Shown here piece after piece: positions 1-64,000 of a stretch of DNA of 64,000 nucleotides. The stretch is from Methanofollis aquaemaris (GTDB lineage Archaea > Halobacteriota > Methanomicrobia > Methanomicrobiales > Methanofollaceae), in NCBI RefSeq assembly GCF_017357525.1, contig NZ_CP036172.1, positions 1-64,000 of the forward strand. The letters are read 5' to 3'. A model generated the notes under the pieces. That model was not told where the DNA came from and did not search any database. It saw only the letters and a program-made list of their open reading frames with translations. A program made the translations under genes and the position numbers. The first letter of the stretch is position 1; every line of letters begins with the position of its first letter.

Positions 1-830
1 TGACGATGGTGTGCGGGGCGGTGACTCGATCGTCGTAGACCACCGCAAGCACCATCCCGCGTACCGAGACGTTCCCGCCGCCGGGGAAGGTGCTGGTGAG
101 GACGGCGGCGTTCGCGTCCTTGTTGAATTGTTCGGTGACGTCGTAGACCGTCATGCCGTATGGGTATGAGCTGCCCCACAGCTTCTCGTCGGCGTAATGG
201 GCAGTTCTCTCGACCGTCGCATCGTTGAAGGTAAGGGTGACGTCGTCAGGGAAGACCGGGCCTTTGTCCCAGGTGTAGGGTACGTAGAGTCGTGCGGCGG
301 TGACGGTGGCGTTCTCGGGGATCGAAAGGTCAACTGCCGTCCAGTTTGCGGTGTACGCCTTCCAGTTGCTCTTGGCGCTCAGGTACGTGCTGTCGCCCGA
401 AGAGTACGCCAGGTCGCCGCGGACGTCGAAGGTCGCCGCAGTGGTGAGATCCTCGCCGCCGGTCCACCGCTTGCCGCGGTACCCGTTGTTCACCACGGTC
501 TTTTCGATGGTGCGGATGTTGTTCTCCTCTTTCGATTCGGTGACGCTGTTCTCCACATCGGCGGTGACGGTGAACGTCGCCGGCTCCCCCGCCGCACGCA
601 CCGTCTCGTCGGTCCAGGTGAGGGTGGTGTTCGCACCCGCGGGGAGGCTATCGACAGCGACCGTGCCGGTGACCCCGCTCACGTTGAATTCGACCATGAA
701 CACACCGGCGTCGGCAGGCCCGATGTTCGTGATCTTTGTCGAGTAGGTGTTCTCACCCGCAGAGAAGATCTCGTTCTTGTTCGGGGTGAGAGTCGAGACT
801 GTCAGGTCGGGGACGGCGGGGTCGGCATAT
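1..830. repeat. Long paralogous DNA repeat (copy 1), partner at 5872-6701
   Basis: The sequence matches 5872-6701 at a constant offset of 5,871 bp with only scattered substitutions. It covers a CARDB linker and the start of a DUF3344 module, including synonymous sites, which suggests recent duplication or gene conversion. Confidence 0.8.
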
Positions 831-3364
831 TCCACCACAAGGAAAGTCTGGGCCGCCACCATCAGCGGCGAGTTCCAGGTCTCGTCGCCCTGCACCGCCG
901 CCTCGTTCCCGGTGGACTTGAGATATGCGGTCACCTCGCGGTCGTCGACGGCCACCTGCGGCGAGTCGGAGGCACCAACGGCACGCGGGCCGTAGTTCCA
1001 CACCCTGGTGGCGATCTGGTCGCCGTTGAAGTACAGGTTGCCCTCGCCGTCGTTGCCCCACGGGACGAAGGTCGTGAGGTTCGCACGGACCATGTGCTCG
1101 AGGTCGATGGTCATGCCGGAGAACGGCACATACGCCGTCGCCTCCGTCATGTTCGTCCCGTACCCCGACTGATCGGCGCCGAGGGCGTCGAACTCCTCGT
1201 TGACGAAGATCTGTTTCCTGCTCGCGGACGGGTCTTCATAGACCACGGCGAGCGTGAAACCGGCCGGTGAGATCTTGCCCGGCCTGTCTCGCTCAAAGAA
1301 CGCCGTGTTGTTTACACCCATCCGGTAGAGAGAGGACACGTTGTAGGTGAACAGACCGTAGTAATGGTCGGCATACGCCCCGAAGTTTGACACGTCGGTG
1401 TACCAGGTCTCGTGGGGCACTCGAACGCCGTTGAAGTCGATCGAGACTCCGTCAGGGGCCGTGTGGTTGTTGTCCCAGCAGTAGGGCACATAGAGCCAGA
1501 CATCGTGGACACTCGCACCCGTGGGGAGCGGGAGGTCGTCCGCCGTCCAGTTCACGGTGTAGTTCATCCAACCCTTGCCGCTGCCGAAACTCCCGGAGAC
1601 GTACTGGCTGTTGCCAAAGGAATGGATGATGTCGCCGTGGAGGTCGTAGGTCCGCACGGTGGTGATGTCGCTGCCGTTCTCCCAGTAGCGTTTGCCCTTA
1701 TAGCCATTGTACTTCACGGGTTTTACCATGCCGACCCGGACGTTGTTGTCTTCGTTCGTCTCGACGACCGTGTTGTCAGGGTCGATGATGGCGGTGTAGG
1801 TCACTGTCCCGCCTTCATACTCCCGGATGGTGGGGTCTTCGATGGAGACGGACTTCTTCCCGCTGGGAGCGAGCGCAGGGACGGCGGTCCTTCCCACAAA
1901 ACCATCACTTGCGCGGAGTTCCAGTTCCGTCGCCGGAGAAGTCTCCGGGCCGTTGTTCATGATGTTAAAGATCCGAACGGTGTTGGGCTCGCGGGCAAAG
2001 ACAACACTTCCAATGGGATTTGGCACGCCTTTGATCTGGAGGTCGCAGGTGGGCACGCTCGCGGTCACCGTCACCGTCGCCGTCCCGCTCACACTCTCAG
2101 CGGACGCTGTTACCGTGGTGCTCCCGGCGGCAAGAGCGGTGAAGAGGCCGGTCGTGGCGTTCACCATGCCGACGCTCTCGTTGCTGCTCGCCCAGGCGAG
2201 GCCGACGCCGGTCATCTCGTTGCCGTTCCGGTCTTTCACGGTGGCGTTGAACTGCTGCGTGGCGTTCACCGCCACATTCGCCGTCGCGGGGGAGACCTCG
2301 ATCGCGGTCAGGACAGGGCTGGACAATGAGCTCTTTACCGTCAGGAATGCAAGCGGGATCTTGAAGAAGGCCGCGGTGCCTGTTCCTGAAAGGTCGCGAG
2401 CGTAGCCGAGGGTGGTATCGCTCGTGCCGTCGACACTCCCGGTGACATCCCAGGAGATCACACCCGAGTAGGGGCCCTGCACATCAGGGGTCTTGTTCAG
2501 GCTGACCTCGGTGAAATTTCCGGTTTTAATCGCGGCGTCGAAGTTCTGCTCGGCGGTGGGGAACCCGTAGTTGCCGTTTTTGCTCGCCATATAGGCGGAG
2601 GTGAGGGTGGCCGAGGTGATGTTGGAGAGGCCGGTCGTGTCGAAGGAGGTGGTCCCCACGGCAACTTCCCCATAACTATCTTCCATGTAGTAACTGCAGA
2701 CGTCGTGCCCCTGGTTCACCCAGTAACTCGTCCTGGTGGCGGAAGCCGGGTCATCGTACGCCACGACGAGGGTGATCACTTTGATCCTGCCGTCATCGGA
2801 GCCGGTGGTGTCCACGTTGACCCCGACGGTCTGGCCCTGGATCAGGTCCGTGATATTGTACCACATGAAGTAGTCGCTGGTCACCCGGTCCATGTGGTCG
2901 TTGATCGTCTTGTAGGGATCATCGGGACCGCCGCCCAGGGCCGTGTTGTCGTTTCCTCCGTCCTCTATGTATCGATATGTGACAGGGAGAGCAACGAAAG
3001 ACGCTGATGTTTCCGGTTCAGACCATGTCGTTTCGTAGACGCCGTCGCCGTTCCCGTCAAATCTGTTGGTGATGAAAAAAGTCTTGGCGTCCTGCATATG
3101 GCCGCAATACGCCGAGACGTAGAGACGCGCCCACGCGATCCGGCCCTGATCGGCCACCGCTGCGGCAGGCAGCGTGAAGGTTTTGGTCACGTTGTGCTGT
3201 CCCCAGTCAGGAGCGGGGGTCGCGTCGAACCAGAGGTCGCCGGATACGACGCCTTCTTGAACAGTTGTGAGCGGGATGCCACCCACCCACTGGTCCGCGG
3301 CGGCACCGACCGGTATCAATAGCAGGACGAGAAGAAGACACGCTACTCTACCTGTAGGCATCAT
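1..3364 (-). CDS. Large secreted surface protein with BIG2-like, CARDB and DUF3344 domains (3' end outside window)
   Basis: The minus-strand frame is open from an ATG-ATG start at 3364 to base 1, so about 1,121 residues are visible and the C-terminus lies beyond the window. The N-terminus (MMPTGRVACLLLVLLLIPVG) is a signal peptide ending near AAA-DQW. A DUF3344-like module follows (about residues 25-330), then a BIG2-type Ig domain with LTAIEVSPATANVAVNATQQ, CARDB-type linkers (TNEDNNVRVG, SKEENNIRTIEK) and two more DUF3344 modules containing the recurrent NGYKGKRYW and FVNEEFDALG signatures. It is predicted to be an extracellular, probably N-glycosylated envelope protein; many N-x-T/S sequons are visible. 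The part at 1-830 is nearly identical in DNA to 5872-6701 in the neighbouring paralogue. A stop/start overlap (TGATG) with a short upstream frame suggests translational coupling. The molecular function is unknown. Confidence 0.85.
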   Translation of the reverse strand, partial: MMPTGRVACLLLVLLLIPVGAAADQWVGGIPLTTVQEGVVSGDLWFDATPAPDWGQHNVTKTFTLPAAAVADQGRIAWARLYVSAYCGHMQDAKTFFITNRFDGNGDGVYETTWSEPETSASFVALPVTYRYIEDGGNDNTALGGGPDDPYKTINDHMDRVTSDYFMWYNITDLIQGQTVGVNVDTTGSDDGRIKVITLVVAYDDPASATRTSYWVNQGHDVCSYYMEDSYGEVAVGTTSFDTTGLSNITSATLTSAYMASKNGNYGFPTAEQNFDAAIKTGNFTEVSLNKTPDVQGPYSGVISWDVTGSVDGTSDTTLGYARDLSGTGTAAFFKIPLAFLTVKSSLSSPVLTAIEVSPATANVAVNATQQFNATVKDRNGNEMTGVGLAWASSNESVGMVNATTGLFTALAAGSTTVTASAESVSGTATVTVTASVPTCDLQIKGVPNPIGSVVFAREPNTVRIFNIMNNGPETSPATELELRASDGFVGRTAVPALAPSGKKSVSIEDPTIREYEGGTVTYTAIIDPDNTVVETNEDNNVRVGMVKPVKYNGYKGKRYWENGSDITTVRTYDLHGDIIHSFGNSQYVSGSFGSGKGWMNYTVNWTADDLPLPTGASVHDVWLYVPYCWDNNHTAPDGVSIDFNGVRVPHETWYTDVSNFGAYADHYYGLFTYNVSSLYRMGVNNTAFFERDRPGKISPAGFTLAVVYEDPSASRKQIFVNEEFDALGADQSGYGTNMTEATAYVPFSGMTIDLEHMVRANLTTFVPWGNDGEGNLYFNGDQIATRVWNYGPRAVGASDSPQVAVDDREVTAYLKSTGNEAAVQGDETWNSPLMVAAQTFLVVEYADPAVPDLTVSTLTPNKNEIFSAGENTYSTKITNIGPADAGVFMVEFNVSGVTGTVAVDSLPAGANTTLTWTDETVRAAGEPATFTVTADVENSVTESKEENNIRTIEKTVVNNGYRGKRWTGGEDLTTAATFDVRGDLAYSSGDSTYLSAKSNWKAYTANWTAVDLSIPENATVTAARLYVPYTWDKGPVFPDDVTLTFNDATVERTAHYADEKLWGSSYPYGMTVYDVTEQFNKDANAAVLTSTFPGGGNVSVRGMVLAVVYDDRVTAPHTIV

Positions 3365-3501
3365 CACATCCACTCTCCCTGTTGTTTGCAACCATACACG
3401 CCCCACTGATGGGATAAATGACCCAACTTCTTCGCGGGTGCGGGGAAGGCAATCATGCACAGCAGTGCAGCGATACGAAGAAGCAGAAATGATTGTCGCA
3501 T
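3364..3501 (-). pseudogene. Signal-peptide remnant ORF of the surface-protein family, coupled to the downstream gene
   Basis: A 45-codon frame starts MRQSFLLLRIAALLCMIAFP, closely matching the signal peptides of the paralogues starting at 13433 (MRQTFLILCIAALLCMSALV) and 9469 (MRRMFLILCIVALLCMSALA). After the signal peptide it diverges into unrelated sequence and stops at TGA (3366-3364), which overlaps the ATG of the next surface gene by one base. The distance from the upstream TGATCA motif to this MRQ start (about 139 bp) matches that of the intact paralogues (132 and 138 bp). The promoter, leader and signal peptide therefore seem to derive from an ancestral family member whose body was replaced. 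It may be expressed as a leader peptide. Confidence 0.6.
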
Positions 3502-3604
3502 ATTTCGCTCAACTCCATGATATTGAAGATGTCCGGATCTTCCCACGGTCCTGATCAAGAGACGGAATGACAGGGAGGGGCGGCCCGGCGTATGGAGTTG
3601 TAAT

Positions 3605-3650
3605 AATTTTATTGTATATATGTCCCGATCATTAACATCTGATCATATAT
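3605..3650 (-). promoter_or_regulatory. Promoter region with TGATCATAT motif and TATA-like tract
   Basis: The motif TGATCATAT at 3640-3648 lies just upstream (minus-strand sense) of an A/T tract including TATATACAATAAAA near 3608-3622. The same arrangement precedes the three neighbouring surface-protein genes, so this is a probable shared promoter with a common factor-binding block. Confidence 0.55.
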
Positions 3651-3824
3651 TTTTTATATAAAATTTGATCTAAGGCATACGAAACAGAAAATCGTATTCG
3701 CCACCGGAGGGGCAGACGTCCACGCACCCGGCGCCTTCTCCCCCCGAATAGGAACACGGGATTACTCCCGCGCCCCCTTATCAGAACAGGGTGTGCGAAT
3801 TTCACCGCACTCCGCTCAAGCACT

Positions 3825-4178
3825 TCAAAACCTGAATTTCGGGGTGAAGGTCGTCGTCTCTTTCGCGTTTTTCCCGTCGACCGGGAAGGTGATCGTCTCC
3901 CCGGCGAGGGTGTCGGTGCCGAGGGCCGGCAACTTCTCACCCGCATGCCGGGAGCCGCCGTACGTCCCGTCCGCCGCGGTCGTCACCTGCCCGTACGTCT
4001 CGCCTCCCTGCACCGCCGTGATCTCGATGTCGGCCGGTGCCGGGGAACCGTCGATCGTCACACTCCCTTTGAACTCATGGGGAAAAACGGGGACGCCCCC
4101 GTCGGCCGCCGCCGCACCGGCGACGAGGCCGCAGAGGGGGAGGAGCCCCGCGATGCCCTGCCAGATCTTCGCCTTCAC
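3825..4178 (-). CDS. Small secreted protein with a Cna-B/carboxypeptidase-regulatory-like fold
   Basis: The product is 117 aa, with a signal peptide (MKAKIWQGIAGLLPLCGLVA, then AAAA-DGG) and one beta-rich domain containing FKGSVTIDGSPAPADIEI and AADGTYGGS. That pattern is typical of small exported Methanomicrobiales proteins which often end surface-protein operons. The start ATG overlaps the stop of the 1,764-aa surface gene (ATGA at 4178-4175), so the two are cotranscribed and probably translationally coupled. The C-terminus (FTPKFRF) is short compared with what I recall of relatives, so slight truncation is possible. The function is probably structural or adhesive, as partner or processing product of the upstream protein. 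Confidence 0.7.
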   Translation of the reverse strand: MKAKIWQGIAGLLPLCGLVAGAAAADGGVPVFPHEFKGSVTIDGSPAPADIEITAVQGGETYGQVTTAADGTYGGSRHAGEKLPALGTDTLAGETITFPVDGKNAKETTTFTPKFRF

Positions 4179-7100
4179 GCTCCGATGGCGCAGAGTTCTG
4201 CGGCATCGCTCATGTACAACCAGTAGCCGTTCATCGGTTCCATCGTCCGCATCTCACCGTGCCGTCCCTCGGCGCCGCGGATGATCGAGGTCTCGTATTC
4301 CTGTGCGTCGGCATCGAACCCGATGACGGTGGCCCAGCAGTTCTCGATCGACCTGAGAGTGTTGGCCGCGGGTTCGGGGATCGTCTCGGTGAACCCGATC
4401 GCGTTCCATCCTGCGTCGAGTGCCTTCTCCGGCGGGGTCGCGACGGTACCGGAGTCGAAGACGAGCGGGATCTCGTAGGTGGAGTTGGCATAGATCCAGA
4501 CGCCGTCGAGCGGCCTGAACGCCTCTTCAGAGCTCATCGCCTCCCACCGTGCGGTCCCGTTGTACAGGAGCACCGAGTGGTCGGCGGTGTCCACCTCGTC
4601 GAAGATTGCAATGGTGTCGTGGCCGGGGGTCAGAGGCAGCGGTGTCGAGACAAAGTTCCAGCCGGGGAGGAGAGTGATCGAGGTCGGGGCAAGGTCGAGG
4701 TGGACGTTGATGCTCTCGCCTTCGAAGACCGTCACCGTCTCTTCGGCCTCCAGGTATCCCTCAAGGCTCACGGTGACGAGGTGCTCGCCGGGCGAGACCC
4801 GCGTGAGGGTGGTGTTCGTCTGCTCCCCGGTGTCTTCCCCGTCCAGGAAGACCCTGGCACCGTCCGGGGAGGAGGTGACCGCAATGTTCCCTGAGGGTTC
4901 GGCGAGGGTGAATTCGACCGAGACGGTTTCGTTATCGACGACGATCACGGTCGTCGAGGCGTCCATGTACCCGGACTTCGTCACGGTGACGGTGTGCTCG
5001 CCTATGGCGACGTTTTCGAGAATCGCGTTCGTCGTCTTGCCGGTCTCCTCCCCGTCCAGGAAGATCGCCGCATCCTCGGGCGTCGAGGTGACGGCGATGC
5101 ATCCGACCGCCGCCTCAAGGTCGAGGTGGAGGTAGGTGGTCTCGTCGTGCCGGATTGTCACCTCAGCGAACACGTCGCGGTACCCCTCCATCTTCAGGGT
5201 GACGGTGTGCTCGCCGACGGCGATGCCGTCAAGGGTGGTGTCGGTCGTCTCGCCGGTGTCGGCGCCGTCGATGAAGATCGTCGCTCCTGCTGGTGAGGAG
5301 GTGACGGCGAGACTGCCGGTGAGGGTGGTCAGGTCGAGGTGGATCACGGCGGTCTTGCCTTCGGCAACGGTGACCGGCGCCGAGGCGTCGGCGTAGTCGT
5401 CCATCTTCAGGGTGACCACGTGCTCGCCGACCGGGATCTCCTCAAGGACGGTATCGGTGGTAAACCCGGTGTCTTCACCGTCAAGCCAGACGTCTGCACC
5501 GGTCGGGGTGGAGGTGACCGCGATGCACCCGGTCGGGACCGGGTAGGTCACCACCAGGAAGGCGGCCGCCGCTTCCATGTAGTCGGCGCTGCTCCGGAAC
5601 GCTGCAACATTGTTGTCGCCGGCGAGGAACGCGGTGACGTCGCGTTCGGCCGCACCGATCTGGCTCTGCCCGGTGGAGTTCCAGGCGTCGTTCCACACCT
5701 CGTCGTTGAAGATCAACTCACCCTCGTTCGGCCCTGCGCCTGGTGCGAGAGCGATGAGGGTGGCATTGACAGCGCCGTTCTCGACGGTGCCGAAGGGTGC
5801 GTAGGCGGTCGCCTCTTCAGGTGTGGTCGCCTGGCCGCTGCCGCCGTACAGGAGGTCGAAGCCCTCGTTGATGACGATGGTGTGCGGGGCGGTGACTCGA
5901 TCGTCGTAGACCGCCGCAAGCATCATCCCGCGCATCGAGACGTTCCCGCCGCCGGGGAAGGTGCTGGTGAGGACGGCGGCGTTGCCGTCGGTGCTGAATT
6001 GTTCGGTGACGTCGTAGACCGTCATGCCGTACGGGAAGGAGGAACCCCACATCTTCTCGTCGGCGTAGAAGGCGGCCTTTTCAACTGCCACATCGTTAAA
6101 GGTCAGGGCCACTGCGTCGGGGAAGACCGGGCCTTTGTCCCAGGTGTAGGGGACGTAGAGTCGTGCGGCGGTGACGGTGGCGTTTTCGGGGATGTCAAGA
6201 TCGTTGGCGGTCCAGTTTGCGGTGTACGCCGTCCAGTTGCTCTTGGCGCTCAGGTACGCACTGTCGCCCGAAGAATATGCCAGGTCGCCGCGGACGGTGT
6301 AGGTCGCCGCAGTGGTGAGATCCTCGCCGCCGGTCCACCGCTTGCCGCGGTACCCGTTGTTCACCACGGTCTTCTCGATGGTGCGAATGTTGTTCTCTTC
6401 GTTCGGTTCAGAGATCACACCCTCGACATCGGCGGTGACGGTGAATGTCGCCGTCTCCCCGGCGGTACGCACTGTCTCGTCGGTCCAGGTGATGGTGGTG
6501 TTCGCACCCGCGGCAAGGCCGTCGATGGGGACGGTGCCGGTTGTGCCGCTTACGTTGAAGCCGACTGTGAACGCCTCCGCGTTGGCCGTGCCGATGTTCG
6601 TGATCTTTGTCGAGTAGGTGTTCTCGCCTGCAGAGAAGATCTCGTTCTTGTTCGGGGCGAGAGTCGAGACTGTCAGGTCAGGGGCGGCGGGTTCGGTGTA
6701 TTCGACGACCAGGATCTGCTGGAGAGCGGCCATGCCCCCGCTGGTCGTCCCCTGGACGGCAGCCTCGTTACCGGTCGCATTGAGGAGGTCGGTGACGTCG
6801 AAGACCTGTGCCGAGGCGGTGCTCAAAGTACCCTGCCAGGCGTTCGTCGCCACGACGTTGCCGTTGAAGAGGAGGTTGCCTTCATCAGGCCCGGCGCTGC
6901 CCACGAAACTGTACAGCGTGGCGCTCCGGACGCCGGCGGGGTCGATCTCCATGCCGGTGAACGGGGCGTAGGCGGTCGCTTCCTCCGTAGTGGTTCCATA
7001 ACTGTTTGCAGATACACCGAGTTCGTCGCACTCTTCGTTAATGAAGATCTGTTTCCGGGTGGCGGAGGGATCGCTGTAGATGACGACGAGGGTGCTCGGG

Positions 7101-9469
7101 TACAGGGCGTTCTTGTTGCCGGTGTTCGGCGTCGTGACAAGCGTGTTGTTGCCGGCAGGGTCGAAGAGGTTCGTGACGTCGACCGCAGGGTACAGCCCGT
7201 ATTCGTAGTCGGCATAGGCGCCGAAGTTGCTCCAGTCCATGTACGGCGTGCCGAGCGGAACGGTGTTGTCGTTGAAGGTTGCCGTCAGGTTCGGCAGCCC
7301 GCCGGGAGTCTGGTCCCAGTTGTACGAGACGTACAGCCAGGCCTTCTCGACGGTGGCGCCGTCGGGGACGGGCAGGTCGCCGGCGGTCCAGGTCTCCGTC
7401 CGGTCGGTCCAGCCGACCGATTTATAGGCGGACTCGGGCTGCGTCGATGAGACGACGTCGCCGCGGAGGTCGTAGGTGTGCTGCGTCGTGATGTTGCTGC
7501 CGCCCTCCCAGTACAGACCTTTGCCCTTGTAACCGTTGTACCTCAGGGGTTTGGCAGGGCTGCTCTTTGCGTTGTTGGCTTCGTTTATCTCCGCGATCAG
7601 GTTCTCCGGGTCGAGGACCGCCGTGTAGGTCACTGTCCCGCCTTCGAGGTTGCGGATCGTCGGGTCGATGAGCGTTATGGTGGTTGTCGCACCGCTCGCA
7701 AGCGAGGCGATGGTCGTGGAGTTGACCGGGACGGTGCCGTTGTTGACGTCGCTGGCGTAGAGGGCGACCGTGATGGCGGTGGCTTCGCCGGGCCCGGCGT
7801 TCTTGATGTTCCTGATCTTGACCGGGTTGGGTTCTCGTGCAAAGACGGCGCTCGCGGGCACCGGGTTTACGGGGCTGGTGATCGTGAGGTCGAGGAGAAC
7901 GGGCGGTGCACTAACTGCGATGTAGTCGGTCTTCACCTCGTTGTCACTGCCGTGGGCGTTCGCGACCGTGAGGTTCACGGTGTAGGTGCCGGGCGCGGTG
8001 TAGGTGTGGATCGCATTCCGGTCGGTGCTGTCGACCGTGCCGTCGTTCTCGAAGTCCCAGGCCCACGAGGTCGGGGTGTTGGTGGAGGTGTCGGTGAACT
8101 GCACCGTCAGCGGGGCGTCGCCGGCCGTCATGTTCGCCGTGAAGTTCGCGACCGGGGCGTCGCCGCCGGAGGAGCCGCCGGTTACCGTGATGTAGTCAGT
8201 CTTTGTCTCGTCGTCGCTGCCGGCGGCATTCATCGCAGTGAGGGTGACGGTGTAGGTGCCGGCTGCGGTGTAGGTGTGGGTGGCGTTCTGATCGGTGGAG
8301 GTCTCGTTGTCCCCGAAGTCCCACGACCACGCCGTCGGGGCGTTGGTCGAGAGGTCGGTGAACTGCACCGTCAGCGGGGCGTCGCCGGTCGTCACGTTCG
8401 CCGTGAAGTCTGCGACCGGAGCGTCGCCGCCGGGGGAACCTCCACCGAAGTAGGTCGCAAACGGCTCCATCAGTGGTGCGGTGTCGCTGCCGACGCCGGC
8501 GATGGAGTACGGCGTGTCGCCGATCCCATCTCCGTCGACGTCGGTGCCGTTGTAGTCGGACCAGTAGTTGCCCATCACCTTCGAGTAGGTGGTGCCGTTG
8601 TAGGTGTAGTCGATGGGGGCGGGGGAGGTCCAGTATGTGACAGATGGGGCGGTACCCTGGAGAATGATCTCTGTCGTGTTGTCCTCGAAGGAGTTGAGAT
8701 AGATCCGGTTGTTCTCTCCCGCATCGTATAAACGGATACCGCCGCCGTTGCCGGTGAAGATGTTTCTGGTAATGGTGTTATTCGCCGCGGTCGTCTTCCA
8801 GATGCGGATGCCTTCTCCCGCGTTGTCGAGGAACGTGTTGTTGGAGACGACGCAATTCGTTACTTCGCGGAGGGTAAGGCCCCTTGAACCGGTGGCGTTG
8901 ATGATGGTGTTGTTATCTATGGTTGAGTGGCCAGCATCTGAATAGAGATATAGAGGTCCCCAGCTGTTGGGACAATTAATCAGGATATTATTGATAAACG
9001 AAGAGTTGTAACACCTGAAACCTACCGCCAAGGGGCCGGTAGAACCGAGCTCTTTAAAGACGACATTTCTCATGATATTGTGTGAATGGTCAGAGAAATG
9101 AGCAGATCCTGGTCCTATAACTGTGAAATTCTCAAAAACATTGTCGTGTCTTCCAGATGTGCCGCTCCAGGGATCAAAATAGCTACCAGTACTTACACTC
9201 TGAATGATGACCGAATCTCGGTTTTCTCCTTTCCATGTGGTTTCATTTGTCCGCCACAGTGTCGGACCAAGGGCGCCGGAATCGGTGTAATATGTTCCAT
9301 TGTGGAAAAGCAAAATGTCACCATCCGATGCCAGATTCTCCATAATGTTTGTAACGGTGCCATCTGGATCGGTGGGGTACACGTCCCATGTCTTCGCGGC
9401 CACCGGGGCGGCCAGCGCGCTCATGCACAGCAGTGCAACAATACAGAGAATCAGAAACATTCGTCGCAT
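4175..9469 (-). CDS. Giant secreted surface protein: beta-helix, PKD x2, CARDB, DUF3344 x2, PEGA x4
   Basis: The product is 1,764 aa from the ATG at 9469. An upstream in-frame start at 9493 exists but would place eight polar residues before the signal peptide MRRMFLILCIVALLCMSALA. Domain order: parallel beta-helix (PbH1/NosD-like, about 30-345, with repeated N-N-T-I turns); two PKD domains with WSWDFGDNET and WAWDFENDGT cores (about 355-525); CARDB; DUF3344 (about 640-955); CARDB; a second DUF3344 (about 1050-1330); four PEGA repeats, each with the signature TSxPxGAxxFxDGxxTG (about 1335-1620); and a C-terminal module beginning LLPGWNFVSTPLPL. Beta-helix plus PKD suggests polysaccharide or cell-surface binding; PEGA is a known surface repeat. 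It lies in an operon with the 117-aa protein downstream. No C-terminal membrane anchor is visible. Confidence 0.88.
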   Translation of the reverse strand: MRRMFLILCIVALLCMSALAAPVAAKTWDVYPTDPDGTVTNIMENLASDGDILLFHNGTYYTDSGALGPTLWRTNETTWKGENRDSVIIQSVSTGSYFDPWSGTSGRHDNVFENFTVIGPGSAHFSDHSHNIMRNVVFKELGSTGPLAVGFRCYNSSFINNILINCPNSWGPLYLYSDAGHSTIDNNTIINATGSRGLTLREVTNCVVSNNTFLDNAGEGIRIWKTTAANNTITRNIFTGNGGGIRLYDAGENNRIYLNSFEDNTTEIILQGTAPSVTYWTSPAPIDYTYNGTTYSKVMGNYWSDYNGTDVDGDGIGDTPYSIAGVGSDTAPLMEPFATYFGGGSPGGDAPVADFTANVTTGDAPLTVQFTDLSTNAPTAWSWDFGDNETSTDQNATHTYTAAGTYTVTLTAMNAAGSDDETKTDYITVTGGSSGGDAPVANFTANMTAGDAPLTVQFTDTSTNTPTSWAWDFENDGTVDSTDRNAIHTYTAPGTYTVNLTVANAHGSDNEVKTDYIAVSAPPVLLDLTITSPVNPVPASAVFAREPNPVKIRNIKNAGPGEATAITVALYASDVNNGTVPVNSTTIASLASGATTTITLIDPTIRNLEGGTVTYTAVLDPENLIAEINEANNAKSSPAKPLRYNGYKGKGLYWEGGSNITTQHTYDLRGDVVSSTQPESAYKSVGWTDRTETWTAGDLPVPDGATVEKAWLYVSYNWDQTPGGLPNLTATFNDNTVPLGTPYMDWSNFGAYADYEYGLYPAVDVTNLFDPAGNNTLVTTPNTGNKNALYPSTLVVIYSDPSATRKQIFINEECDELGVSANSYGTTTEEATAYAPFTGMEIDPAGVRSATLYSFVGSAGPDEGNLLFNGNVVATNAWQGTLSTASAQVFDVTDLLNATGNEAAVQGTTSGGMAALQQILVVEYTEPAAPDLTVSTLAPNKNEIFSAGENTYSTKITNIGTANAEAFTVGFNVSGTTGTVPIDGLAAGANTTITWTDETVRTAGETATFTVTADVEGVISEPNEENNIRTIEKTVVNNGYRGKRWTGGEDLTTAATYTVRGDLAYSSGDSAYLSAKSNWTAYTANWTANDLDIPENATVTAARLYVPYTWDKGPVFPDAVALTFNDVAVEKAAFYADEKMWGSSFPYGMTVYDVTEQFSTDGNAAVLTSTFPGGGNVSMRGMMLAAVYDDRVTAPHTIVINEGFDLLYGGSGQATTPEEATAYAPFGTVENGAVNATLIALAPGAGPNEGELIFNDEVWNDAWNSTGQSQIGAAERDVTAFLAGDNNVAAFRSSADYMEAAAAFLVVTYPVPTGCIAVTSTPTGADVWLDGEDTGFTTDTVLEEIPVGEHVVTLKMDDYADASAPVTVAEGKTAVIHLDLTTLTGSLAVTSSPAGATIFIDGADTGETTDTTLDGIAVGEHTVTLKMEGYRDVFAEVTIRHDETTYLHLDLEAAVGCIAVTSTPEDAAIFLDGEETGKTTNAILENVAIGEHTVTVTKSGYMDASTTVIVVDNETVSVEFTLAEPSGNIAVTSSPDGARVFLDGEDTGEQTNTTLTRVSPGEHLVTVSLEGYLEAEETVTVFEGESINVHLDLAPTSITLLPGWNFVSTPLPLTPGHDTIAIFDEVDTADHSVLLYNGTARWEAMSSEEAFRPLDGVWIYANSTYEIPLVFDSGTVATPPEKALDAGWNAIGFTETIPEPAANTLRSIENCWATVIGFDADAQEYETSIIRGAEGRHGEMRTMEPMNGYWLYMSDAAELCAIGA
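5872..6701. repeat. Long paralogous DNA repeat (copy 2), partner at 1-830
   Basis: This is the copy of the 1-830 segment inside the 1,764-aa surface protein gene. Similarity falls off near 6700, where this gene joins a segment resembling 9830-11030 instead. Confidence 0.8.
8400..8955. repeat. Near-identical beta-helix segment shared with 12361-12919
   Basis: The DNA is nearly identical to 12361-12919 (offset 3,961-3,964 bp, one 3-bp indel). It encodes the C-terminal beta-helix part and the junction to the first PKD domain. The beta-helix N-termini just beyond are much more diverged. Confidence 0.75.
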
Positions 9470-9569
9470 CTCTCTATCAACTCCATTCTTCACTCACGAT
9501 TCTTCCAACGCGCCGTAAGTCCTACGAGGGTAATCGGGGGGACGAATCGGGACGCATAGGATCTCAATA

Positions 9570-9612
9570 TTTTAATATATATATTTGGATCGTTCACATC
9601 TGATCATATGTA
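9570..9612 (-). promoter_or_regulatory. Promoter with TGATCATAT motif and TATA box
   Basis: TGATCATAT at 9601-9609 sits directly upstream (minus sense) of an alternating A/T tract (about 9570-9588) that can serve as TATA box. Transcription would start near 9545, giving a leader of about 75 nt before the ATG at 9469. Confidence 0.6.
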
Positions 9613-9726
9613 TTTTAATATTGATGTTAATTAAAGAATGAAAATTTAAAATTGGTATTATTTTCTGTTACCACAAGTGTGCAGGTTGCATCCTGGAACC
9701 AAAACGGGGGCCGGTATTTCACAGGT

Positions 9727-9760
9727 AAAAAAAGATGATGCCATTCGGCCTTCTAGCCGA
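9727..9760 (-). terminator. Hairpin plus T-run terminator after the 1,203-aa surface gene
   Basis: On the minus strand, the stem TCGGC/GCCGA (9745-9760) is followed by seven consecutive T residues (complement of 9727-9733), shortly after the stop codon at 9822. Confidence 0.55.
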
Positions 9761-9821
9761 CAAAAGGCATTGAAATGATCATTACGATGAAATACCCTTG
9801 AATAATCCTTCCTCGTCAGGT

Positions 9822-12800
9822 TTAGTTCTGCGAGTCATCGTATTCGACGACCAGTATCTGCTGGAGGACGACCATGCCACCGCTGCTTGTGCTCTGGACA
9901 GCGGCAACGTTTTCGGTTGCATTGAGGAGGCTCGTGACGTCGAAAATCTGCGCCGATGCGGTGCAGAGCGTACCCTGCCAGGCGTTCGTCGCCACGACGT
10001 TGCCGTTGAAAATCAGGTTGCCTTCATCGGGGCCGGCGCTGCCAACGAAACTGTACAGGGTGACATTCTGGACATCGGCGGTGTCGATAGCCATGCCGGT
10101 GAAGGGCACGTACGCGGTTGCCTCTTCCATGGTGGTTCCGTAGCTCGTTTTGGAATATCCAAGTTCGTCGCACTCTTCGTTGATGAAAATCTGTTTTCTG
10201 GTGGCGTTCGGGTCGCTGTAGACGACGACAAGGGTGCTCGGGTAGAGGGCGTTCTTGTTACCGGTGTTCGGCGTCGTGACAAGGGTGTTGTTGCCGATCG
10301 GATCGAACAGGCTCGTGACGTCGACGGCGTAGAGGCCGTATTCGTAGTCGGCATAGGCACCGAAGTTGCTCTTGTCCATGTACGGCGTGCCGAGCATTAC
10401 AGTGTTGCCGTTGAAAGTTGCTGTCAGGTTCGGCAGCCCGCCGGGGGTCTGGTCCCAGTTGTACGAAACGTAGAGCAGAACCTTTTCGACGGTGGCAGTG
10501 CGGGGGATAGGCAGGTCGCCGGCGGTCCAGGTCTCCGTCCGATCGGTCCAGCCGACCGATTTATAGGAGTCTTCAGGCTGGGTGGAGGAGACGACGTCGC
10601 CGCGGAGGTCGTAGGTGTGTTGCGTGGTGATGTTGCTGCCGCCATCCCAGTAGATTCCTTTGCCCTTGTATCCATTGTACTTCACCGATTTGGCAGCGCT
10701 GATCTTGTTGTTGTTGCTCTCGTCTGTCTCTGCGATGAGGTTGGCCGGGTCGACGGCGGCCGTGTAGGTGACGGTGCCGCCTTCGAGGTTGCGGATCGTC
10801 GGGTCAATGAGTGTGACAGTGCTCGTCGCACCGCTCGCCAGCGAGTCGATGGTCGTGGTGTTGACTGGGGCCGTGCCGTTGGCGACGTCGCTTGCATAGA
10901 CAGCGACCGTGATGTTGGAGGCGGCGTCAGGGCCGTTGTTTTTCACGCTGGCAATCCGGACGGCGTTCGGCTCCCGCGCAAAGATCGCACTCGCGGGCAC
11001 CGTGTTCACGGTACCGGAGATCGTGAGGTCGACCTGTGCGGCCGCACTCACTGTAATGTAGTCAGTCTTTGTCTCTGAGTCATTGCCGGTGGCGTTTGCG
11101 GCGGTGAGGGACACGGTGTAGTCCCCTGCACTCATGTAGGTGTGCACCGGATTCTGCTCGGTGGAGGTGGCGTTGTCACCGAAATTCCAGGACCACGCCG
11201 TGATCCCCCCGGAGACCGCGCTGATATCGTCGACGTAGAAATTAATATTGGGGCTTGACTCCGGGAGGTAGAACGTAAGTGTATGGTTGCCTGAATAATT
11301 GCTGGTGTCGATGGTGTGCTCGGTCCAGGAGAAGTCGTAGATATCGGTGACTACATCGGTGTCGTCGATCTTCACATGAGGGGCGCCCTGTCCCAGGTAT
11401 GACCAAAACGTAATAGCATCAACACCGGTCAGGTCGACGGTCTGCGATGCGGAGAAGGTTCCCACCTCCGGATCGCCGGCCTTAAGATACAACGCATACG
11501 TCCCGGAATATTTGCATGAAGAGGTCGCCTCACCCCGGTATTCGTCGGTTCCGGTGATGGTCCACCCCGTGATGTCGCCGGTTTCGAACCCACCGTTTGT
11601 CACGCGTTCCTCACTGCTGCCGTTGCTGACGGAGAGGTCGGTGAACTGCACCGCAAGCGGCGCCGTGCCGCTGGTCACGTTTGCCGTGAAGTTTGCGACC
11701 GGGGCATCGCCGCCGCCACCGCTGCTCACCGTGATGTAATCGGTCTTCACCTCGGAATCGCTACCAGTGGCGTTTGCGGCGGTGAGGGACACGGTGTAGT
11801 TCCCTGCACTCGTGTAGGTATGCATCGGATTCTGCTCGGTGGAGGTGGCGTTGTCACCGAAATTCCAGGACCACGCCGTGATCCCACCGGAGACCGCACT
11901 GATATCGTCGACATAGAAATTAATATCGGGGCTTGACTCCGGGAGGTAGAACGTGAGTGTATGGTTGCCTGAATAATTGCTGGTGTCGATGGTGTGCTCG
12001 GTCCAGGAGAAGTCGTAGATATCGGTGACTACATCGGTGTTGTCGATCTTCACATGAGGAGCGCCCTGTCCCAGGTATGACCAGAACGTAATGGCATCAA
12101 CATGGGTCAGGTCGATAGTCTGGGATGCAGAGAACGTGCCTTCCTCCGGATCGCCGGCCTTAAGATACAATGCATACGTCCCGGAATACTTGCATGAAGA
12201 GGTCGCCTCACCCCGGTATTCGTCGGTTCCGGTGATGGTCCACCCACTGACGTCGCCGGTTTCGAACCCGCCGTTCGTCACGCGTTCCTCGCAGTTACCG
12301 TTGCTGACGGAGAGGTCGGTGAACTGCACCACAAGCGGAGCCGCACCGCTCGTCACGTTTGCTGTGAAGTTCGCAACCGGGGCGTCGCCGCCGGGGGAAC
12401 CTCCGCTGAAGTAGTTTTCGAACGGCGCCATCAGCGGTGCGGTGTCGTTACCGAGGTTCTCCGGGAGGGCGTACGGCGTGTCGCCGATCCCGTCGCCGTC
12501 CCCGTCGGTGCCGGGGTAGTCGGACCAGTAGTTGCCCATCACCTTCGAATAGGTGGTGCCGTTGTAGGTGTACTCGATGGGGGCGGGGGAGATCCAGTAT
12601 GTGACAGACGGGGCGGTGCCCTGGAGAATGATCTCTGTCGTGTTGTCCTCGAAGGAGTTGAGATATATCCGGTTGTTCTCCCCTGCATCGTATAAACGGA
12701 TGCCGCCGCCGTTGCCGGTGAAGGTGTTTCTGGTGATGGTGTTGTTCGCCGCGGTCGTCTTCCAGATGCGGATGCCTTCTCCCGCGTTGTCGAGGAACGT

Positions 12801-13433
12801 GTTGTTGGAGACGACGCAGTTCGTCACTTCGCGGAGGGTGAGACCCCTTGAACCGGTGGCATTGATGATGGTGTTGTTATCTATTGTCGAGTTGCCAGCA
12901 TCTGAATAGAGATATATTGGTCCCCAACTGTTGGAGCAATTAACCACGATATTATCGATAAACGAGAAGTTGTAACAATGGACACTTATCCCCTGGCTGC
13001 TGCCACCAGAACCGAGTCCGTTGAAGACAACATTTCTCACGGCATTATTTGTCTGGTCACCAATATTGACATAGTATGGCCCGGTGATGGTGAAGTTCTC
13101 GATAATGTTATTGTGGCGTGAGGAATGACCACTCCACATATCCAAATACTGATTGTCCGTTGTGATGATGACCATGTCCCGATTTTCTCCTCTCCAAGTG
13201 GTTTCATTTGTCCAAAAAGATGCCTGACCGAGGACTCCACTGGAATCAATGGAATAAGTTCCGTTGTGGAAAAGCAGGATGTCACCATCCGATGCCAGGT
13301 TTTCCATTATGTTTGTAACTGTGCCCGCCGGATCGGTAGGATACACGTCCCATGTCGTTGCCGTCACTGAGGCGACCAGCGCGCTCATGCACAGCAGTGC
13401 AGCGATACAGAGAATCAGAAACGTTTGTCGCAT
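9822..13433 (-). CDS. Secreted surface protein: beta-helix, two PKD modules with inserted binding-type domains, CARDB, DUF3344
   Basis: The product is 1,203 aa from the ATG at 13433 (signal peptide MRQTFLILCIAALLCMSALV); a longer frame to 13481 adds a polar stretch unlikely to be translated. A parallel beta-helix domain (about 30-350) is nearly identical in DNA to the neighbour at 8400-8955. Two PKD domains follow, each carrying a large insertion beginning NGGFETGD with a CBM/NPCBM-like beta-sandwich look (YSGTYALYLKAGDPE, TFWSYLGQGAPHVKID). These two units are an exact in-frame 226-residue tandem duplication. CARDB and one DUF3344 domain follow. The protein stops after that DUF3344 (VVEYDDSQN), where the 1,764-aa paralogue continues with a second DUF3344 and PEGA repeats, so it is a naturally shorter or C-terminally lost version. 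It is predicted extracellular. Confidence 0.86.
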   Translation of the reverse strand: MRQTFLILCIAALLCMSALVASVTATTWDVYPTDPAGTVTNIMENLASDGDILLFHNGTYSIDSSGVLGQASFWTNETTWRGENRDMVIITTDNQYLDMWSGHSSRHNNIIENFTITGPYYVNIGDQTNNAVRNVVFNGLGSGGSSQGISVHCYNFSFIDNIVVNCSNSWGPIYLYSDAGNSTIDNNTIINATGSRGLTLREVTNCVVSNNTFLDNAGEGIRIWKTTAANNTITRNTFTGNGGGIRLYDAGENNRIYLNSFEDNTTEIILQGTAPSVTYWISPAPIEYTYNGTTYSKVMGNYWSDYPGTDGDGDGIGDTPYALPENLGNDTAPLMAPFENYFSGGSPGGDAPVANFTANVTSGAAPLVVQFTDLSVSNGNCEERVTNGGFETGDVSGWTITGTDEYRGEATSSCKYSGTYALYLKAGDPEEGTFSASQTIDLTHVDAITFWSYLGQGAPHVKIDNTDVVTDIYDFSWTEHTIDTSNYSGNHTLTFYLPESSPDINFYVDDISAVSGGITAWSWNFGDNATSTEQNPMHTYTSAGNYTVSLTAANATGSDSEVKTDYITVSSGGGGDAPVANFTANVTSGTAPLAVQFTDLSVSNGSSEERVTNGGFETGDITGWTITGTDEYRGEATSSCKYSGTYALYLKAGDPEVGTFSASQTVDLTGVDAITFWSYLGQGAPHVKIDDTDVVTDIYDFSWTEHTIDTSNYSGNHTLTFYLPESSPNINFYVDDISAVSGGITAWSWNFGDNATSTEQNPVHTYMSAGDYTVSLTAANATGNDSETKTDYITVSAAAQVDLTISGTVNTVPASAIFAREPNAVRIASVKNNGPDAASNITVAVYASDVANGTAPVNTTTIDSLASGATSTVTLIDPTIRNLEGGTVTYTAAVDPANLIAETDESNNNKISAAKSVKYNGYKGKGIYWDGGSNITTQHTYDLRGDVVSSTQPEDSYKSVGWTDRTETWTAGDLPIPRTATVEKVLLYVSYNWDQTPGGLPNLTATFNGNTVMLGTPYMDKSNFGAYADYEYGLYAVDVTSLFDPIGNNTLVTTPNTGNKNALYPSTLVVVYSDPNATRKQIFINEECDELGYSKTSYGTTMEEATAYVPFTGMAIDTADVQNVTLYSFVGSAGPDEGNLIFNGNVVATNAWQGTLCTASAQIFDVTSLLNATENVAAVQSTSSGGMVVLQQILVVEYDDSQN
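11047..12402 (-). repeat. In-frame 678-bp tandem duplication encoding PKD plus inserted sandwich domain
   Basis: 11047-11724 and 11725-12402 are near-identical, with matching landmarks at a constant offset of 678 bp (for example 11091/11769 and 11641/12319). 678 bp is 226 codons, so the repeat keeps frame. Confidence 0.85.
12361..12919. repeat. Near-identical beta-helix segment shared with 8400-8955
   Basis: Partner of the segment at 8400-8955. The mosaic of conserved and diverged blocks suggests gene conversion. Confidence 0.75.
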
Positions 13434-13534
13434 TTTTTGTTCACTCCATTTTCCTGAATGTATGCGGTTCTCCCTTGTCACTCAACCAGAGAGAGAAATG
13501 GCGACGAGAGGCAGCCCGGCATATGGGATCATGA

Positions 13535-13582
13535 TTATTTAATTATATAAATATGCAAACTATTCTCATTTGATCAAATAAT
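13535..13582 (-). promoter_or_regulatory. Promoter with variant TGATCAAAT motif and TATA tract
   Basis: TGATCAAAT at 13571-13579 followed (minus sense) by an A/T tract near 13535-13555 has the same layout and similar distance (about 138 bp) to the start codon as in the two paralogous genes. Confidence 0.55.
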
Positions 13583-13680
13583 ATTTATATTAAATAATAT
13601 TTTTTAAACTAAAATTTGATAATCGTACTTAGACAACCCAGAACATACGCCGCACTGAAGTATCGGCAATCGGTACGGGA

Positions 13681-13701
13681 GAACCGGCTGGCCGCCGGTT
13701 C
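13681..13701 (-). terminator. Stable hairpin downstream of the 519-aa DUF3344 gene
   Basis: A perfect 7-bp inverted repeat GAACCGG/CCGGTTC with a 7-nt loop lies 26 bp past the stop codon at 13727. No strong T-run follows on the minus strand, so terminator function is only plausible. Confidence 0.4.
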
Positions 13702-13726
13702 CCTGCCGATCAAAAATGGGTGTTGG

Positions 13727-15286
13727 TCAGACCTTCGGGTCTATGACCAGTTTCACGTAGTCGGTTTCAAGGGTAGATGCTGTTTCGTTGCCTTCATCCG
13801 CCGGACTCTTCTGAACGACGAGCACCGTCACTTCGCCGTTGACGATGTAGTTGCCGATGCTCGAGGTCACCGATCCGGTCAGGTTTTCCTCGTTCCCGCT
13901 TATCGTGGATTCGAGCAAAACGTAGGCGGTACCGTTCCAGATGTAAAGGTAGGCACCGTCGTAACTCAAACCGCCGTCATGATATCCCTTGCCGTTCCAG
14001 TTCGCCGTCAGGCCGTCGATGTTGCCCGCGCTCTCGTCGATCTCAAAGACGAAACGCTGCGCGGCATAGGTGCCGTCGGTATCTGTCCGATAGGTCTCAG
14101 AGTTCTCGTCGTCCACCTCGATTTTCGAGTAAGTGACGCTGTCCATCGGCACCGTGCTGCTGTTCGGCGGCCGCGCGCCCACTGCGCCCTCATACGCGTA
14201 CAGGTTGGTCCCCGCCGTGCCCGGCGTGGTGCTCGCGAAGTCGTAGAGGCGCGTGATGTCTTTGAGCACAAGCGTCGCCACCATCGGGGAGACATAGGCC
14301 TCTCCTTCATAGTTGGAACCCTGCCACCTGCCCTCGATGTAGCCGTCATTGTTATAATCGTGGCCGCGCCAGAAGACCAGGTGGTTGTTGCCCACCAGGT
14401 TGACGATGTTCTTCAGTGCCGTCGAATCGTTTGAGGCCGTGAAGACATCGAGATCGAAGTAACCGCCCTGGCTGCAATCGGCTACATCGTCATCGCCGAG
14501 TTGGTACTTCGTGTACTTGCTGATGTTCCATGCAGGTTGAGAGAGAGTCCGTGGCGAGTCGGCGGCCGACGGTGCGTTGAAGTAGAGGAAATCAGGCTGG
14601 CCGGCCGAACCCACATACTGCATGGCGTAGACCTTCGCCTCGCTCGATGAATAGGCCGTCCCGTTCAGCCAGGTAAGGTGGTTGTTAAGTTCTCCATCGC
14701 CTGTTGCGTCATAATGGAGGTTCACGTTGCCCACGTTGACCCAGTACGCCGTTTTATTGCCTGACGCACTCTCGATCGCCGCAGCGAGCACGACACTATA
14801 GACCCGGCCGTCGATCGAGCCCGACGTCGTCACCCTCGCTGCAAAGGTCGATGCATCGAGATAGTCGGTTACATCCTTGCAGACCAGCCACTTGCCGTTC
14901 CCCGAACAACAGGTGGTGGCGTTCATATCGCTTTTGTTCAGTCTCTCAGAACCCAGGTTGTAAGTGCCCGACGAGTTCGTGACGGTGATGTTCGCCCATC
15001 CTGTGTAGTCTTCTGTCCCGCCCCATATGCCGGTGTACAGGTGCGCCCACTTCACGGTCCCTGTCGGGATGCTGCTGTACCCGACGGTGTAGGGGGACGA
15101 AGCCAGCCCTGAATGGTTTCCTTTATCCATGTAAACGAACCCCTTCAAGGTGCCGCTTTCGTTGGTCAAAAGAGGATGGCCGTCATAATTGTACCCCTCA
15201 GGCCACGCCGCCGCCGGCGCCGCCATCGCGAGCACCGCCAGCAGCACAAGCATGCCGGTCAGCATGCATTTATTGCCTATTTTCAT
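13727..15286 (-). CDS. Secreted DUF3344 domain surface protein
   Basis: The product is 519 aa from the ATG at 15286 (MKIGNKCMLTGMLVLLAVLA, signal peptide ending PAAA-WPE); a longer frame to 15385 runs through the promoter and is discarded. The body is one DUF3344-type module (motifs WAHLYTGIWGGTEDYTGW, YWVNVGNVNL, YAMQYVGSAGQPDFLYFN), then a C-terminal beta domain with NGYIVNGEVTVLVVQ-like strands. Many N-x-S/T sequons fit an archaeal surface glycoprotein. It is more diverged than the other three but has the same TGATCA/TATA promoter layout, so it is probably co-regulated with them. It ends DPKV without a membrane anchor. Confidence 0.8.
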   Translation of the reverse strand: MKIGNKCMLTGMLVLLAVLAMAAPAAAWPEGYNYDGHPLLTNESGTLKGFVYMDKGNHSGLASSPYTVGYSSIPTGTVKWAHLYTGIWGGTEDYTGWANITVTNSSGTYNLGSERLNKSDMNATTCCSGNGKWLVCKDVTDYLDASTFAARVTTSGSIDGRVYSVVLAAAIESASGNKTAYWVNVGNVNLHYDATGDGELNNHLTWLNGTAYSSSEAKVYAMQYVGSAGQPDFLYFNAPSAADSPRTLSQPAWNISKYTKYQLGDDDVADCSQGGYFDLDVFTASNDSTALKNIVNLVGNNHLVFWRGHDYNNDGYIEGRWQGSNYEGEAYVSPMVATLVLKDITRLYDFASTTPGTAGTNLYAYEGAVGARPPNSSTVPMDSVTYSKIEVDDENSETYRTDTDGTYAAQRFVFEIDESAGNIDGLTANWNGKGYHDGGLSYDGAYLYIWNGTAYVLLESTISGNEENLTGSVTSSIGNYIVNGEVTVLVVQKSPADEGNETASTLETDYVKLVIDPKV

Positions 15287-15359
15287 AGATTTCCTCCTAT
15301 AACGGATTTTTTCGATGCGGGGGGGGTTGAGCCGCCCCGACAGATATGGATCCCTGCAG

Positions 15360-15400
15360 ATATGATTTATATTTTTATATTTCATAATTGATCATATAAT
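15360..15400 (-). promoter_or_regulatory. Promoter with TGATCATAT motif
   Basis: TGATCATAT at 15389-15397 precedes, in minus-strand sense, ATATAAAAATATAAATCAT near 15363-15381. Distance from motif to ATG is about 103 bp. Confidence 0.55.
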
Positions 15401-15496
15401 TAAAATACATCTTATTACTAATTGTATCTGAATTTAAAATCCGTGATACGGGCCATGCCGGAAAGAACGGGGAGGATAGGATTCTCTGAATAAGAC

Positions 15497-15720
15497 GGCC
15501 CTGTAGAATCAAACATGGGTCGAAAGGACGCCTCAGGCATACCGCATGAACATTGTTCTGAGGAGATCTTCCGGGTGTTGAGGGATCCTTGCTTCCTCTC
15601 AATCGCGACATGGCAACGGGTGGGGACACCGCTCAATCGCCCCCCCACCTCTCCTCTCCTCCGTGGCGGGGGGTCTCACCACAACGTGAGAGGACAGGTT
15701 AGAATCATCATGCTTTTGGG
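15497..15720 (+). mobile_element. MITE-like intergenic repeat, copy with left end only
   Basis: The left end GGCCCTGTAGAATC (15497) matches the left terminal repeat of the element at 40202. It is followed at conserved spacing by CCTCAGGCATACCGCATGAA and a later CTCTCAATCGC block also seen at 46.5 and 48.1 kb. No right end (TTCTACAGAGCC) is found before carB, so the copy is truncated or decayed. The right limit is approximate. Confidence 0.5.
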
Positions 15721-15735
15721 GCGGCAGATTTCCCA

Positions 15736-15760
15736 GAAAAAAAAGAGATAAAAAAGAAAA
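15736..15760 (-). terminator. T-rich terminator of carAB
   Basis: Immediately past the carB stop codon the minus strand reads as runs of T (8, 6 and 4) interrupted by single bases, a typical archaeal oligo-T terminator. Confidence 0.5.
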
Positions 15761-15763
15761 CCC

Positions 15764-18700
15764 TCAGGCCTTCCCGATATAGTGGTCGAGGGGTTCGATG
15801 GTGATCTCCTCGTGCTTCATCACCTCGATCGCCTGCGCCGCCGCCTCGGCCGCGGAGAGGGTGGTGATGTACGGCACCGAGTAGTCGATGGCCACCCGCA
15901 TGATGGTGTAGTGGTCCTGACGGGACTGCTTGTCTGAGGGGATGTTGATGATCAGGCTGATCTCCCCTTTGCGCATCATGTCGACGACATTGGGCGAGCC
16001 CTCCTTGACCTTCCTGACCATCTTCACCTCGACCCCGGACTGGCTGAGATACTCGGCCGTGCCGCCCGTGCAGTAGATGGTCAGCCCGAGTGCCTGGAGT
16101 TTCCTGGCGACCGGGACGACCGACTCCTTCTGCTCGTCGGAGACCGAGATGAAGACATTGCCCTCCAGGGGGAGGTCGTTGTCCGCGGCGAGACAGGCCT
16201 TGTAGTAGGCCCGGCCGAAGTCGTAGTCCAGACCCATCACCTCGCCGGTCGACTTCATCTCGGGACCGAGGACGGTGTCGACGCCGGGGAGTTTGCTGAA
16301 GGGCAGGAGCACTTCTTTGACGGCCACATGGGAGATGGTCCGCTCCTCGTAACCGAGTTCGGCGAGTTTGCGCCCCATCATCACCTTCGCGGCGATCTTT
16401 GCGAGCGGGAGCCCGGTCGCCTTCGAGACGAAGGGCACCGTCCTGCTTGCCCGCGGGTTTGCTTCGAGCACATAGACGACGTCGTCCTTCACGGCGAGCT
16501 GGATATTGATGAGCCCGACGACCCCCATCTCCAGGGCGATCCGGCGGGTGTAGTCCTTCACCCGGTTGATCACCGACGCCGGCAGGGACTGGGTGGGGAT
16601 GACACAGGCCGAGTCGCCCGAGTGGACGCCGGCCTCCTCGATATGCTCCATCACCCCGCCGATGAGCACCTCGTCCCCGTCGCAGACCGCGTCCACGTCG
16701 AGTTCATAGGCGTCCTGGAGGAAACGATCGATGAGCACCGGGTGCTGCCTGGAGACCCGCACCGCTTCCTTCATGTAACTGTCCAGTTCCACCTCGTCGT
16801 GGACGATCTCCATCGCCCGCCCGCCGAGCACATAACTCGGCCTGACCAGGACCGGGTACCCGATCTCCCCGGCGATCTTTCTGGCCTCTTCCTCGGAGTA
16901 GGCCGAGCCGTTCGGAGCCGAGGGGATCTGAAGTTTGTCCAGGAGGACGCTGAACCGATCGCGGTCCTCGGCCATGTCCATGGCGTCGGGCGAGGTGCCG
17001 AGCACCCTGGTCTTGAGCCCGAGGCGTGCGATCTCCTCTTCGATCGGGATGGCCAGGTTCACCGAGTTCTGCCCGCCGAACTGGACCATCACTCCGTCGT
17101 AGTCGTCGTTCTTGAGGATGTTGACGACATCTTCGAGCTGCATCGGCTCGAAGAAGAGACGGTCGGAGGTGTCGAAGTCGGTGGAGACCGTCTCGGGGTT
17201 GTTGTTGACGATGTGGACCGCGACGCCCTCGTCCCGCGCCGCCTGAACGGCATGGACGGTGCAGTAGTCAAACTCGATCCCCTGCCCGATCCTGATCGGC
17301 CCGGAACCGAGGATGAGCACCTTCTTGCGCGGGTCATGGAGGTTCTCGTTCTCGTCCTCCCAGGTGGAGTAGAAGTACGGCGTCTGTGCCGGAAACTCGG
17401 CGGCGCAGGTGTCGACCATCTTGTACGTCGGCCGACCGGCGATCCGCTCGATCGTCTCCCGGTTCATGCCGGTGAGTTCGGCGATCTCGGTGTTGGAGAA
17501 GCCGTAGTCCTTGGCAAGCCTGACCGCCTCCTCGCTCTTCTCCTCCTTGAGTTGTTCCTCGATCTCGACGATGTGCTTGATCTTCTCCAGGAAGAAGGGG
17601 GTGATCCTGGTGAGACCGGCGATCTCCTCCACGCTCATCCCCTGCCTGAAGGCGTCGAAGAGACAGCCGAAGCGCTCGTCGGTGGGGCTGGTGAGGATCA
17701 TCCTGATCTCGTTTGCGTTGGTGTGCTCGCGCACGTCGGTGTCGAGCGAGCGCATCGCCTTCTTGAAGGCCTCCTCCAGCGTCCGGCCGATGGCCATTAC
17801 CTCGCCGGTCGACTTCATCGCCGTGGTGAGCGTCCGGTCGGCGGTCTTGAACTTGTCGAAGGGCCACCTCGGCACCTTGACGACGACATAGTCGATGGCC
17901 GGTTCGAAGGAGGCGGGCGTCACGCCGGTGACCGAGTTGGTGATCTCGTCGAGGTGCAGCCCGATGGCGATCTTGGCCGCCACCCGCGCGATCGGGTACC
18001 CGGTCGCCTTCGAGGCGAGGGCCGAGGAACGCGAGACGCGCGGGTTGACCTCGATGACCCGGTAGTCGCCGTTCTGGTAGGCGAACTGGATGTTGCACCC
18101 GCCCTGGACGTTCAGGGCGCGGATGATCTTGATCGCCGCCGAGCGCATCATCTGGAACTCGTCGTCGCGCAGCGTCAGGATCGGGGCGACGACGACCGAC
18201 TCGCCGGTGTGGACGCCCATCGGGTCGACGTTCTCCATCCCGCAGATGATGATGCAGGTGTCGGCGGCGTCGCGCATCACCTCGAACTCGATCTCCTTCC
18301 ACCCCATCACCGACTCTTCGATGAGCACCTGGTGGATGCGGGAGCGGTTGAGACCGACGTCGACGATCCGGCGGAGTTCTTCCTCGGTGTGGGCGATCCC
18401 GCCGCCCGCACCGCCGAGGGTGTACGCGGGCCTGATGATCGCCGGGAGGCCGACCACTTCGAGTGCCTGGCTGAGGTCTTCGATATGCTCCAGGATCATG
18501 CTCTTCGGGACCGGTTCACCGATCCGGTTCATCAGGGCCTTGAACTTCTCCCGGTCCTCGCCCTCGTAGATCGCCTCGAGCGGGGTGCCCAGGATCTCGA
18601 CGCCGTCGAGGGCGCCGATCTCGGCGAGTTCGGCCGTCATGTTCAGCCCGGTCTGGCCGCCCATCCCCGAGAGGATCCCGTCCGGCTTCTCCTTCTCGAT

Positions 18701-18931
18701 GATCTTTGCGATGATGTCGGCCTGCAGAGGCTCGATATAGACCTTCTCGGCCATCTCGGGATCGGTCTGGATGGTCGCCGGGTTGGAGTTGACCAGGACC
18801 ACCTCGACCCCTTCCTCCCTGAGGGCGCGGCAGGCCTGGGAACCGGAGAAGTCGAACTCCGCAGCCTGACCGATCTGGATGGGGCCCGAGCCGATGAGCA
18901 ACGCCTTCTTGATCTGCTGGTTGCGCGGCAT
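15764..18931 (-). CDS. carB: Carbamoyl-phosphate synthase large subunit
   Basis: The 1,055-aa protein makes carbamoyl phosphate from bicarbonate, ATP and CarA-derived ammonia for pyrimidine and arginine synthesis. Both homologous halves are present: an N-terminal carboxyphosphate domain starting MPRNQQIKKALLIGSGPIQI and a carbamoyl-phosphate domain starting KKVLILGSGPIRIGQGIEFD (about residue 550). Each has its ATP-grasp fold, an oligomerization domain lies between them, and a C-terminal MGS-like allosteric domain contains IYCTGGTAEYLSQSG. Length is standard for CarB. The frame is open far upstream, but the start is set by the ATG at 18931, which overlaps the carA stop as TGATG. It forms the carAB operon with tight coupling. 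Confidence 0.97.
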   Translation of the reverse strand: MPRNQQIKKALLIGSGPIQIGQAAEFDFSGSQACRALREEGVEVVLVNSNPATIQTDPEMAEKVYIEPLQADIIAKIIEKEKPDGILSGMGGQTGLNMTAELAEIGALDGVEILGTPLEAIYEGEDREKFKALMNRIGEPVPKSMILEHIEDLSQALEVVGLPAIIRPAYTLGGAGGGIAHTEEELRRIVDVGLNRSRIHQVLIEESVMGWKEIEFEVMRDAADTCIIICGMENVDPMGVHTGESVVVAPILTLRDDEFQMMRSAAIKIIRALNVQGGCNIQFAYQNGDYRVIEVNPRVSRSSALASKATGYPIARVAAKIAIGLHLDEITNSVTGVTPASFEPAIDYVVVKVPRWPFDKFKTADRTLTTAMKSTGEVMAIGRTLEEAFKKAMRSLDTDVREHTNANEIRMILTSPTDERFGCLFDAFRQGMSVEEIAGLTRITPFFLEKIKHIVEIEEQLKEEKSEEAVRLAKDYGFSNTEIAELTGMNRETIERIAGRPTYKMVDTCAAEFPAQTPYFYSTWEDENENLHDPRKKVLILGSGPIRIGQGIEFDYCTVHAVQAARDEGVAVHIVNNNPETVSTDFDTSDRLFFEPMQLEDVVNILKNDDYDGVMVQFGGQNSVNLAIPIEEEIARLGLKTRVLGTSPDAMDMAEDRDRFSVLLDKLQIPSAPNGSAYSEEEARKIAGEIGYPVLVRPSYVLGGRAMEIVHDEVELDSYMKEAVRVSRQHPVLIDRFLQDAYELDVDAVCDGDEVLIGGVMEHIEEAGVHSGDSACVIPTQSLPASVINRVKDYTRRIALEMGVVGLINIQLAVKDDVVYVLEANPRASRTVPFVSKATGLPLAKIAAKVMMGRKLAELGYEERTISHVAVKEVLLPFSKLPGVDTVLGPEMKSTGEVMGLDYDFGRAYYKACLAADNDLPLEGNVFISVSDEQKESVVPVARKLQALGLTIYCTGGTAEYLSQSGVEVKMVRKVKEGSPNVVDMMRKGEISLIINIPSDKQSRQDHYTIMRVAIDYSVPYITTLSAAEAAAQAIEVMKHEEITIEPLDHYIGKA

Positions 18932-19986
18932 CAGACGATCCTCCTGTACATCAGGTCGAAGATAGGACGTTCGGTATCGTGCGGTCCGCCGTGTGCTTCG
19001 GGGTGGAACTGAACACAGAAGAGGTTGAGGTCTTCGTCGCAGAAACCTTCGAGACTGCCGTCGTTGACATTCTCGTAGGCGACCCGGCACCCCTCGGGGA
19101 GGGTCTCGGCGTCCACCGCAAAGCCGTGGTTCTGTGTGGTGATGTAGATCTGTCCGTTCATGTGCCTGACCGGCTGGTTCGAGCCGCGGTGCCCGAACTT
19201 CATCTTGTAGGTCTCTGCCCCGAGGGCGAGGCCGGCCACCTGGTTGCCCATGCAGATCCCGAAGATCGGCAGTTCGCCCAGGTAGTGCTTCACTGCGTTG
19301 ATGGCGCCGGTGGCCCGTTGCGGGTCGCCGGGACCGTTGGTGATAAAGAGAGCCTCCGGCTCGCATGCGCCGATCTCTGCGGGCGTGGCGTCGTGCGGGA
19401 AGAGGTAGAGATCCGCGCCGCGCCTGGCGAGGCTGATCACGATGTTCTTCTTGACCCCGAGGTCCATGACCGCGATCCGCTTGCCCCTGCCGGGGATGCG
19501 GAAGGGTTCGTCGCAGGAGACCTGCGGGATGAGGTCGTTCTCCGCGATGTCGGGGGCGGCGCGGGCCATCCGCACCGCTTCCTCGCCATCGTCGCTCCCG
19601 ACGAGGAGGGCGGCCCGCATCGTCCCGTGCTCCCTCGTCTTGACGGTGAGCCTCCGGGTGTCGACGCCGGTGATGCCAAAAAGATTGTTTTCTTCAAAAA
19701 AGTCAGGGAGTGAGGGAAGAGATGCCGGATGGGCGCACACTTCCCGTGTAATGCACCCAAGGGCATGCACCCCCGGACTCTGAAAATTATCATGGTCTAC
19801 ACCATAATTGCCGACAAGAGGGAAGGTGAACATCAGGAGCTGACCCGCATAACTCGGGTCGGTCAGCGCCTCCATGTACCCCGTCATCTGCGTGCTGAAG
19901 ACCAGTTCCCCGGAACAGGAGCCTTCAACACCAAATCCCTCTCCGACAACGAATTCGCCGTCTTCAAGACCCAGAACCGCCTTCAT
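18931..19986 (-). CDS. carA: Carbamoyl-phosphate synthase small (glutaminase) subunit
   Basis: The 351-aa CarA has an N-terminal CPSase small-chain domain (GEFVVGEGFGVEGSCSGELV, TQMTGYMEALTDPSYAGQ) and a C-terminal class I glutamine amidotransferase domain. The nucleophile lies in PIFGICMGNQVAGLALG; the catalytic His-x-Glu is in FCVQFHPEAHGGP. It hydrolyses glutamine and channels ammonia to CarB, whose gene overlaps its stop codon by one base. A TATA-like tract (ATGTTAAAAA, minus sense, about 20022-20036) lies about 40-50 bp upstream of the ATG. Confidence 0.97.
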   Translation of the reverse strand: MKAVLGLEDGEFVVGEGFGVEGSCSGELVFSTQMTGYMEALTDPSYAGQLLMFTFPLVGNYGVDHDNFQSPGVHALGCITREVCAHPASLPSLPDFFEENNLFGITGVDTRRLTVKTREHGTMRAALLVGSDDGEEAVRMARAAPDIAENDLIPQVSCDEPFRIPGRGKRIAVMDLGVKKNIVISLARRGADLYLFPHDATPAEIGACEPEALFITNGPGDPQRATGAINAVKHYLGELPIFGICMGNQVAGLALGAETYKMKFGHRGSNQPVRHMNGQIYITTQNHGFAVDAETLPEGCRVAYENVNDGSLEGFCDEDLNLFCVQFHPEAHGGPHDTERPIFDLMYRRIV

Positions 19987-20057
19987 TGAATTACCATATT
20001 CATTGCGCCATGCACCTTTTTAACATATGGGGCTCTCCCCCTCTGCAGGTCGAGAAG

Positions 20058-20067
20058 GGTTATATGG
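20058..20067 (+). promoter_or_regulatory. TATA box of the iron-sulfur flavoprotein gene
   Basis: GGTTATATGG lies about 35-40 bp before the ATG at 20100; the GGTGAGGGGG between them can serve as ribosome-binding site. Confidence 0.5.
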
Positions 20068-20099
20068 GGGGGGTGCATCTCTCGTCGTAGGTGAGGGGG

Positions 20100-20999
20100 A
20101 TGGCTGAGGCGGTGCTGCTGCGATCGGCGGAGGTTGAGGTGAGGGGAGAGGGGTGTGAACTTCTCCTCTACAGCGAGGACTTTTCCAGGGTGCTTCCGGG
20201 GATGATACGCTATACTGTGGAACTGCGTGCTGCCGGGGACGTGCTGTACTCGTATCACACCAACACCTACGAGTACCCGCCGGGCACTCTGCAGAACGCA
20301 CACAACGTCGCCATGACCGCGTTTTTCCGGTTGAAAGAGGAGCTTCCGCACAGGCCCGACGCCTTCCTCCTCCACCCGCCCGAGCCCCTGCCCGCCAGGC
20401 AGCCGCGCGCACCCGCGGCCGAAGTGGTGCTCCTCCAGGGCAGTCCGCGCCCGCATGGGAACTCGGCGGTCCTTGCCGGGTGGGTGGCGGACCGGTGCGG
20501 TGAGGCGGGGCTGCGCTGCGAGGTCATCTCGCCGGACAGTCTCGGGGTGGAGCCCTGCACCGGGTGTTACCGCTGTTTCAATTCGGGCAGGTGCGTCATC
20601 GAGGACCGGATGGACGAGGTGATCACAGCTCTGGACCATGCGCGGCTCATCGTCGTCTGCACGCCGGTGTATACCGAGACCGTTCCGGCGGCGCTGAAGG
20701 CGGTCATCGACCGATGCCAGACTCTCCGCGCGGGGCGCGCCCTCTCCGGGGTGCAGGGACGGGGGCAGGCCGGGCTCCTTCTTGCGGTGGCCGGGCGCAG
20801 GGGCCCGGAGAACTTTGTGTGTGTGCGGCGGGTCGTCGGTGCGTTCTTCACCTCCCTCGGGGTCAGGGCGGCAGGCGAGGTGCTCGTCGACGGGGTGGAC
20901 GAACTGACCGATATCAGGACGATGCCGGGATGGGAGGAGGAGGTGCGGGGGCGTCTCTCCGGGGTGCTGGAGGGGGTCGGGGCGGCGCCGCGTCTCTAG
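20100..20999 (+). CDS. Iron-sulfur flavoprotein / NADPH-dependent FMN reductase family
   Basis: The product is about 299 aa from the ATG at 20100 (MAEAVLLRSAEVEV); an in-frame GTG nine bases upstream lies inside the likely ribosome-binding site GGTGAGGGGG. Residues 1-100 form an uncharacterised N-terminal region. The C-terminal flavodoxin-like domain starts VVLLQGSPRPHGNSAVLAGW, an FMN phosphate-binding loop. It then has CTGCYRCFNSGRC, matching the C-x2-C-x2-C-x5-C cluster motif of archaeal iron-sulfur flavoproteins (Isf), known to move electrons and detoxify oxygen species in methanogens. A similar role is inferred. The N-terminal addition of about 100 residues is unusual for Isf. Confidence 0.8.
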   Translation: MAEAVLLRSAEVEVRGEGCELLLYSEDFSRVLPGMIRYTVELRAAGDVLYSYHTNTYEYPPGTLQNAHNVAMTAFFRLKEELPHRPDAFLLHPPEPLPARQPRAPAAEVVLLQGSPRPHGNSAVLAGWVADRCGEAGLRCEVISPDSLGVEPCTGCYRCFNSGRCVIEDRMDEVITALDHARLIVVCTPVYTETVPAALKAVIDRCQTLRAGRALSGVQGRGQAGLLLAVAGRRGPENFVCVRRVVGAFFTSLGVRAAGEVLVDGVDELTDIRTMPGWEEEVRGRLSGVLEGVGAAPRL

Positions 21000-21042
21000 C
21001 ACTGAACAAATACTCATATCGGGCCGGCGCCAACAGGTGATC

Positions 21043-21384
21043 ATGGCTGATCATGCTGAGATCGAGATTATCGGGTTTTCGTACGGGTTCTGCGGGCCGT
21101 TCCCCTGCAACGAACAGCGCAGTTGCGGCCTTCAGGCCTGCTCCCCCTCCGAGAACCTGGTGAAGGCGGTCGATGCTCTCAAAGACACGCTCTCGGTCGA
21201 GTATCCAGGACAGGTCGCGGTGAAGTTCACGCTCCTCGACGACGGGGTGCCTGAGTATGTCCAGAAGATCGTCGAGGAACACCAGCTCCCGCTCCCGATC
21301 ATTCTGGTCAACGGACGGGTGACGCCGATCGGGCGGATATCAATGCCCCTGATAAAAAAAGAGATTGATGCGGCTCTGAACTGA
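21043..21384 (+). CDS. Small cysteine-containing protein, possibly thioredoxin-like
   Basis: The product is 113 aa from the ATG at 21043, preceded by AGGTGA. The N-terminal part contains FSYGFCGPFPCNEQRSCG and LQACSP, five cysteines within about 25 residues. The rest alternates predicted strands and helices (AVKFTLLDD, YVQKIVEEHQLPLPIILVNG, then RVTPIGRISMPLIKKEID), ending in a helix, which fits a thioredoxin or glutaredoxin fold with a cis-Pro-like position. It lies 43 bp after the iron-sulfur flavoprotein, so they are probably one operon and partners in thiol or iron-sulfur redox work. The specific function is not recognised. Confidence 0.7.
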   Translation: MADHAEIEIIGFSYGFCGPFPCNEQRSCGLQACSPSENLVKAVDALKDTLSVEYPGQVAVKFTLLDDGVPEYVQKIVEEHQLPLPIILVNGRVTPIGRISMPLIKKEIDAALN

Positions 21385-21396
21385 GGGGTGTGGAGA

Positions 21397-21404
21397 ACTT
21401 ACTT
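21397..21404 (+). terminator. Oligo-T terminator after the Cys-rich protein
   Basis: A T-run within ACTTACTTTTTTTCATC lies about 15 bp beyond the stop codon at 21384. Confidence 0.4.
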
Positions 21405-21439
21405 TTTTTCATCGGATACCTTCGTCTTTGATTTTTCCC

Positions 21440-21735
21440 GTGTCTGTAGAATTTTTCATGAGCGCCGGCTCAAGCATACGGGATGAAAATTTCTTGTCAC
21501 TTGATCGCTCTTTTTCAAGAGAGGAGAATCGATGGGGATCGTGTTCCATCGCCGCCCCCACCTATCTTCGGTCCGTGGGGGGTCCGGGGGGCAACGCCCC
21601 CCGGCGTGAGACGGCAGGGAAGGTTCTATGATCAGGGCGGCACGTCGGATCATCATGCCTTCCCAAACATTGGTGCCGGGGGCGCCGCCCCCGGACCCCC
21701 GGGATTGCGATTGGATGGGGAAGGCAGAGAGCCCA
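21440..21735 (+). mobile_element. MITE-like intergenic repeat, long copy
   Basis: The degenerate left end (GTGTCTGTAGAAT) is followed by CTCAAGCATACGGGATGAAA, CTTGATCGCTCTTTTTCAAG and CCTATCTTCGG. Two perfect G/C hairpins follow (21584-21604 and 21676-21694), then the GGGATTGCGATTG block. These modules recur in the same order at 40.2 kb. No clear right terminal repeat or target duplication is found, so boundaries are approximate. Confidence 0.55.
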
Positions 21736-21849
21736 TTGTTCAGAAGACGTCTCTGTTCTTTGCGTATAGGTCTCGCCTGATGCAGGTGTTTTTCAATCTC
21801 CATCAAAATCTCAAGGGTCGACATTCAGGATCGGGTTTTTCATGGTAAT

Positions 21850-21940
21850 TTTCATGAGGCGTGAGGACACCTCAAGCATACGCGATGAAAATTTTTCGTT
21901 GCTTGATCGCTCTTTTTCAGGAGAGGAGAACTGGCGGAGA
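21850..21940 (+). mobile_element. Partial second copy of the MITE-like repeat
   Basis: It contains CCTCAAGCATACGCGATGAA and then CTTGATCGCTCTTTTTCAGG with GAGGAGAACTGG, matching modules 1-2 of the copies at 21440 and 40202. The flanking G/C hairpin module is missing. Confidence 0.5.
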
Positions 21941-22081
21941 ACTTTCCCGGCCCGGTCGTGGTGGGGATCCTCACCGGCATAGGAACTCTCTCCACGCTTC
22001 AAAAAAGATCGGCGCCGGGTGCGATCCCGGCCTGGAGACGCGTTCTGGATCGCCAACCAGGATGGTCGTATCCCGACCGGC

Positions 22082-22669
22082 TCACGCGATTTTTTCCAGT
22101 AAGCCGGTTTCGAGGTCGAAGTAGAGGCCGTGAATGGCGACTTTCCCCTCTCTCTCGGCCTCCCGCACGATCGGATATGTCCGGAGGTTTTCAAGCTGGA
22201 GACGGACATTCTCCTCTTCAACCAACCGGCGCCACTTCTTCAACCCTTCAGCGTCCTCGGGCCTCGGTGTCTTCGCCTCGACGGTTGCCATGGCACTCGC
22301 AGCGTTGGAGAGCCAGAGCGGGATGTAGGCCTCGTTGGACTCACCTTCCGCGGTGAGGGCCTTCATTGCCCCGCAGTCGGAGTGGCCGCAGACGACGATG
22401 TCATGGACCTTCAGGTGTTTGACAGCATACTCCAGGATAGTGGCGAAGTTCCAGTCGCCGATCCTCACGATGTTGCCGATGTTGCGGTGGACAAAGATCT
22501 CGCCGGCCCGTGCCCCGGTGATCCGCTCGGGGGCGACCCTTGAGTCGGAGCACCCGATCCAGAGGACCGTCGGGCTCTGGCCGGAGGCAAGTTCCTGGTA
22601 ATACTCGTTGTGTTCGGTGAATTCACCCTCGACGAAGGTTGTGTTGCCTTCAAGAAATCTCTCGATCAT
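22082..22669 (-). CDS. Beta-class carbonic anhydrase
   Basis: The 195-aa protein interconverts CO2 and bicarbonate in the cytoplasm. The beta-class zinc site is complete: Cys in WIGCSDSRVAPE and His/Cys in VVCGHSDCGAMKAL, with the Asp-Arg dyad in CSDSR. The middle has FVHRNIGNIV, standard for plant/bacterial-type (clade B-like) enzymes. It ends DLETGLLEKIA. It is monocistronic, with repeat-rich DNA downstream. Supplying bicarbonate for carbamoyl-phosphate synthesis (carAB nearby) or CO2 for methanogenesis is plausible but inferred. Confidence 0.95.
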   Translation of the reverse strand: MIERFLEGNTTFVEGEFTEHNEYYQELASGQSPTVLWIGCSDSRVAPERITGARAGEIFVHRNIGNIVRIGDWNFATILEYAVKHLKVHDIVVCGHSDCGAMKALTAEGESNEAYIPLWLSNAASAMATVEAKTPRPEDAEGLKKWRRLVEEENVRLQLENLRTYPIVREAEREGKVAIHGLYFDLETGLLEKIA

Positions 22670-22753
22670 CTTTAACTATCACCTCTGTGCAGGCGGGGTC
22701 CTGCACAGAGGATTAGGTATATTGCAGGGGATTTGAATGCTCCGAAAAGTCTC

Positions 22754-24397
22754 TCAGCGCAGGACCGCACCGGTATCGGCCTGCCCGACCGAGGCCGCAT
22801 ACCGTTTCAGGACTCCGCGGAGATCCGGTTCAGGCGGTTGCCACGCGGCCCGCCGCTCGTTCAGGATCTTCTCGTCGACGAGGAGGTCGATCCGCCGTGC
22901 GAAGAGGTCGACGGCGATCCGGTCTCCCTCCCTGACGAGAGCGATCGGCCCGCCGGCCGCAGCCTCGGGGGCGACGTGCCCGATGCACGGCCCTCTCGTC
23001 CCGCCGGAAAACCGGCCGTCGGTGACCAGGGCCACCCTCGTATAGCCCAGACCCATCAGGGCCGAGGTCGGCGAGAGCATCTCAGGCATTCCTGGTCCGC
23101 CCTGCGGCCCCTCGTACCTGATCACCACGACGTCGCCCTCCCTGATCTCCTGCGCCAGGATCGCGTGCATCGCTGCGTCCTCGCCGTCGAAGACGCGGGC
23201 CGGCCCGGTGTGCCGCCACATCGCATCGTCGACCGCGGCACACTTGACCACCGCCCCGTCGGGGGCGAAGCTCCCGCGCAGCACCCGCAGGCCCCCGGCC
23301 GCGTGCACGGGATCGGTGCGCGGCCTGATCACTGTCCGGTCAAGGACGCGGGCCTTCTCCGCGATCTCTCCGATACGTTCCCCCGAGACCGTGACCGCGT
23401 CTTCGAGCAGGTCGGAGAGTACGTGGAGGACCGCCGGGATCCCCCCGGCACGGTGGAGGGCGACCATCGAGTGCGGCCCGCCCGGCTGCATGGAGCTGAG
23501 GTGTGGGACACTCTCGCCGATCTCATTAAAGTCGTCGAGGGAGAGCGGCACCCCGGCCTCGGTGGCCACCGCCATCAGGTGGAGCACCGTGTTCGTCGAA
23601 CCGCCGAGGGCCATGTCCACCCTCACGGCATTTCTCAGACTCTCCAGGGTGACGATCTCGCGTGCGCTCGTGCCCTTCTCGACCAGGCGCACCACCGCCT
23701 CCCCGCTCTCGCGGGCGAGGCGGAGTTTTGCGGCGTCAACCGCAGGAGTGGCCGCGCACCCCGGCAGGGAGAGCCCCATCGCCTCGGTCATGCATGCCAT
23801 CGTGTTGGCGGTGTACAACCCCTGGCAACTCCCGCACCCTGGCATGGCGGCACACTCCAGGTCGTGCAGTTCCCCCTCGGTCATCGTCCCCGCGGCAACC
23901 TTTCCGACCCCTTCGAAGACATCGGTGAGGGTGAGTTCACGCCCGCCCAGGCTACCGGGGAGCATCGGCCCGCCGGTGACCACGATCGTCGGGAGATCGC
24001 AGCGCGCCGCGGCCATCAGCATCCCGGGCACGATCTTGTCGCAGGTTCCCACGCAGACGAGCCCGTCGAAACGGTGCGCCTCGACCATCAGTTCGACAGC
24101 GTCGGCGATGTTCTCGCGGCTCGGGAGTGAATAGCGCATGCCTGTATGCCCCATCGCGATCCCGTCGCAGACCCCGATCACCCCGAACTCGAAGGGCACC
24201 CCGCCGCCGGCAGCCACTCCCTCGGCCGCCTTCCTGGCGAGTTCTCTGAGGTGGAGGTGGCCGGGAACGATGGTGTTGAAGGCGTCGGCGATCCCGATGA
24301 AGGGCAGGTCCATCTCGCGTTCGGTAATCCCGAGCGCCCGCAGGAGGGAGCGGTTCGGTGCCCTGGGATATCCTTTCTTGACAAGGTCGCTTCTCAT
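22754..24397 (-). CDS. ilvD: Dihydroxy-acid dehydratase
   Basis: The 547-aa enzyme catalyses dehydration of 2,3-dihydroxy-3-methyl(iso)valerate in valine, leucine and isoleucine synthesis. The start at 24397 gives [20 protein letters not shown]; a longer frame begins three codons upstream. Conserved features are [14 protein letters not shown] and [15 protein letters not shown] (iron-sulfur cluster cysteines and Mg site), [10 protein letters not shown], and the C-terminal [20 protein letters not shown] with the catalytic-Ser region. Length is typical of the archaeal form. It lies 32 bp downstream of the cupin gene in the same direction, probably cotranscribed. Confidence 0.96.
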
Positions 24398-24429
24398 GCA
24401 ACTCAACAGCAGAAAGAACGTCCTGGTTT

Positions 24430-24897
24430 TTAGCCGTTCCGGCGCCCTGGCAGGAGGAGCCAGTCGTACGGGATCTCTGGGGCGTCGGCCGGGAGGCGAT
24501 ACTCGTCAGGCTGTTCACGGTTGTACGGCTCGGTGGGGGTCGAGATGATGATCGACTCATCCTCGGAGATACACTTCCAGCCATGGTAGACCCGTGGTGG
24601 GATAGTGAGAAGAATGGGTGCGTGCTCGCCGAAGAAGAACTCCTCCACCTGACCGAAGGTCGGGGAGTCCTCGCGGCTGTCGTACAGGGCAAGTTTGATC
24701 ATCCCTTTCACACAGCAGATATTGTCGGTCTGGATATGATGGCAGTGCCAGGCCTTCACCACACCAGGGTAACTGGTGGTCATATAGACCTGCCCGAACT
24801 GTTTGAAACATTCATCATCGCACCTGATGATCTCCATCAACCGCCCCCGCTCGTCAGGTACGAACTGAAGGGGCTTTGTCTTTACACCGTCGATCAT
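24430..24897 (-). CDS. RmlC-like cupin, dTDP-4-dehydrorhamnose 3,5-epimerase family
   Basis: The 155-aa cupin opens with [20 protein letters not shown]. It has the cupin metal/substrate core in [20 protein letters not shown] and a second motif in [12 protein letters not shown]. The RGRLMEI start and PPRVYHGW resemble RfbC/RmlC sugar epimerases and related FdtA/WxcM-like proteins. Such proteins make nucleotide-sugars for surface glycans, which fits the many surface glycoproteins here, but the substrate cannot be assigned. It is transcribed divergently from the dehydrogenase at 25101 and is probably first gene of an operon with ilvD. Confidence 0.8.
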
Positions 24898-24945
24898 TGG
24901 TTTTCACTCCTTTCGGGCGCTGGTGCGCCCATGAGGATCCGATAT

Positions 24946-24966
24946 ACCATACATTATATATATCTC
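24946..24966 (-). promoter_or_regulatory. TATA box for the cupin-ilvD unit
   Basis: The minus strand reads GAGATATATATAATGTATGG, centred about 60 bp upstream of the ATG at 24897, implying a leader of about 30 nt. Confidence 0.5.
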
Positions 24967-25065
24967 TCGCTTTGAATCCCCTCGCTGAGACCATTGCTTG
25001 TTTTCACCACTCCATTCATCATCCGAACCATGGTGACGTATCGTCTTTCCGGGCCCGTGATCGCA

Positions 25066-25080
25066 AGATATATATGTAAA
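25066..25080 (+). promoter_or_regulatory. TATA box giving a leaderless transcript
   Basis: GATATATATGTAAAA is centred about 28 bp before the ATG at 25101. Archaeal transcription starts about 25 bp downstream of TATA, so the mRNA probably begins at or next to the start codon. Confidence 0.5.
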
Positions 25081-25100
25081 AAACTAGAGTTCCCTCCCCA

Positions 25101-26267
25101 ATGTACAGGGGGGGAGAGACTGACGACTCGCTTCGGGTTGGGGTTGTCGGGACGGGCTTTATTGCCCGCGGATTTATGATGACGCTCGGAGGGCAGGACG
25201 GGATGGTGCCCGGCCCGGTCCTGACCCGGCGGGCGTCCGACGGCCTTTCCGGCCTGCCAAAATATTTCAAGCCGACCAATGCCGTCGAAGACCTCATCGA
25301 AGGTTCCGACCTGGTGGTGGAGTGTTCAGGCCACGTCCTCCATGCGACCGAGGTGATCGAGGAGGTGATGGCCGCCGGCCTGCCGGTGGTCACGATGGAT
25401 GCGGAGACGCAGGTGACCACGGGTTCGTACTTCGCAGGGAAAGGAGTTTTTTCGGAGGCCGAGGGCGACCAACCGGGATGTCTTGCGGCGCTGCGGGAGG
25501 AAGCCCTGCAGATGGGGTTTGTGCCCCTGGTCTATGGGAACATCAAGGGCTACCTCAACCACAATCCCACCCCCGAGGAGATGGACTACTGGGGGAAGAA
25601 ACAGGGGATCAGCCTGGACAAAGTCACCTCCTTCACCGACGGGACGAAGGTCCAGGTCGAGCAGGCGCTGGTGGCCAATGGGCTGGGTGCCGGGATCATC
25701 AGGCCCGGCCTCCTCGGGCCCGGCACCCAGGATCTGACCGCAGGTGCGGAGGTGCTCGCTGAGACGGCGATCCTTGCCGGCGGGCCGGTGAGCGATTTTA
25801 TCCTCTCCCCCGGCGGACCCGCCGGGGTCTTCATCGCCGCCCTCCATGACGACCGGTTCAAGGGTTATCTCAGCAATTTCAAGATGGGGGAGGGGCCGGT
25901 GTACACCCTGATCAGGAACTTCCATCTCTGCAACCTGGAGATCGCAAAGACCGTCCGGCGGATCGCCGACGGAGGAGAACCGCTCCTGAACAACGGCCCG
26001 GCCCCGGTGATCTCGGTGGCGACCGTCGCAAAGACCGACCTTCTGCCCGGCCAGGAGATCAAGCAGGGGATGGGGAGTTTTGCGGTGCGCGGGAGCACGG
26101 TTCGGACGGCCGAGATCCCGGAGCATGTCCCGATCGGGCTGGTGTATGATGCAAAGGTGAAAAGGAGAGTGACGGCCGGGTCGGTCCTCACCTGGGACGA
26201 CCTCGAGGTTCCGGAGAGTCGTGCCAGAGAGATCTGGCTGGAACTTCAGGGCCGTCAGGGCCGGTAG
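25101..26267 (+). CDS. Homoserine-dehydrogenase-like NAD(P) oxidoreductase with C-terminal SAF domain
   Basis: The 388-aa protein has an N-terminal Rossmann domain (LRVGVVGTGFIARGFMMTL) and a middle domain with LVYGNIKGYLNHNPTPEEMD. A C-terminal SAF domain (KTDLLPGQEI, RRVTAGSVLTWDDLEVPE) resembles sialic-acid-synthase/antifreeze-type modules. The layout matches COG4091-type predicted homoserine dehydrogenases, which include enzymes acting on branched or surface sugars. It is transcribed divergently from the RmlC-like cupin, suggesting a shared glycan role (inference). Its 3' end overlaps the convergent cobA end by 13 bp, so terminators overlap coding sequence. Substrate unknown. Confidence 0.78.
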   Translation: MYRGGETDDSLRVGVVGTGFIARGFMMTLGGQDGMVPGPVLTRRASDGLSGLPKYFKPTNAVEDLIEGSDLVVECSGHVLHATEVIEEVMAAGLPVVTMDAETQVTTGSYFAGKGVFSEAEGDQPGCLAALREEALQMGFVPLVYGNIKGYLNHNPTPEEMDYWGKKQGISLDKVTSFTDGTKVQVEQALVANGLGAGIIRPGLLGPGTQDLTAGAEVLAETAILAGGPVSDFILSPGGPAGVFIAALHDDRFKGYLSNFKMGEGPVYTLIRNFHLCNLEIAKTVRRIADGGEPLLNNGPAPVISVATVAKTDLLPGQEIKQGMGSFAVRGSTVRTAEIPEHVPIGLVYDAKVKRRVTAGSVLTWDDLEVPESRAREIWLELQGRQGR

Positions 26268-27001
26268 ACCTGGGTACCGTCGTACAGCCCGGCAACCTCG
26301 CCGATGACGATGACCGCCGGGGGCTTCACCCCGCGCAGACGGGCGCGGTCGGCGATCTCCCCGAGCGGCCCGGTCGTCACCTGCTGATCAGGTCGCATCC
26401 CGCGCTCGATGATAGCTACCGGCGTGTCGGAATCCTTGCCGTTGGCGATGAGGGCGGCGGCGATCTTGGGGAGGTTTTTGATCCCCATCAGCACCACGAT
26501 CGTCCCCCTGCTCTTTGCCAGGAGTTGCCAGTCCATGGCCGACTCCCCCTTCGTCGGATCCTCGTGCCCGGTGAGGATCGTCACCTGGGAGGCGAAGCGC
26601 CGGTGGGTCACCGGGATCCCGACAGACTCGGGAACGGCGATCGCGGAGGTGATGCCGGGGACGACCTCGACCTCGATCCCGTGCGCCCGCAGGGTCTCCA
26701 TCTCTTCCCCGCCCCGGCCGAAGAGGAAGGGGTCTCCGCCCTTGAGCCTGACGACATGTTTGCCCTGCCGTGCACGCTCGACCATGAGGGCCTCGATCTC
26801 GTCCTGTTCGAGGGTGTGGTCCCCGCCGTGCTTGCCGCAGTCGATCTGCTCGGCGCTCTCCGGGAGGGTTTCGAGGATCTCTTCGCCGGGGAGCTGGTCG
26901 TAGAGGATGACCTCCGCAGCGTCGATCGCCTCGCGCGCTCTTGCCGTGAGAAGGCCGAGGCCTCCTGGCCCCGAACCCACCAGCGTGACTTTGCCGCTCA
27001 C
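26255..27001 (-). CDS. cobA: Uroporphyrinogen-III C-methyltransferase
   Basis: The 248-aa SAM-dependent enzyme converts uroporphyrinogen III to precorrin-2, the branch point to siroheme, cobamides and factor F430. Motifs are KVTLVGSGPGGLGLLT at the N-terminus, VRLKGGDPFLFGRGGEE, PGITSAIAVPESVGIPVTHR, and the C-terminal PPAVIVIGEVAGL. The start is taken as the GTG at 27001, overlapping the hemC stop (GTGA). The frame is open upstream, but that part is hemC in another frame and lacks homology. It is the last gene of the tetrapyrrole operon. Confidence 0.94.
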   Translation of the reverse strand: MSGKVTLVGSGPGGLGLLTARAREAIDAAEVILYDQLPGEEILETLPESAEQIDCGKHGGDHTLEQDEIEALMVERARQGKHVVRLKGGDPFLFGRGGEEMETLRAHGIEVEVVPGITSAIAVPESVGIPVTHRRFASQVTILTGHEDPTKGESAMDWQLLAKSRGTIVVLMGIKNLPKIAAALIANGKDSDTPVAIIERGMRPDQQVTTGPLGEIADRARLRGVKPPAVIVIGEVAGLYDGTQVYRP

Positions 27002-27882
27002 AGGATCAGCCCCAGTTGTTTGTACGCCTCTTTGATGAGGTCGCTCGCCTCTCGCTTCAGGTGCCGCCCGCACTGTTCCGCCTCCTCGGGAGTCGAGATA
27101 TCTTCCTCGATCCTGACCTGCCGCTGCCCGTCGAGGGAGAGAACCTCGGCAGTGAGGTGGCCATCCCTGCAGTAGATGCCCTGCGGGGTGAAACACCCGC
27201 CGCCGACTTCCTGCATCACGATCCGCTCGATCCCCACGTCTTTTCTTGTCCGGGGATCGTTGAGAGCGCTGATCTGGTCGATGATCTCGGGGTCGTTTCT
27301 GCAGACGACGGCGATCGCCCCCTGGTTGGGCGACGGGACAAACTGCGAAAGTGGGAGACGTTCGCCCTTCACCTTGTAGCCGAGACGGTCCAGACCGGCC
27401 TCGGCGAGAACGATGGCGTCGTACTCTCCTTCCCGCAACTTGCGCAGGCGCGTGTCCACATTGCCGCGGAGTTGCTTCACCTCGATCTCGGGGTCGTGCC
27501 TGAGGAACTGTGCCTGCCGCCTCGTCGAGGCGGTCCCGACCACCCGGACTTCGTTGATCCGCATCTCGTGGGCCAGGAAGTCTCCGGGTGCGTCGCGCGT
27601 GAGCACCGCCCCGGTGACGACGCCGCGCGGCCGCTGGGCCGGGATGTCCTTCATCGAGTGGACGGCGGCGTCGATGGTCCCGTCGATGATCGCCTCGTCG
27701 AGGGCCCTGACAAAGATGCCCTGCCCCCCGACCTCGTGGAGGGGTACTCCGGTTTCCGCGTCGCCTTTCGTTCTGATGACAGCGGTCTCGACCTCGATGC
27801 CCAGATCGGTCAGTGCCTTGCAGGCCCGTTCGGTCTGGACGAGGGCGAGTTTACTGCCCCGTGTGCCTATTCTGAGAGACAT
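26998..27882 (-). CDS. hemC: Hydroxymethylbilane synthase (porphobilinogen deaminase)
   Basis: The 294-aa enzyme joins four porphobilinogens into hydroxymethylbilane. It starts [20 protein letters not shown]. It has [22 protein letters not shown] and the dipyrromethane cofactor Cys in [16 protein letters not shown]. The start at 27882 overlaps the end of hemL by 16 bp; the upstream continuation of the frame is antisense-like hemL shadow. It overlaps cobA by 4 bp. Confidence 0.96.
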
Positions 27883-29117
27883 GTGCTGTATCTGTCTGCG
27901 ATATGTTCGATGATCTCGTCGGTGTGTACGGCCGAGATGAACTCGGTCTCGAACTGGGAGGGCGGGAGGAAGACGCCGTGCGCGAGCATCTTCTCCCAGA
28001 AGGTCTGGAACCGCCCGGTGTCGCTCTCCTTCGCCTCGGCGTAATTTCTCGGTGCGTCGGGTCTGAAGAAATATTTGAACATCGACCCGATCCTGACGAA
28101 GGATCCGCCGGCATGGGCGTCCTCGCAGGCTTCCCCGATCGCTCTCGTTCCCTCGTCGAGACTCTGGTAAACGGTGGGGTGATCGTGGAGCCAACCGAGA
28201 GCGGCGGTCCCGGCCGCCATGGTGAGCGGGTTGCCGCTGAAGGTGCCGGCCTGGTAGACCGGGCCCTGCGGGGCGACCTGTTCCATCAGGTCTCTGCGCC
28301 CGCCGAAGGCCCCGACCGGGAGGCCGCCGCCGATGATCTTGCCCAGGGTGGTGAGGTCCGGGGTGACGCCGAAATATTTCTGCGCCCCGCCGATCCCGAG
28401 GCGGTACCCGGTGATCACCTCGTCGAAGATGAGGAGGACGTCGTGTTCCTCGGTGAGTCTGCGCACCTCCTGGAGATATCCTTTCTCAGGGAAGACAGGG
28501 CCGACATTGCCCATCACCGGTTCGATGATGAGGGCGGCGATATCATCCGAGGAGGAGAGGACGGCCTCTAGGGCTTCGGGGTCGTTGTATGCGACCTGCC
28601 TGGTGTGCTTCACCAGGTCGGGGACGATGCCTGCAGAGTCGGGAACGCCCATCGTCGTCGCCCCCGAACCCGCCTTGACCAGGACGGCGTCGTGGGCGCC
28701 GTGGAACCCGCCCTCGATCTTGATGATGTCCTGTCTGCCGGTGGCGGCGCGGGCGAGCCTGATCGCCGCCATCGTCGCCTCCGACCCGCTTGAGACAAAG
28801 CGGACCATATCGATGGACGGGTGGTCGTCGATGACCCGCCTGGCAAGGCCGAGTTCCTGCGGGCACGGGGTGCCGTACAGCCACCCTTCGGTCACCTGCT
28901 CCTCGATGGCCCGGCGGACCGTCTCATGGGCATGGCCCAGGATCAGCGGGCCGTAGCCCAGACAGCAGTCGATCAGTTCGCGTCCGTCCACCGTTTTGAT
29001 GAATGGCCCGCGTCCCCCCGCGGTGTAGAAAGGGTAGGGCCGGATCGCCCGCACAGGGCTTGAGACCCCGCCGGGCATCATCGTTTTTGCTTCTTCAAAG
29101 AGTTCACTGCTCTTCAC
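27867..29117 (-). CDS. hemL: Glutamate-1-semialdehyde 2,1-aminomutase
   Basis: The 416-aa PLP enzyme converts glutamate-1-semialdehyde to 5-aminolevulinate. It starts [20 protein letters not shown]. Features are [40 protein letters not shown] and the PLP-binding lysine in [17 protein letters not shown]. Length is slightly below the usual 425. It overlaps hemB by 14 bp and hemC by 16 bp, so translation is coupled. Confidence 0.96.
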
Positions 29118-30090
29118 TCAGCCACCTCGCTGCGTCTTCTGCATAATAGGTAATAATCAGGTCGGCGCCCGCCCGCTTGATGCAGGTAAGGCTCTCAAGG
29201 GCGCAGGTCTTCTCGTCGAGCCAGCCCTGTGCGGCCGCGGCCTTGAGCATGGAGTACTCGCCGGAGACCTGGTAGGCGGCGACCGGGAGACCGATCTCCC
29301 GCACCGCGGCGAGGACGTCGAGGTACATCCCGGCGGGTTTGACCATCAGGATGTCGGCCCCTTCTGCGGCGTCCATCTCCGACTCGGTGAAGGCTTCCCT
29401 GGCGTTTGCCGGGTCCATCTGGTAGGTGGTCCGGTCGCCGAAGGAGTAGCCAGAGTCGGCGGCGTCCCTGAAGGGGCCGTAGAAGGCGCTCGAAAACTTG
29501 GTGGAATACGACATGATAGGGATCTCGGCATACCCCGCGGCGTCGAGGGCCTCCCTGATCGCACGCACCTGGCCGTCGAGCATGCAGGAGGGGGCGACCA
29601 TGTCGGCGCCCGCCTGGGCCTGGCTCACGGCGATCTTCTGCATCAGGGCAAGGGACGGGTCGTTGAGGAGGTCGATCTCGCCGCTGCAGGTCTCGCCGAT
29701 GACCCCGCAGTGGCCGTGGTCGGTGTACTCGCAGGCGCAGACGTCGGTGATTACCACCATCTCGGGACAGGCGGCCTTGACCGCAGCCACGGCCTGCTGG
29801 ACCACCCCGTTCTCAGCATAGGCCGAGTGCGCCCCGGCGTCCTTCCCGGCCGGGATGCCGAAGAGGATGACCGCCCGCACCCCTGCCGCTTCCAGACGCC
29901 CGGCCACGGCGGCGGCGTCACCGATAGGGTAACGCCACTGTCCCGGCATCGATGCGATGGGCACGGCCTCTTCAATGGTCTCGTCGAAGAAGACCGGCAT
30001 GATCAGGTCTTCCGCCGTCAGCCTCGTCTCCCTGAATAGGGGCTGGAGGTTTCTCTTTCTCAATCTTCTCAGTCGTCTCTCCGGGAACAT
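29104..30090 (-). CDS. hemB: Delta-aminolevulinic acid dehydratase (porphobilinogen synthase)
   Basis: The 328-aa enzyme condenses two 5-aminolevulinates to porphobilinogen. It starts [20 protein letters not shown], and has the Zn-type cysteine cluster [18 protein letters not shown]. The Schiff-base lysines lie in [18 protein letters not shown] and [13 protein letters not shown]. It overlaps hemA by 22 bp and hemL by 14 bp. Confidence 0.97.
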
Positions 30091-31343
30091 AATCGGTCAC
30101 CTCGTGTGATCGCCCTCACCAGCTGCTCGGCGTCCTCGATCCGGCCCTGCTCCGCGCACGACCGGATCGAGAAGGTGGCGTCGATGAGGAGTTTTTTTGT
30201 CAATACTCTTGATAGGTCGTCGATGACGACTTTTGTCTCCGGGCCGCATCCCTGCAGCCGCGTCAGGGCCCGGTCGCGTTCTCTGGTCCTGACCGCTTCG
30301 GCCCAGGTGTACAGACCGCTGAGCACTTCGCCCGCCGAGGCGCAGTTGACCTGTGAGAGGAACCGGTCGAGTTCCTCCTCGATGAACGTCTCCGCCCTGG
30401 CTGCCTCGGTCCGCCTTGTCTCGATGGTGTGCTCGTTGACGTCCCTGAGGTTGTCGATGGTGTAGAGGCTGACGCCGTCGACCTCCGCCGCATCCTCCTC
30501 GACGTCCCGCGGCTGTGCGATGTCGACGACGACGAGGGGACGCGGGTGGCCTTCGGTGGGCCAGCACCGGTCTCGCATCGCCCGGCCCAGGATCTCCCTG
30601 GTGATGATCGGGTGCGGGGCCGAGGTGCAGGTGATGACAACATCGGAGAGAGTGATATATCTGGTGAGCTCGCTGAAATTTACCGCTTTCCCCCCGATTT
30701 TCTCAGCAAGGACGAGGGCGCGTTCATAGGTCCGGTTGGCCACATAGATCGCGGTCAGATCCCTGGCGGCGAGGGCCTGGGCCACGAGCAGCCCCATCTC
30801 GCCGCTGCCGAGGACCAGGATGTGGCGTCCGTCCAGGCTGCCGAGGAGATCTTCTGCCAGGGCGACGGCCGCCGAACCGATCGAGACCGCCCCGCGGTTG
30901 ATCTCGGTCCTCCTGCGCACCTCGACCCCGACATGCACCGCCTTCTTGATGCAGAGGTCGATGATCGGGTCGCAGGTGCCGGCTTCCTGTGTCAGTGCCA
31001 GCGCTTTTTTCAACTGCCCGAGGATCTGGTCCTCGCCGATGATCATCGAGTCCATCCCGGCGGCCACTTCGAGGAGGTGGCGGAGCACCTCGACGCCATC
31101 CAGAATCTCAAATGTGTCTCTTCCCTGATCATGGAGGAAGTCGGTGAGGGCCTGTGCGTCGCCGTGGACCAGCACCTCGACCCGGTTACAGGTCTGGAGA
31201 AGGAGGGCGCCCTTGAACCGCTCGCGTGCGGCGGAGAGGAAGGCCTCCTCGTCAGGGAACCTGAACCTCTCCAGGTCGCCGAGGGCTGCGGCGTGGTGGT
31301 TGAGCCCGGCCATGGCCAGGTCGGTATGGAGAATTTTTGTCAC
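30069..31343 (-). CDS. hemA: Glutamyl-tRNA reductase
   Basis: The 424-aa NADPH enzyme reduces Glu-tRNA to glutamate-1-semialdehyde, the first committed tetrapyrrole step. The catalytic Cys lies in LLLQTCNRVEVLV; MDSMIIGEDQILGQLKKAL follows, then the NADPH fold HILVLGSGEMGLLVAQAL and a C-terminal dimerization helix with LDRFLSQ. The ATG at 31343 overlaps the upstream stop (ATGA); a start ten codons in (MAGLNHHAA) would fit the family equally well. It overlaps hemB by 22 bp. Confidence 0.96.
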   Translation of the reverse strand: MTKILHTDLAMAGLNHHAAALGDLERFRFPDEEAFLSAARERFKGALLLQTCNRVEVLVHGDAQALTDFLHDQGRDTFEILDGVEVLRHLLEVAAGMDSMIIGEDQILGQLKKALALTQEAGTCDPIIDLCIKKAVHVGVEVRRRTEINRGAVSIGSAAVALAEDLLGSLDGRHILVLGSGEMGLLVAQALAARDLTAIYVANRTYERALVLAEKIGGKAVNFSELTRYITLSDVVITCTSAPHPIITREILGRAMRDRCWPTEGHPRPLVVVDIAQPRDVEEDAAEVDGVSLYTIDNLRDVNEHTIETRRTEAARAETFIEEELDRFLSQVNCASAGEVLSGLYTWAEAVRTRERDRALTRLQGCGPETKVVIDDLSRVLTKKLLIDATFSIRSCAEQGRIEDAEQLVRAITRGDRLCSRRDD

Positions 31344-31960
31344 AGATACCGCTCCTTAATCCGCTCATATGCCTTGTCCTCGCCTTCGGCAAGCCATGCC
31401 CAGGCTTCGGGGTCGTGGAGAACAGCCCTGAGCACCGTTGCACGGTCTGCCTGGTCGGGGACGGTCTGCTTGAGGGTCTCCCGCAGTCTGGCCTCGGTCC
31501 TGATCATCGAGTCGAGGTGCGGGTATGTCTCTTCGAGGTGCTCGCGCAGGAACCTGGGGACGGCAGGGCTTGCGCCGCCGGTGCTGATTGCGAGGAGGTA
31601 CTCCTCGCCCCTGACCACCGAGGGGATGAGCGTGTCCCCTCCGTTCCCCCTGGCATTGTTGAAGAGGGCGCCTGCCTCCCGCGCCGCCCGTCCCACCCGG
31701 TTGTTCATCTCCTCGTCGGAGGTTGCGGCAATGGTAAGGAACGCGCCGTCGAGCAGGTCGGCGAGGGCGTTGTCGTCCATCGTGGAGAGGTCGGCCTCCA
31801 GACATCTGGCGCCGAGTCCTGAGAACTCCGGGAGAAACGATCTGCTGACGACGGTGACCTCTGCTTCACGGCAAAAATAGGTCGCTTTCCGCAGGCCCAC
31901 CGCCCCGCCCCCGAAGATGACGACATGCCGGCCGGCGAGGTCGATGATGAGCGGGACCAT
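31340..31960 (-). CDS. Precorrin-2 dehydrogenase / sirohydrochlorin ferrochelatase-like (CysG N-terminal, Met8p family)
   Basis: The product is about 206 aa from the ATG at 31960, with an in-frame GTG directly before it. It has the NAD fold HVVIFGGGAVGLRKATYF and the family core ARGNGGDTLIPSVVRGEEYLLAISTGGASPAVPRFLREHLE, shown here in pieces of the known order. It oxidises precorrin-2 to sirohydrochlorin for siroheme and F430; whether it also inserts iron is uncertain. It is the first gene of the operon. A TATA-like TATGTATTAT (complement, 31995-32004) lies about 40 bp upstream, implying a very short leader. Confidence 0.9.
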   Translation of the reverse strand: MVPLIIDLAGRHVVIFGGGAVGLRKATYFCREAEVTVVSRSFLPEFSGLGARCLEADLSTMDDNALADLLDGAFLTIAATSDEEMNNRVGRAAREAGALFNNARGNGGDTLIPSVVRGEEYLLAISTGGASPAVPRFLREHLEETYPHLDSMIRTEARLRETLKQTVPDQADRATVLRAVLHDPEAWAWLAEGEDKAYERIKERYL

Positions 31961-32039
31961 CACTGATCAGTTGGAGGCGGCCGCAGATTAAGATTATGTA
32001 TTATCTTGCAATCTCGATCGTAGCACCGGGGAACCACCT

Positions 32040-32049
32040 GCTATATATC
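32040..32049 (+). promoter_or_regulatory. TATA box, probably leaderless transcript
   Basis: GCTATATATC is centred about 26 bp before the ATG at 32072. No Shine-Dalgarno sequence is visible, as expected for leaderless mRNA. Confidence 0.5.
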
Positions 32050-32071
32050 GTCCTTCTTCCCACCCATGGGC

Positions 32072-33028
32072 ATGACTAATGATTTCTATGCCTTTGGCGC
32101 CATCGATGCGGCCATCTCGCGGACAAAGTCCCTCCTCTGGCCGTTCAACGCGGGAGTCTGGTTGAGGCTCGCCGTCATCGCCCTCTTCATCGGTGGAGTG
32201 GGGGGTTTCAATCCCTTCTCCTACAATTTCGGTGGTGCCGACGACTTCGATCAGGCTACGGTTCCCGGCGATCTCGGACTCTCAGACCCGACGATTCTTC
32301 TGATCATCGGGGCCGTCCTTCTCCTGGCTCTCCTCTTCCTCTATCTCGGGTCGGTCTTCCAGTTCGTCTTCGTCGACTGCCTCAGTTCGGGAGAGATCTC
32401 GCTCTCTCGCACCTTCGGGATGCGGACAGGCAAAGGTCTGCGCCTCTTCCTCTTCCAGGCCCTGCTCATTCTTCTCCTCATCGCGGCCATGGCCTTCCTC
32501 GTCGTGCTCTTCGTTCTGCCAGCAGCGGCGGTTGGGAATGCGTCCATACTCGTCGGGCTGATCGTTCTCATCCCGGCCATCCTCCTCCTGGCCCTCGTCT
32601 TCGGCACGATCTTCCTCTTCACGACCGACTTCGTCGTCCCGGTGATGGTCGCCGACGATTGTGGTGTCATCGCGGGGTGGAAGAAGGTCTGGAGTTTCCT
32701 CGTCGCCGACCTGAAGAACGCGGCTGTGTATCTGGTCACCAGGTTCGTCCTCGGCATCGTCGTCGGGATCGCGATGTTCATCCTGGTGCTCCTGGTCCTG
32801 CTCATCGTCGGCATCCCGCTCGGCGGCATTGCACTCCTTGCGATGGCTTTTGTCGGGGACGCAGCTCCTGCGCTCTTCATTCTCCTCCTGGTCGTCGGCA
32901 TGCTCATCGCAATCCCGCTCCTCCTCCTGGTGCAGGTGCCGTTCGTGACCTTCTTCCGGTACTATGCGCTCCTCGTCCTCAGAGAGTTCAGCCCTGAGCA
33001 CGACCTCCTCGCGGTCCCCGAGGCCTGA
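32072..33028 (+). CDS. Polytopic membrane protein, first of a tandem pair
   Basis: The product is 318 aa from the ATG at 32072. This start aligns exactly with that of the next gene's product (AFGAIDAAISRTKSLLWPF against AFDAFDGAVERTQSLLRPL); a start two codons upstream is possible. There are about six hydrophobic segments, an early conserved amphipathic region, LGSVFQFVFVDCLSSGEISL, and DFVVPVMVADDCGVIAGWKK, which is also in the neighbour (DLVVPVMIADDCGVLAGWRT). It looks like the archaeal DUF7544/glycerophosphodiesterase-membrane-domain-like family. Function unknown. Confidence 0.75.
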   Translation: MTNDFYAFGAIDAAISRTKSLLWPFNAGVWLRLAVIALFIGGVGGFNPFSYNFGGADDFDQATVPGDLGLSDPTILLIIGAVLLLALLFLYLGSVFQFVFVDCLSSGEISLSRTFGMRTGKGLRLFLFQALLILLLIAAMAFLVVLFVLPAAAVGNASILVGLIVLIPAILLLALVFGTIFLFTTDFVVPVMVADDCGVIAGWKKVWSFLVADLKNAAVYLVTRFVLGIVVGIAMFILVLLVLLIVGIPLGGIALLAMAFVGDAAPALFILLLVVGMLIAIPLLLLVQVPFVTFFRYYALLVLREFSPEHDLLAVPEA

Positions 33029-33073
33029 GAGGAGATCACAACCCTTTTGGACGCGAGCGATCCATTTCGAGGC

Positions 33074-33940
33074 ATGAGTTCAAGCACCCATGCCTTCGAT
33101 GCATTCGACGGTGCCGTCGAACGGACGCAGTCGCTCCTCAGGCCCCTTGACTTCGGCATATGGATGCGGCTTGCGGTGGTCGCCCTCTGTGCTGGCGGCT
33201 TCGGCGGGTTATCCCTGAATATCATCTCCCTGCTGGCTCTGGAAAAACTGGCAGGCACCGGGATCACCTCGTCCTCCGGATACCTCGCAATCCTTGGAAT
33301 TTTCCTTGCCGTCCTGCTCGTCATCCGCTGTATCGGGGCGGTCTTCCAGTTCGTCCTGGTCGACGGCCTCACCGTCGGCCCGGTCACTCTCTTCTGGACC
33401 TTCGATGTACGGGCAAGGAAGGGGCTGCGCCTCTTTCTCTTCGAGGCACTCATCGGGGGCGCGCTCCTTGGATTGGGCGCCCTCTTTCTCACTTCGTACG
33501 ACTTCTCCCTCTCCCTTGAGTCGATACCGGTATTGTTCTCTGCGTCACCTCTTCTCCTCCTCTCCGTCCTCCTCCTCTGGTTCGTGATGATCGTCACTAT
33601 CGACCTGGTCGTCCCGGTGATGATCGCCGACGACTGCGGGGTCCTCGCCGGGTGGAGGACGGTCCTCGGCCTCGGTGCGGCCGATCTCAGGAACACCCTT
33701 GCCTATCTGCTGACGCGCACCGTCCTGGCCGTCGCCGCCGACCTCGCTGTGATAGTGCTGATTCTCATTGCAATGTTCTTCATCTTCCTGATCGCCCCCG
33801 GCATCTTTGCCATTCCTCTTGTTCTCCTCGCCGCCTTCCTCATCCCGGTGCCGTTCCTTGGTTTCTTCCGGTACTACGGCCTCCTCGTCCTGGGATATTT
33901 CAGCCCTGCGCGCGACCTCCTGACCCCTCGCCGGGGTTAG
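33074..33940 (+). CDS. Polytopic membrane protein, second of a tandem pair
   Basis: The product is 288 aa from the ATG at 33074; upstream in-frame codons to 33047 are not conserved with the paralogue. It has the same architecture as the preceding gene: N-terminal FDAFDGAVERTQSLLRPL, several transmembrane segments, the shared VVPVMIADDCGVLAGW motif, and a C-terminal FFRYYGLLVLGYFSPARDLL matching FFRYYALLVLREFSPEHDLL. It lies 45 bp after the first gene, arose by tandem duplication and is probably cotranscribed; the two may form heteromers. Function unknown. Confidence 0.74.
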   Translation: MSSSTHAFDAFDGAVERTQSLLRPLDFGIWMRLAVVALCAGGFGGLSLNIISLLALEKLAGTGITSSSGYLAILGIFLAVLLVIRCIGAVFQFVLVDGLTVGPVTLFWTFDVRARKGLRLFLFEALIGGALLGLGALFLTSYDFSLSLESIPVLFSASPLLLLSVLLLWFVMIVTIDLVVPVMIADDCGVLAGWRTVLGLGAADLRNTLAYLLTRTVLAVAADLAVIVLILIAMFFIFLIAPGIFAIPLVLLAAFLIPVPFLGFFRYYGLLVLGYFSPARDLLTPRRG

Positions 33941-34288
33941 GGATTCCGTGCGCCGGGCGGGAAGCCACCCTGCGCGGGTTTGAGAGCACCGGACCATCGC
34001 TCAGGTCTATGATGCGGTGCGGATCGAGGCGATGGTCGCGGAGGGGAGCGCCATGCGAAAAATGATTTGAAGGCTGACATGCTGGAAATCTCCTCAATTT
34101 TCGGAATTATCCGACACCATGAATGCTCCGCCGCCTACGAAAATCCATCGGACGGGGTGGCGGTGGCAGCCACCGGGGAGCAGACCTCGGGGGTCGACGC
34201 CCCCCTCGGGGCTCCTCCGGTCGGGAAAACCCTTATATGTGAGTATGGCGAATATTGTAGAGCACTGCGGTGATACAACACCGGCAGA
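33941..34288. other. 348-bp intergenic before tRNA-Gly
   Basis: No gene is seen. There is a hairpin-prone G/C stretch (GGTGGC/GCCACC near 34160-34175). An AT-rich CTTATATGTG at about 34230-34239 is the probable TATA box for the tRNA. Confidence 0.45.
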
Positions 34289-34360
34289 GCGCCGATAGTG
34301 TAGTGGTTATCACTAGGCGTTGCCAACGCCTAAACCCGGGTTCGAGTCCCGGTCGGCGCA
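34289..34360 (+). tRNA. tRNA-Gly (anticodon GCC)
   Basis: A 72-nt cloverleaf: acceptor stem GCGCCGA/TCGGCGC with discriminator A, D-arm with GTGGTTATCAC, anticodon arm AGGCG-TTGCCAA-CGCCT (anticodon GCC), T-arm CCGGG-TTCGAGT-CCCGG. CCA is not encoded. A TATA-like element lies about 50-60 bp upstream. Confidence 0.95.
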
Positions 34361-35043
34361 TAAGGAAGTCATGTTCGATTCCCTTATCTTCTTCTCGTAC
34401 ATCTTCAACAGTATGGACACATTTCTCGCATTTGATTCTTCTTTTCACGGCGACAGGCATCAATACGCATGGCGCTCCCTGGTCGGCGCACTTTTTTTCG
34501 CTCTTGATCGGTGAATTTTTTCAGAAATTTTGGCTGTGAAGAATCGGCTTTGTTGAAAACCTCTTCATGGGTGCACACCCTTGCCCCCGCACGACTGAGA
34601 AGCGGAGGACAGGATCACTCTCTGAATGATCACACTCCGCCTTCCGGGCCCTATCTTCATCCCGGGGGGTTCCGGGGGCAGCGCCCCCGGCGCAAGTGTG
34701 TGGGAAGGCACGTCGATCAGGCGTGCCGTCCCGCCTGAATGATTCTCGCCTGCCGTCTCGCACCGGAGGAGACCCCCGGACCTCCGGGATTGCGATTGAG
34801 GCAGGAAGGCAGGAGGCGTTCGTTCTGGGGGTGATCCCATTCTCTGCCGATCCGTCGTGGTGGGGGTGGCCCATCCTGAACTTGTTGGGGTGAAGCCAGA
34901 TCGGCTTAATGCTAAACCTGGCCCGTGGGGGGGTAAGAACCAGCGGAGTATCATTCTCTGGCATATGTGGGGGCAAAAGATATATTGCAGCGACAATAAT
35001 GTTTATCGCATATAAGGCTAATCTTCATTAATAGGGATATAAA
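34361..35043. other. 683-bp intergenic: tRNA-end duplicate, repeat copy, AT-rich promoter
   Basis: No gene is seen. It contains a small hairpin just after the tRNA (TAAGGAA/TTCCcTTA), a duplicate of the tRNA 3' end at 34477-34490, an oligo-T run at 34491-34498, an inverted copy of the dispersed repeat from 34546, and an AT-rich promoter-like stretch before 35044. Confidence 0.55.
34546..34920 (-). mobile_element. MITE-like intergenic repeat in inverted orientation
   Basis: GGCTTTGTTGAAAAC at 34546 matches the reverse complement of the right end of the 40.2-kb copy. Internal modules also run in reverse: a perfect hairpin CCGGGGGC-AGC-GCCCCCGG (34672-34690), GTGGGAAGGCACGTCGATC, and GCCTGCCGTCTCGCACCGG. 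The far end is not resolved; a second similar start (ATCGGCTTAATGCTAAACCT) lies at about 34903. Confidence 0.5.
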
Positions 35044-35244
35044 ATGTCAATTAACGGTATGCCAAGTCCTGGCAAGGGTTATTGCCCAATATGCAATGAA
35101 AAGGAACTATTTGTCCCAATGTATGTGAAAAAAGGTGATTGCGAAATGATCTATTGGCAATGCGCAAGTTGTGGATTTACTCCAAGCCCAAAAGTAAAAA
35201 TAAATGAATATCCTGGCGGACATCTGTTTTCTTCAGAATTGTGA
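35044..35244 (+). CDS. Small zinc-ribbon protein
   Basis: The 66-aa protein has two CxxC knuckles, YCPICNEKE and WQCASCGFTP, 26 residues apart, fitting a zinc ribbon. DNA here is much more AT-rich than the surrounding genes, and AT-rich TATA-like sequence (ATATAAGGCTAATC) precedes the ATG. It stands alone between repeat-rich intergenic regions. The composition suggests horizontal acquisition. Function unknown; a nucleic-acid or protein-binding role is possible. Confidence 0.65.
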   Translation: MSINGMPSPGKGYCPICNEKELFVPMYVKKGDCEMIYWQCASCGFTPSPKVKINEYPGGHLFSSEL

Positions 35245-35909
35245 ATAGGTATTTCGCTTCATCTTTTTTTCGTCAACTATCCTGGCCTAAAGGTCGGTGC
35301 CGGGGACTCTCCCTGTAGTGTTCAGTCATCACCGAAATGTCCGATACTTTTTCGTAACCTTAGATCCTGCGCCATCTCTCCTTCTTGCGCCGGGGTGCAC
35401 GGCCATAGCGATTGCCAGGAAGCGATCGTGAAGGGGGGTGCCGCTCCCTGCCTATCCTCGCCGGGGGTGGGTCCGGGGGCCTCTCCCGGCGCGAGAGAGC
35501 AGACGAGAATTCCTCGTCCTTCTGGAGGGGCGACACTTCTGATCGGTCTGCCTTCCCCCCCATGAATCGCACTGGGGGTGCTGCCCCCGGATCCCCGGGA
35601 TTGCGATTGGAGCGGGAAGGCGAGAGGTGATCGTTCTGAGGAGGTTTCCGTCCCCGGCGCTCTCTTCACGTGGGGGACCGGGGAGTGGTTAACCGCCGCA
35701 CAAAGATCCGTACAGGGGGTTTCTTCACGGTCAAAAATTTCTTTCGTTCAATTGTATTCTCCTGGCGACCTTTTGTTCTTGATCGCCACCGGTAGTGAAG
35801 ATCTTCTTTCCCCATCTGGCGTCTCCAGGGATGGCGGGGATGGCCTGGTTCATGTCGGGGTGGAGACTGCCCTCGATGTTTTCGCAAGGGGACTAAAAAA
35901 GCACTGGAA
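35245..35909. other. 665-bp intergenic with repeat modules
   Basis: No convincing gene is seen; several short frames exist but follow the repeat. The repeat copy is listed separately. The remainder (35800-35909) looks unique and non-coding. Confidence 0.5.
35400..35800 (+). mobile_element. MITE-like intergenic repeat, degenerate copy
   Basis: It contains CCTATCCTCGCC with a G/C hairpin region, GCCTTCCCCCCCATGAATCGC, a GGGGGTGCTGCCCCC hairpin with GGGATTGCGATTGG (about 35575-35610), GATCGTTCTGAGG, and GGCGACCTTTTGTTCTTGAT (about 35763), the last also at 48.3 kb. Terminal repeats are not recognisable, so limits are approximate. Confidence 0.45.
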
Positions 35910-36152
35910 TTATGATCTGATCTCTTCCATCTCCTTCTCAAGCGCTTCGACTCTTCTCTTCAGGTCTTCGAGATCCTCAGACATTTCAGAGAGTGTCTTT
36001 GCCTTTGTCAACTCACCGATGAGCGCCTGGTTCAGGTTTGGATAGTTCCGATCCGGGTGTTCCGAATCGCAGACCATTCCCTCCAGCCAGCGGTAGAGAT
36101 GGAGGGGCAGTCTTCCTGATATCTGTCCTCTTTTGTCGTCGTTTGCCGGCAC
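35910..36152 (-). CDS. Small protein with ribbon-helix-helix-like core and C-terminal coiled coil
   Basis: The product is 80 aa from the GTG at 36152. The core GQISGRLPLHLYRWLEGMV and YPNLNQALIGELTKAKT resembles a short ribbon-helix-helix or arc-type fold. A heptad-rich helix with EDLEDLKRRVEALEKEMEEI follows. A TATA-like TTCATATTAATTATCGG lies about 25-30 bp upstream of the GTG, implying a leaderless GTG start; a longer frame to 36206 would run through that promoter. It is divergent from the gene at 36254. A possible DNA-binding regulator, not assigned. Confidence 0.6.
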   Translation of the reverse strand: MPANDDKRGQISGRLPLHLYRWLEGMVCDSEHPDRNYPNLNQALIGELTKAKTLSEMSEDLEDLKRRVEALEKEMEEIRS

Positions 36153-36253
36153 AATAGAAAATTGGCCGATAATTAATATGAACACTCTGAACGCTATATG
36201 GCCCAAATAGAATATCTTATATGTCGGGGTGTCGCAGGGTGGATCATGACTCG

Positions 36254-36481
36254 ATGGCGCGGCAACCTCTGTATGATCGGTGGTGTGAGATGAACCCTGA
36301 AGAGGGGAGACGCACTCCTGTCTCTTCTGTCCCCCACGACTCTTCCGGGGAAAGTAAGGAAGAGGAATCTCCTCCCCCCCTAATAAAACCTCGTGCCACG
36401 ACGATCGGCGAGACCCTCTCAGACATCATTCTCCGCACACTGGACGAGCGTCACCGCAGTCGGGACGATAGGGTCAGGTAG
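36254..36481 (+). CDS. Hypothetical small polar protein
   Basis: The product is 75 aa from the ATG at 36254 (MARQPLYDRWCEMNPEEGRR); in-frame alternatives are a GTG at 36239 and an ATG at 36221. It is polar, with a proline/serine-rich middle and a C-terminal helix ATTIGETLSDIILRTLDERH. It is divergent from the ribbon-helix-helix-like gene; the promoter-like CTTATATGTC lies about 45 bp upstream. No family recognised. The frame may be fortuitous. Confidence 0.35.
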   Translation: MARQPLYDRWCEMNPEEGRRTPVSSVPHDSSGESKEEESPPPLIKPRATTIGETLSDIILRTLDERHRSRDDRVR

Positions 36482-36550
36482 ATGACTTGATTGGTGTGAA
36501 CCGAAGATCTCTCCCTCGTGGGAAGATATTTCGGGAAACAGTCCGTCTCT

Positions 36551-36829
36551 TTAATTTGCGGGGGTGAAGTCTTCAAAGTCGATCCCAGGAATACATCACA
36601 GATGTGCTCAAACTGTGGAAGTATCGTGAAAAAGAATCTCTCTGAGAGAGTCCACGAATGCCCATATTGTGGGTTTGTTGCCGATAGGGATTACAATGCT
36701 GCGGTAAATATTCACCGCGTGGGGATGGAACAGCCCTTTGAGCCTGTGGAGACGATACCTCTCCATCACATCTCTGTGATGCAAGTACTGTCCATGAAGC
36801 AGGAAGCCACGCCCTTCAGGGGGGGGTAG
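36551..36829 (+). pseudogene. tnpB: C-terminal fragment of IS200/IS605-family TnpB
   Basis: The frame encodes GGEVFKVDPRNTSQMCSNCG, then VHECPYCGFVADRDYNAAVN: the TnpB zinc ribbon with four Cys and the DRDxNAA motif holding the third RuvC catalytic Asp. About 300 N-terminal residues, including RuvC-I/II, are absent; upstream DNA does not show them. The frame continues to a normal TnpB-like end just before the element's right end. It is a dead remnant; the guide-RNA-forming 3' end may persist. Confidence 0.85.
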
Positions 36830-36834
36830 TTCAC
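36801..36834 (+). mobile_element. Right end of an IS200/IS605-type element
   Basis: AAGCCACGCCCTTCAGGGGG followed by GGGTAGTTCAC matches the subterminal hairpin and terminal TTCAC-type sequence common to archaeal IS605 right ends (recalled). It overlaps the end of the tnpB fragment. Confidence 0.65.
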
Positions 36835-36840
36835 AAAATA

Positions 36841-36866
36841 GAGACTATGGTATTGACAATAGTCTC
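36841..36866 (+). terminator. Hairpin downstream of the TnpB remnant
   Basis: GAGACTAT (36841-36848) and ATAGTCTC (36859-36866) form a perfect 8-bp stem with a 10-nt loop. It could be a terminator or a leftover flanking structure. Confidence 0.3.
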
Positions 36867-36952
36867 CTTCGAGAACCGTTATCTTTTCTTGTCTCATCCA
36901 GTCCTCTGCCGATGCGAACCCCGTGATCGGCCACAGGAGGAGGAGAAGATAA

Positions 36953-37297
36953 GTGGCGTTTCGGGAATTTTTTGAAAAAGTGACCGGGACGATTGGTCTG
37001 TGTGGTTTCTCCTCACTGGAAGCGGGTTCTGAACTCCTGATCGAAGGGCACCATAACGCCGGGACTGCGATCATGCTCGGCCTGGGGCTTGTTCTGCTCT
37101 TCTTTCTGCTGAATTATATTTCAAATGCCCATCCGGAACCGCCCGGTTCGTCGGTCGGATCTGCTCGCCCCGGATTGAACTCGTATACGTGTCATTCCCT
37201 GAGCACCGGCAAGGACGATCCCGAAAATGAGGATGAGTCCGGGGACGGTGATGATGCCCCTGACTACGGAGATTTCTGCGATTGTGGTGATTTTTAG
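36953..37297 (+). CDS. Small membrane protein with acidic Cys-containing tail
   Basis: The product is 114 aa from a GTG at 36953, supported by AGGAGGAGGAG upstream. The N-terminal helix region MAFREFFEKVTGTIGLCGFS and ELLIEGHHNAG is followed by one transmembrane segment (AGTAIMLGLGLVLLFFLL). A long low-complexity acidic tail ends DDAPDYGDFCDCGDF. It ends 3 bp before the convergent ABC permease stop. No family recognised. Confidence 0.55.
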   Translation: MAFREFFEKVTGTIGLCGFSSLEAGSELLIEGHHNAGTAIMLGLGLVLLFFLLNYISNAHPEPPGSSVGSARPGLNSYTCHSLSTGKDDPENEDESGDGDDAPDYGDFCDCGDF

Positions 37298-37300
37298 TTC

Positions 37301-38707
37301 TCAGAATGTCATCTGCTCCCTCCCTTCCCACTTCACATATCCCTGCTGCACAAGCCACCGCGCCGGCGGGAGGAGGAGCACCGCCGCCGCCACGTACCAG
37401 GGGTTCATGAAGGAGAGGACGATGAGGAGGAAGACCGGGAGACCGAGCGCCAGGAGATAGGAGGCGAGGACTCTGGTATCATAGAGAAGGACATTTGGCG
37501 AGAGTCCGGTCAGGAATATCGTCACCGCCAGTCCGTAGCATGAGACCGAAGAGCAGAGGATAAGTGCGGGCAGGAGATATGCCACCGCACCGACCGCCAG
37601 GGTGAGGAGAGCGATGAAGGCGACCGGGATTACTTGCAGCACGGCAAAACTGCAGATCTTGCTTTTTATGACCATGGTGACGCTCACCGGGAGGCAGGCG
37701 TATGGGCCGAAGGAATCGAACATGGTGAGCCAGACGTACATCGTCGAGGCGACCACGCCGGTGATGATCGCAAAGAGAAGGAGGATGCTGTGCTGCGGGA
37801 GGAAGCCTCCGAGCACCGAGAGGAAGCACCAGATGAGTCCGAGCGGGACGAGGAAAGAGAAGATGGTCTGCCCGACGGCGCTGCCGCTTCTGGAAAGGTC
37901 GATGATGTCTTTTGCGGCGAGGGCGGGGTACGGGAAGAGGGACAACCGGTCGGTCAGGGGTGCCAGTCGGTTGTGGTAGTGTTTCGTTGTTGCGGCCGAT
38001 TCGGGAGTGAGAAGGGCGATGGCGACCGCGCTGAGGATGAGCACCTCCGCGCACGCGGCAAGGAGCGTCCACCACGAGAAGGCGTGGAAGAGTGTTAGCG
38101 GAAGGAAGAGCACTTCGGGGCCGGCGCCGGCGGTCACCGATGCCGCCGCCCCCATGCCGAGGACGAGAACGCAGACGAGTGCAAGGAGACGCTTCGAGCG
38201 AGTGTAGACCATAGAGAAGAAGAACGCGGCCGAGAGCCCGGTGAGAAACGAGAGGGAGAGCGTGAGCAGGAGGAGGAGCACTGTCTCGAACGAGACGCCG
38301 ACCGAGGGTGCGGCGAGCGCGAACCCCAGGACGAAGGGGAGCACCCAGAGGAGGATGTAGTAGACTGTGTCCTTCACGACAAAGTTGAGGAAGATGAACC
38401 GCTCAGAGAGGGGGAAGATCCGCGCCGAATAGGCGAGACTGCTCGACTGCCCGAACCTCCTCTCCATCACTTCGTTCATCAGGAGCCCGAATGCCCCGAC
38501 CATGAGGCCGAGGAGGAGGAAGAGCGCGTGGATGACGAGGGCGAAGTCTCCGAAGGGGAGGATGGGTTCGAGGTAGGGGAGGAGGAATGAGCCCATGAAA
38601 GCGATGGCGCAGATCAGCACCGGGTAGAGGGCAAAACTCAGACTCCCGAACATCGTTGAGTGGACCCGCCACTCCTCTTTCATCATGGCCCGGAAGAGTT
38701 CAAGCAT
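37301..38707 (-). CDS. ABC transporter permease
   Basis: The product is about 468 aa from the ATG at 38707, which overlaps the end of the ATPase gene by 8 bp; the open frame to 38818 is ATPase shadow. Starting MLELFRAMMKEEWRVHSTMF, it has about twelve hydrophobic segments in two bundles and no soluble domain, as in ABC-2-type exporters. It pairs with the ATPase upstream; the substrate is unknown. Confidence 0.8.
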   Translation of the reverse strand: MLELFRAMMKEEWRVHSTMFGSLSFALYPVLICAIAFMGSFLLPYLEPILPFGDFALVIHALFLLLGLMVGAFGLLMNEVMERRFGQSSSLAYSARIFPLSERFIFLNFVVKDTVYYILLWVLPFVLGFALAAPSVGVSFETVLLLLLTLSLSFLTGLSAAFFFSMVYTRSKRLLALVCVLVLGMGAAASVTAGAGPEVLFLPLTLFHAFSWWTLLAACAEVLILSAVAIALLTPESAATTKHYHNRLAPLTDRLSLFPYPALAAKDIIDLSRSGSAVGQTIFSFLVPLGLIWCFLSVLGGFLPQHSILLLFAIITGVVASTMYVWLTMFDSFGPYACLPVSVTMVIKSKICSFAVLQVIPVAFIALLTLAVGAVAYLLPALILCSSVSCYGLAVTIFLTGLSPNVLLYDTRVLASYLLALGLPVFLLIVLSFMNPWYVAAAVLLLPPARWLVQQGYVKWEGREQMTF

Positions 38708-39425
38708 GGGCACCGGTCCTGACGAGCGAGAGGAAGTACTCGCCGAGGTGCCGACCGCTTCCGGTGACCTCCGCAATCCCGCCGGTGGCCAGGAGTTTTC
38801 CGGTGTGGAGGACGGCAAAATCCGAACAGATCTCCTCTGCGATCTCGAGGATGTGCGTGGAGATGAAGACGGTGTTGCCCTCCTTCACATATGCCCCGAG
38901 ATAGTCCTTCACCTTCTCCTGCATGATGGGATCGAAGTTGATGAGCGGTTCGTCGATGAGGGCGAGGACCGGCCTGTGGAGAAATGCCTGGGCGAACATC
39001 AGTTTCTGCCTGGTGCCCCGCGAGAGGTCTTTGCAGAGTACGTCGCGTTTGTCCCCGAACTCCAGGAACTCAAACCACCACGCTTTCCGCTCCTCGATGT
39101 CGGGGATCGTCCTGACCTTCCCGACAAAGTCGAGGTACTCCTCCGAGGTGAGGAAACTGGGTGGTGTCTCCTGCTCGGGGATGATCCCCACCCGCGACCG
39201 CACGCCGACCGGGTCTTTCTCCGCATCGAGACCGAGGACCGTCGCCGACCCTGTCGTCGGCCTGATCTGCCCGGTCAGCATCTTGATCATCGTGCTCTTC
39301 CCCGATCCGTTGGGGCCGAGCAGTCCGAAGAGCGAACCCTGTTCAACAGATAAGGTTATGCCGTCCACTGCTCTGGTCTCCCCGTAGACCTTCGTGAGAT
39401 TGTGCACCTCAAGTATTGAGCTCAA
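38700..39425 (-). CDS. ABC transporter ATP-binding protein
   Basis: The 241-aa ATPase has Walker A GPNGSGKSTM, Q-loop region GIIPEQETPP, signature LSRGTRQKL, Walker B LALIDEPLINFD and the switch His in VFISTHILEIAEE. The start is a TTG at 39425, chosen because GGAGAG lies 6 nt upstream and the N-terminus (SSILEVHNLTKVYGETRAVD) fits the family. It forms an exporter with the permease. Confidence 0.9.
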   Translation of the reverse strand: MSSILEVHNLTKVYGETRAVDGITLSVEQGSLFGLLGPNGSGKSTMIKMLTGQIRPTTGSATVLGLDAEKDPVGVRSRVGIIPEQETPPSFLTSEEYLDFVGKVRTIPDIEERKAWWFEFLEFGDKRDVLCKDLSRGTRQKLMFAQAFLHRPVLALIDEPLINFDPIMQEKVKDYLGAYVKEGNTVFISTHILEIAEEICSDFAVLHTGKLLATGGIAEVTGSGRHLGEYFLSLVRTGAHA

Positions 39426-40027
39426 TCGATCTCTCCGGTTGAAGGTGGAGTCTCGCGGGTTATCAGTTTTTTTAATTTCTCAGGGTTCAGATCCGGTAGA
39501 ATAGATGGGATACTTTTTCTGTGGGCCTGCAATCAAGGGGTCCGAGTCCTCTCCGCACCATGCATGGTGGCGGTGGACTTCGGGATTATCTGAACTCTGA
39601 TCGCTCTCCTGCATGTCCGCAAAAATAGGATTTATCGGCTCTGTTGAATCAGGCATGAACCCCAGGCTCAAGCATACGCGATTGAACATTGCTCAGAACA
39701 GCGTCTCAAGATGTGAAAGTGTTCCTCTCCCTTGCGCCGGTACACCAGAGAGGATCTCGTTCCATCGCCTCCCCCCGGCGCGAGATTGCGGTGAAGAGTC
39801 TACAATGGGGGCGGCACGTCGGATCATCACACCGTTCCCCACGCGCTCGCACCGGGATGGCGATGGGGGGGAAGGCAGAGAGGCGATCGTTCAGAGGGTG
39901 ATCCCGGCCTCCGCCGATCTGTCACACAGGGACAAGGGTGTGTTCATCCTCCGATGTCCACTCCAGGAGAAGAATCCAACCAGAACAATTATGCGAGATA
40001 AATACAAGGAATGGTTTGACTGAGACC
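39426..40027. other. 602-bp intergenic containing a repeat copy
   Basis: No gene with clear support. 39426-39636 is unique sequence with a T/A-rich promoter-like tract for the ABC operon near 39465-39480. The repeat copy from 39637 fills most of the rest. Confidence 0.5.
39637..39915 (+). mobile_element. MITE-like intergenic repeat, left end present
   Basis: It has left end GGCTCTGTTGAATCAGGCATG, GGCTCAAGCATACGCGAT, then CCATCGCC with a degenerate hairpin, GGGGGCGGCACGTCGGATCA, GGGGAAGGCAGAGAG and GATCGTTCAGAGGGTGAT. There is no recognisable right terminal repeat. Confidence 0.55.
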
Positions 40028-40174
40028 ATGCGAAACGACTGGATCATCTTTGGCACCTGGATCCTCATTCTGGCCATCTTCTTCTTCGATTTCCACGCAC
40101 AACTCTCGGGGGTCATGGGAGTGATCGGGTTTGTGTCGGTCATCGTCGGCGCCCATGCCGAGGAGAAGACATAG
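40028..40174 (+). CDS. Short two-helix membrane protein
   Basis: The product is 48 aa from the ATG at 40028: MRNDWIIFGTWILILAIFFF, then DFHAQLSGVMGVIGFVSVIV, ending HAEEKT. Two hydrophobic helices are separated by a short polar turn. TATA-like ATAAATACA lies about 25 bp upstream. It lies between two copies of the dispersed repeat, 27 bp before the intact one at 40202. No family recognised. Confidence 0.5.
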   Translation: MRNDWIIFGTWILILAIFFFDFHAQLSGVMGVIGFVSVIVGAHAEEKT

Positions 40175-40588
40175 CCGACCCTTTTGTCACTCTCAAGTTT
40201 CGGCTCTGTAGAATCGGGCATGAACGTGGGGTTCAAACATGCGGGATGAAAATTTCTCGCCGCTTGATCGCTCTCTTTTCAAGACAGAAGAACTGGTGGA
40301 GACCTCACTCCATCGCCGCCCCTGCCTATCTTCGGTTCGTGGGGGGTCCGGGGGGCACCGCCTCCCGGCGCGAGACGGCGGTGAAGGTTCGACGATGGGG
40401 GGCGGCCGATCAGATCGACGTGCCTTCCCACACCACCATGCCGGGGCGCTGCTCCCGGTGTGAGCATGGGGGAAGGCGGTTGAATCGTACTCAAACCTAG
40501 AAAAAGTGAGGTTTTCTACAGGGCCCAAGTTTCAGATAATTCCCCGGGCCAGAAGAAGATATGAGGCCCGAAGGCCCGGCCCTCCCTT
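40175..40588. other. Intergenic filled by a complete MITE
   Basis: Nothing else is seen besides the element at 40202-40525 and its target duplication. Confidence 0.6.
40202..40525 (+). mobile_element. Complete non-autonomous element (MITE), 324 bp, with TIRs and 8-bp target duplication
   Basis: The left end GGCTCTGTAGAA and right end TTCTACAGGGCC are inverted repeats (11 of 12 matching). The flanks are identical 8-mers CAAGTTTC at 40194-40201 and 40526-40533, a perfect target-site duplication. The interior has the family modules CTTGATCGCTCTCTTTTCAAG, CCTATCTTCGG with a G/C hairpin, and GTGCCTTCCCAC, but no coding potential for a transposase. The 8-bp duplication and GG-starting ends recall ISL3- or IS1595-type transposition (inference). 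Confidence 0.85.
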
Positions 40589-41056
40589 TCAGGGGGCCTT
40601 CAGTTCCGGTATTTTCCGGCTGTATCCTGCCACCGTGCTCCCGCTGTACTGAACCGTGTGCCCCTTCAGCGCCTTCTTCAACTCTTTTCCGCTCGCACCG
40701 GCCGGAAGATCGAGCGGGGCGTCGGTGCCGTAGAGGTTGAAGTAGTACTCGTGCGCCGCCCCCTCAGACAGGCACGGGCCGCTGTACCCGATCTTCCCGA
40801 GGTCATTCTTCCCCTGCCGTGCCCGAATAGGAGACGAGACCTCCGGCTTTGCGGGAATCCCTTCAGGGATCAGGTCTGTTGCGGGGATGTTCCAGATGAG
40901 CCAGTGATCGACCTTTGCTCCCGGGTCGGTGAGAATGATCGCGATGTAGGGCGATTCCAACCTTGAAATACGAATTTCAGGTGAAATGTCCTCGCCTTCG
41001 CAGGTATGTCTCTTCGGAAAAATGTCGAATCCGATCTCTACAATAGGGTTTTCCAT
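40589..41056 (-). CDS. YbhB/YbcL family (phosphatidylethanolamine-binding-like) protein
   Basis: The product is 155 aa from the ATG at 41056, preceded by GGAGG in minus sense (GCGGAGGTATCGAGG); a longer frame to 41155 has no family features. It has GEDISPEIRIS, ILTDPGAKVDHWLIWNIP (the conserved D-P-A...H-W motif) and GKIGYSGPCLSEGAAHEYYF (the G-Y-x-GPCPP-like site), then YSRKIPELK. The PEBP fold binds anionic ligands; its archaeal role is unknown. It is monocistronic. Confidence 0.9.
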   Translation of the reverse strand: MENPIVEIGFDIFPKRHTCEGEDISPEIRISRLESPYIAIILTDPGAKVDHWLIWNIPATDLIPEGIPAKPEVSSPIRARQGKNDLGKIGYSGPCLSEGAAHEYYFNLYGTDAPLDLPAGASGKELKKALKGHTVQYSGSTVAGYSRKIPELKAP

Positions 41057-41271
41057 CCTCGATACCTCCGCAGGAATGTCGTACGTACTATATGAAAGGG
41101 GAAGGTTGTGAAGACATCTCGAAAGAGAGAGATGGAATCTGTTCCCTGTGATCAAAATGTGAGATCATCCCGGAACTCTCCTGCCTCACTCTTGCAGAAG
41201 ATCGAGATGGATGATGGTGGAGAGATCTTCACCTCCAGATAGCGCAAACATGCATCCATGACCTTTCCCTA

Positions 41272-41560
41272 TCAATCGCGCCGGGGGTGCTGCCCCCTGA
41301 CCCCCGGATTGCTATAGCGCCGGGAAGGCGGAGAGAAAATCATGAAAAGGGGGTGAGATACTCCGCTCATCTTCATCCGTGGGGGGGTCAGGGGTGTTTC
41401 CCCCGGCGTGAGATGATAGGTTCAGATCTGTCTGGTGGGGCGCCCCGTCTGATCGCCTGCCTTCTTTCTCAATCGTGCTCCGGGATGAAGATGGGAACGG
41501 GGAGGCAGAGGGTGATCGTTCGGAGGGTGCTCCAGCCTTCTGTCGATCCGTCACGCGGGG
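41272..41560 (+). mobile_element. MITE-like intergenic repeat, internal modules only
   Basis: It contains CAATCGCGCCGGGGGTGCTG with GCCCCCTGACCCCCGGATTG, CGGGAAGGCGGAGAG, CATCTTCATCCGTGGGGGGG, CCCCCGGCGTGAGATGATAG, and GATCGTTCGGAGGGTGCTCC. It lacks clear terminal repeats and lies 76 bp upstream of the intact copy at 41636. Confidence 0.5.
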
Positions 41561-41635
41561 AATTATGATCGATGAGGGGATGGCAGAAAGCCAAATTTGG
41601 GGAAAAAGCGATCGCATTCTTTCATCTCTTTTCTG

Positions 41636-41878
41636 GGCTTTGTACAAATCATCTTGATGGATCTCTTCGCCGGGGGGCTGGCCGCCCCCCGATCCCCCCG
41701 CATCACGATAGGGGAGTGGACTGCAACCCCCTCTCTGTGGTCATCTCTCCGCCTTCCCGACCTATCTTCATCCCGGGGGTCCGGGGGCAGCGCCCCCGGT
41801 ACAAGCATGAGGGAAGGCGATGGATTCAGTTCACAGGGGGGTCGTGGTGATGAAAAGAGGATGTTTTTCTACAGAGCC
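41636..41878 (+). mobile_element. Complete non-autonomous element (MITE), 243 bp, with TIRs and 8-bp target duplication
   Basis: Left end GGCTTTGTACAA and right end TTCTACAGAGCC are inverted repeats (10 of 12). Flanks are identical 8-mers CTTTTCTG at 41628-41635 and 41879-41886. The interior has CCTATCTTCATCCCGGGGGT and a perfect hairpin CCGGGGGC-AGC-GCCCCCGG (41781-41799). It is shorter than the 40.2-kb copy but bounded in the same way. Confidence 0.85.
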
Positions 41879-42213
41879 CTTTTCTGTCCATTCTTATCTT
41901 TTTTGATAAGGGATCAGGGGATTACTTCAACAGCCCAACACTCTTGTATTTTCTGTGGGCTTGAGAAAATACTGTCAAATTTGTGTTGCTGTATGTTATC
42001 TTTGTGATGGGAAAACCCCTCCAATCTCTGTCAGAAAGAAGGAGGCATGATAATGAACCATGTCAGAGCAGTAGAGATCACTCTGGGATGAGTTATATCA
42101 GGGGGAAAAGCAGGGATACAGACTCTTGATGTTGATCCTGATCTCAAGATGTATCCTGTTGACCCGGAGCATTCAGAAGGGAGAAGAAGAGAATTGATGT
42201 TTGGGAGAGAGAT

Positions 42214-42510
42214 CTATTCGACCATCTCTTTGAGTAGTTCTTTTATAATCTCTTTCTGGACTTCTCTGAACTCTTCGGACCACAGGATTTTTGTTGTGAC
42301 CATTCGTGAGATCTCTCGCATCTCATCCTCGGCAATAGACTCATCATGGGTCTGTACTCTTGAGAAATGGTCCAGTATAATGTTTCGAGCAACCTGTGAG
42401 ACAGAAATATTATATTTCTGAGCGATATCATTGAGTTCTGCATAGGTTTCAGGCGTTATCCTGATGCCGATGAATTCTGTTTTTCGCTCCTTTTTTGGGG
42501 TTCGACCCAT
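42214..42510 (-). CDS. Ribbon-helix-helix DNA-binding protein
   Basis: The product is 98 aa from the ATG at 42510 (MGRTPKKERKTEFIGIRITP). The N-terminal part is a ribbon-helix-helix: strand TEFIGIRIT, helix PETYAELNDIAQKYN, then SVSQVARNIILDHF. The C-terminal half is helical and charged (EFREVQKEIIKELLKEMVE), suiting oligomerization or antitoxin-like binding. The gene is AT-rich. It may be an orphan regulator or antitoxin; no toxin gene is adjacent. Confidence 0.75.
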   Translation of the reverse strand: MGRTPKKERKTEFIGIRITPETYAELNDIAQKYNISVSQVARNIILDHFSRVQTHDESIAEDEMREISRMVTTKILWSEEFREVQKEIIKELLKEMVE

Positions 42511-42869
42511 AATCCTCAATTGTTGTTATCTTTGTTGATGAATTTTGGTGCTTTTTAGTTATCGCCAGTATCAAAAAGAAACATTTATCGGATATCATAG
42601 ATATCATTGATACTTAATCGAGATTCTGTGAACAGACAAATTCCTGAAGAAAAGGCTGGAAAAAATATTGAGAAAGAGTGTTCGGGCAAGGTGAAAAGGT
42701 TGTCAGGATGGGTAAATAAGAGGTCACATCATCAGAGGGCCAGAATTGAAAAAATTCCTTCTACTGGAGCACTGACATTTTCAATGGCTATTCTGCATGC
42801 TCTTGAGGAACGCGGTTGGGAGACTGGAAAAGAAGGATATCGGTGTGAATCAAATGGAAGGTTCGACTC
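42511..42869. other. 359-bp AT-rich intergenic
   Basis: It holds promoters for the flanking divergent regulators. A TTG-initiated frame at 42607-42873 (88 codons, basic) exists, but has no ribosome-binding site or recognisable features. Confidence 0.35.
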
Positions 42870-43226
42870 TTGAAAAAAATCGGATCGCTGAATGTGCAGC
42901 GTTATGCGGATCTGATGCCCTCTGAGATCCGTGACGCCGTCGCACCTTTGTCCGACGATATGGCCTGGGCCATATTTATGGCCATCCTCCACCATAGGAA
43001 CCTGAGAGATTCCGATTTCATAGAAATCTTTGGATCTACATTTACAGCTGAGGGCAGGAGACGTCTGAAAAAATTGGAAATGGCAGGTCTGATCGAGAAA
43101 AAAATAAATTCTCAAGATGGTGCCTGCAACACCTCAGATATTCATTATGTCCTCTCCCATCCAGGTAGAGATCTTCTTGACACACTTTTCGGTATGATCC
43201 TGAAGAATTGCTCATGGACTCAGTAG
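42870..43226 (+). CDS. Winged-helix regulator, 3' end apparently replaced by a repeat
   Basis: The 118-aa protein from TTG 42870 (GGAAGG upstream) has YADLMPSEIRDAVAPLSDDM, then AWAIFMAILHHRNLRDSDF, a recognition-helix region RLKKLEMAGLIEKKI, and a wing with DIHYVLSHPGRDLLDTLFGM. It is a clear paralogue of the gene at 44546 (YAGLMPSEVRDAVNPLSSDK). Its stop codon (TAG, 43224-43226) lies inside the left end of a MITE-like repeat beginning about 43216, so the last codons come from the repeat. It is probably an ArsR-type regulator of unknown target. Confidence 0.7.
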   Translation: MKKIGSLNVQRYADLMPSEIRDAVAPLSDDMAWAIFMAILHHRNLRDSDFIEIFGSTFTAEGRRRLKKLEMAGLIEKKINSQDGACNTSDIHYVLSHPGRDLLDTLFGMILKNCSWTQ

Positions 43227-43735
43227 AATAGGGCATGAACCAAAAGCATCCCTCAAGCATGCCACAGGAGTAATTTTCATAGCAGATCTTCCGGGTGATA
43301 ATCATAGTAATTGAGGTCATCCAAAAACTCTCCTGACTTCCCCCTCTTCTAGAGATAAAGAAAGATGATGGTGTAAAAATCTCCTCTCTTCGTAGCGTGA
43401 ACATCCATTCATCGCCTTCTTCTCTCCTTTCACCAGGTGCTCTGCCGCCCGATCCCTATCTTCGTCGTGGAGGGATCCGGGGGGTCTCCCCCCGGCGAGA
43501 GAAAGCAGGAGAATATTCTTTACTCTATAGGAGGGGCGGCACGTGGATCGGTCTGCCTTCCCGCATGCTCGCGCCGGGGGCTCTGCCCCCGGACCCCCGG
43601 GATTGCGATAGGGGCGGGAAGGCACACGTGATGATGATGAAAAGGGGATTAACCTCCTCCTCCCTATCTTCTGCGGCGGGAACGGGGGCAACCAGCCACC
43701 CAGCGGAAGATCTGCGATCAGATTTTCTGGAATGA
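43216..43735 (+). mobile_element. MITE-like intergenic repeat overlapping the end of a regulator gene
   Basis: GGACTCAGTAGAATAGGGCA at 43216 is a variant left end, followed by CCCTCAAGCATGCCACAGG. Later modules are CCCTATCTTCGTCG with GAGGGATCCGGGGGG, GGGGCGGCACGTGGATCGG, a perfect hairpin CCGGGGGC-TCT-GCCCCCGG (43574-43592) and GGGATTGCGATAGGGGCGGG. A foreign or decayed stretch lies between 43300 and 43430. The right end is not recognised. Confidence 0.5.
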
Positions 43736-43829
43736 AGGGTTTTGATACGGACGAAGATTCATGTTCGGGAGACTTTTGGGATATGCTCACTGCCACCTCC
43801 TTTTTTCAATTCCTTCCGCCGATGAATCT
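43227..43829. other. 603-bp intergenic, mostly repeat
   Basis: No gene seen beyond the repeat modules; 43736-43829 is unique, AT-rich 3' flank of the convergent gene. Confidence 0.45.
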
Positions 43830-44444
43830 TCAGTCGCTTTGATTCATCCACAACAGAAGAGTTTCATGGCAGAATTGTTTCATCCTGGTCTGAACAAATT
43901 TGATCTCAGGGTCGGGTCTGAAAATATCCTCCATTGTATTGTTCTTTATGATCATCTTATTTTTTGAAAACGAAAATTCTGTACATCTCCAGAAATCATC
44001 TGCTTCAGCGAAAATGCCCTTGAACAAACCCCTGCATTGTGCATCCATACCATTTTCGCAGAAGATCAAAGTGGATTTTTGTGGGCAGCCTCGATTCTTC
44101 CTGCCCATCAATACACCCAGTTCCAGAGTTGCCGATTGATTCAGGTTATGTTCTCCGTCATGTTCGTTAAAGAAGAAAAAGATGTGGACCTGACACATAT
44201 CAACCAGGGTTAGACTTTTTCGGAGATTTCGGACATCCTCATCGATCTCTTTCTCCTCCGGGTTGTCTTTCAGGTCTATGGAGAGGTAGGTGTTGTGATA
44301 ATGATGCTCTCTCAGAAATGTTCTGGCGGTTCTGAGGAGCGTAAGATTTTCCCCCGAAAATGAGCCAAAAATACCTATTCGAAGGCTTTTTTTCAGATCA
44401 TTTATCGCTATTATCTGAGAATCAAGAGATCTGGAGATATCCAT
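43830..44444 (-). CDS. TIR- or nucleoside-deoxyribosyltransferase-like protein (tentative)
   Basis: The 204-aa protein has a Rossmann-like order: strand LRIGIFGSFS, helix LLRTARTFLREHHY, strand NTYLSIDL, strand VDMCQVHIFFFFN, then NLNQSATLELGVLMGRK with a Glu placed like the catalytic Glu of TIR/2-deoxyribosyltransferase folds, and strand STLIFCEN. C-terminal helices follow. The gene is AT-rich and lies between two paralogous winged-helix genes. The fold assignment is by pattern only. It could be an NAD- or nucleotide-processing enzyme. Confidence 0.5.
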   Translation of the reverse strand: MDISRSLDSQIIAINDLKKSLRIGIFGSFSGENLTLLRTARTFLREHHYHNTYLSIDLKDNPEEKEIDEDVRNLRKSLTLVDMCQVHIFFFFNEHDGEHNLNQSATLELGVLMGRKNRGCPQKSTLIFCENGMDAQCRGLFKGIFAEADDFWRCTEFSFSKNKMIIKNNTMEDIFRPDPEIKFVQTRMKQFCHETLLLWMNQSD

Positions 44445-44545
44445 TGGATTAAAATCATCTGCGACAAAATATATTGATTATTATTTTGTCTGATCGCTGA
44501 ATCGTAAACTATATTATCGATGGTCGTGAATATGAGACCATTGTC

Positions 44546-45109
44546 ATGGCCGGGATGAACGCAGATAAAATTCAGGAGTATGCAGGTCTTATGCCATCAG
44601 AAGTTCGTGATGCCGTCAATCCTCTCTCCAGCGACAAGGCATGGGCGGTGTTTATGGCCCTGATGCGTCATGGAGACCTGAGGTTCTCCGAATTAAAAGC
44701 GATCTTTGAGTCCAGTTCTTCAGGGGATATAGACAAATTCCTGAAAAAACTGGAGATGGCAGGTATCGTCGAGAGAAAGGTGAAAGATCTCGGCGATGCC
44801 GGCGATTCCTCAAGGGTATATTATGGGGTCTCATATCTGGGCCGGAGACTGAATGAATCACTTCTTCAGGGTCTTTTTGGTCTCAGGAACCCATCAGACC
44901 AACCGGAGCCGCGTCTTGATCATGGGGCGAGTTGTTCGGCACAGAACAAGGGCATCGTGAGTGGCGGCACCCCCGAATATACGGCCCGGTTGAAGACTTC
45001 CCCCGGAGTGAGAACCGGAGAGGATAACCACGCGCCGGCGTCCCGGCGCGAGGAGCAGGTGCGGGACCGGAGAGCCAGGAAAAAAGGACTGAACCACCTC
45101 AGATCTTGA
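44546..45109 (+). CDS. Winged-helix regulator with low-complexity C-terminal extension
   Basis: The 187-aa protein (MAGMNADKIQEYAGLMPSEV) shares the winged-helix part with the gene at 42870: RDAVNPLSSDKAWAVFMALM, KFLKKLEMAGIVERKVKDLG, YYGVSYLGRRLNESLLQGLF. After about residue 112 it runs into a polar, GC-rich tail with no counterpart in the paralogue (EQVRDRRARKKGLNHLRS), which may be read-through into unrelated DNA. It overlaps the end of the convergent lipoprotein gene by 11 bp. Target unknown; the TIR-like gene is the adjacent divergent neighbour. Confidence 0.65.
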   Translation: MAGMNADKIQEYAGLMPSEVRDAVNPLSSDKAWAVFMALMRHGDLRFSELKAIFESSSSGDIDKFLKKLEMAGIVERKVKDLGDAGDSSRVYYGVSYLGRRLNESLLQGLFGLRNPSDQPEPRLDHGASCSAQNKGIVSGGTPEYTARLKTSPGVRTGEDNHAPASRREEQVRDRRARKKGLNHLRS

Positions 45110-46280
45110 TATCATCCACCCCTGAGTTCTCGATGTGGCGATACACCCCTTCGATGTCGTAGGGGTGGTCGGCGATGTAGTGGTAGACCTCGAGGTAGGT
45201 GTTGTACTTCTCGACATAGTCGTTGTGCTCATCGATGAGTTTGAGGTAGGCCCGATGGTCCTGGTCCCACTCTGCACGGGACTCGTAGTTCCCACCGGTG
45301 AGTTTTGTCTCCATCTCCTCGATCTCCTCTTCCCATGCCTTCATCCTGTCATGCATGAAGGGGAGGCGCTCCTCGATCTTCTGGTATGTCCCGGTGATCC
45401 GGGAGATATAGTTCACCCGGTTGAAGCGCCCGGTGCCGTCGCCGATAGGAACAACAACCGCCTCCGCGCTCCCGTAGGGCTCGGTGTACAGTCCGATGTA
45501 AGTCGGTTCGGTGCTCTCGATGTAGAAATATTTCCCGGTCTCTGGCCCCTCGAAGACCCGGAAGGAAGGGTCGCCGCCGGTGCTGATCCTGATGCCCGCC
45601 GCCGCGTGGTGCTCGTCGGGGAAGAGGATGAAGGCGGTGTCGTACCCCTCATGGGCCAGGAGGCCGATGAGGAGGAGACTTTTCTCGTCGCAGTCGCCGG
45701 TCCGGTCCCTGACCACCTCGACCGGATAGCGAGGGTGGGCCGGGGCGTTCGGGTCATACGGGATCTGCTGGACGAAGGTGATCAGAAACTCCAGGTACTC
45801 GCCGGCATTGAGGCCTTCCCGTGCCCTGACCGACCTGAAATCCCTGGCCATATCGTCGAAGAAGTCCTTCATCGCCGGGTCGTCGATGAACCGCCGGTAG
45901 TATGCCGTCATGACCCCTGGGTCGTTCCAGTCCGCGCCCGGCGGCAGGCCCTTGTCGACGCTCCGTGCCCCGGCGTAGACGCTGCCGTTCACCTCCACCT
46001 CGACGGTATAGGTCTTCCTCTCGAACTTTGTCTCGAAGACTCGCGTCACCGTCGGTTGCCCGGTCGCCGGGACGATCGTCTGGACGGCGACGCCCTCCCT
46101 TGTCGTTGCACTCTTCTCTACGGCGGGCAGGTCGGCAGACCCGGCCCGCACCTCGGGAATATCCGCCTGCTCAGGTTGCTCTCCTCCGGGTGCGATCGCG
46201 CCGGTATCGGTGCACCCGGCCGTCAGGGAGAAGACGAGCAGGACGCAGAGAAGGAGAGAGATGGTGCTCTGTCTGTTCAT
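45099..46280 (-). CDS. Lipoprotein with transglutaminase-like domain
   Basis: The product is 393 aa from the ATG at 46280 (MNRQSTISLLLCVLLVFSLT, lipobox LTAGC); a longer frame to 46373 lies upstream of the signal peptide. The middle has a transglutaminase/cysteine-protease-like core: DRTGDCDEKSLLLIGLLAHE with the candidate nucleophile Cys, and DEHHAAAGIRI with candidate His. The C-terminal third is a long charged coiled-coil-like region (MKAWEEEIEEMETKL). Predicted to be anchored outside the cell, perhaps remodelling or crosslinking envelope proteins. Confidence 0.75.
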   Translation of the reverse strand: MNRQSTISLLLCVLLVFSLTAGCTDTGAIAPGGEQPEQADIPEVRAGSADLPAVEKSATTREGVAVQTIVPATGQPTVTRVFETKFERKTYTVEVEVNGSVYAGARSVDKGLPPGADWNDPGVMTAYYRRFIDDPAMKDFFDDMARDFRSVRAREGLNAGEYLEFLITFVQQIPYDPNAPAHPRYPVEVVRDRTGDCDEKSLLLIGLLAHEGYDTAFILFPDEHHAAAGIRISTGGDPSFRVFEGPETGKYFYIESTEPTYIGLYTEPYGSAEAVVVPIGDGTGRFNRVNYISRITGTYQKIEERLPFMHDRMKAWEEEIEEMETKLTGGNYESRAEWDQDHRAYLKLIDEHNDYVEKYNTYLEVYHYIADHPYDIEGVYRHIENSGVDDIKI

Positions 46281-46677
46281 GGGGGGTACCTCAGGATGGA
46301 CAATGGTCTTGTTGCATCGAGTATCTGCCTGCAGATGGAAAAGGGTGTCCTTCGATACACTCCCTGTCACCACATGGCGGGGATCATGAGGATTGACAGG
46401 GGGCGGGATTCTGTTGATGGGCGGTGCGGCCCTCTCATCTGATCCACTTCAATGCCGTCCTCGCGGCTCTGTAGAATCGCTCATGAATCGAGAGGATGCC
46501 TCAAGCATACTGCATGAAAATTTCGTCTCGCAATTTTTCTGGGCGTGGAAAGATCTTTGATCCCTCTCAATCGCCGCCCCTGCCTATCTTCGGTTCGTGG
46601 GAGGTCCGGGGGTTTTCCCCCCGACGCGAGACGGCGGGGAAGATTCTACGATAGGGGGCGGCACGTCTGATCCCCTC
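46281..46677. other. Intergenic with a repeat copy
   Basis: 46281-46464 is the unique upstream region of the lipoprotein gene; a repeat copy runs from 46465 to the aminotransferase stop. Confidence 0.5.
46465..46677 (+). mobile_element. MITE-like repeat, subfamily shared with the 48.1-kb copy
   Basis: Left end GGCTCTGTAGAATCGCTCAT, then GCCTCAAGCATACTGCATGA and TCTGGGCGTGGAAAGATCTT. About the first 115 bp differ from the 48072 copy at only a few positions. Next come CCTATCTTCGGTTCGTGGG, a G/C hairpin with loop TTTT, and GGGGGCGGCACGTCTGATC. It breaks off at the convergent gene's stop without a right terminal repeat. Confidence 0.6.
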
Positions 46678-48036
46678 TCACCGCGCCTCCTTGCGCACCT
46701 CCTCCACGAACCGGCGCATCGCCCCGACGCCATCGACCATCAGCGGCGCCACCTCGTGGACGAAGGCCGTCCTGTCGAGGCTGGTGGTGGGGCGCTCCTC
46801 GCGGTACAGGTCGAGGGCCCGCCGACCGTCATAGTCGACGCAGGCCACCCTGATCCCGAACCGGTCCTGGGGGAGCATGACGGCGTCCCCGCCGATCGTC
46901 GCCACATGGTGCGGATGGGCGAGGAGGGCGGTGCTGAGGTCGTTGGAACGGGTGACCCCGTACTGTTTGAGGTCGTCGGCAAGGAGGTTGAAGTCGGCGA
47001 GGAAGTAGAACCCGCCCTCAGGCACCGTCGTCATCACGCCGTCGATGGTGGAGACCGCCTTGCTCATATACCGGCAGATGATCCCGTGGACCGCCCTCGC
47101 CGTCCGCATATATTCCTCGATCGCCGGGTCTTCGGCGTACGCCGTGATCGCGGCGTACTGTACCGGGGTGGAGGCCGAGGTGTACATCGTCGCCGCCACC
47201 TTCGTGAAATCGGTGACCAGTTCTTCGGGGCAGTCCTCCGGCAGGATGCATGTGCCCAGGCGGTAGCCTGCAGCCGAGCGGTCCTTCGAGAGCCCTCCGG
47301 TGACGAAGGTTCCCTCGGGATACACCGTGCCCATCGAGGTGAAGCGCTCGAACTCGTATGTCGTGAGCGCGTAGATCTCGTCGGCGATCACCAGACACCC
47401 GTACTCCCGGCAGATCGCCGCGATCGCCTCCAGTTCCGGTTTTGTGTACAGGGCGCCGGTCGGGTTGTTGGGGTTGTTGAAGATGAGGATGTGGCGCTCT
47501 GCCGGATGGGCGGCAAGCACCGCCCTCAGGTCCGCCGGGTCGAGCCGATAGCCCCGCTCGGGCCTGGGCGGAAGCGTCCTGTACTCCTTGCCGAGCAGTT
47601 TGATGATCGGGGCATACCCGATCCAGGCCGGCGACGGGATCACCGCGGTCGCCTCCATCATCGAGAAGATGATATAGATGAGTTCCTTGGAGCCGTTGCC
47701 CACGACGACCCGCTCAGGTTCGGCCCGGACACCGAAGTGGCGTGCATAGAACCCGGCCACCGCTTCGCGCAGTTCCTCGGTCCCGGCGGCCTCGGTGTAA
47801 TGTCCGAGTGTGGCCTCCCGTTTCAACGACGTCACCAGTCCGGGCGGCACCGGGAAAGGCGACTGCCCGAAGGCGAAGTTGAAGAACCTGGCATGGCACC
47901 CGATAGCGCTGCACCGCTTTCTCTGCTCCGCGACCATCAGTCCGACCCGCAGGTTCTCAGGGACGGCGACCGCATCGATCCGTGGATCTGTCCTGATCGC
48001 ATACATCTGCTGCATTGCTCTTCCCCACTCCGGCAT
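46678..48036 (-). CDS. Class I/II PLP-dependent aminotransferase
   Basis: The 452-aa protein (MPEWGRAMQQMYAIRTDPRI) may start internally at MQQMYAIRTDP (48015). Fold-type I features are GNGSKELIYIIFSMMEA, IPSPAWIGYAPI, FNNPNNPTGALYTKPELEAI, VIADEIYALTTYEF and the Schiff-base lysine in VTGGLSKDRSAAGYRLG. Related to aspartate/aromatic-type aminotransferases; the substrate cannot be set. It lies between two near-identical direct repeat copies (46465 and 48072). Confidence 0.88.
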   Translation of the reverse strand: MPEWGRAMQQMYAIRTDPRIDAVAVPENLRVGLMVAEQRKRCSAIGCHARFFNFAFGQSPFPVPPGLVTSLKREATLGHYTEAAGTEELREAVAGFYARHFGVRAEPERVVVGNGSKELIYIIFSMMEATAVIPSPAWIGYAPIIKLLGKEYRTLPPRPERGYRLDPADLRAVLAAHPAERHILIFNNPNNPTGALYTKPELEAIAAICREYGCLVIADEIYALTTYEFERFTSMGTVYPEGTFVTGGLSKDRSAAGYRLGTCILPEDCPEELVTDFTKVAATMYTSASTPVQYAAITAYAEDPAIEEYMRTARAVHGIICRYMSKAVSTIDGVMTTVPEGGFYFLADFNLLADDLKQYGVTRSNDLSTALLAHPHHVATIGGDAVMLPQDRFGIRVACVDYDGRRALDLYREERPTTSLDRTAFVHEVAPLMVDGVGAMRRFVEEVRKEAR

Positions 48037-48366
48037 CCTATGCCGAACCCTCGCTATAAATCCCTTCTGCCGGCTTTGTAGAATCGCTCATGAAGCGAGA
48101 GGATACCTCAAGCATACTGCATGAAAATTTCTTCTCGCAATTCTTCTGGGCGTGGAAAGATCTTTGATCCCTCTCAACCGCCGCCCCCGGACCTCCGGGA
48201 TTGCGATTGGGCCGGGAAGGCAGAGGGGAGAATCATGAAGAGGATGGTGTCGATCCCTGCGTTCTCTTCACGCGAGGATAGAGAGATCTCGTTCGATTGC
48301 ATCATGGTGGCGACCTTTCGTTCTTGACTCGCCACTAGAGCCTTTTACTCTCTCTCCCTCCTCCTC
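48037..48366. other. 330-bp intergenic occupied by a repeat copy
   Basis: Upstream region of the aminotransferase gene and downstream region of the ThDP enzyme gene; nothing else is seen beyond the repeat. Confidence 0.5.
48072..48342 (+). mobile_element. MITE-like repeat, near twin of the 46.5-kb copy
   Basis: Left end GGCTTTGTAGAATCGCTCAT, CTCAAGCATACTGCATGAAA, CTGGGCGTGGAAAGATCTTT, GGGATTGCGATTGGGCCGGG, and GGCGACCTTTCGTTCTTGAC. A degenerate right end may be CACTAGAGCC at about 48333-48342. No target duplication is seen. Confidence 0.55.
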
Positions 48367-49986
48367 TCAGAAGCGCTTCGGGTCGGTCTCCACGTCGACG
48401 ATCGCCGGGACTCCCGAGGCAAGCGCCTCCCTGACGGCAGGGGCGAGTTCGTCGGGCCGCTCCACCCTGAAGCCCTTCCCCCCGCAGGCCTGTGCATAGT
48501 CGACGAAGTCGGGGTTGTGCAGGTCGGTCCCGAAGTTCGGGTAATGCTCCACCTGCTGCTCCACCAGGATCATCCCGAGTTCATGGTTGTTGAGGAGGAT
48601 GACCGTGACCGGGAGGTTATACTTGACCGCGGTGAGGAACTCGGCCATCGCCATCGTAAACCCGCCGTCGCCGGTGATGCAGACGGCCGGGCGGTCGGGG
48701 TAGGCCAGTCGTGCCGCCAGCGCCGCCGGGAGGGCGAAGCCCATCGTTGCCAGGTACCCCGACATCACGAACTTCTGTCCGGAGCGCATCCTGAAATTTC
48801 GGCCAAACCACCACCCGTTCTCACCCACATCGACGGAGATGACGGCATCGTCGGGGAGGATCTCGGAGAGCACCTGCATGATATAGGGCGGACGGATGGG
48901 CACGGCCCTGGAGTCGGCCTCGGCTGCGATCTGTGACAGCCATTCCGCCTTCTGGCCGGCGATCTGTTCCTTCGCCCCGTTCTCCTCCCGTTCATCGAGA
49001 TGCTCCAGCAGACGCGGGAGCACGACGGCGCAGTCCCCCCAGAGAGAGAGCGTCTCCCGGTTCTTCCCGAGTTTGACCGGGTCGAGATCGATCTGGACGA
49101 GCGGTGTCTCCTCCGGCACCCGCGTCCGCGTGGAGAACCCGACCCCGCAGGTGAGGAGGAGGTCGGCCCCGGTCGCCCATCTCCGCGCCGCAGGCGTGCC
49201 CACGCTCCCGAGCACCCCGATATGCCAGGGATGGTCCTCGGGGATCAGTCCCTTGGCCCGGTAGGTGGTGAGGACCGGGGCCCTGATCCTCTCCGCGATC
49301 GCAAGGAGACACTCCGTCGCCCCGCGCGCCCCCCACCCCGCGATGATCACCGGCCTCGATGCGGCGTTGACGACCCTGGCCGCCCCCGCCACCAGATCGT
49401 CGTCGGGTGCGATCCTGACCGACGGCGGCGTCCCCTCCCGCGGGCAGCAGGTAGGGTCGAGAATCTCCTTCTGGATATTGTTCGGGACCGAGAGCTGGGC
49501 CACACCCCTACCCACGAAAGCCCGGCGCACTGCCATATCGACGAGTTTGAGGGCGCGGCTCTTCTCGTGAACCGTGTTGTTGAAGATCGTGACCGGCCTG
49601 AAAAAAGCGTCCTGGTCGATCTCCTGGAACCCCCCCGGCCCGACGTACTGGCCTTCCACCTGTCCGTTGAGGGCCAGGACCGCGGCCCGGTCCTCCTTTG
49701 CATCGTAGAGCCCGGTCGCCAGGTTCGTCGCCCCCGGCCCTGCGATCGTCACGCAGGCCGCCACCTTCCCGGTCAATTTATGGTAGGCCGACGCAGCCAG
49801 CGCCGCATTCTCTTCATGCCGCACCTGAATGAACCTGGCGTCCGGATGCTTCCTGACGGCGTCGATGATCCCGAGCGACGAAGTGCCCGGCACCCCAAAG
49901 AAAAGGTCGATCCCCCACCTCACCAGTTCCGCGATCATCGCCTCGGCGACGGTCTGCTCCCCGGCGGGTGTACTCTTCTCGTCCAT
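48367..49986 (-). CDS. ThDP-dependent enzyme, pyruvate oxidase / acetolactate synthase-like
   Basis: The product is 539 aa from the ATG at 49986 (MDEKSTPAGEQTVAEAMIAE); the frame further upstream overlaps the histidine kinase end. It has FFGVPGTSSLGIIDAVRKHP, the ThDP-activating Glu in VRHEENAALAASA, GPGATNLATGLYDA, and the ThDP-binding region ITGDGGFTMAMAEFLTAVKY ending in NN. GGFQEIDQDAFFRPVT and the C-terminal NFGTDLHNPDFVDYAQACGG resemble pyruvate oxidase/PoxB-type proteins as much as acetolactate synthase. Substrate uncertain. It follows the histidine kinase by 46 bp. Confidence 0.82.
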   Translation of the reverse strand: MDEKSTPAGEQTVAEAMIAELVRWGIDLFFGVPGTSSLGIIDAVRKHPDARFIQVRHEENAALAASAYHKLTGKVAACVTIAGPGATNLATGLYDAKEDRAAVLALNGQVEGQYVGPGGFQEIDQDAFFRPVTIFNNTVHEKSRALKLVDMAVRRAFVGRGVAQLSVPNNIQKEILDPTCCPREGTPPSVRIAPDDDLVAGAARVVNAASRPVIIAGWGARGATECLLAIAERIRAPVLTTYRAKGLIPEDHPWHIGVLGSVGTPAARRWATGADLLLTCGVGFSTRTRVPEETPLVQIDLDPVKLGKNRETLSLWGDCAVVLPRLLEHLDEREENGAKEQIAGQKAEWLSQIAAEADSRAVPIRPPYIMQVLSEILPDDAVISVDVGENGWWFGRNFRMRSGQKFVMSGYLATMGFALPAALAARLAYPDRPAVCITGDGGFTMAMAEFLTAVKYNLPVTVILLNNHELGMILVEQQVEHYPNFGTDLHNPDFVDYAQACGGKGFRVERPDELAPAVREALASGVPAIVDVETDPKRF

Positions 49987-50032
49987 CTTTGCGTCCCCCC
50001 GCCCTGCTGATCCCCCTCCCTCTGATATATCT

Positions 50033-51706
50033 CTATCCTGAATGTTCTCCCCCGGGGCCGGGCCGGCGGCACCCTTCAGGCGGGACCAGGATCTCAAACC
50101 TCGCTCCCCTGCCAGGTGTCCCCCGCTCCCTGATGGAGATCCCGGTGGCCGAGAGGATCTCTCGCGTCAGGAAGAGCCCGAGGCCAGAGTGCGAACCGTA
50201 CTGCCTCTCGAAGATCTTTTCTTTGATCTCTGCGGCCACGCCCCTGCCGTCGTCCTCGACGGTGATGACCCCCCGCCCCTCGAACTCCGAAGCGCTCACC
50301 TTCACCGTCGTGACGGTGCCGCCGTGCCTGATGGTGTTCTCGAAGAGGTTGTAGAAGACCTTCCTGAAGAGAGGGTCGGCATAGATTTCAAGATCCCCGG
50401 CCTCCACATCGAGGGCGATGCCGTGGTTCTTGAGGATCCTGGATGCCTGATCCGCCTCGATCGCCACCGACTGCCACTCGGGCGTCCTGATGCCAAGATC
50501 GCGGTAGTCCTTTGAGGCGGCGATATGCTCTGCGATCATCTCCGAGGCTTCGAGGATCCGCCTGACGTACATCTTCTGCTCTGAATCTTCAGGCGTGATC
50601 TCGTCGAGAATCCCTCCGTACCCGGCGATCACTTCGAGCTGGTTCTTGATATCGTGCTGGGAGATCTCGCTGAGGATCGAGACCTTTTTATGGGCGATGC
50701 GGAGTGCGTCCTCGGTCTCCTTGAGCCTGCTGATGTCCCTGACCAGGAGGAAGTGGCCGGTGGTCCTGGAGCGCCAGTCGGTGATGGGAGAGATGCGCAG
50801 TTCGTAGTGTTCTCTGCTCCCGTCCGCCTTTTTCATGCTCTGGACATGGGTGGCCTCGTATTTTCCTTCATATCCCTTCTGGAGTTCAGGGAAATGGTTG
50901 ATGAACTCCGCCGCCGGCAGTCCGGTCAGTTCTTCCGAGTGGTGCCGCACCATCTCCTCGCCTTTTTTGTTCGCCTCGATGAGTCTGAACTGTGGGTCGA
51001 GGACAAAGATGCCGTCGGTGAGGGCGTTGAAGTACCGGTCCTTGGAGAGGGGAACCGTGCCGAAGAGCCCTTCCTTAAGCGCCCCGGCCGAGGCGGCGAG
51101 AGCGGCGGCCATGACACAGAGGACACACCATCCTGCAGACGGGGTCAGGCCGGACGCCGTGAGAGGGGGTGAGAGGACCGCCGCCCACGGGATGAGCGCT
51201 CCCATCAGAACAAACCCGATCTGACGCCTGTACATCGCCGGTGCCGTGAGGAGCATCGCCACCAGGAAGATGATGCTTATGATGACGACGAGGTACGCTG
51301 CGCCGGTGATGAGGAGGTACGGGGTGCCCTCCACGAGTTCTGTGATCGTCATGGTGTTGGAGAGACAGAGCACGACCGCAGTAACCGGGACGATGGCGGC
51401 GGAGAGGGTCGCGGCCAATGTGAACCTCTGTTCTTTGCCGGTATACAGCATGACAAAGGCCATCCATGCCGGAACCAGGACGGCGACCCCGACGAGCGCC
51501 GCCTCCCCCCAGAAAACCTGCCAGTTCCGGCCGAGCGGGAGGAGGGCCGATCCTTCGCCGAGCGACCAGACCAGAACCCCGAGGGCGAAGACGAAAAATG
51601 CCCGTGCACCTGATGCTTCACGGCGTTTCCAGCTCGCGAAGGCGATGACCGAGGCTATGGCGAGCGAGGCGACCATGACAAAGGTGCCGGGGATGTAAGC
51701 GTACAT
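50033..51706 (-). CDS. Sensor histidine kinase with seven-helix N-terminal domain and PAS domain
   Basis: The product is 557 aa from the ATG at 51706 (MYAYIPGTFVMVASLAIASV). About seven transmembrane helices (1-220, 7TM-kinase type) are followed by a PAS domain (YFNALTDGIFVLDPQFRLIE, HFLLVRDISRLKETED). The DHp helix has the phosphoacceptor His in EISQHDIKNQLEVIAGYGG. The HATPase has N-box FYNLFENTIRHGG, G1 VEDDGRGVAAEIKEK and G2 HSGLGLFLTREI. No response regulator is adjacent, so the partner is elsewhere; the ThDP enzyme gene may be cotranscribed. Confidence 0.92.
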   Translation of the reverse strand: MYAYIPGTFVMVASLAIASVIAFASWKRREASGARAFFVFALGVLVWSLGEGSALLPLGRNWQVFWGEAALVGVAVLVPAWMAFVMLYTGKEQRFTLAATLSAAIVPVTAVVLCLSNTMTITELVEGTPYLLITGAAYLVVIISIIFLVAMLLTAPAMYRRQIGFVLMGALIPWAAVLSPPLTASGLTPSAGWCVLCVMAAALAASAGALKEGLFGTVPLSKDRYFNALTDGIFVLDPQFRLIEANKKGEEMVRHHSEELTGLPAAEFINHFPELQKGYEGKYEATHVQSMKKADGSREHYELRISPITDWRSRTTGHFLLVRDISRLKETEDALRIAHKKVSILSEISQHDIKNQLEVIAGYGGILDEITPEDSEQKMYVRRILEASEMIAEHIAASKDYRDLGIRTPEWQSVAIEADQASRILKNHGIALDVEAGDLEIYADPLFRKVFYNLFENTIRHGGTVTTVKVSASEFEGRGVITVEDDGRGVAAEIKEKIFERQYGSHSGLGLFLTREILSATGISIRERGTPGRGARFEILVPPEGCRRPGPGGEHSG

Positions 51707-52089
51707 TGCTGCTGACTCTCTGGTGCTGGTGTGGAGATCTGACTGAAATGACTGGATTACGGCACGATACGACAAGGCTTGGAGTTTGATCTGATGTTTC
51801 TCCGGGATACTGATCTATCTTTGGGAGAATGAACCGGATTCTCGTATGACCTGAGGCCTGCGCCGTGGGAGGTGCCGCACCTCGCGCAACGCGCTCAGGA
51901 TCTCTCCAGGATTCCAGGCCATCCGGGGACCGCCTACGGAACTGGTGCGAGGGGTTGGAGATATGCCTGAAATGGGGAGGAAAATCTCTCTATTGCGAGG
52001 AGATCGCGAGATTTCGATGAGATCTGACAGAAGGTTTAAACCCGGAAATACGAATCTCTGATCAACGCACTCACAGGAGGTGAGGCACC
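51707..52089. other. 383-bp intergenic with microgene promoter
   Basis: The left part is the upstream region of the histidine kinase; no gene is supported. The right part holds the TATA-like GTTTAAAC (52034-52041) and Shine-Dalgarno of the microgene at 52090. Confidence 0.45.
52034..52041 (+). promoter_or_regulatory. TATA-like box of the microgene
   Basis: GTTTAAAC lies about 50 bp before the ATG at 52090; initiation about 25 bp downstream leaves a short leader containing the Shine-Dalgarno at 52077-52084. Confidence 0.45.
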
Positions 52090-52137
52090 ATGGCAAAGAA
52101 GGGTAGCAAGAAGCAGCCGAAGGAACCCAAGCAGTGA
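52090..52137 (+). CDS. 15-residue lysine-rich microprotein
   Basis: The ORF encodes MAKKGSKKQPKEPKQ. It is below usual gene-calling limits, but has an unusually strong Shine-Dalgarno (GGAGGTGA, 52077-52084, 5 nt before ATG), an upstream TATA-like box, and a terminator hairpin overlapping its stop codon followed by nine T residues. The peptide has six Lys and three acidic or Gln-rich spacers, so it may bind nucleic acid or acidic protein surfaces. No family is recognised. It lies convergent to the ech operon. Confidence 0.6.
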   Translation: MAKKGSKKQPKEPKQ

Positions 52138-52171
52138 ACTCCAGTTCACAAAGCCCCCTATATTTTTTTTT
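52134..52171 (+). terminator. Hairpin and T9 terminator of the microgene
   Basis: GTGAACT-CC-AGTTCAC (52134-52149) is a perfect 7-bp stem that includes the stop codon, followed by a run of T (52163-52171). Confidence 0.6.
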
Positions 52172-52201
52172 ATTCTGCTCACACGGACCAATACACCGGC
52201 C

Positions 52202-52208
52202 AAAAAAA
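52202..52208 (-). terminator. Oligo-T terminator of the ech operon
   Basis: Seven consecutive T residues in minus sense lie 23 bp past the echF stop codon. Confidence 0.45.
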
Positions 52209-52230
52209 TAGGGCGGGGTCCATACCCCAT

Positions 52231-52629
52231 CTACTCTTCGGATTTTTCTTCAGCCGGTTTTTTCACGGCCTTCTTCTCGGGCTTGACATAGGTGATCTTC
52301 ACCGTCTTCACGCCCTCGTGCTCTGAGAAGGCCGGGCGGTACTCGGCATCCATCGAGAGACAGTGCACCGGACAGACCTCCACGCAGCAGTTGCAGACAT
52401 GGCACTTGAAGAGGTCGATCTCCCAGAGTTTCTCGTCACGCATGACGCAGATCGCATCGGCCGGACACTTGCGCATGCACATCCCGCATGAGATGCACTT
52501 TGCGGGGTCGATGGTCACATGCCCGCGTGAGATCGGATACTGCTTGGCCGGTTCGGCCGGGTAGCGGATGGTGGACGGGCCGTGGATGAGCGACTTGATC
52601 ACCGTCTTTGCCATCTCGAAATATACCAT
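52231..52629 (-). CDS. echF: Energy-converting hydrogenase subunit F (two-cluster ferredoxin)
   Basis: The product is 132 aa from the ATG at 52629 (GGAGAGGTGAG upstream). It has two 4Fe-4S motifs, CISCGMCMRKCPADAI and CHVCNCCVEVCPVHCL, that wire ferredoxin electrons to the hydrogenase small subunit. The start overlaps the echE stop. The C-terminal tail KPEKKAVKKPAEEKSEE is a low-complexity Lys/Glu extension. Last gene of the ech operon; located on the cytoplasmic side of the membrane complex. Confidence 0.9.
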   Translation of the reverse strand: MVYFEMAKTVIKSLIHGPSTIRYPAEPAKQYPISRGHVTIDPAKCISCGMCMRKCPADAICVMRDEKLWEIDLFKCHVCNCCVEVCPVHCLSMDAEYRPAFSEHEGVKTVKITYVKPEKKAVKKPAEEKSEE

Positions 52630-52634
52630 CTCTC

Positions 52635-53714
52635 TCACCTCTCCAGACACCCGATGCACGGGTCGATGGTCAGCACGATCACCGGCACATCGGCAAGTTC
52701 GCAGCCCTCCAGCATCTTGACCAGGGGCGGGATGTTCGTCATCGTCGGCGTCCGCACGCGGTGGCGGGCAAGTTTTCTGGTGCCGTTGCCCTTGACATAG
52801 TGGATCACCTCGCCGCGGGGCTGTTCGGCCCGCGAGAAGTACTCGCCCTCGGGCTTGCCGGTCACCTTCACCTCGATGGGACCGTCAGGGATCTTCTGGA
52901 CCGCTTCTTTGATCAGGTCGATGGAGGTGAAGAGTTCCCGTGCCCGCACCGCACACCTGGCATAGCAGTCGCACCCGTCCTCGACGACCGGCTTGAAGTG
53001 AAGACGGTCGTAGGCGGCGTACCCGTTCATCCTGATATCTGAAGCGACCTTGCTCCCCCGCAGCGTCGGGCCCACGGCGCCGAGTTCGTAGGCGTCCTCA
53101 GGCGAGAGCATCCCGACGTTCTTGAGCCTGGACTTCACCGAACTGTCGAGGAGGAAGACGTCCATCATATCCTTGAGCTCGCCCCTGATCCCCTCCAGAC
53201 CGTTGACCATCTCGTCGAGTTTCTCGCTGTCGATATCTCGGCGGACACCGCCGACCTTGGCGGCCCCCTGGATCACCCGGCCGCCGGTCGTCGCTTCCAT
53301 GTCGTCGAGGACATGCTCGCGCAGACGCCAGGCGTCCATGAAGAGATTCTCGAAACCCATGCCGTCGGCAAAGAGCCCGAGCCAGAGGAGGTGGGAGTGC
53401 ATCCTCGAGTACTCCGACCAGATCACCCGCAGGTACTCGGCACGCTCTGGCACCTCGACGCTCATCAACTGCTCGATGCCCTGACAGTAGGTCATCCCGT
53501 GGATGAAACTGCATATCCCGCAGATCCGCTCGGCGATATAGACATATTCAGGATATTCCCGCTTTTCGACCAGCGTCTCCAGGCCGCGGTGGACATAGCC
53601 GACCCCCGGAATCGCTTCCTTCACCTTCTCGTCCTCGACGACCAGGTCGAGGTGGAGGGGTTCGGGGAGCACCGGGTGCTGCGGGCCGAAAGGCACGACT
53701 ATTTTCTTTGACAT
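52635..53714 (-). CDS. echE: Energy-converting hydrogenase subunit E, [NiFe] large subunit
   Basis: The product is 359 aa from the ATG at 53714. Both Ni-binding CxxC pairs are intact: ERICGICSFIHGMTYCQGIE near the N-terminus and LTIDPCIGCLER at the C-terminus. The protein ends at C-x-x-C-LER, so unlike many [NiFe] hydrogenases it has little or no cleavable C-terminal extension, as known for Ech-type enzymes. It catalyses H2/proton interconversion coupled to ion translocation. It overlaps echD by 16 bp. Confidence 0.95.
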   Translation of the reverse strand: MSKKIVVPFGPQHPVLPEPLHLDLVVEDEKVKEAIPGVGYVHRGLETLVEKREYPEYVYIAERICGICSFIHGMTYCQGIEQLMSVEVPERAEYLRVIWSEYSRMHSHLLWLGLFADGMGFENLFMDAWRLREHVLDDMEATTGGRVIQGAAKVGGVRRDIDSEKLDEMVNGLEGIRGELKDMMDVFLLDSSVKSRLKNVGMLSPEDAYELGAVGPTLRGSKVASDIRMNGYAAYDRLHFKPVVEDGCDCYARCAVRARELFTSIDLIKEAVQKIPDGPIEVKVTGKPEGEYFSRAEQPRGEVIHYVKGNGTRKLARHRVRTPTMTNIPPLVKMLEGCELADVPVIVLTIDPCIGCLER

Positions 53715-54079
53715 GGTTCCTCCCCCCTGAAGGTGACGTTTGCAAAGGGAAACTTCTTCGCCGTCTTGAAGAGCGTGCCGTTGTAGTCGAGGCTCATGCC
53801 CTCGAACGTCAGGCCGAAGAAGTCGTGGATCTCGTTCTCGTAGATGAAGGCCGCCCAGTAGATCCCTGAGATGCTCTTCACCGTCGTCTCTGGCGGCACC
53901 ATGACCCGCAGGCTCTCGAAGTGGAAATCTTTGTCGAAGCTGTAACTGAGCTCGAAAGAGTCCTCGACCATCGAGCAACTCACCTGGACGAGGCGGAAGC
54001 CCCGGTTATGATAGACCTGCACCTCCTTGTGCAGGTCTGCGAGGGCGATCTCTCTGAGCACCTGTTCTTCAATTGCCAT
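53699..54079 (-). CDS. echD: Energy-converting hydrogenase subunit D
   Basis: The 126-aa protein belongs to the complex I 30-kDa (NuoC)-like family: FRLVQVSCSMVEDSFELSYS, FESLRVMVPPETTVKSISGI, and the conserved EIHDFFGLTFEGMSLDYNG. It is a soluble scaffold between echC and echE products. It overlaps echC by 11 bp and echE by 16 bp. Confidence 0.92.
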   Translation of the reverse strand: MAIEEQVLREIALADLHKEVQVYHNRGFRLVQVSCSMVEDSFELSYSFDKDFHFESLRVMVPPETTVKSISGIYWAAFIYENEIHDFFGLTFEGMSLDYNGTLFKTAKKFPFANVTFRGEEPCQRK

Positions 54080-54518
54080 GCTGTCTCTCCGTTTCTTTCA
54101 TCGCTGTCCGTTTCTCTTCGAGGATGCCCAGGGCCTTGACGATGCCGTCGATGATCGACTCGGGCCTTGCGGCACAGCCGGGGACATAGACGTCGACCGG
54201 GATGACCTGGTCGACGCCGCCGGCCATATTGTAGCACTCCCTGAAGACCCCGCCGGAGCAGGCGCAGATCCCGACGGCCACCACGACCTTGGGGTCGGGG
54301 ATCTGTTCGTAGGTGTTCTTGACAACCTCACGGTTGATCTCGTTGATCCCGCCGGTGATCACAAAGACATCGGCATGTTTCGGGTTTCCGGTATTGATGA
54401 TCCCGAAGCGCTCCACGTCGTACAGCGGGGTGAGGCAGGCGAGCACCTCGATGTCGCAGCCATTGCAGCTGGACGCGTCGTAGTGGAGCAGCCAGGGTGA
54501 CTTTTTCAGATATGCCAT
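54069..54518 (-). CDS. echC: Energy-converting hydrogenase subunit C, iron-sulfur small subunit
   Basis: The 149-aa NuoB-like subunit has the proximal cluster ligands: DASSCNGCDIEVLACLTP, VAVGICACSGGVFREC and VPGCAARPESIIDGI. It passes electrons from echF to the NiFe site. The start at 54518 is 3 bp after the echB stop. Confidence 0.95.
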   Translation of the reverse strand: MAYLKKSPWLLHYDASSCNGCDIEVLACLTPLYDVERFGIINTGNPKHADVFVITGGINEINREVVKNTYEQIPDPKVVVAVGICACSGGVFRECYNMAGGVDQVIPVDVYVPGCAARPESIIDGIVKALGILEEKRTAMKETERQHGN

Positions 54519-54521
54519 GCT

Positions 54522-55382
54522 TCAGACCCCCACATAGTAGTAATATACGATGACGAGGTTCAGGAACCCCAGGATTGCGGCAACGCCCCACCCGCTCTTC
54601 ATGGTCCACTGCCACTTCATCCTGGAGAAGGTGTTGTCGATGAAGATCTCCAGGAGGTAGGCGAGGGCGATGACCACGACGGCCAGCACCGGGTTGAACC
54701 CGAAGAAGAGATAGATCATCCCGAGGAGGACGACGGTCTCGTACCAGTGGGCGATCTCGATCTTGCCCAGGACCGGGCCGGCGAACTCGGTGGTCAGCCC
54801 TTTCACCAGTTCCTGGTGGGCATGGTGCGAGGTCGAGATGTCGAAGGGCGACTTGCGCAGTTTGATGGTCAGGATGGTCAGGAAGCCCAGGAAGACGCCC
54901 GGCAGGTACAGGATCGCCGGGACTGTCGAGGTGGCGATATCGCTGATATAGAAACTCCCGGTGACCATATAGAGCCCGACCGCCGTGAGGATCACCATCG
55001 GCTCGTAGGCCATCAGGGTGATCAGTTCGCGTTCTGCGCCGATGTAACTGTACGGCGAGTAGGCGGCGTACGCACCCAGCACGATGAAGATGTGGGCCAG
55101 AGTGAAGGCGAAGATGACGAGCAGGAAGTCGCCTCCGGCGAAGAAGTACGCACCGCTCACTGCCATGAAGACGAGGTAGGCCAGGATGTAGAGGTTCTGC
55201 GAGGGAGTGACGGTGACGTCCTCCTTCTCGAAGAGTTTGGCCACATCGTAGAAGGGCTGGAGGACCGGCGGGCCGACCCTGCCCTGCATCCTGGCGGTGA
55301 CTTTCCGGTCGATACCGGCGATCAGTCCGCCGAGGAGGGGGGCGAGGATCAGGAAGACGATGGCTGTGATGATCGAGGTCAC
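54522..55382 (-). CDS. echB: Energy-converting hydrogenase subunit B, membrane subunit
   Basis: The product is 286 aa from a GTG at 55382 that overlaps the echA stop (GTGA). It is a NuoH-like protein with about eight transmembrane helices and KVTARMQGRVGPPVLQPFYD plus SPFDISTSHHAHQELVKGLT, conserved loops linking the membrane arm to the hydrogenase module. Confidence 0.93.
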   Translation of the reverse strand: MTSIITAIVFLILAPLLGGLIAGIDRKVTARMQGRVGPPVLQPFYDVAKLFEKEDVTVTPSQNLYILAYLVFMAVSGAYFFAGGDFLLVIFAFTLAHIFIVLGAYAAYSPYSYIGAERELITLMAYEPMVILTAVGLYMVTGSFYISDIATSTVPAILYLPGVFLGFLTILTIKLRKSPFDISTSHHAHQELVKGLTTEFAGPVLGKIEIAHWYETVVLLGMIYLFFGFNPVLAVVVIALAYLLEIFIDNTFSRMKWQWTMKSGWGVAAILGFLNLVIVYYYYVGV

Positions 55383-57298
55383 AAGATCACCCCCTGGCTC
55401 ATGCCCCATGCAACCAGGGCCGCGGCCACCAGGATGAGGAGGATACAGACCGGGTTGCCCCAGCGCAGGAGTTTCTTCTCGCCGAAGTATTCCTCGAAGT
55501 AGTAGTTTCTGGTGGTCATCTCGCGCTGGATGCCGAGAGACCCGGCGAACTTCAGGTCAGGTGTCGTAGACCGACCGCCCATGTAGACCGGCAACTTCCG
55601 GCTCTCTTTGCTGGAAGTGTACAGGGAGAGCGGCAGGAAGAGCAGGAGGAGAACCATGAGCAGCATGATAATGATGTTGTCCTGTGCAAGCCGCGCCGTC
55701 TCGCCGTAGACTCCGAGGACATAGGGCTCGATGAGCACCGAGGAGACGAGGGGGAAGAGCAGGGCGGCGAGCACGGTGAGTGCGGCGAGCGAGGAGAGAA
55801 CCACCCACTTGCCGCGGGAGACTGTTCCTTCGAGGTTCTCACCGAACGGTGTCACCGCGAGGATCTTGCCCATCCACTTGGCCCAGAAGAAGACCGTGAC
55901 GGCGCTGCCGAAGGCGAGGATGGTGACAAAGACGATCCCGAAGGGTGCGTCGATGAACCCCTCGATCGCGGCCCACTTGGAGATGAGCATGCCGAAGGGT
56001 GCGAGGAACATGCCGGCGATCCCGATGGCGATCATCACGGCGATCTTCGGGAACTTGACGATCAGTCCGTCCATGTCCTCGATGTCCCGGCTGCCGGTGC
56101 GGTGTTCGACCGTCCCGACGCAGAGGAAGAGGAGCGACTTCGCAACCGCGTGGAAGATGATGAGCATGATCGCGGCCCAGACCAGTTCGGGCGTCCCGAC
56201 GCTGGCACATGCAACGATGAGCCCGAGGTTGGCGATGGTCGAGTAGGCGAGCACCTTCTTCGCGTTGGTCTGCGAGATGGCGATGGCCGAGGCGAGCAGG
56301 AAGGTGACGGCGCCGACCATGCCGAAGGCCACGCCGGCAAGGGTGCCGAGGAGCACGGGAGCGAACCTGACGATGATGTAGACGCCGGCCTTGACCATGG
56401 TGCTCGAGTGGAGCAGGGCGGAGACCGGGGTCGGGGCGACCATTGCGCCGACAAGCCATCCGGAGAAGGGCATCTGTGCCGCTTTGGTGAGGCCTGCGAA
56501 GCAGATGAGCACCGCGGGGATGATCGCAACAGACTGGCCGGAGGCGATGAGGGCGTCGAGTTCGAAGAGTCCGCCGGCCGGGTCGACACTTGCGAGGTAC
56601 AGGAAAGACGCCGCAAAGGCGATCCCGCCGAGGAGGTTCAACTTCAGGGCGAGGAAGGCGTTGTTCGTCGCTTCTTCGGTCTCGGAGTAGCCGATGAGCA
56701 GGAAGGACGAAAGCGTCGTGATCTCCCAGAAGAAGAAGACCCAGAGCAGGTTGTTCGAGAAGACCAGCCCGAACATCGCGGCCAGGAAGACGAAGACCAC
56801 GAAGAAGAACATCTTCCTCCGGTCTCTCACCTCGGGGTGGTGCTCGTGGTAGGTGTTCATGTAACTGGTGGCATAGACGGCGATAAGGCTCCCGATGATA
56901 CCGATGATCAGGGCCATGATGATGGAGAACTCGTCGATGAAGAGGTTCTTCACGGGTTCGAGCCCGCCGGCCATGGTCATCTCAAAGTAGAGCGTTATGG
57001 CGGTCTGTACAAGTACAAGCAGGACGGCAAGGTATTGCTTGAACTTTATACCCAGGTACAGCAGTAGAAGGGCGATGGCCATCTCGATGACAAACATCAC
57101 CTGCGCCGTCGGTTCAAAGGGGAAGGGGAAGTAAACCGACCCTCCGGTGAAGGAGGTTGCGAAGAGGTAGATGGAGCCAAGGGAGATGACCAGACCCGAT
57201 AATGCAATAATTGCATCTCTGATCCGGTTATTAGGCAACAATAACAGGATGAATGCAATTATACAGGGAAAGAGTATCAGGAATATTAGTTCATTCAT
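55379..57298 (-). CDS. echA: Energy-converting hydrogenase subunit A, ion-translocating membrane subunit
   Basis: The product is 639 aa from the ATG at 57298 (MNELIFLILFPCIIAFILLL). It is a NuoL/MrpA-like antiporter subunit with about sixteen transmembrane helices, core FFFWEITTLSSFLLIGYSET and AQMPFSGWLVGAMVAPTPVS with conserved charged residues for proton or sodium transfer, and STMVKAGVYIIVRFAPVLLG. First gene of echABCDEF; a TATA-like GGTTAATAAACC (minus sense, about 57333-57345) lies upstream. Confidence 0.94.
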   Translation of the reverse strand: MNELIFLILFPCIIAFILLLLPNNRIRDAIIALSGLVISLGSIYLFATSFTGGSVYFPFPFEPTAQVMFVIEMAIALLLLYLGIKFKQYLAVLLVLVQTAITLYFEMTMAGGLEPVKNLFIDEFSIIMALIIGIIGSLIAVYATSYMNTYHEHHPEVRDRRKMFFFVVFVFLAAMFGLVFSNNLLWVFFFWEITTLSSFLLIGYSETEEATNNAFLALKLNLLGGIAFAASFLYLASVDPAGGLFELDALIASGQSVAIIPAVLICFAGLTKAAQMPFSGWLVGAMVAPTPVSALLHSSTMVKAGVYIIVRFAPVLLGTLAGVAFGMVGAVTFLLASAIAISQTNAKKVLAYSTIANLGLIVACASVGTPELVWAAIMLIIFHAVAKSLLFLCVGTVEHRTGSRDIEDMDGLIVKFPKIAVMIAIGIAGMFLAPFGMLISKWAAIEGFIDAPFGIVFVTILAFGSAVTVFFWAKWMGKILAVTPFGENLEGTVSRGKWVVLSSLAALTVLAALLFPLVSSVLIEPYVLGVYGETARLAQDNIIIMLLMVLLLLFLPLSLYTSSKESRKLPVYMGGRSTTPDLKFAGSLGIQREMTTRNYYFEEYFGEKKLLRWGNPVCILLILVAAALVAWGMSQGVIL

Positions 57299-57619
57299 CC
57301 GTATCCCTCACTCATTCGGTGGATTCTAGGGGTTTATTAACCATCCGAATCACGCACTTTGATCAGTAAAAAACCTGTCGATATTACGGGTTCTCGCATG
57401 GTTTTCATTTGTTCTTCGTCTTCTGGCGCAGTCTGTGTCTATCGGGTTTTAGATATTCAATTTATTTTTTATGCCAAATTTGGGATTATTTTTCATTTTT
57501 TTCATTTATGCGCGCTCCGATCTGCAAAAGACCTTCATGATTAATATTTTACATGATCGAATCCACATTTCCTGCTCAAACCCTGGGCTTTTATTCTCTG
57601 TGTCCATAAGGTACATGCA
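57299..57619. other. 321-bp AT-rich intergenic, divergent promoters
   Basis: No gene is supported. The left end holds the ech promoter; AT-rich stretches near 57540-57595 (TTAATATTTTACATGATC) may promote the gene at 57620. Confidence 0.45.
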
Positions 57620-59029
57620 ATGCGTCCGTCATATCTGGGAAAGATCGCGTTGCACTGGTGCGATCACTGTCATGCACCGGTCCTCGGCGAACAGTGCGCA
57701 TGCGGGGCCGAGGCAAGATCGGTCGCCATCACTCCGCCGGGTGATGCCCGGCCCGCGATGGCCGCCGACGTCGAACTGGTCAATGCGGTTTTTCAGGAGC
57801 ACTTCGGTGTCCCCCTCATCCCCGAGGGACACCTTGCCGTCCTCAACAAGGTGCCTGAGATCGACCGGATGGAGGAGGTGGTCCTCGGCGGGACCATCGT
57901 CGCCGCCATCCGTTATCTCCCCAAAGAAGGAGTCTGGGAACCCCTCCCGCGGCCCGCGGCCGCCAGGTACTGCACGCCGACAAAGCGATACGTCGTCGTC
58001 GACGATGGTGCCGTGCCCTTCGTCAGGGACGGGTCAAGCCTCCTTGCTCCCGGACTCGCCGAGATCGAGGACTCGGTCAGGGCGGGCGACGAGGTCTTCC
58101 TCCTCTCGCAGTCGGGCGAGTGCATCGGCGTGGGCCGGGCCAAGGTCGACGCCGCAGAGGCGCGCACCATGACGCGGGGCCAGGTGGTGCGGACACGCAA
58201 GACCGCCCCCGCAGAGGTTGTCCCCGGCCCGGCGACCTGGGACGAGGCGGTGACGGCGAACCGGCGGATCCTCGATGCCTATGAGGGTGCCTCCATCGAT
58301 TTCATCAAGAAGGTCTGCGCCGATCACGAGGATCTCCCGAGGAACACTTCGTACTCCGGCGGCAAGGACAGTCTTGTCACGCTCCTGCTGGTCCTCAAGG
58401 CGGTCGGGAAGGTGCCGCTCCTGTACGCGGACACCGGCCTGGAGTTCCCTGAGACCGAGTCAAATGTCGCGACCGTCGCCGCCCGGTACGGTGTCGATGT
58501 GGTGCGGGCCGAGACCGGGGAGGCGTTCTGGGAACACTTCGCGGTCGAGGGGCCGCCTGCGGTCGATGCCCGCTGGTGTTGCCGGGTCTGCAAACTCGAA
58601 CCTGTCGGGCGGGTCATCGCCGAGCGGTGGGGCGAGTCGCTCTCCTTTATCGGTCAGCGGAAGTACGAATCTCTGAACCGGAAGCGGAGCCCCAGGGTGT
58701 GGCGGAACCGGAAGGTCAGAAACCAGCTCTCGGCCGCTCCGATCCAGCACTGGACGGCCCTCCATGTCTGGCTTTATCTCTTCAGGGAGAAGGCGCCGTA
58801 CAATGTGCTGTACGACCGCGGCCTGGACAGGATCGGGTGTTTTATGTGCCCGTCAAGCGACCTTGCAGTGCTCGAAGAGATCAAGAGAGATTACCCGCAC
58901 CTCTGGGAGAACTGGGAGGAGCGGCTTCGGGCCTGGCAGGAGGAGCACGGCCTGCCCGAGACCTGGGTGACGGATAGCGAATGGAGAAAACAGGGGTCTG
59001 GCAGGGATGAAGAAGATAGTTATAATTGA
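57620..59029 (+). CDS. PAPS-reductase-family protein with zinc ribbon and PUA-like domain
   Basis: The 469-aa protein has an N-terminal zinc ribbon (LHWCDHCHAPVLGEQCACGA), a PUA-like region (about 100-190, RYVVVDDGAVPFVRDG, GDEVFLLSQSGECIGVGRAK) and a C-terminal ATP-pyrophosphatase domain. The P-loop is NTSYSGGKDSLVTLLLVLKA; DARWCCRVCKLEPVGR and DRIGCFMCPSSDLA supply candidate iron-sulfur Cys. Known relatives are archaeal PUA-PAPS reductases. The RNA-binding PUA suggests RNA thiolation or modification rather than sulfate assimilation (inference). Its end overlaps hisH by 23 bp. Confidence 0.85.
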   Translation: MRPSYLGKIALHWCDHCHAPVLGEQCACGAEARSVAITPPGDARPAMAADVELVNAVFQEHFGVPLIPEGHLAVLNKVPEIDRMEEVVLGGTIVAAIRYLPKEGVWEPLPRPAAARYCTPTKRYVVVDDGAVPFVRDGSSLLAPGLAEIEDSVRAGDEVFLLSQSGECIGVGRAKVDAAEARTMTRGQVVRTRKTAPAEVVPGPATWDEAVTANRRILDAYEGASIDFIKKVCADHEDLPRNTSYSGGKDSLVTLLLVLKAVGKVPLLYADTGLEFPETESNVATVAARYGVDVVRAETGEAFWEHFAVEGPPAVDARWCCRVCKLEPVGRVIAERWGESLSFIGQRKYESLNRKRSPRVWRNRKVRNQLSAAPIQHWTALHVWLYLFREKAPYNVLYDRGLDRIGCFMCPSSDLAVLEEIKRDYPHLWENWEERLRAWQEEHGLPETWVTDSEWRKQGSGRDEEDSYN

Positions 59030-59609
59030 TTACGGTCTGGGGAACCTCCGGAGTGTCAGCCGCGGGCTTGAGAAGGCGGGGGCCTCGGCTGTGATCTCAT
59101 CCGACCCGGAAGCGATCGCCGCGGCCGACGCCCTCGTCCTCCCCGGCGTCGGGGCGTTCAGGGACGGGATGGAGATGCTCGGCCCCATCGAGGCGACGGT
59201 GCGGGAGCAGGCCGGCGAGGTGCCGGTGCTCGGGATCTGTCTCGGGATGCAGATGCTGATGGAGAGTTCCGAGGAAGGCGGCCTGCGGGCGGGCCTGGGC
59301 CTGGTCCCCGGCACGGTCAGGCGTTTCCCGCGGGTGCCTGAGATGAAGGTGCCGCACATGGGCTGGAACACGCTCTCGGTGCCGGCCGACGAACCGCTCT
59401 TCGATGGAGTGCCCGACGGGTCGTACGTCTATTTCGTCCACTCGTACTATGCCTCGGCCCCGGCCGAGCATACCATGACCACGACCGAATATATCCACGA
59501 GTTCGCGTCCTCGGTGAAGAACGGGATGGTCTATGGGGTTCAGTTCCATCCTGAGAAGAGCGGGGAGACGGGACTTTTGATCCTGAAAAATTTTATAGAA
59601 CTGGATTGA
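59007..59609 (+). CDS. hisH: Imidazole glycerol phosphate synthase, glutaminase subunit
   Basis: The 200-aa class I glutamine amidotransferase has DYGLGNLRSVSRGLEKAG, LPGVGAFRDGMEML, nucleophile Cys in LGICLGMQMLMESSEEGG, HMGWNTL, YFVHSYYA, and catalytic His/Glu in GVQFHPEKSGETG. With HisF it makes the imidazole ring of histidine and AICAR. It starts within the end of the PAPS-reductase-family gene; no other his gene is in the window. Confidence 0.96.
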   Translation: MKKIVIIDYGLGNLRSVSRGLEKAGASAVISSDPEAIAAADALVLPGVGAFRDGMEMLGPIEATVREQAGEVPVLGICLGMQMLMESSEEGGLRAGLGLVPGTVRRFPRVPEMKVPHMGWNTLSVPADEPLFDGVPDGSYVYFVHSYYASAPAEHTMTTTEYIHEFASSVKNGMVYGVQFHPEKSGETGLLILKNFIELD

Positions 59610-59612
59610 AAG

Positions 59613-59639
59613 GGGCGGCGAGCCCTTCTCTGTTTTTTT
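59613..59639 (+). terminator. Hairpin and oligo-T terminator after hisH
   Basis: GGGC-GGCGA-GCCC (59613-59625) followed by seven T residues (59633-59639). Confidence 0.5.
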
Positions 59640-59851
59640 GTCGGTGCGGCGTGATGGCGGCACGTCTGAACGATCACCATACCGATCCCTCGCGCTGATC
59701 GATCGCATGCATTCCTCCATGAATCGCACCGGGGGCACGGCGGTTTCGATCCTTCTGTGAGGGCGGCTCTTATGATCGGAGAAGCCCCGCCCACCAGGCG
59801 CGGGGCGGTTCACTCATCGAACAAGGGGTCCACAAAAAATAGAGAACTCCT

Positions 59852-60475
59852 TCAGGCCCGCTCTTCTCTTTTCCGGTAATACGAGAAGTACAGGTAAACC
59901 TCGTAGAGCAGGAGCAGCGCGATCACGCCCGCCCCACCGAGGAAGAAGGCGACGACGCGGGCGTCCAGCCCCGGCCCTGCATCCGGCCCCACATCCTGCT
60001 CAAGCCCCTCCGTCCCACCGCCATAGGCGGTGGGCTCGGGGGTCATCAGCACGCGCGGCATCGCCGGCGGCATCTCCGGGGCCGGTGCGATGATCGGCAG
60101 GAGGAGCGCGGCGGCCAGACTCGCAATGACGACGAACCCGAAGAGGGACGCGTATTTGAGAAGGATCGACTTGATGTCCTTCACCGGCGGAGCGACGATC
60201 AAGAGCCGTTCGGTGAGGCCGTAGACCTTCACCTCGCGCCCTTTCGTGCTCCACCTCGTCTTCACGATCTCGATCAGTTCAGCCTCGGCGAGGTTCTCGA
60301 TATGATATTTGAGGGTGGTGATGGGGATGGAGAGACGCTCGGCGATCTCGGCGGCGCTCCTCGGGCCGTCCTTGAGAGATCCCAGGATGTCGTTGGCCGT
60401 CTGGCTCGACATGGCCTTTGCGATCTTCTTCGCCCGCTCGTCTCCGGGCTCCAGCACTACGATCTCTTCAGACAT
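59852..60475 (-). CDS. Membrane-anchored winged-helix (ArsR-like) transcriptional regulator
   Basis: The product is 207 aa from the ATG at 60475 (MSEEIVVLEPGDERAKKIAK), which overlaps the alaS stop. The N-terminal winged helix has TANDILGSLKDGPRSAAEIA, ERLSIPITTLKYHIENLAEA and the wing STKGREVKVYGLTE. Two C-terminal transmembrane segments follow (FGFVVIASLAAALLLPIIA and VAFFLGGAGVIALLLLYEVY) joined by a proline/glycine-rich linker. Membrane-bound one-component regulators of this type are known in archaea. It is probably cotranscribed with alaS; its target is unknown. Confidence 0.82.
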   Translation of the reverse strand: MSEEIVVLEPGDERAKKIAKAMSSQTANDILGSLKDGPRSAAEIAERLSIPITTLKYHIENLAEAELIEIVKTRWSTKGREVKVYGLTERLLIVAPPVKDIKSILLKYASLFGFVVIASLAAALLLPIIAPAPEMPPAMPRVLMTPEPTAYGGGTEGLEQDVGPDAGPGLDARVVAFFLGGAGVIALLLLYEVYLYFSYYRKREERA

Positions 60476-63209
60476 TGAGCTTGGCTGCGATGAGTGCCCG
60501 GCCGCGGGCAAGAGCCTCGTTGATCATCGAGGCGTCCTGGCCGCTCCCCTGGGCAAGGGTTGGTTTTCCGCCGCCTTTCCCGCCGAGGGCCGCGCAGACC
60601 TCGCGGATGATCTCGGTGGCATTCAGATCGTCGGTCGGCGAGGCCACGACAGCGTGGACCCGGTCGGTCCCGCCGGCGAGCACGGCGATCTTCCCGCTCT
60701 CCGCGACCCGTGAGGCAAGGGCGACCAGTTCCTTGGGCGGGAGGTCGACCTCCTTGATCACGGCCTCGAGTCCGCCGATCTCCTCGCCCTTGAGCTGGTT
60801 CACTTCGAGTTCGACGACCTTCTCCTGCAGTCTCTCGATCTCCTTTCTCTGCTCCTTCCACTCGGTGAAGAACCTGGTCACGCTGGAGGGGAGGTTCTCC
60901 TGCTGGACGCTGAGGGTCTCGGCCGATGCATCGATGAGATCTTTGAGGTGCTGCATCGCATAGATCGCCGCGATCCCGGCCGAGAACTCCAGACGCTCGA
61001 ACCCGTCCTGGATGTGCTCGACTCTGAGGATGGCGATCGGTCCGACCTCGCCGGTGGACCGGCAGTGGGTGCCTGCGCAGGCCTGGACGTCGCCTGCCAT
61101 CTGGACGACCCGGATCACCTTGCCCGGCGGGACACCGCCCTGGTAGAGACCGAAGCCGTACTTCTGCTCGGCCCTGGTCCGGTTCTCCTGGCTGATGTAG
61201 ACCGGGAGGTTCTCCATCACGATCTCGTTGGCGCGAAGTTCGATCCTGGTGAGTTCTTCAGGTGTGATATGCTTGAAGTGCCTGAGGTCCAGGCGCGAGG
61301 TCTCGCTTCCCTTCTGGGCGCCGGCCTGGTGAATGTGAGCGCCGAGCACCTCCTGTGCGGCGTGGAGGAGGATGTGGGTGGCGGTGTGGTGACGCATCAG
61401 CGACCATCTCCGCTCCTCGTCCAGGATACCCTTCACCCGCTCGCCGCGCTTGAGGGGCGCGCCCTGCACCTTGTGGAGGATCACGTTGCCGAGTTTGACA
61501 ACGCTCTCCACTCTCGCGACCGTCTCGGCGGTGACGAGGGTGCCGGTGTCCGAGGGCTGACCGCCGCCTTCAGGATAGAAGAGGGTCTGGTCGAGGACCA
61601 CGTACCCCTCGAAGACGTCGATGACCATCGCCTCGAACTCGAAGGAGGCAGGCTGCTCGTAGTAGAGCGCCCTCGTCTCCGGCAGTCCGCCGGCCCGGTC
61701 GTGGAACTTCGCCAGCGGGTCTTCGGCCTTCTCAGGCCGGTTCTCGGAGTGGATGTCGGCGATCTGCGAGTAGAAATCGTCCGGGATATCGACGACCGCC
61801 CCTTCCTGGGCGGCGATCTCCCTGACCATCTCGGGCGGGATGCCGTGGGAGTCGTACAGGGTGACGACCTCCTGGAGAGGGATCCGCTCGCTCTTCTTCT
61901 TGTACGACTTGGCGAGACGCTGGACTGTTCTGGCGCCGCGCGCGAGGGTGGCGGCGTACTTCTCGGTCTCGCGCTCGATGATGTCCCTGACCACGCTCAC
62001 GCTCTGCTCAAAGGAGTCGGTGCCGATGGTCCGTATCTGCATCTCGACCAGGTCGGCGAGAGTGTCCTTGAGGTCGAGGTCGCTCATCATCCGCAGGGTC
62101 CGCCTGATGACGAGGCGGGCGAGGTAGCCCTCCTTGACATTGGACGGGACGATGCAGTCGCCGAGCATGTAGGCCAGGCAGCGGGTGTGGTCGGCGATGG
62201 CGTAGATCTTCTCGATGGGAGTGATCATCCGGTCGAGTTTGTCGAGGGGGACGTCGATGGCGTCCGCGACCTTCCGGCGGAGCTGGTAGAGGTTGGCGCC
62301 GCTGATGTCCATGAGCCCGGCAAACTTGGCGTTGAGCCCGAGGATCTTGGTGAACTCCTTGTTGTCAAGGAGGTGTTCGAGCCCGGCGGACTGCATCAGG
62401 TGGCTGACCATCGTGGGGAAGACGGCGTCGTAGACGGTCGGCGAGCCGCGGGAGGCCCAGGTGATCCGCTCCAGCCCGTAGCCGGTGTCCACGATCCGCA
62501 TCTTCATCGGGTAGTAGGGTTCGCCTTCGAGATCGATCGGTTCCTGATCGTTGGGCTCCCTGGTGAAACACATGAAGACGAGGGTCGCCACTTCGAGCCC
62601 GGCGATGAGCACCTCGACCGAGGCGCCTGCGTTGCCGCCGCCGATCCAGGGGTGTTCCTTGTAGGTGACCTTTTCCAGGTCGGCACCGATGGAGGCGAGG
62701 AACTGGTCGCAGAACTCGACCGTCCGGTCTTTCCAGTAGATGTCCTCGACGGGTGAGTTGAAGGCATGGTGGGCCATCATCTCAAAGAGCGTGAGGTGCC
62801 TGCCCGACCGTCCGACCGAGTCGAGGTCGTTGAGCCTGATGCAGGGCTGGGAGATGGTGAGCGGGTTGGCCGGCGGGGGCACGAGTCCGCTCGTCACATA
62901 GGGCTGGAAGTCGGCGATGGATGCGATGGTCAGATAGATGTCGTCTCTCCAGCGTGCGACGACAGGATACCGTTCGATCCTCGTATGGCCGTGGCGCTCG
63001 AAAAACGAAAGAAACGCCTCTCTCATCTCGTCAAGGGTGTGCGGTTCAAAGACCGGGTTGCCGATGAATGAGTACGGCTCGCAGGGGGCGTCGCCGCAGG
63101 TCTCCCGTTCGGGATCGCGCGTCCAGTAGGCTGCACCGCACTTGGTGCAGATCTTGCGCACGAATCCCTGGGATTTAAAATAATCAAGTTGATACTCTTC
63201 TTCGAGCAT
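60468..63209 (-). CDS. alaS: Alanyl-tRNA synthetase (archaeal type)
   Basis: The 913-aa protein starts MLEEEYQLDYFKSQGFVRKI, with a zinc-ribbon-like CTKCGAAYWTRDPERETCGD typical of archaeal AlaRS. The class II catalytic core contains FFERHGHTRIERYPVVARWR and RLNDLDSVGRSGRHLTLFEM. The editing domain has MRHHTATHILLHAAQEVLG and the metal-site region GDVQACAGTHCRSTGEVG. The C-Ala domain ends GGGKPTLAQGSGQDASMINE. It charges tRNA-Ala and clears mischarged Ser/Gly. Confidence 0.97.
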   Translation of the reverse strand: MLEEEYQLDYFKSQGFVRKICTKCGAAYWTRDPERETCGDAPCEPYSFIGNPVFEPHTLDEMREAFLSFFERHGHTRIERYPVVARWRDDIYLTIASIADFQPYVTSGLVPPPANPLTISQPCIRLNDLDSVGRSGRHLTLFEMMAHHAFNSPVEDIYWKDRTVEFCDQFLASIGADLEKVTYKEHPWIGGGNAGASVEVLIAGLEVATLVFMCFTREPNDQEPIDLEGEPYYPMKMRIVDTGYGLERITWASRGSPTVYDAVFPTMVSHLMQSAGLEHLLDNKEFTKILGLNAKFAGLMDISGANLYQLRRKVADAIDVPLDKLDRMITPIEKIYAIADHTRCLAYMLGDCIVPSNVKEGYLARLVIRRTLRMMSDLDLKDTLADLVEMQIRTIGTDSFEQSVSVVRDIIERETEKYAATLARGARTVQRLAKSYKKKSERIPLQEVVTLYDSHGIPPEMVREIAAQEGAVVDIPDDFYSQIADIHSENRPEKAEDPLAKFHDRAGGLPETRALYYEQPASFEFEAMVIDVFEGYVVLDQTLFYPEGGGQPSDTGTLVTAETVARVESVVKLGNVILHKVQGAPLKRGERVKGILDEERRWSLMRHHTATHILLHAAQEVLGAHIHQAGAQKGSETSRLDLRHFKHITPEELTRIELRANEIVMENLPVYISQENRTRAEQKYGFGLYQGGVPPGKVIRVVQMAGDVQACAGTHCRSTGEVGPIAILRVEHIQDGFERLEFSAGIAAIYAMQHLKDLIDASAETLSVQQENLPSSVTRFFTEWKEQRKEIERLQEKVVELEVNQLKGEEIGGLEAVIKEVDLPPKELVALASRVAESGKIAVLAGGTDRVHAVVASPTDDLNATEIIREVCAALGGKGGGKPTLAQGSGQDASMINEALARGRALIAAKLNV

Positions 63210-63260
63210 TCAAAACCACGTCTTGGTATTGTATTACTTGTCAATGATTCATAATAGTGT

Positions 63261-63590
63261 TCATCGTGCCTGCCGATTCTCTCCCAGGAAGTCGAGATAC
63301 CAGGCGTCTTTTTGAGTGTATTGGTTGGTAAGAGTGGCGATCCGGACGGCCAGGATGTGCCGGCAACATCGGCCCCGGTAGGTGAAGTCTTTGCAGGTGC
63401 AGAAATCGTCTTCAACGATATAATCTTCATCTCGTCCTTTGACCACGAAAAAATCGTTGTATTTCTCGACTCTGCCGCTTTCGACCGCTTCGACGGCCTT
63501 CTGCCCGCGCATCCGATACCGCTTGCGAAGGCCATCGCGGATCTCGGGGGTGAGGCCGGCCTCCTTAACTTCCGCCCAGAAGTCGATCAT
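63261..63590 (-). CDS. SWIM zinc-finger protein
   Basis: The 109-aa protein has a SWIM motif: DDFCTCKDFTYRGRCCRHILAV (C-x-C ... C-x-H), preceded by a beta-rich region (YNDFFVVKGRDEDYIVED). SWIM domains bind DNA or proteins and occur in archaeal small proteins and recombination factors. The start ATG overlaps the NIF3-like gene's stop (ATGA), so they are cotranscribed. Precise role unknown. Confidence 0.85.
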   Translation of the reverse strand: MIDFWAEVKEAGLTPEIRDGLRKRYRMRGQKAVEAVESGRVEKYNDFFVVKGRDEDYIVEDDFCTCKDFTYRGRCCRHILAVRIATLTNQYTQKDAWYLDFLGENRQAR

Positions 63591-64000
63591 GGGAAGGTGG
63601 TGAGGCGGGGTGCGTCCGCGATATATTCCCAGCCTTCGCGCAGGGCGAGCGCTTCCATCGCCGGGGCTTCGAGGGCGTAGTGAGTCGACTCGATGCAGGG
63701 GATGGGAGAGGTCCGGGCGACGTGGTGCTTCAACTCCGCAGAGAGGAAGGCGTCGGCGCCGAGGGCGACCGCTTCCTCGATGAGGTCGGGGTCGAAACCG
63801 CTCCCGCCGACGACGCCGAGGCGTTCGGGATCTTTTGCCTCGCCCCAGACCCTGACGTTGCCGCCGATCCGCTCGACCATCTCCGCAAGCGGGAGGGTGC
63901 AGCGGCCGACGACGCCGAGCGACATCCTCTCGGTATCTTCGAGGCCGAGGCGCTCTGCAAGGATGTCGTTCACCCCGCCGACGGCGCGGTCGAAGTTGGT
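63587..64000 (-). CDS. NIF3-like (DUF34/YqfO family) dinuclear-metal protein, 5' end outside window
   Basis: 138 codons are visible, in frame to the window edge. The visible N-terminal portion TNFDRAVGGVNDILAERLGL matches the NIF3 hallmark. Further on are LGVVGRCTLPLAEMVERI, VVGGSGFDPDLIEEAVALGA, and the metal-site region LSAELKHHVARTSPIPCIES with STHYALEAPAMEALA. NIF3 proteins form dimetal-centre toroids; proposed roles include GTP cyclohydrolase-type and metal-chaperone activity. The upstream part is beyond the window. Overlaps the SWIM gene by 4 bp. Confidence 0.88.
   Translation of the reverse strand, partial: TNFDRAVGGVNDILAERLGLEDTERMSLGVVGRCTLPLAEMVERIGGNVRVWGEAKDPERLGVVGGSGFDPDLIEEAVALGADAFLSAELKHHVARTSPIPCIESTHYALEAPAMEALALREGWEYIADAPRLTTFP

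What the first reader, a model, noticed from the sequence alone, without database searches (positions are those of the whole stretch)
40194..40533. Complete 324-bp non-autonomous element with 8-bp target-site duplication
Seen directly: GGCTCTGTAGAA at 40202 and TTCTACAGGGCC ending at 40525 are inverted (11/12), and the exact 8-mer CAAGTTTC flanks both sides. The interior lacks any transposase and consists of modules repeated elsewhere in the window. This is the structural signature of a MITE moved in trans. The 8-bp duplication and GG ends recall ISL3/IS1595 families, but the class is an inference.
Basis: partly seen in the sequence, partly recalled or inferred. Interest (0 to 1): 0.85.

Follow-up and report, generated by a model that had tools for sequence, protein, structure and literature searches.

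The report
Jumping DNA moved by borrowed transposase
This is a 324-base-pair mobile DNA element without a gene of its own in a methane-producing archaeon (Methanofollis); it is one of many related copies, apparently moved by the enzyme of a larger mobile element (an IS5-type insertion sequence), and belongs to a well-known kind of genomic parasite.

Summary
It is a real MITE. The same genome has 122 exact ends (reversed control: 0). Seventeen end pairs found there carry an exact 8-bp duplication. A related Methanofollis lacks the element at the orthologous place. I found the likely autonomous partner: IS5-family elements of about 0.95-1.0 kb with the same terminal repeat, 8-bp duplications and the same C/G-(A/T)6-C/G target preference; one copy even sits in CAAGTTTC. 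The host genome keeps only a broken copy, in which an IS end and a MITE end flank an inversion with an inverted 8-bp duplication, as expected if one transposase used both. The element is a chimera: its left 257 bp and right 83 bp occur with other partners elsewhere and overlap in a GC palindrome; a 612-bp relative carries the same two ends further apart. Known kind of element; new, unusually modular family. One puzzle: a nearly complete genome with 347 ends has no detectable partner transposase.

The parts
40194..40201 (.). left target-site duplication CAAGTTTC
   Evidence: identical to 40526-40533; the same octamer flanks an IS5-family copy in another genus, L052
40202..40213 (+). left terminal inverted repeat GGCTCTGTAGAA
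   Evidence: 12/12 identical to an IS5-family end in L071
40202..40458 (+). left 'A' module (element positions 1-257)
   Evidence: found with other partners in other elements, e.g. the 612-bp element at 636040-636651 of the genome
40441..40458 (.). GC-rich palindrome CCGGGGCGCTGCTCCCGG in which the two modules overlap; likely join point
   Evidence: A alignments end and B alignments begin here; related palindromes in most of the other elements
40443..40525 (-). right 'B' module (element positions 242-324)
   Evidence: 89-90% identical to the B end of 231-bp and 612-bp elements with other partners
40514..40525 (-). right terminal inverted repeat GGCCCTGTAGAA, continuing AACCTC like IS5-family ends
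40526..40533 (.). right target-site duplication CAAGTTTC
40028..40174 (+). upstream small ORF (48 aa); it and the intergenic flank are conserved in the element-free locus of G005
   Evidence: read; flank alignment
40589..41155 (-). downstream convergent gene, phosphatidylethanolamine-binding protein family (PF01161)

Best explanation
The feature is a complete non-autonomous DNA transposon (MITE) of 324 bp that inserted between two convergent genes. A DDE transposase of an IS5-family element with the same terminal repeat (GGCTCTGTAGAA, often followed by two or three variable bases and CCTC) moved it in trans: the enzyme binds both ends and joins them to a staggered 8-bp target of the form C/G-(A/T)6-C/G, and gap repair duplicates the octamer. 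The family, the duplication, the partner's existence and the shared target preference are shown by sequence. That this enzyme did the moving is inferred. The element is itself a chimera, probably an internal-deletion product of a longer composite (like the 612-bp copy) joined at GC-rich palindromes; this step is inferred and less certain.
For: Multicopy family with a full-length relative at 92%. 122 exact ends against 0 control. 17 exact 8-bp duplications in the host genome; among 32 strict pairs 14 match at 8 bp against 0-1 at any other length from 5 to 12. More duplications in other Methanofollis genomes. Element-free orthologous places for three copies in G005. Autonomous elements with the same or closely similar ends and 8-bp duplications: 1008 bp in G005 (GAACAATC), 954 bp in G009 (CGAAAATC), copies in G004, G044, G020, G047 and G032. 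Transposase is IS5 family, NF033579 at 237 bits against a cut-off of 140. Same target preference for MITEs and IS elements, inner six bases 86% A+T in both sets in a 40% A+T window, outer bases mostly G/C. An IS copy in G047 uses CAAGTTTC itself. In the host genome a MITE-like end and the IS 3' end bound an inverted 418-bp piece of the transposase gene, each next to ACAAAAAC in opposite orientation, as expected if one transposase used both ends together.
Against: The host genome has no intact partner, only two fragments. G003, 99% complete with 347 exact ends, has no match to this transposase, and G010 none either; G004 has intact IS copies but almost no such exact ends. So abundance does not follow present transposase. 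The A end agrees with IS ends only over about 13 bases. The target octamer has diverged in the empty G005 locus, so that site is not base-exact.
Confidence: 0.85

Rival explanations
1. A MITE mobilised by an ISL3- or IS1595-family transposase.
For: 8-bp duplication and GG ends resemble those families from memory.
Against: No PF01610 or PF12762 match in any of 12 genomes of the genus, while control genomes rang; an IS5-family partner with identical ends was found.
Confidence: 0.03
2. The MITEs are moved by another, undetected transposase (for example plasmid-borne or strongly diverged), and the IS5-family elements only share ends by common descent.
For: MITE-rich G003 has no detectable transposase of this type; A ends diverge from IS ends after about 13 bases.
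Against: Same ends, same duplication length, same target preference, and a rearrangement that joins one MITE-like end and one IS end.
Confidence: 0.12
3. A repeat kept for a structural or regulatory role (REP- or terminator-like hairpins between convergent genes) rather than a mobile element.
For: The element folds better than shuffles (z about -3), lies between convergent genes and is rich in GC palindromes.
Against: Sharp ends, exact 8-bp duplications at many copies, element-free orthologous places; no Rfam match. A secondary role is not excluded.
Confidence: 0.03

Closest known systems
IS5-family insertion sequences (NCBIfam NF033579 transpos_IS5_2; from memory compare IS903 ends GGCTTTGTTGAA and the 8-bp duplications of the ISH1 group)
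   Same: terminal repeat, 8-bp duplication, target preference, found in the same genus
   Different: the MITE has no transposase and shares only about 12-18 bp at each end; the interior is unrelated and G+C rich (60% against 42-44% in the IS copies)
Archaeal MITEs (Sulfolobus, Halobacterium, Haloquadratum; review PMC10969869)
   Same: short, non-coding, multicopy, terminal repeats plus duplication, moved in trans
   Different: a sequence family in another host order; ends occur as interchangeable modules, and MITEs fused into larger units carry their own outer duplications
MITE-bounded composite units (TIME-COMP type; abstract of PMC13367494)
   Same: outer ends of two MITEs define a larger unit with one duplication
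   Different: IS5-type rather than Tn3-type ends; no passenger gene other than an IS transposase recognised in the units examined

Membership tests
MITE | short element with terminal inverted repeats and target-site duplication | tested here: met
MITE | no transposase inside | tested here: met
   no ORF matches Pfam
MITE | multiple copies whose limits coincide | tested here: met
   copies at 237756 and 752686 of the genome align end to end
MITE | autonomous element with matching ends | tested here: met
   L071, L074 and others
MITE | element-free site in a relative | tested here: met
   window locus and two other loci in G005 lack the element; the octamer is not base-exact at the window locus
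IS5-derived | partner transposase belongs to the IS5 family | tested here: met
   NF033579 237 bits, cut-off 140; a Y(2)R(3)E(6)K motif is readable in the protein
IS5-derived | transposase acts on the MITE ends | not testable with these tools
   only indirect: shared ends and target, mixed-end inversion
IS5, ISH1 subgroup | placement in the ISfinder subgroup with 8-bp duplications | not tested
   ISfinder not available; recalled from memory
ISL3-derived | ISL3 transposase in the genus | tested here: not met
   PF01610: 0 of 12 genomes
IS1595-derived | IS1595 transposase in the genus | tested here: not met
   PF12762: 0 of 12 genomes
IS6-derived | IS6/IS240 transposase in the genus | tested here: not met
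   PF13610: 0 of 12 genomes

The most novel reading that the evidence does not exclude
In Methanofollis the MITE ends behave as interchangeable cassettes: fusion of neighbouring MITEs and recombination at shared GC palindromes keep producing new left/right combinations that a single IS5-type transposase accepts, so a combinatorial MITE population goes on evolving and outlives the autonomous element.
Probability: 0.4. Interest if true: 0.5.

Novelty: new member of a known kind. Interest (0 to 1): 0.35.

Why it matters
It names the likely motor of a large repeat family in Methanofollis for which I found no description (3 to 388 exact ends per genome). It corrects the guessed family and offers a natural case in which an IS end and a MITE end seem to have been used in one reaction. 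The uneven counts between sister species make it a usable system for asking how MITEs multiply and persist once their transposase is gone.

Tried and rejected
ISL3, IS1595 and IS6 transposase searches in the genus: nothing. Rfam scan of 36-48 kb: nothing. Plasmid and phage collections: no similar DNA. Solved structures for the transposase: no sequence match. The intact-frame transposase at 469 kb of the host genome (L070, 355 aa) was considered as partner; it is a different DDE protein below every NCBIfam cut-off and appears to have inserted into the IS5 copy. Promoter patterns: none found; the two terminator-like sites lie outside the element. Papers on MITEs in Methanofollis or Methanoculleus: none found in the library.

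Full report
The observation. The sequence at 40194-40533 is as described: CAAGTTTC, a 324-bp unit that begins GGCTCTGTAGAA and ends TTCTACAGGGCC, then CAAGTTTC again. It is not chance. The genome in which the window lies (2.75 Mb, one contig) holds 122 exact GGCYCTGTWGAA sites and none of the reversed control pattern. BLAST finds 63 matching stretches in that genome, the best (after the element itself) a full-length copy at 92% identity.

Target duplications. I fetched stretches around most of the related sites and paired inward-facing ends. In the host genome 17 pairs have an exact 8-bp duplication outside the ends and six more match in 7 of 8. Among 32 pairs with at most two mismatches in the two ends together, 14 have identical octamers; random re-pairing predicts 0.6. 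Pairs match at length 8 and practically never at lengths 5-7 or 9-12. Further exact duplications occur in other genomes of the genus.

Empty sites. In G005, a related species, the intergenic region between the same two neighbours has no element. The octamer region has diverged there, so the single-copy target cannot be read base by base. The loci of the 2168629 and 752686 copies are also element-free in G005; at the first, the alignment runs through the junction at about 80% identity with a target-like stretch and a 9-bp difference.

The motor. DDE_Tnp_1 proteins do occur, and several lie in elements with the same ends. The clearest is 1008 bp in G005 (L071:1444-2451): GGCTCTGTAGAA and GGCCCTGTAGAA ends, GAACAATC on both sides. 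A 954-bp decayed copy in G009 has perfect ends and CGAAAATC on both sides. Copies in G004, G044, G020, G047 and G032 have related ends and 8-bp duplications. The protein is IS5 family by NCBIfam (237 bits, cut-off 140) and Pfam DDE_Tnp_1, and its motif YHQRNKVETAFSVLK fits the Y(2)R(3)E(6)K pattern known for the IS4/IS5 group (protein; pattern from memory). The B end of the window's element agrees with some IS ends over about 18 bases, the A end over about 13.

Shared target. Duplications of 28 MITE insertions (four of them near-exact) and 12 IS insertions show the same preference: six inner bases 86% A+T in both sets although the window is 40% A+T, outer bases mostly G or C. One IS copy in G047, another genus of the order, has CAAGTTTC on both sides, the same octamer as the window's element.

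A mixed-end event. The host genome keeps one broken copy of this IS as two fragments, 467476-467895 (+) and 467891-468382 (-), 91-96% identical to the G005 protein. Reading the DNA, the 3' part of the transposase gene with its end is inverted. The inverted piece is bounded on one side by the IS 3' end next to ACAAAAAC, and on the other by the end of a MITE-like unit (same end type as the 355-bp element at 1448287, which has an exact duplication) next to the same ACAAAAAC in opposite orientation. In the G005 gene that octamer is present once at this place. An inverted target duplication is what intramolecular transposition leaves (established knowledge of DDE transposons). The simplest reading is that one transposase used one IS end and one MITE end together. 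This is an inference from sequence, but it is the most direct sign of cross-use.

Modular structure. The window's element is a join of two modules: positions 1-257 (A) and 242-324 (B) align to different parts of other elements. The overlap is the palindrome CCGGGGCGCTGCTCCCGG at 40441-40458. A 612-bp unit at 636040-636651, with its own exact duplication CCAATATG, starts with an almost complete B-type MITE (about 221 of 231 bp) and ends with an A half; it contains the same two ends with about 270 extra bases between. A 664-bp unit at 904777 has a similar plan. Related GC palindromes are found in most of the elements. I infer that the window's element, or its ancestor, arose by deletion between two such palindromes in a composite; the opposite direction is not excluded.

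Distribution. The genus is Methanofollis, judged from named records that carry the A end (the window's own record is not named). Exact ends per genome range from 3 to 388: 388 in G001, 347 in G003, 150 in G005, 122 in the host, 85 in G009, and a handful in G002, G004, G006, G007 and G011. The counts do not follow present transposase: G003 has none detectable. The MITEs have probably outlived their motor in some lineages, or use another one.

Verdict. An ordinary kind of element, well supported, with its class corrected to IS5-type. The modular ends, the mixed-end inversion and the orphan abundance in G003 are the parts worth a specialist's time.

Noticed in passing
41636-41878: A second complete element 1.1 kb away: 243 bp, exact duplication CTTTTCTG on both sides, different end types.
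   Followed up: partly
39637, 21440, 46465, 48072, 15497, 43217 (+ strand): Further single or degraded ends of the same superfamily in the window.
   Followed up: partly
21676, 34666, 35572, 41281, 41775, 43574: GC palindrome CCGGGGGCGCTGCCCCCGGACCCCC recurs six times (0 expected by shuffling), at least once (41775-41799) inside a complete element of this superfamily; it gives spurious ORFs with the motif GALPPDP.
   Followed up: partly
L070 (host genome about 468.4-469.8 kb): A DDE transposase gene (355 aa, unrelated to the IS5 copy's) appears inserted in the 5' end of the broken IS5 copy; TACAGGAGGAT flanks it on both sides, suggesting an 11-bp duplication.
   Followed up: partly
G003 (whole genome): 347 exact ends but no detectable transposase of the IS5_2 type; what moved the MITEs there is unexplained.
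   Followed up: partly
L053:447-1706 and L089:1398-2885 (G005): Larger units (1260 and 1488 bp) with A ends on both sides and exact 8-bp duplications; the first is nearly all MITE modules, the second holds another IS5-like transposase gene.
   Followed up: partly
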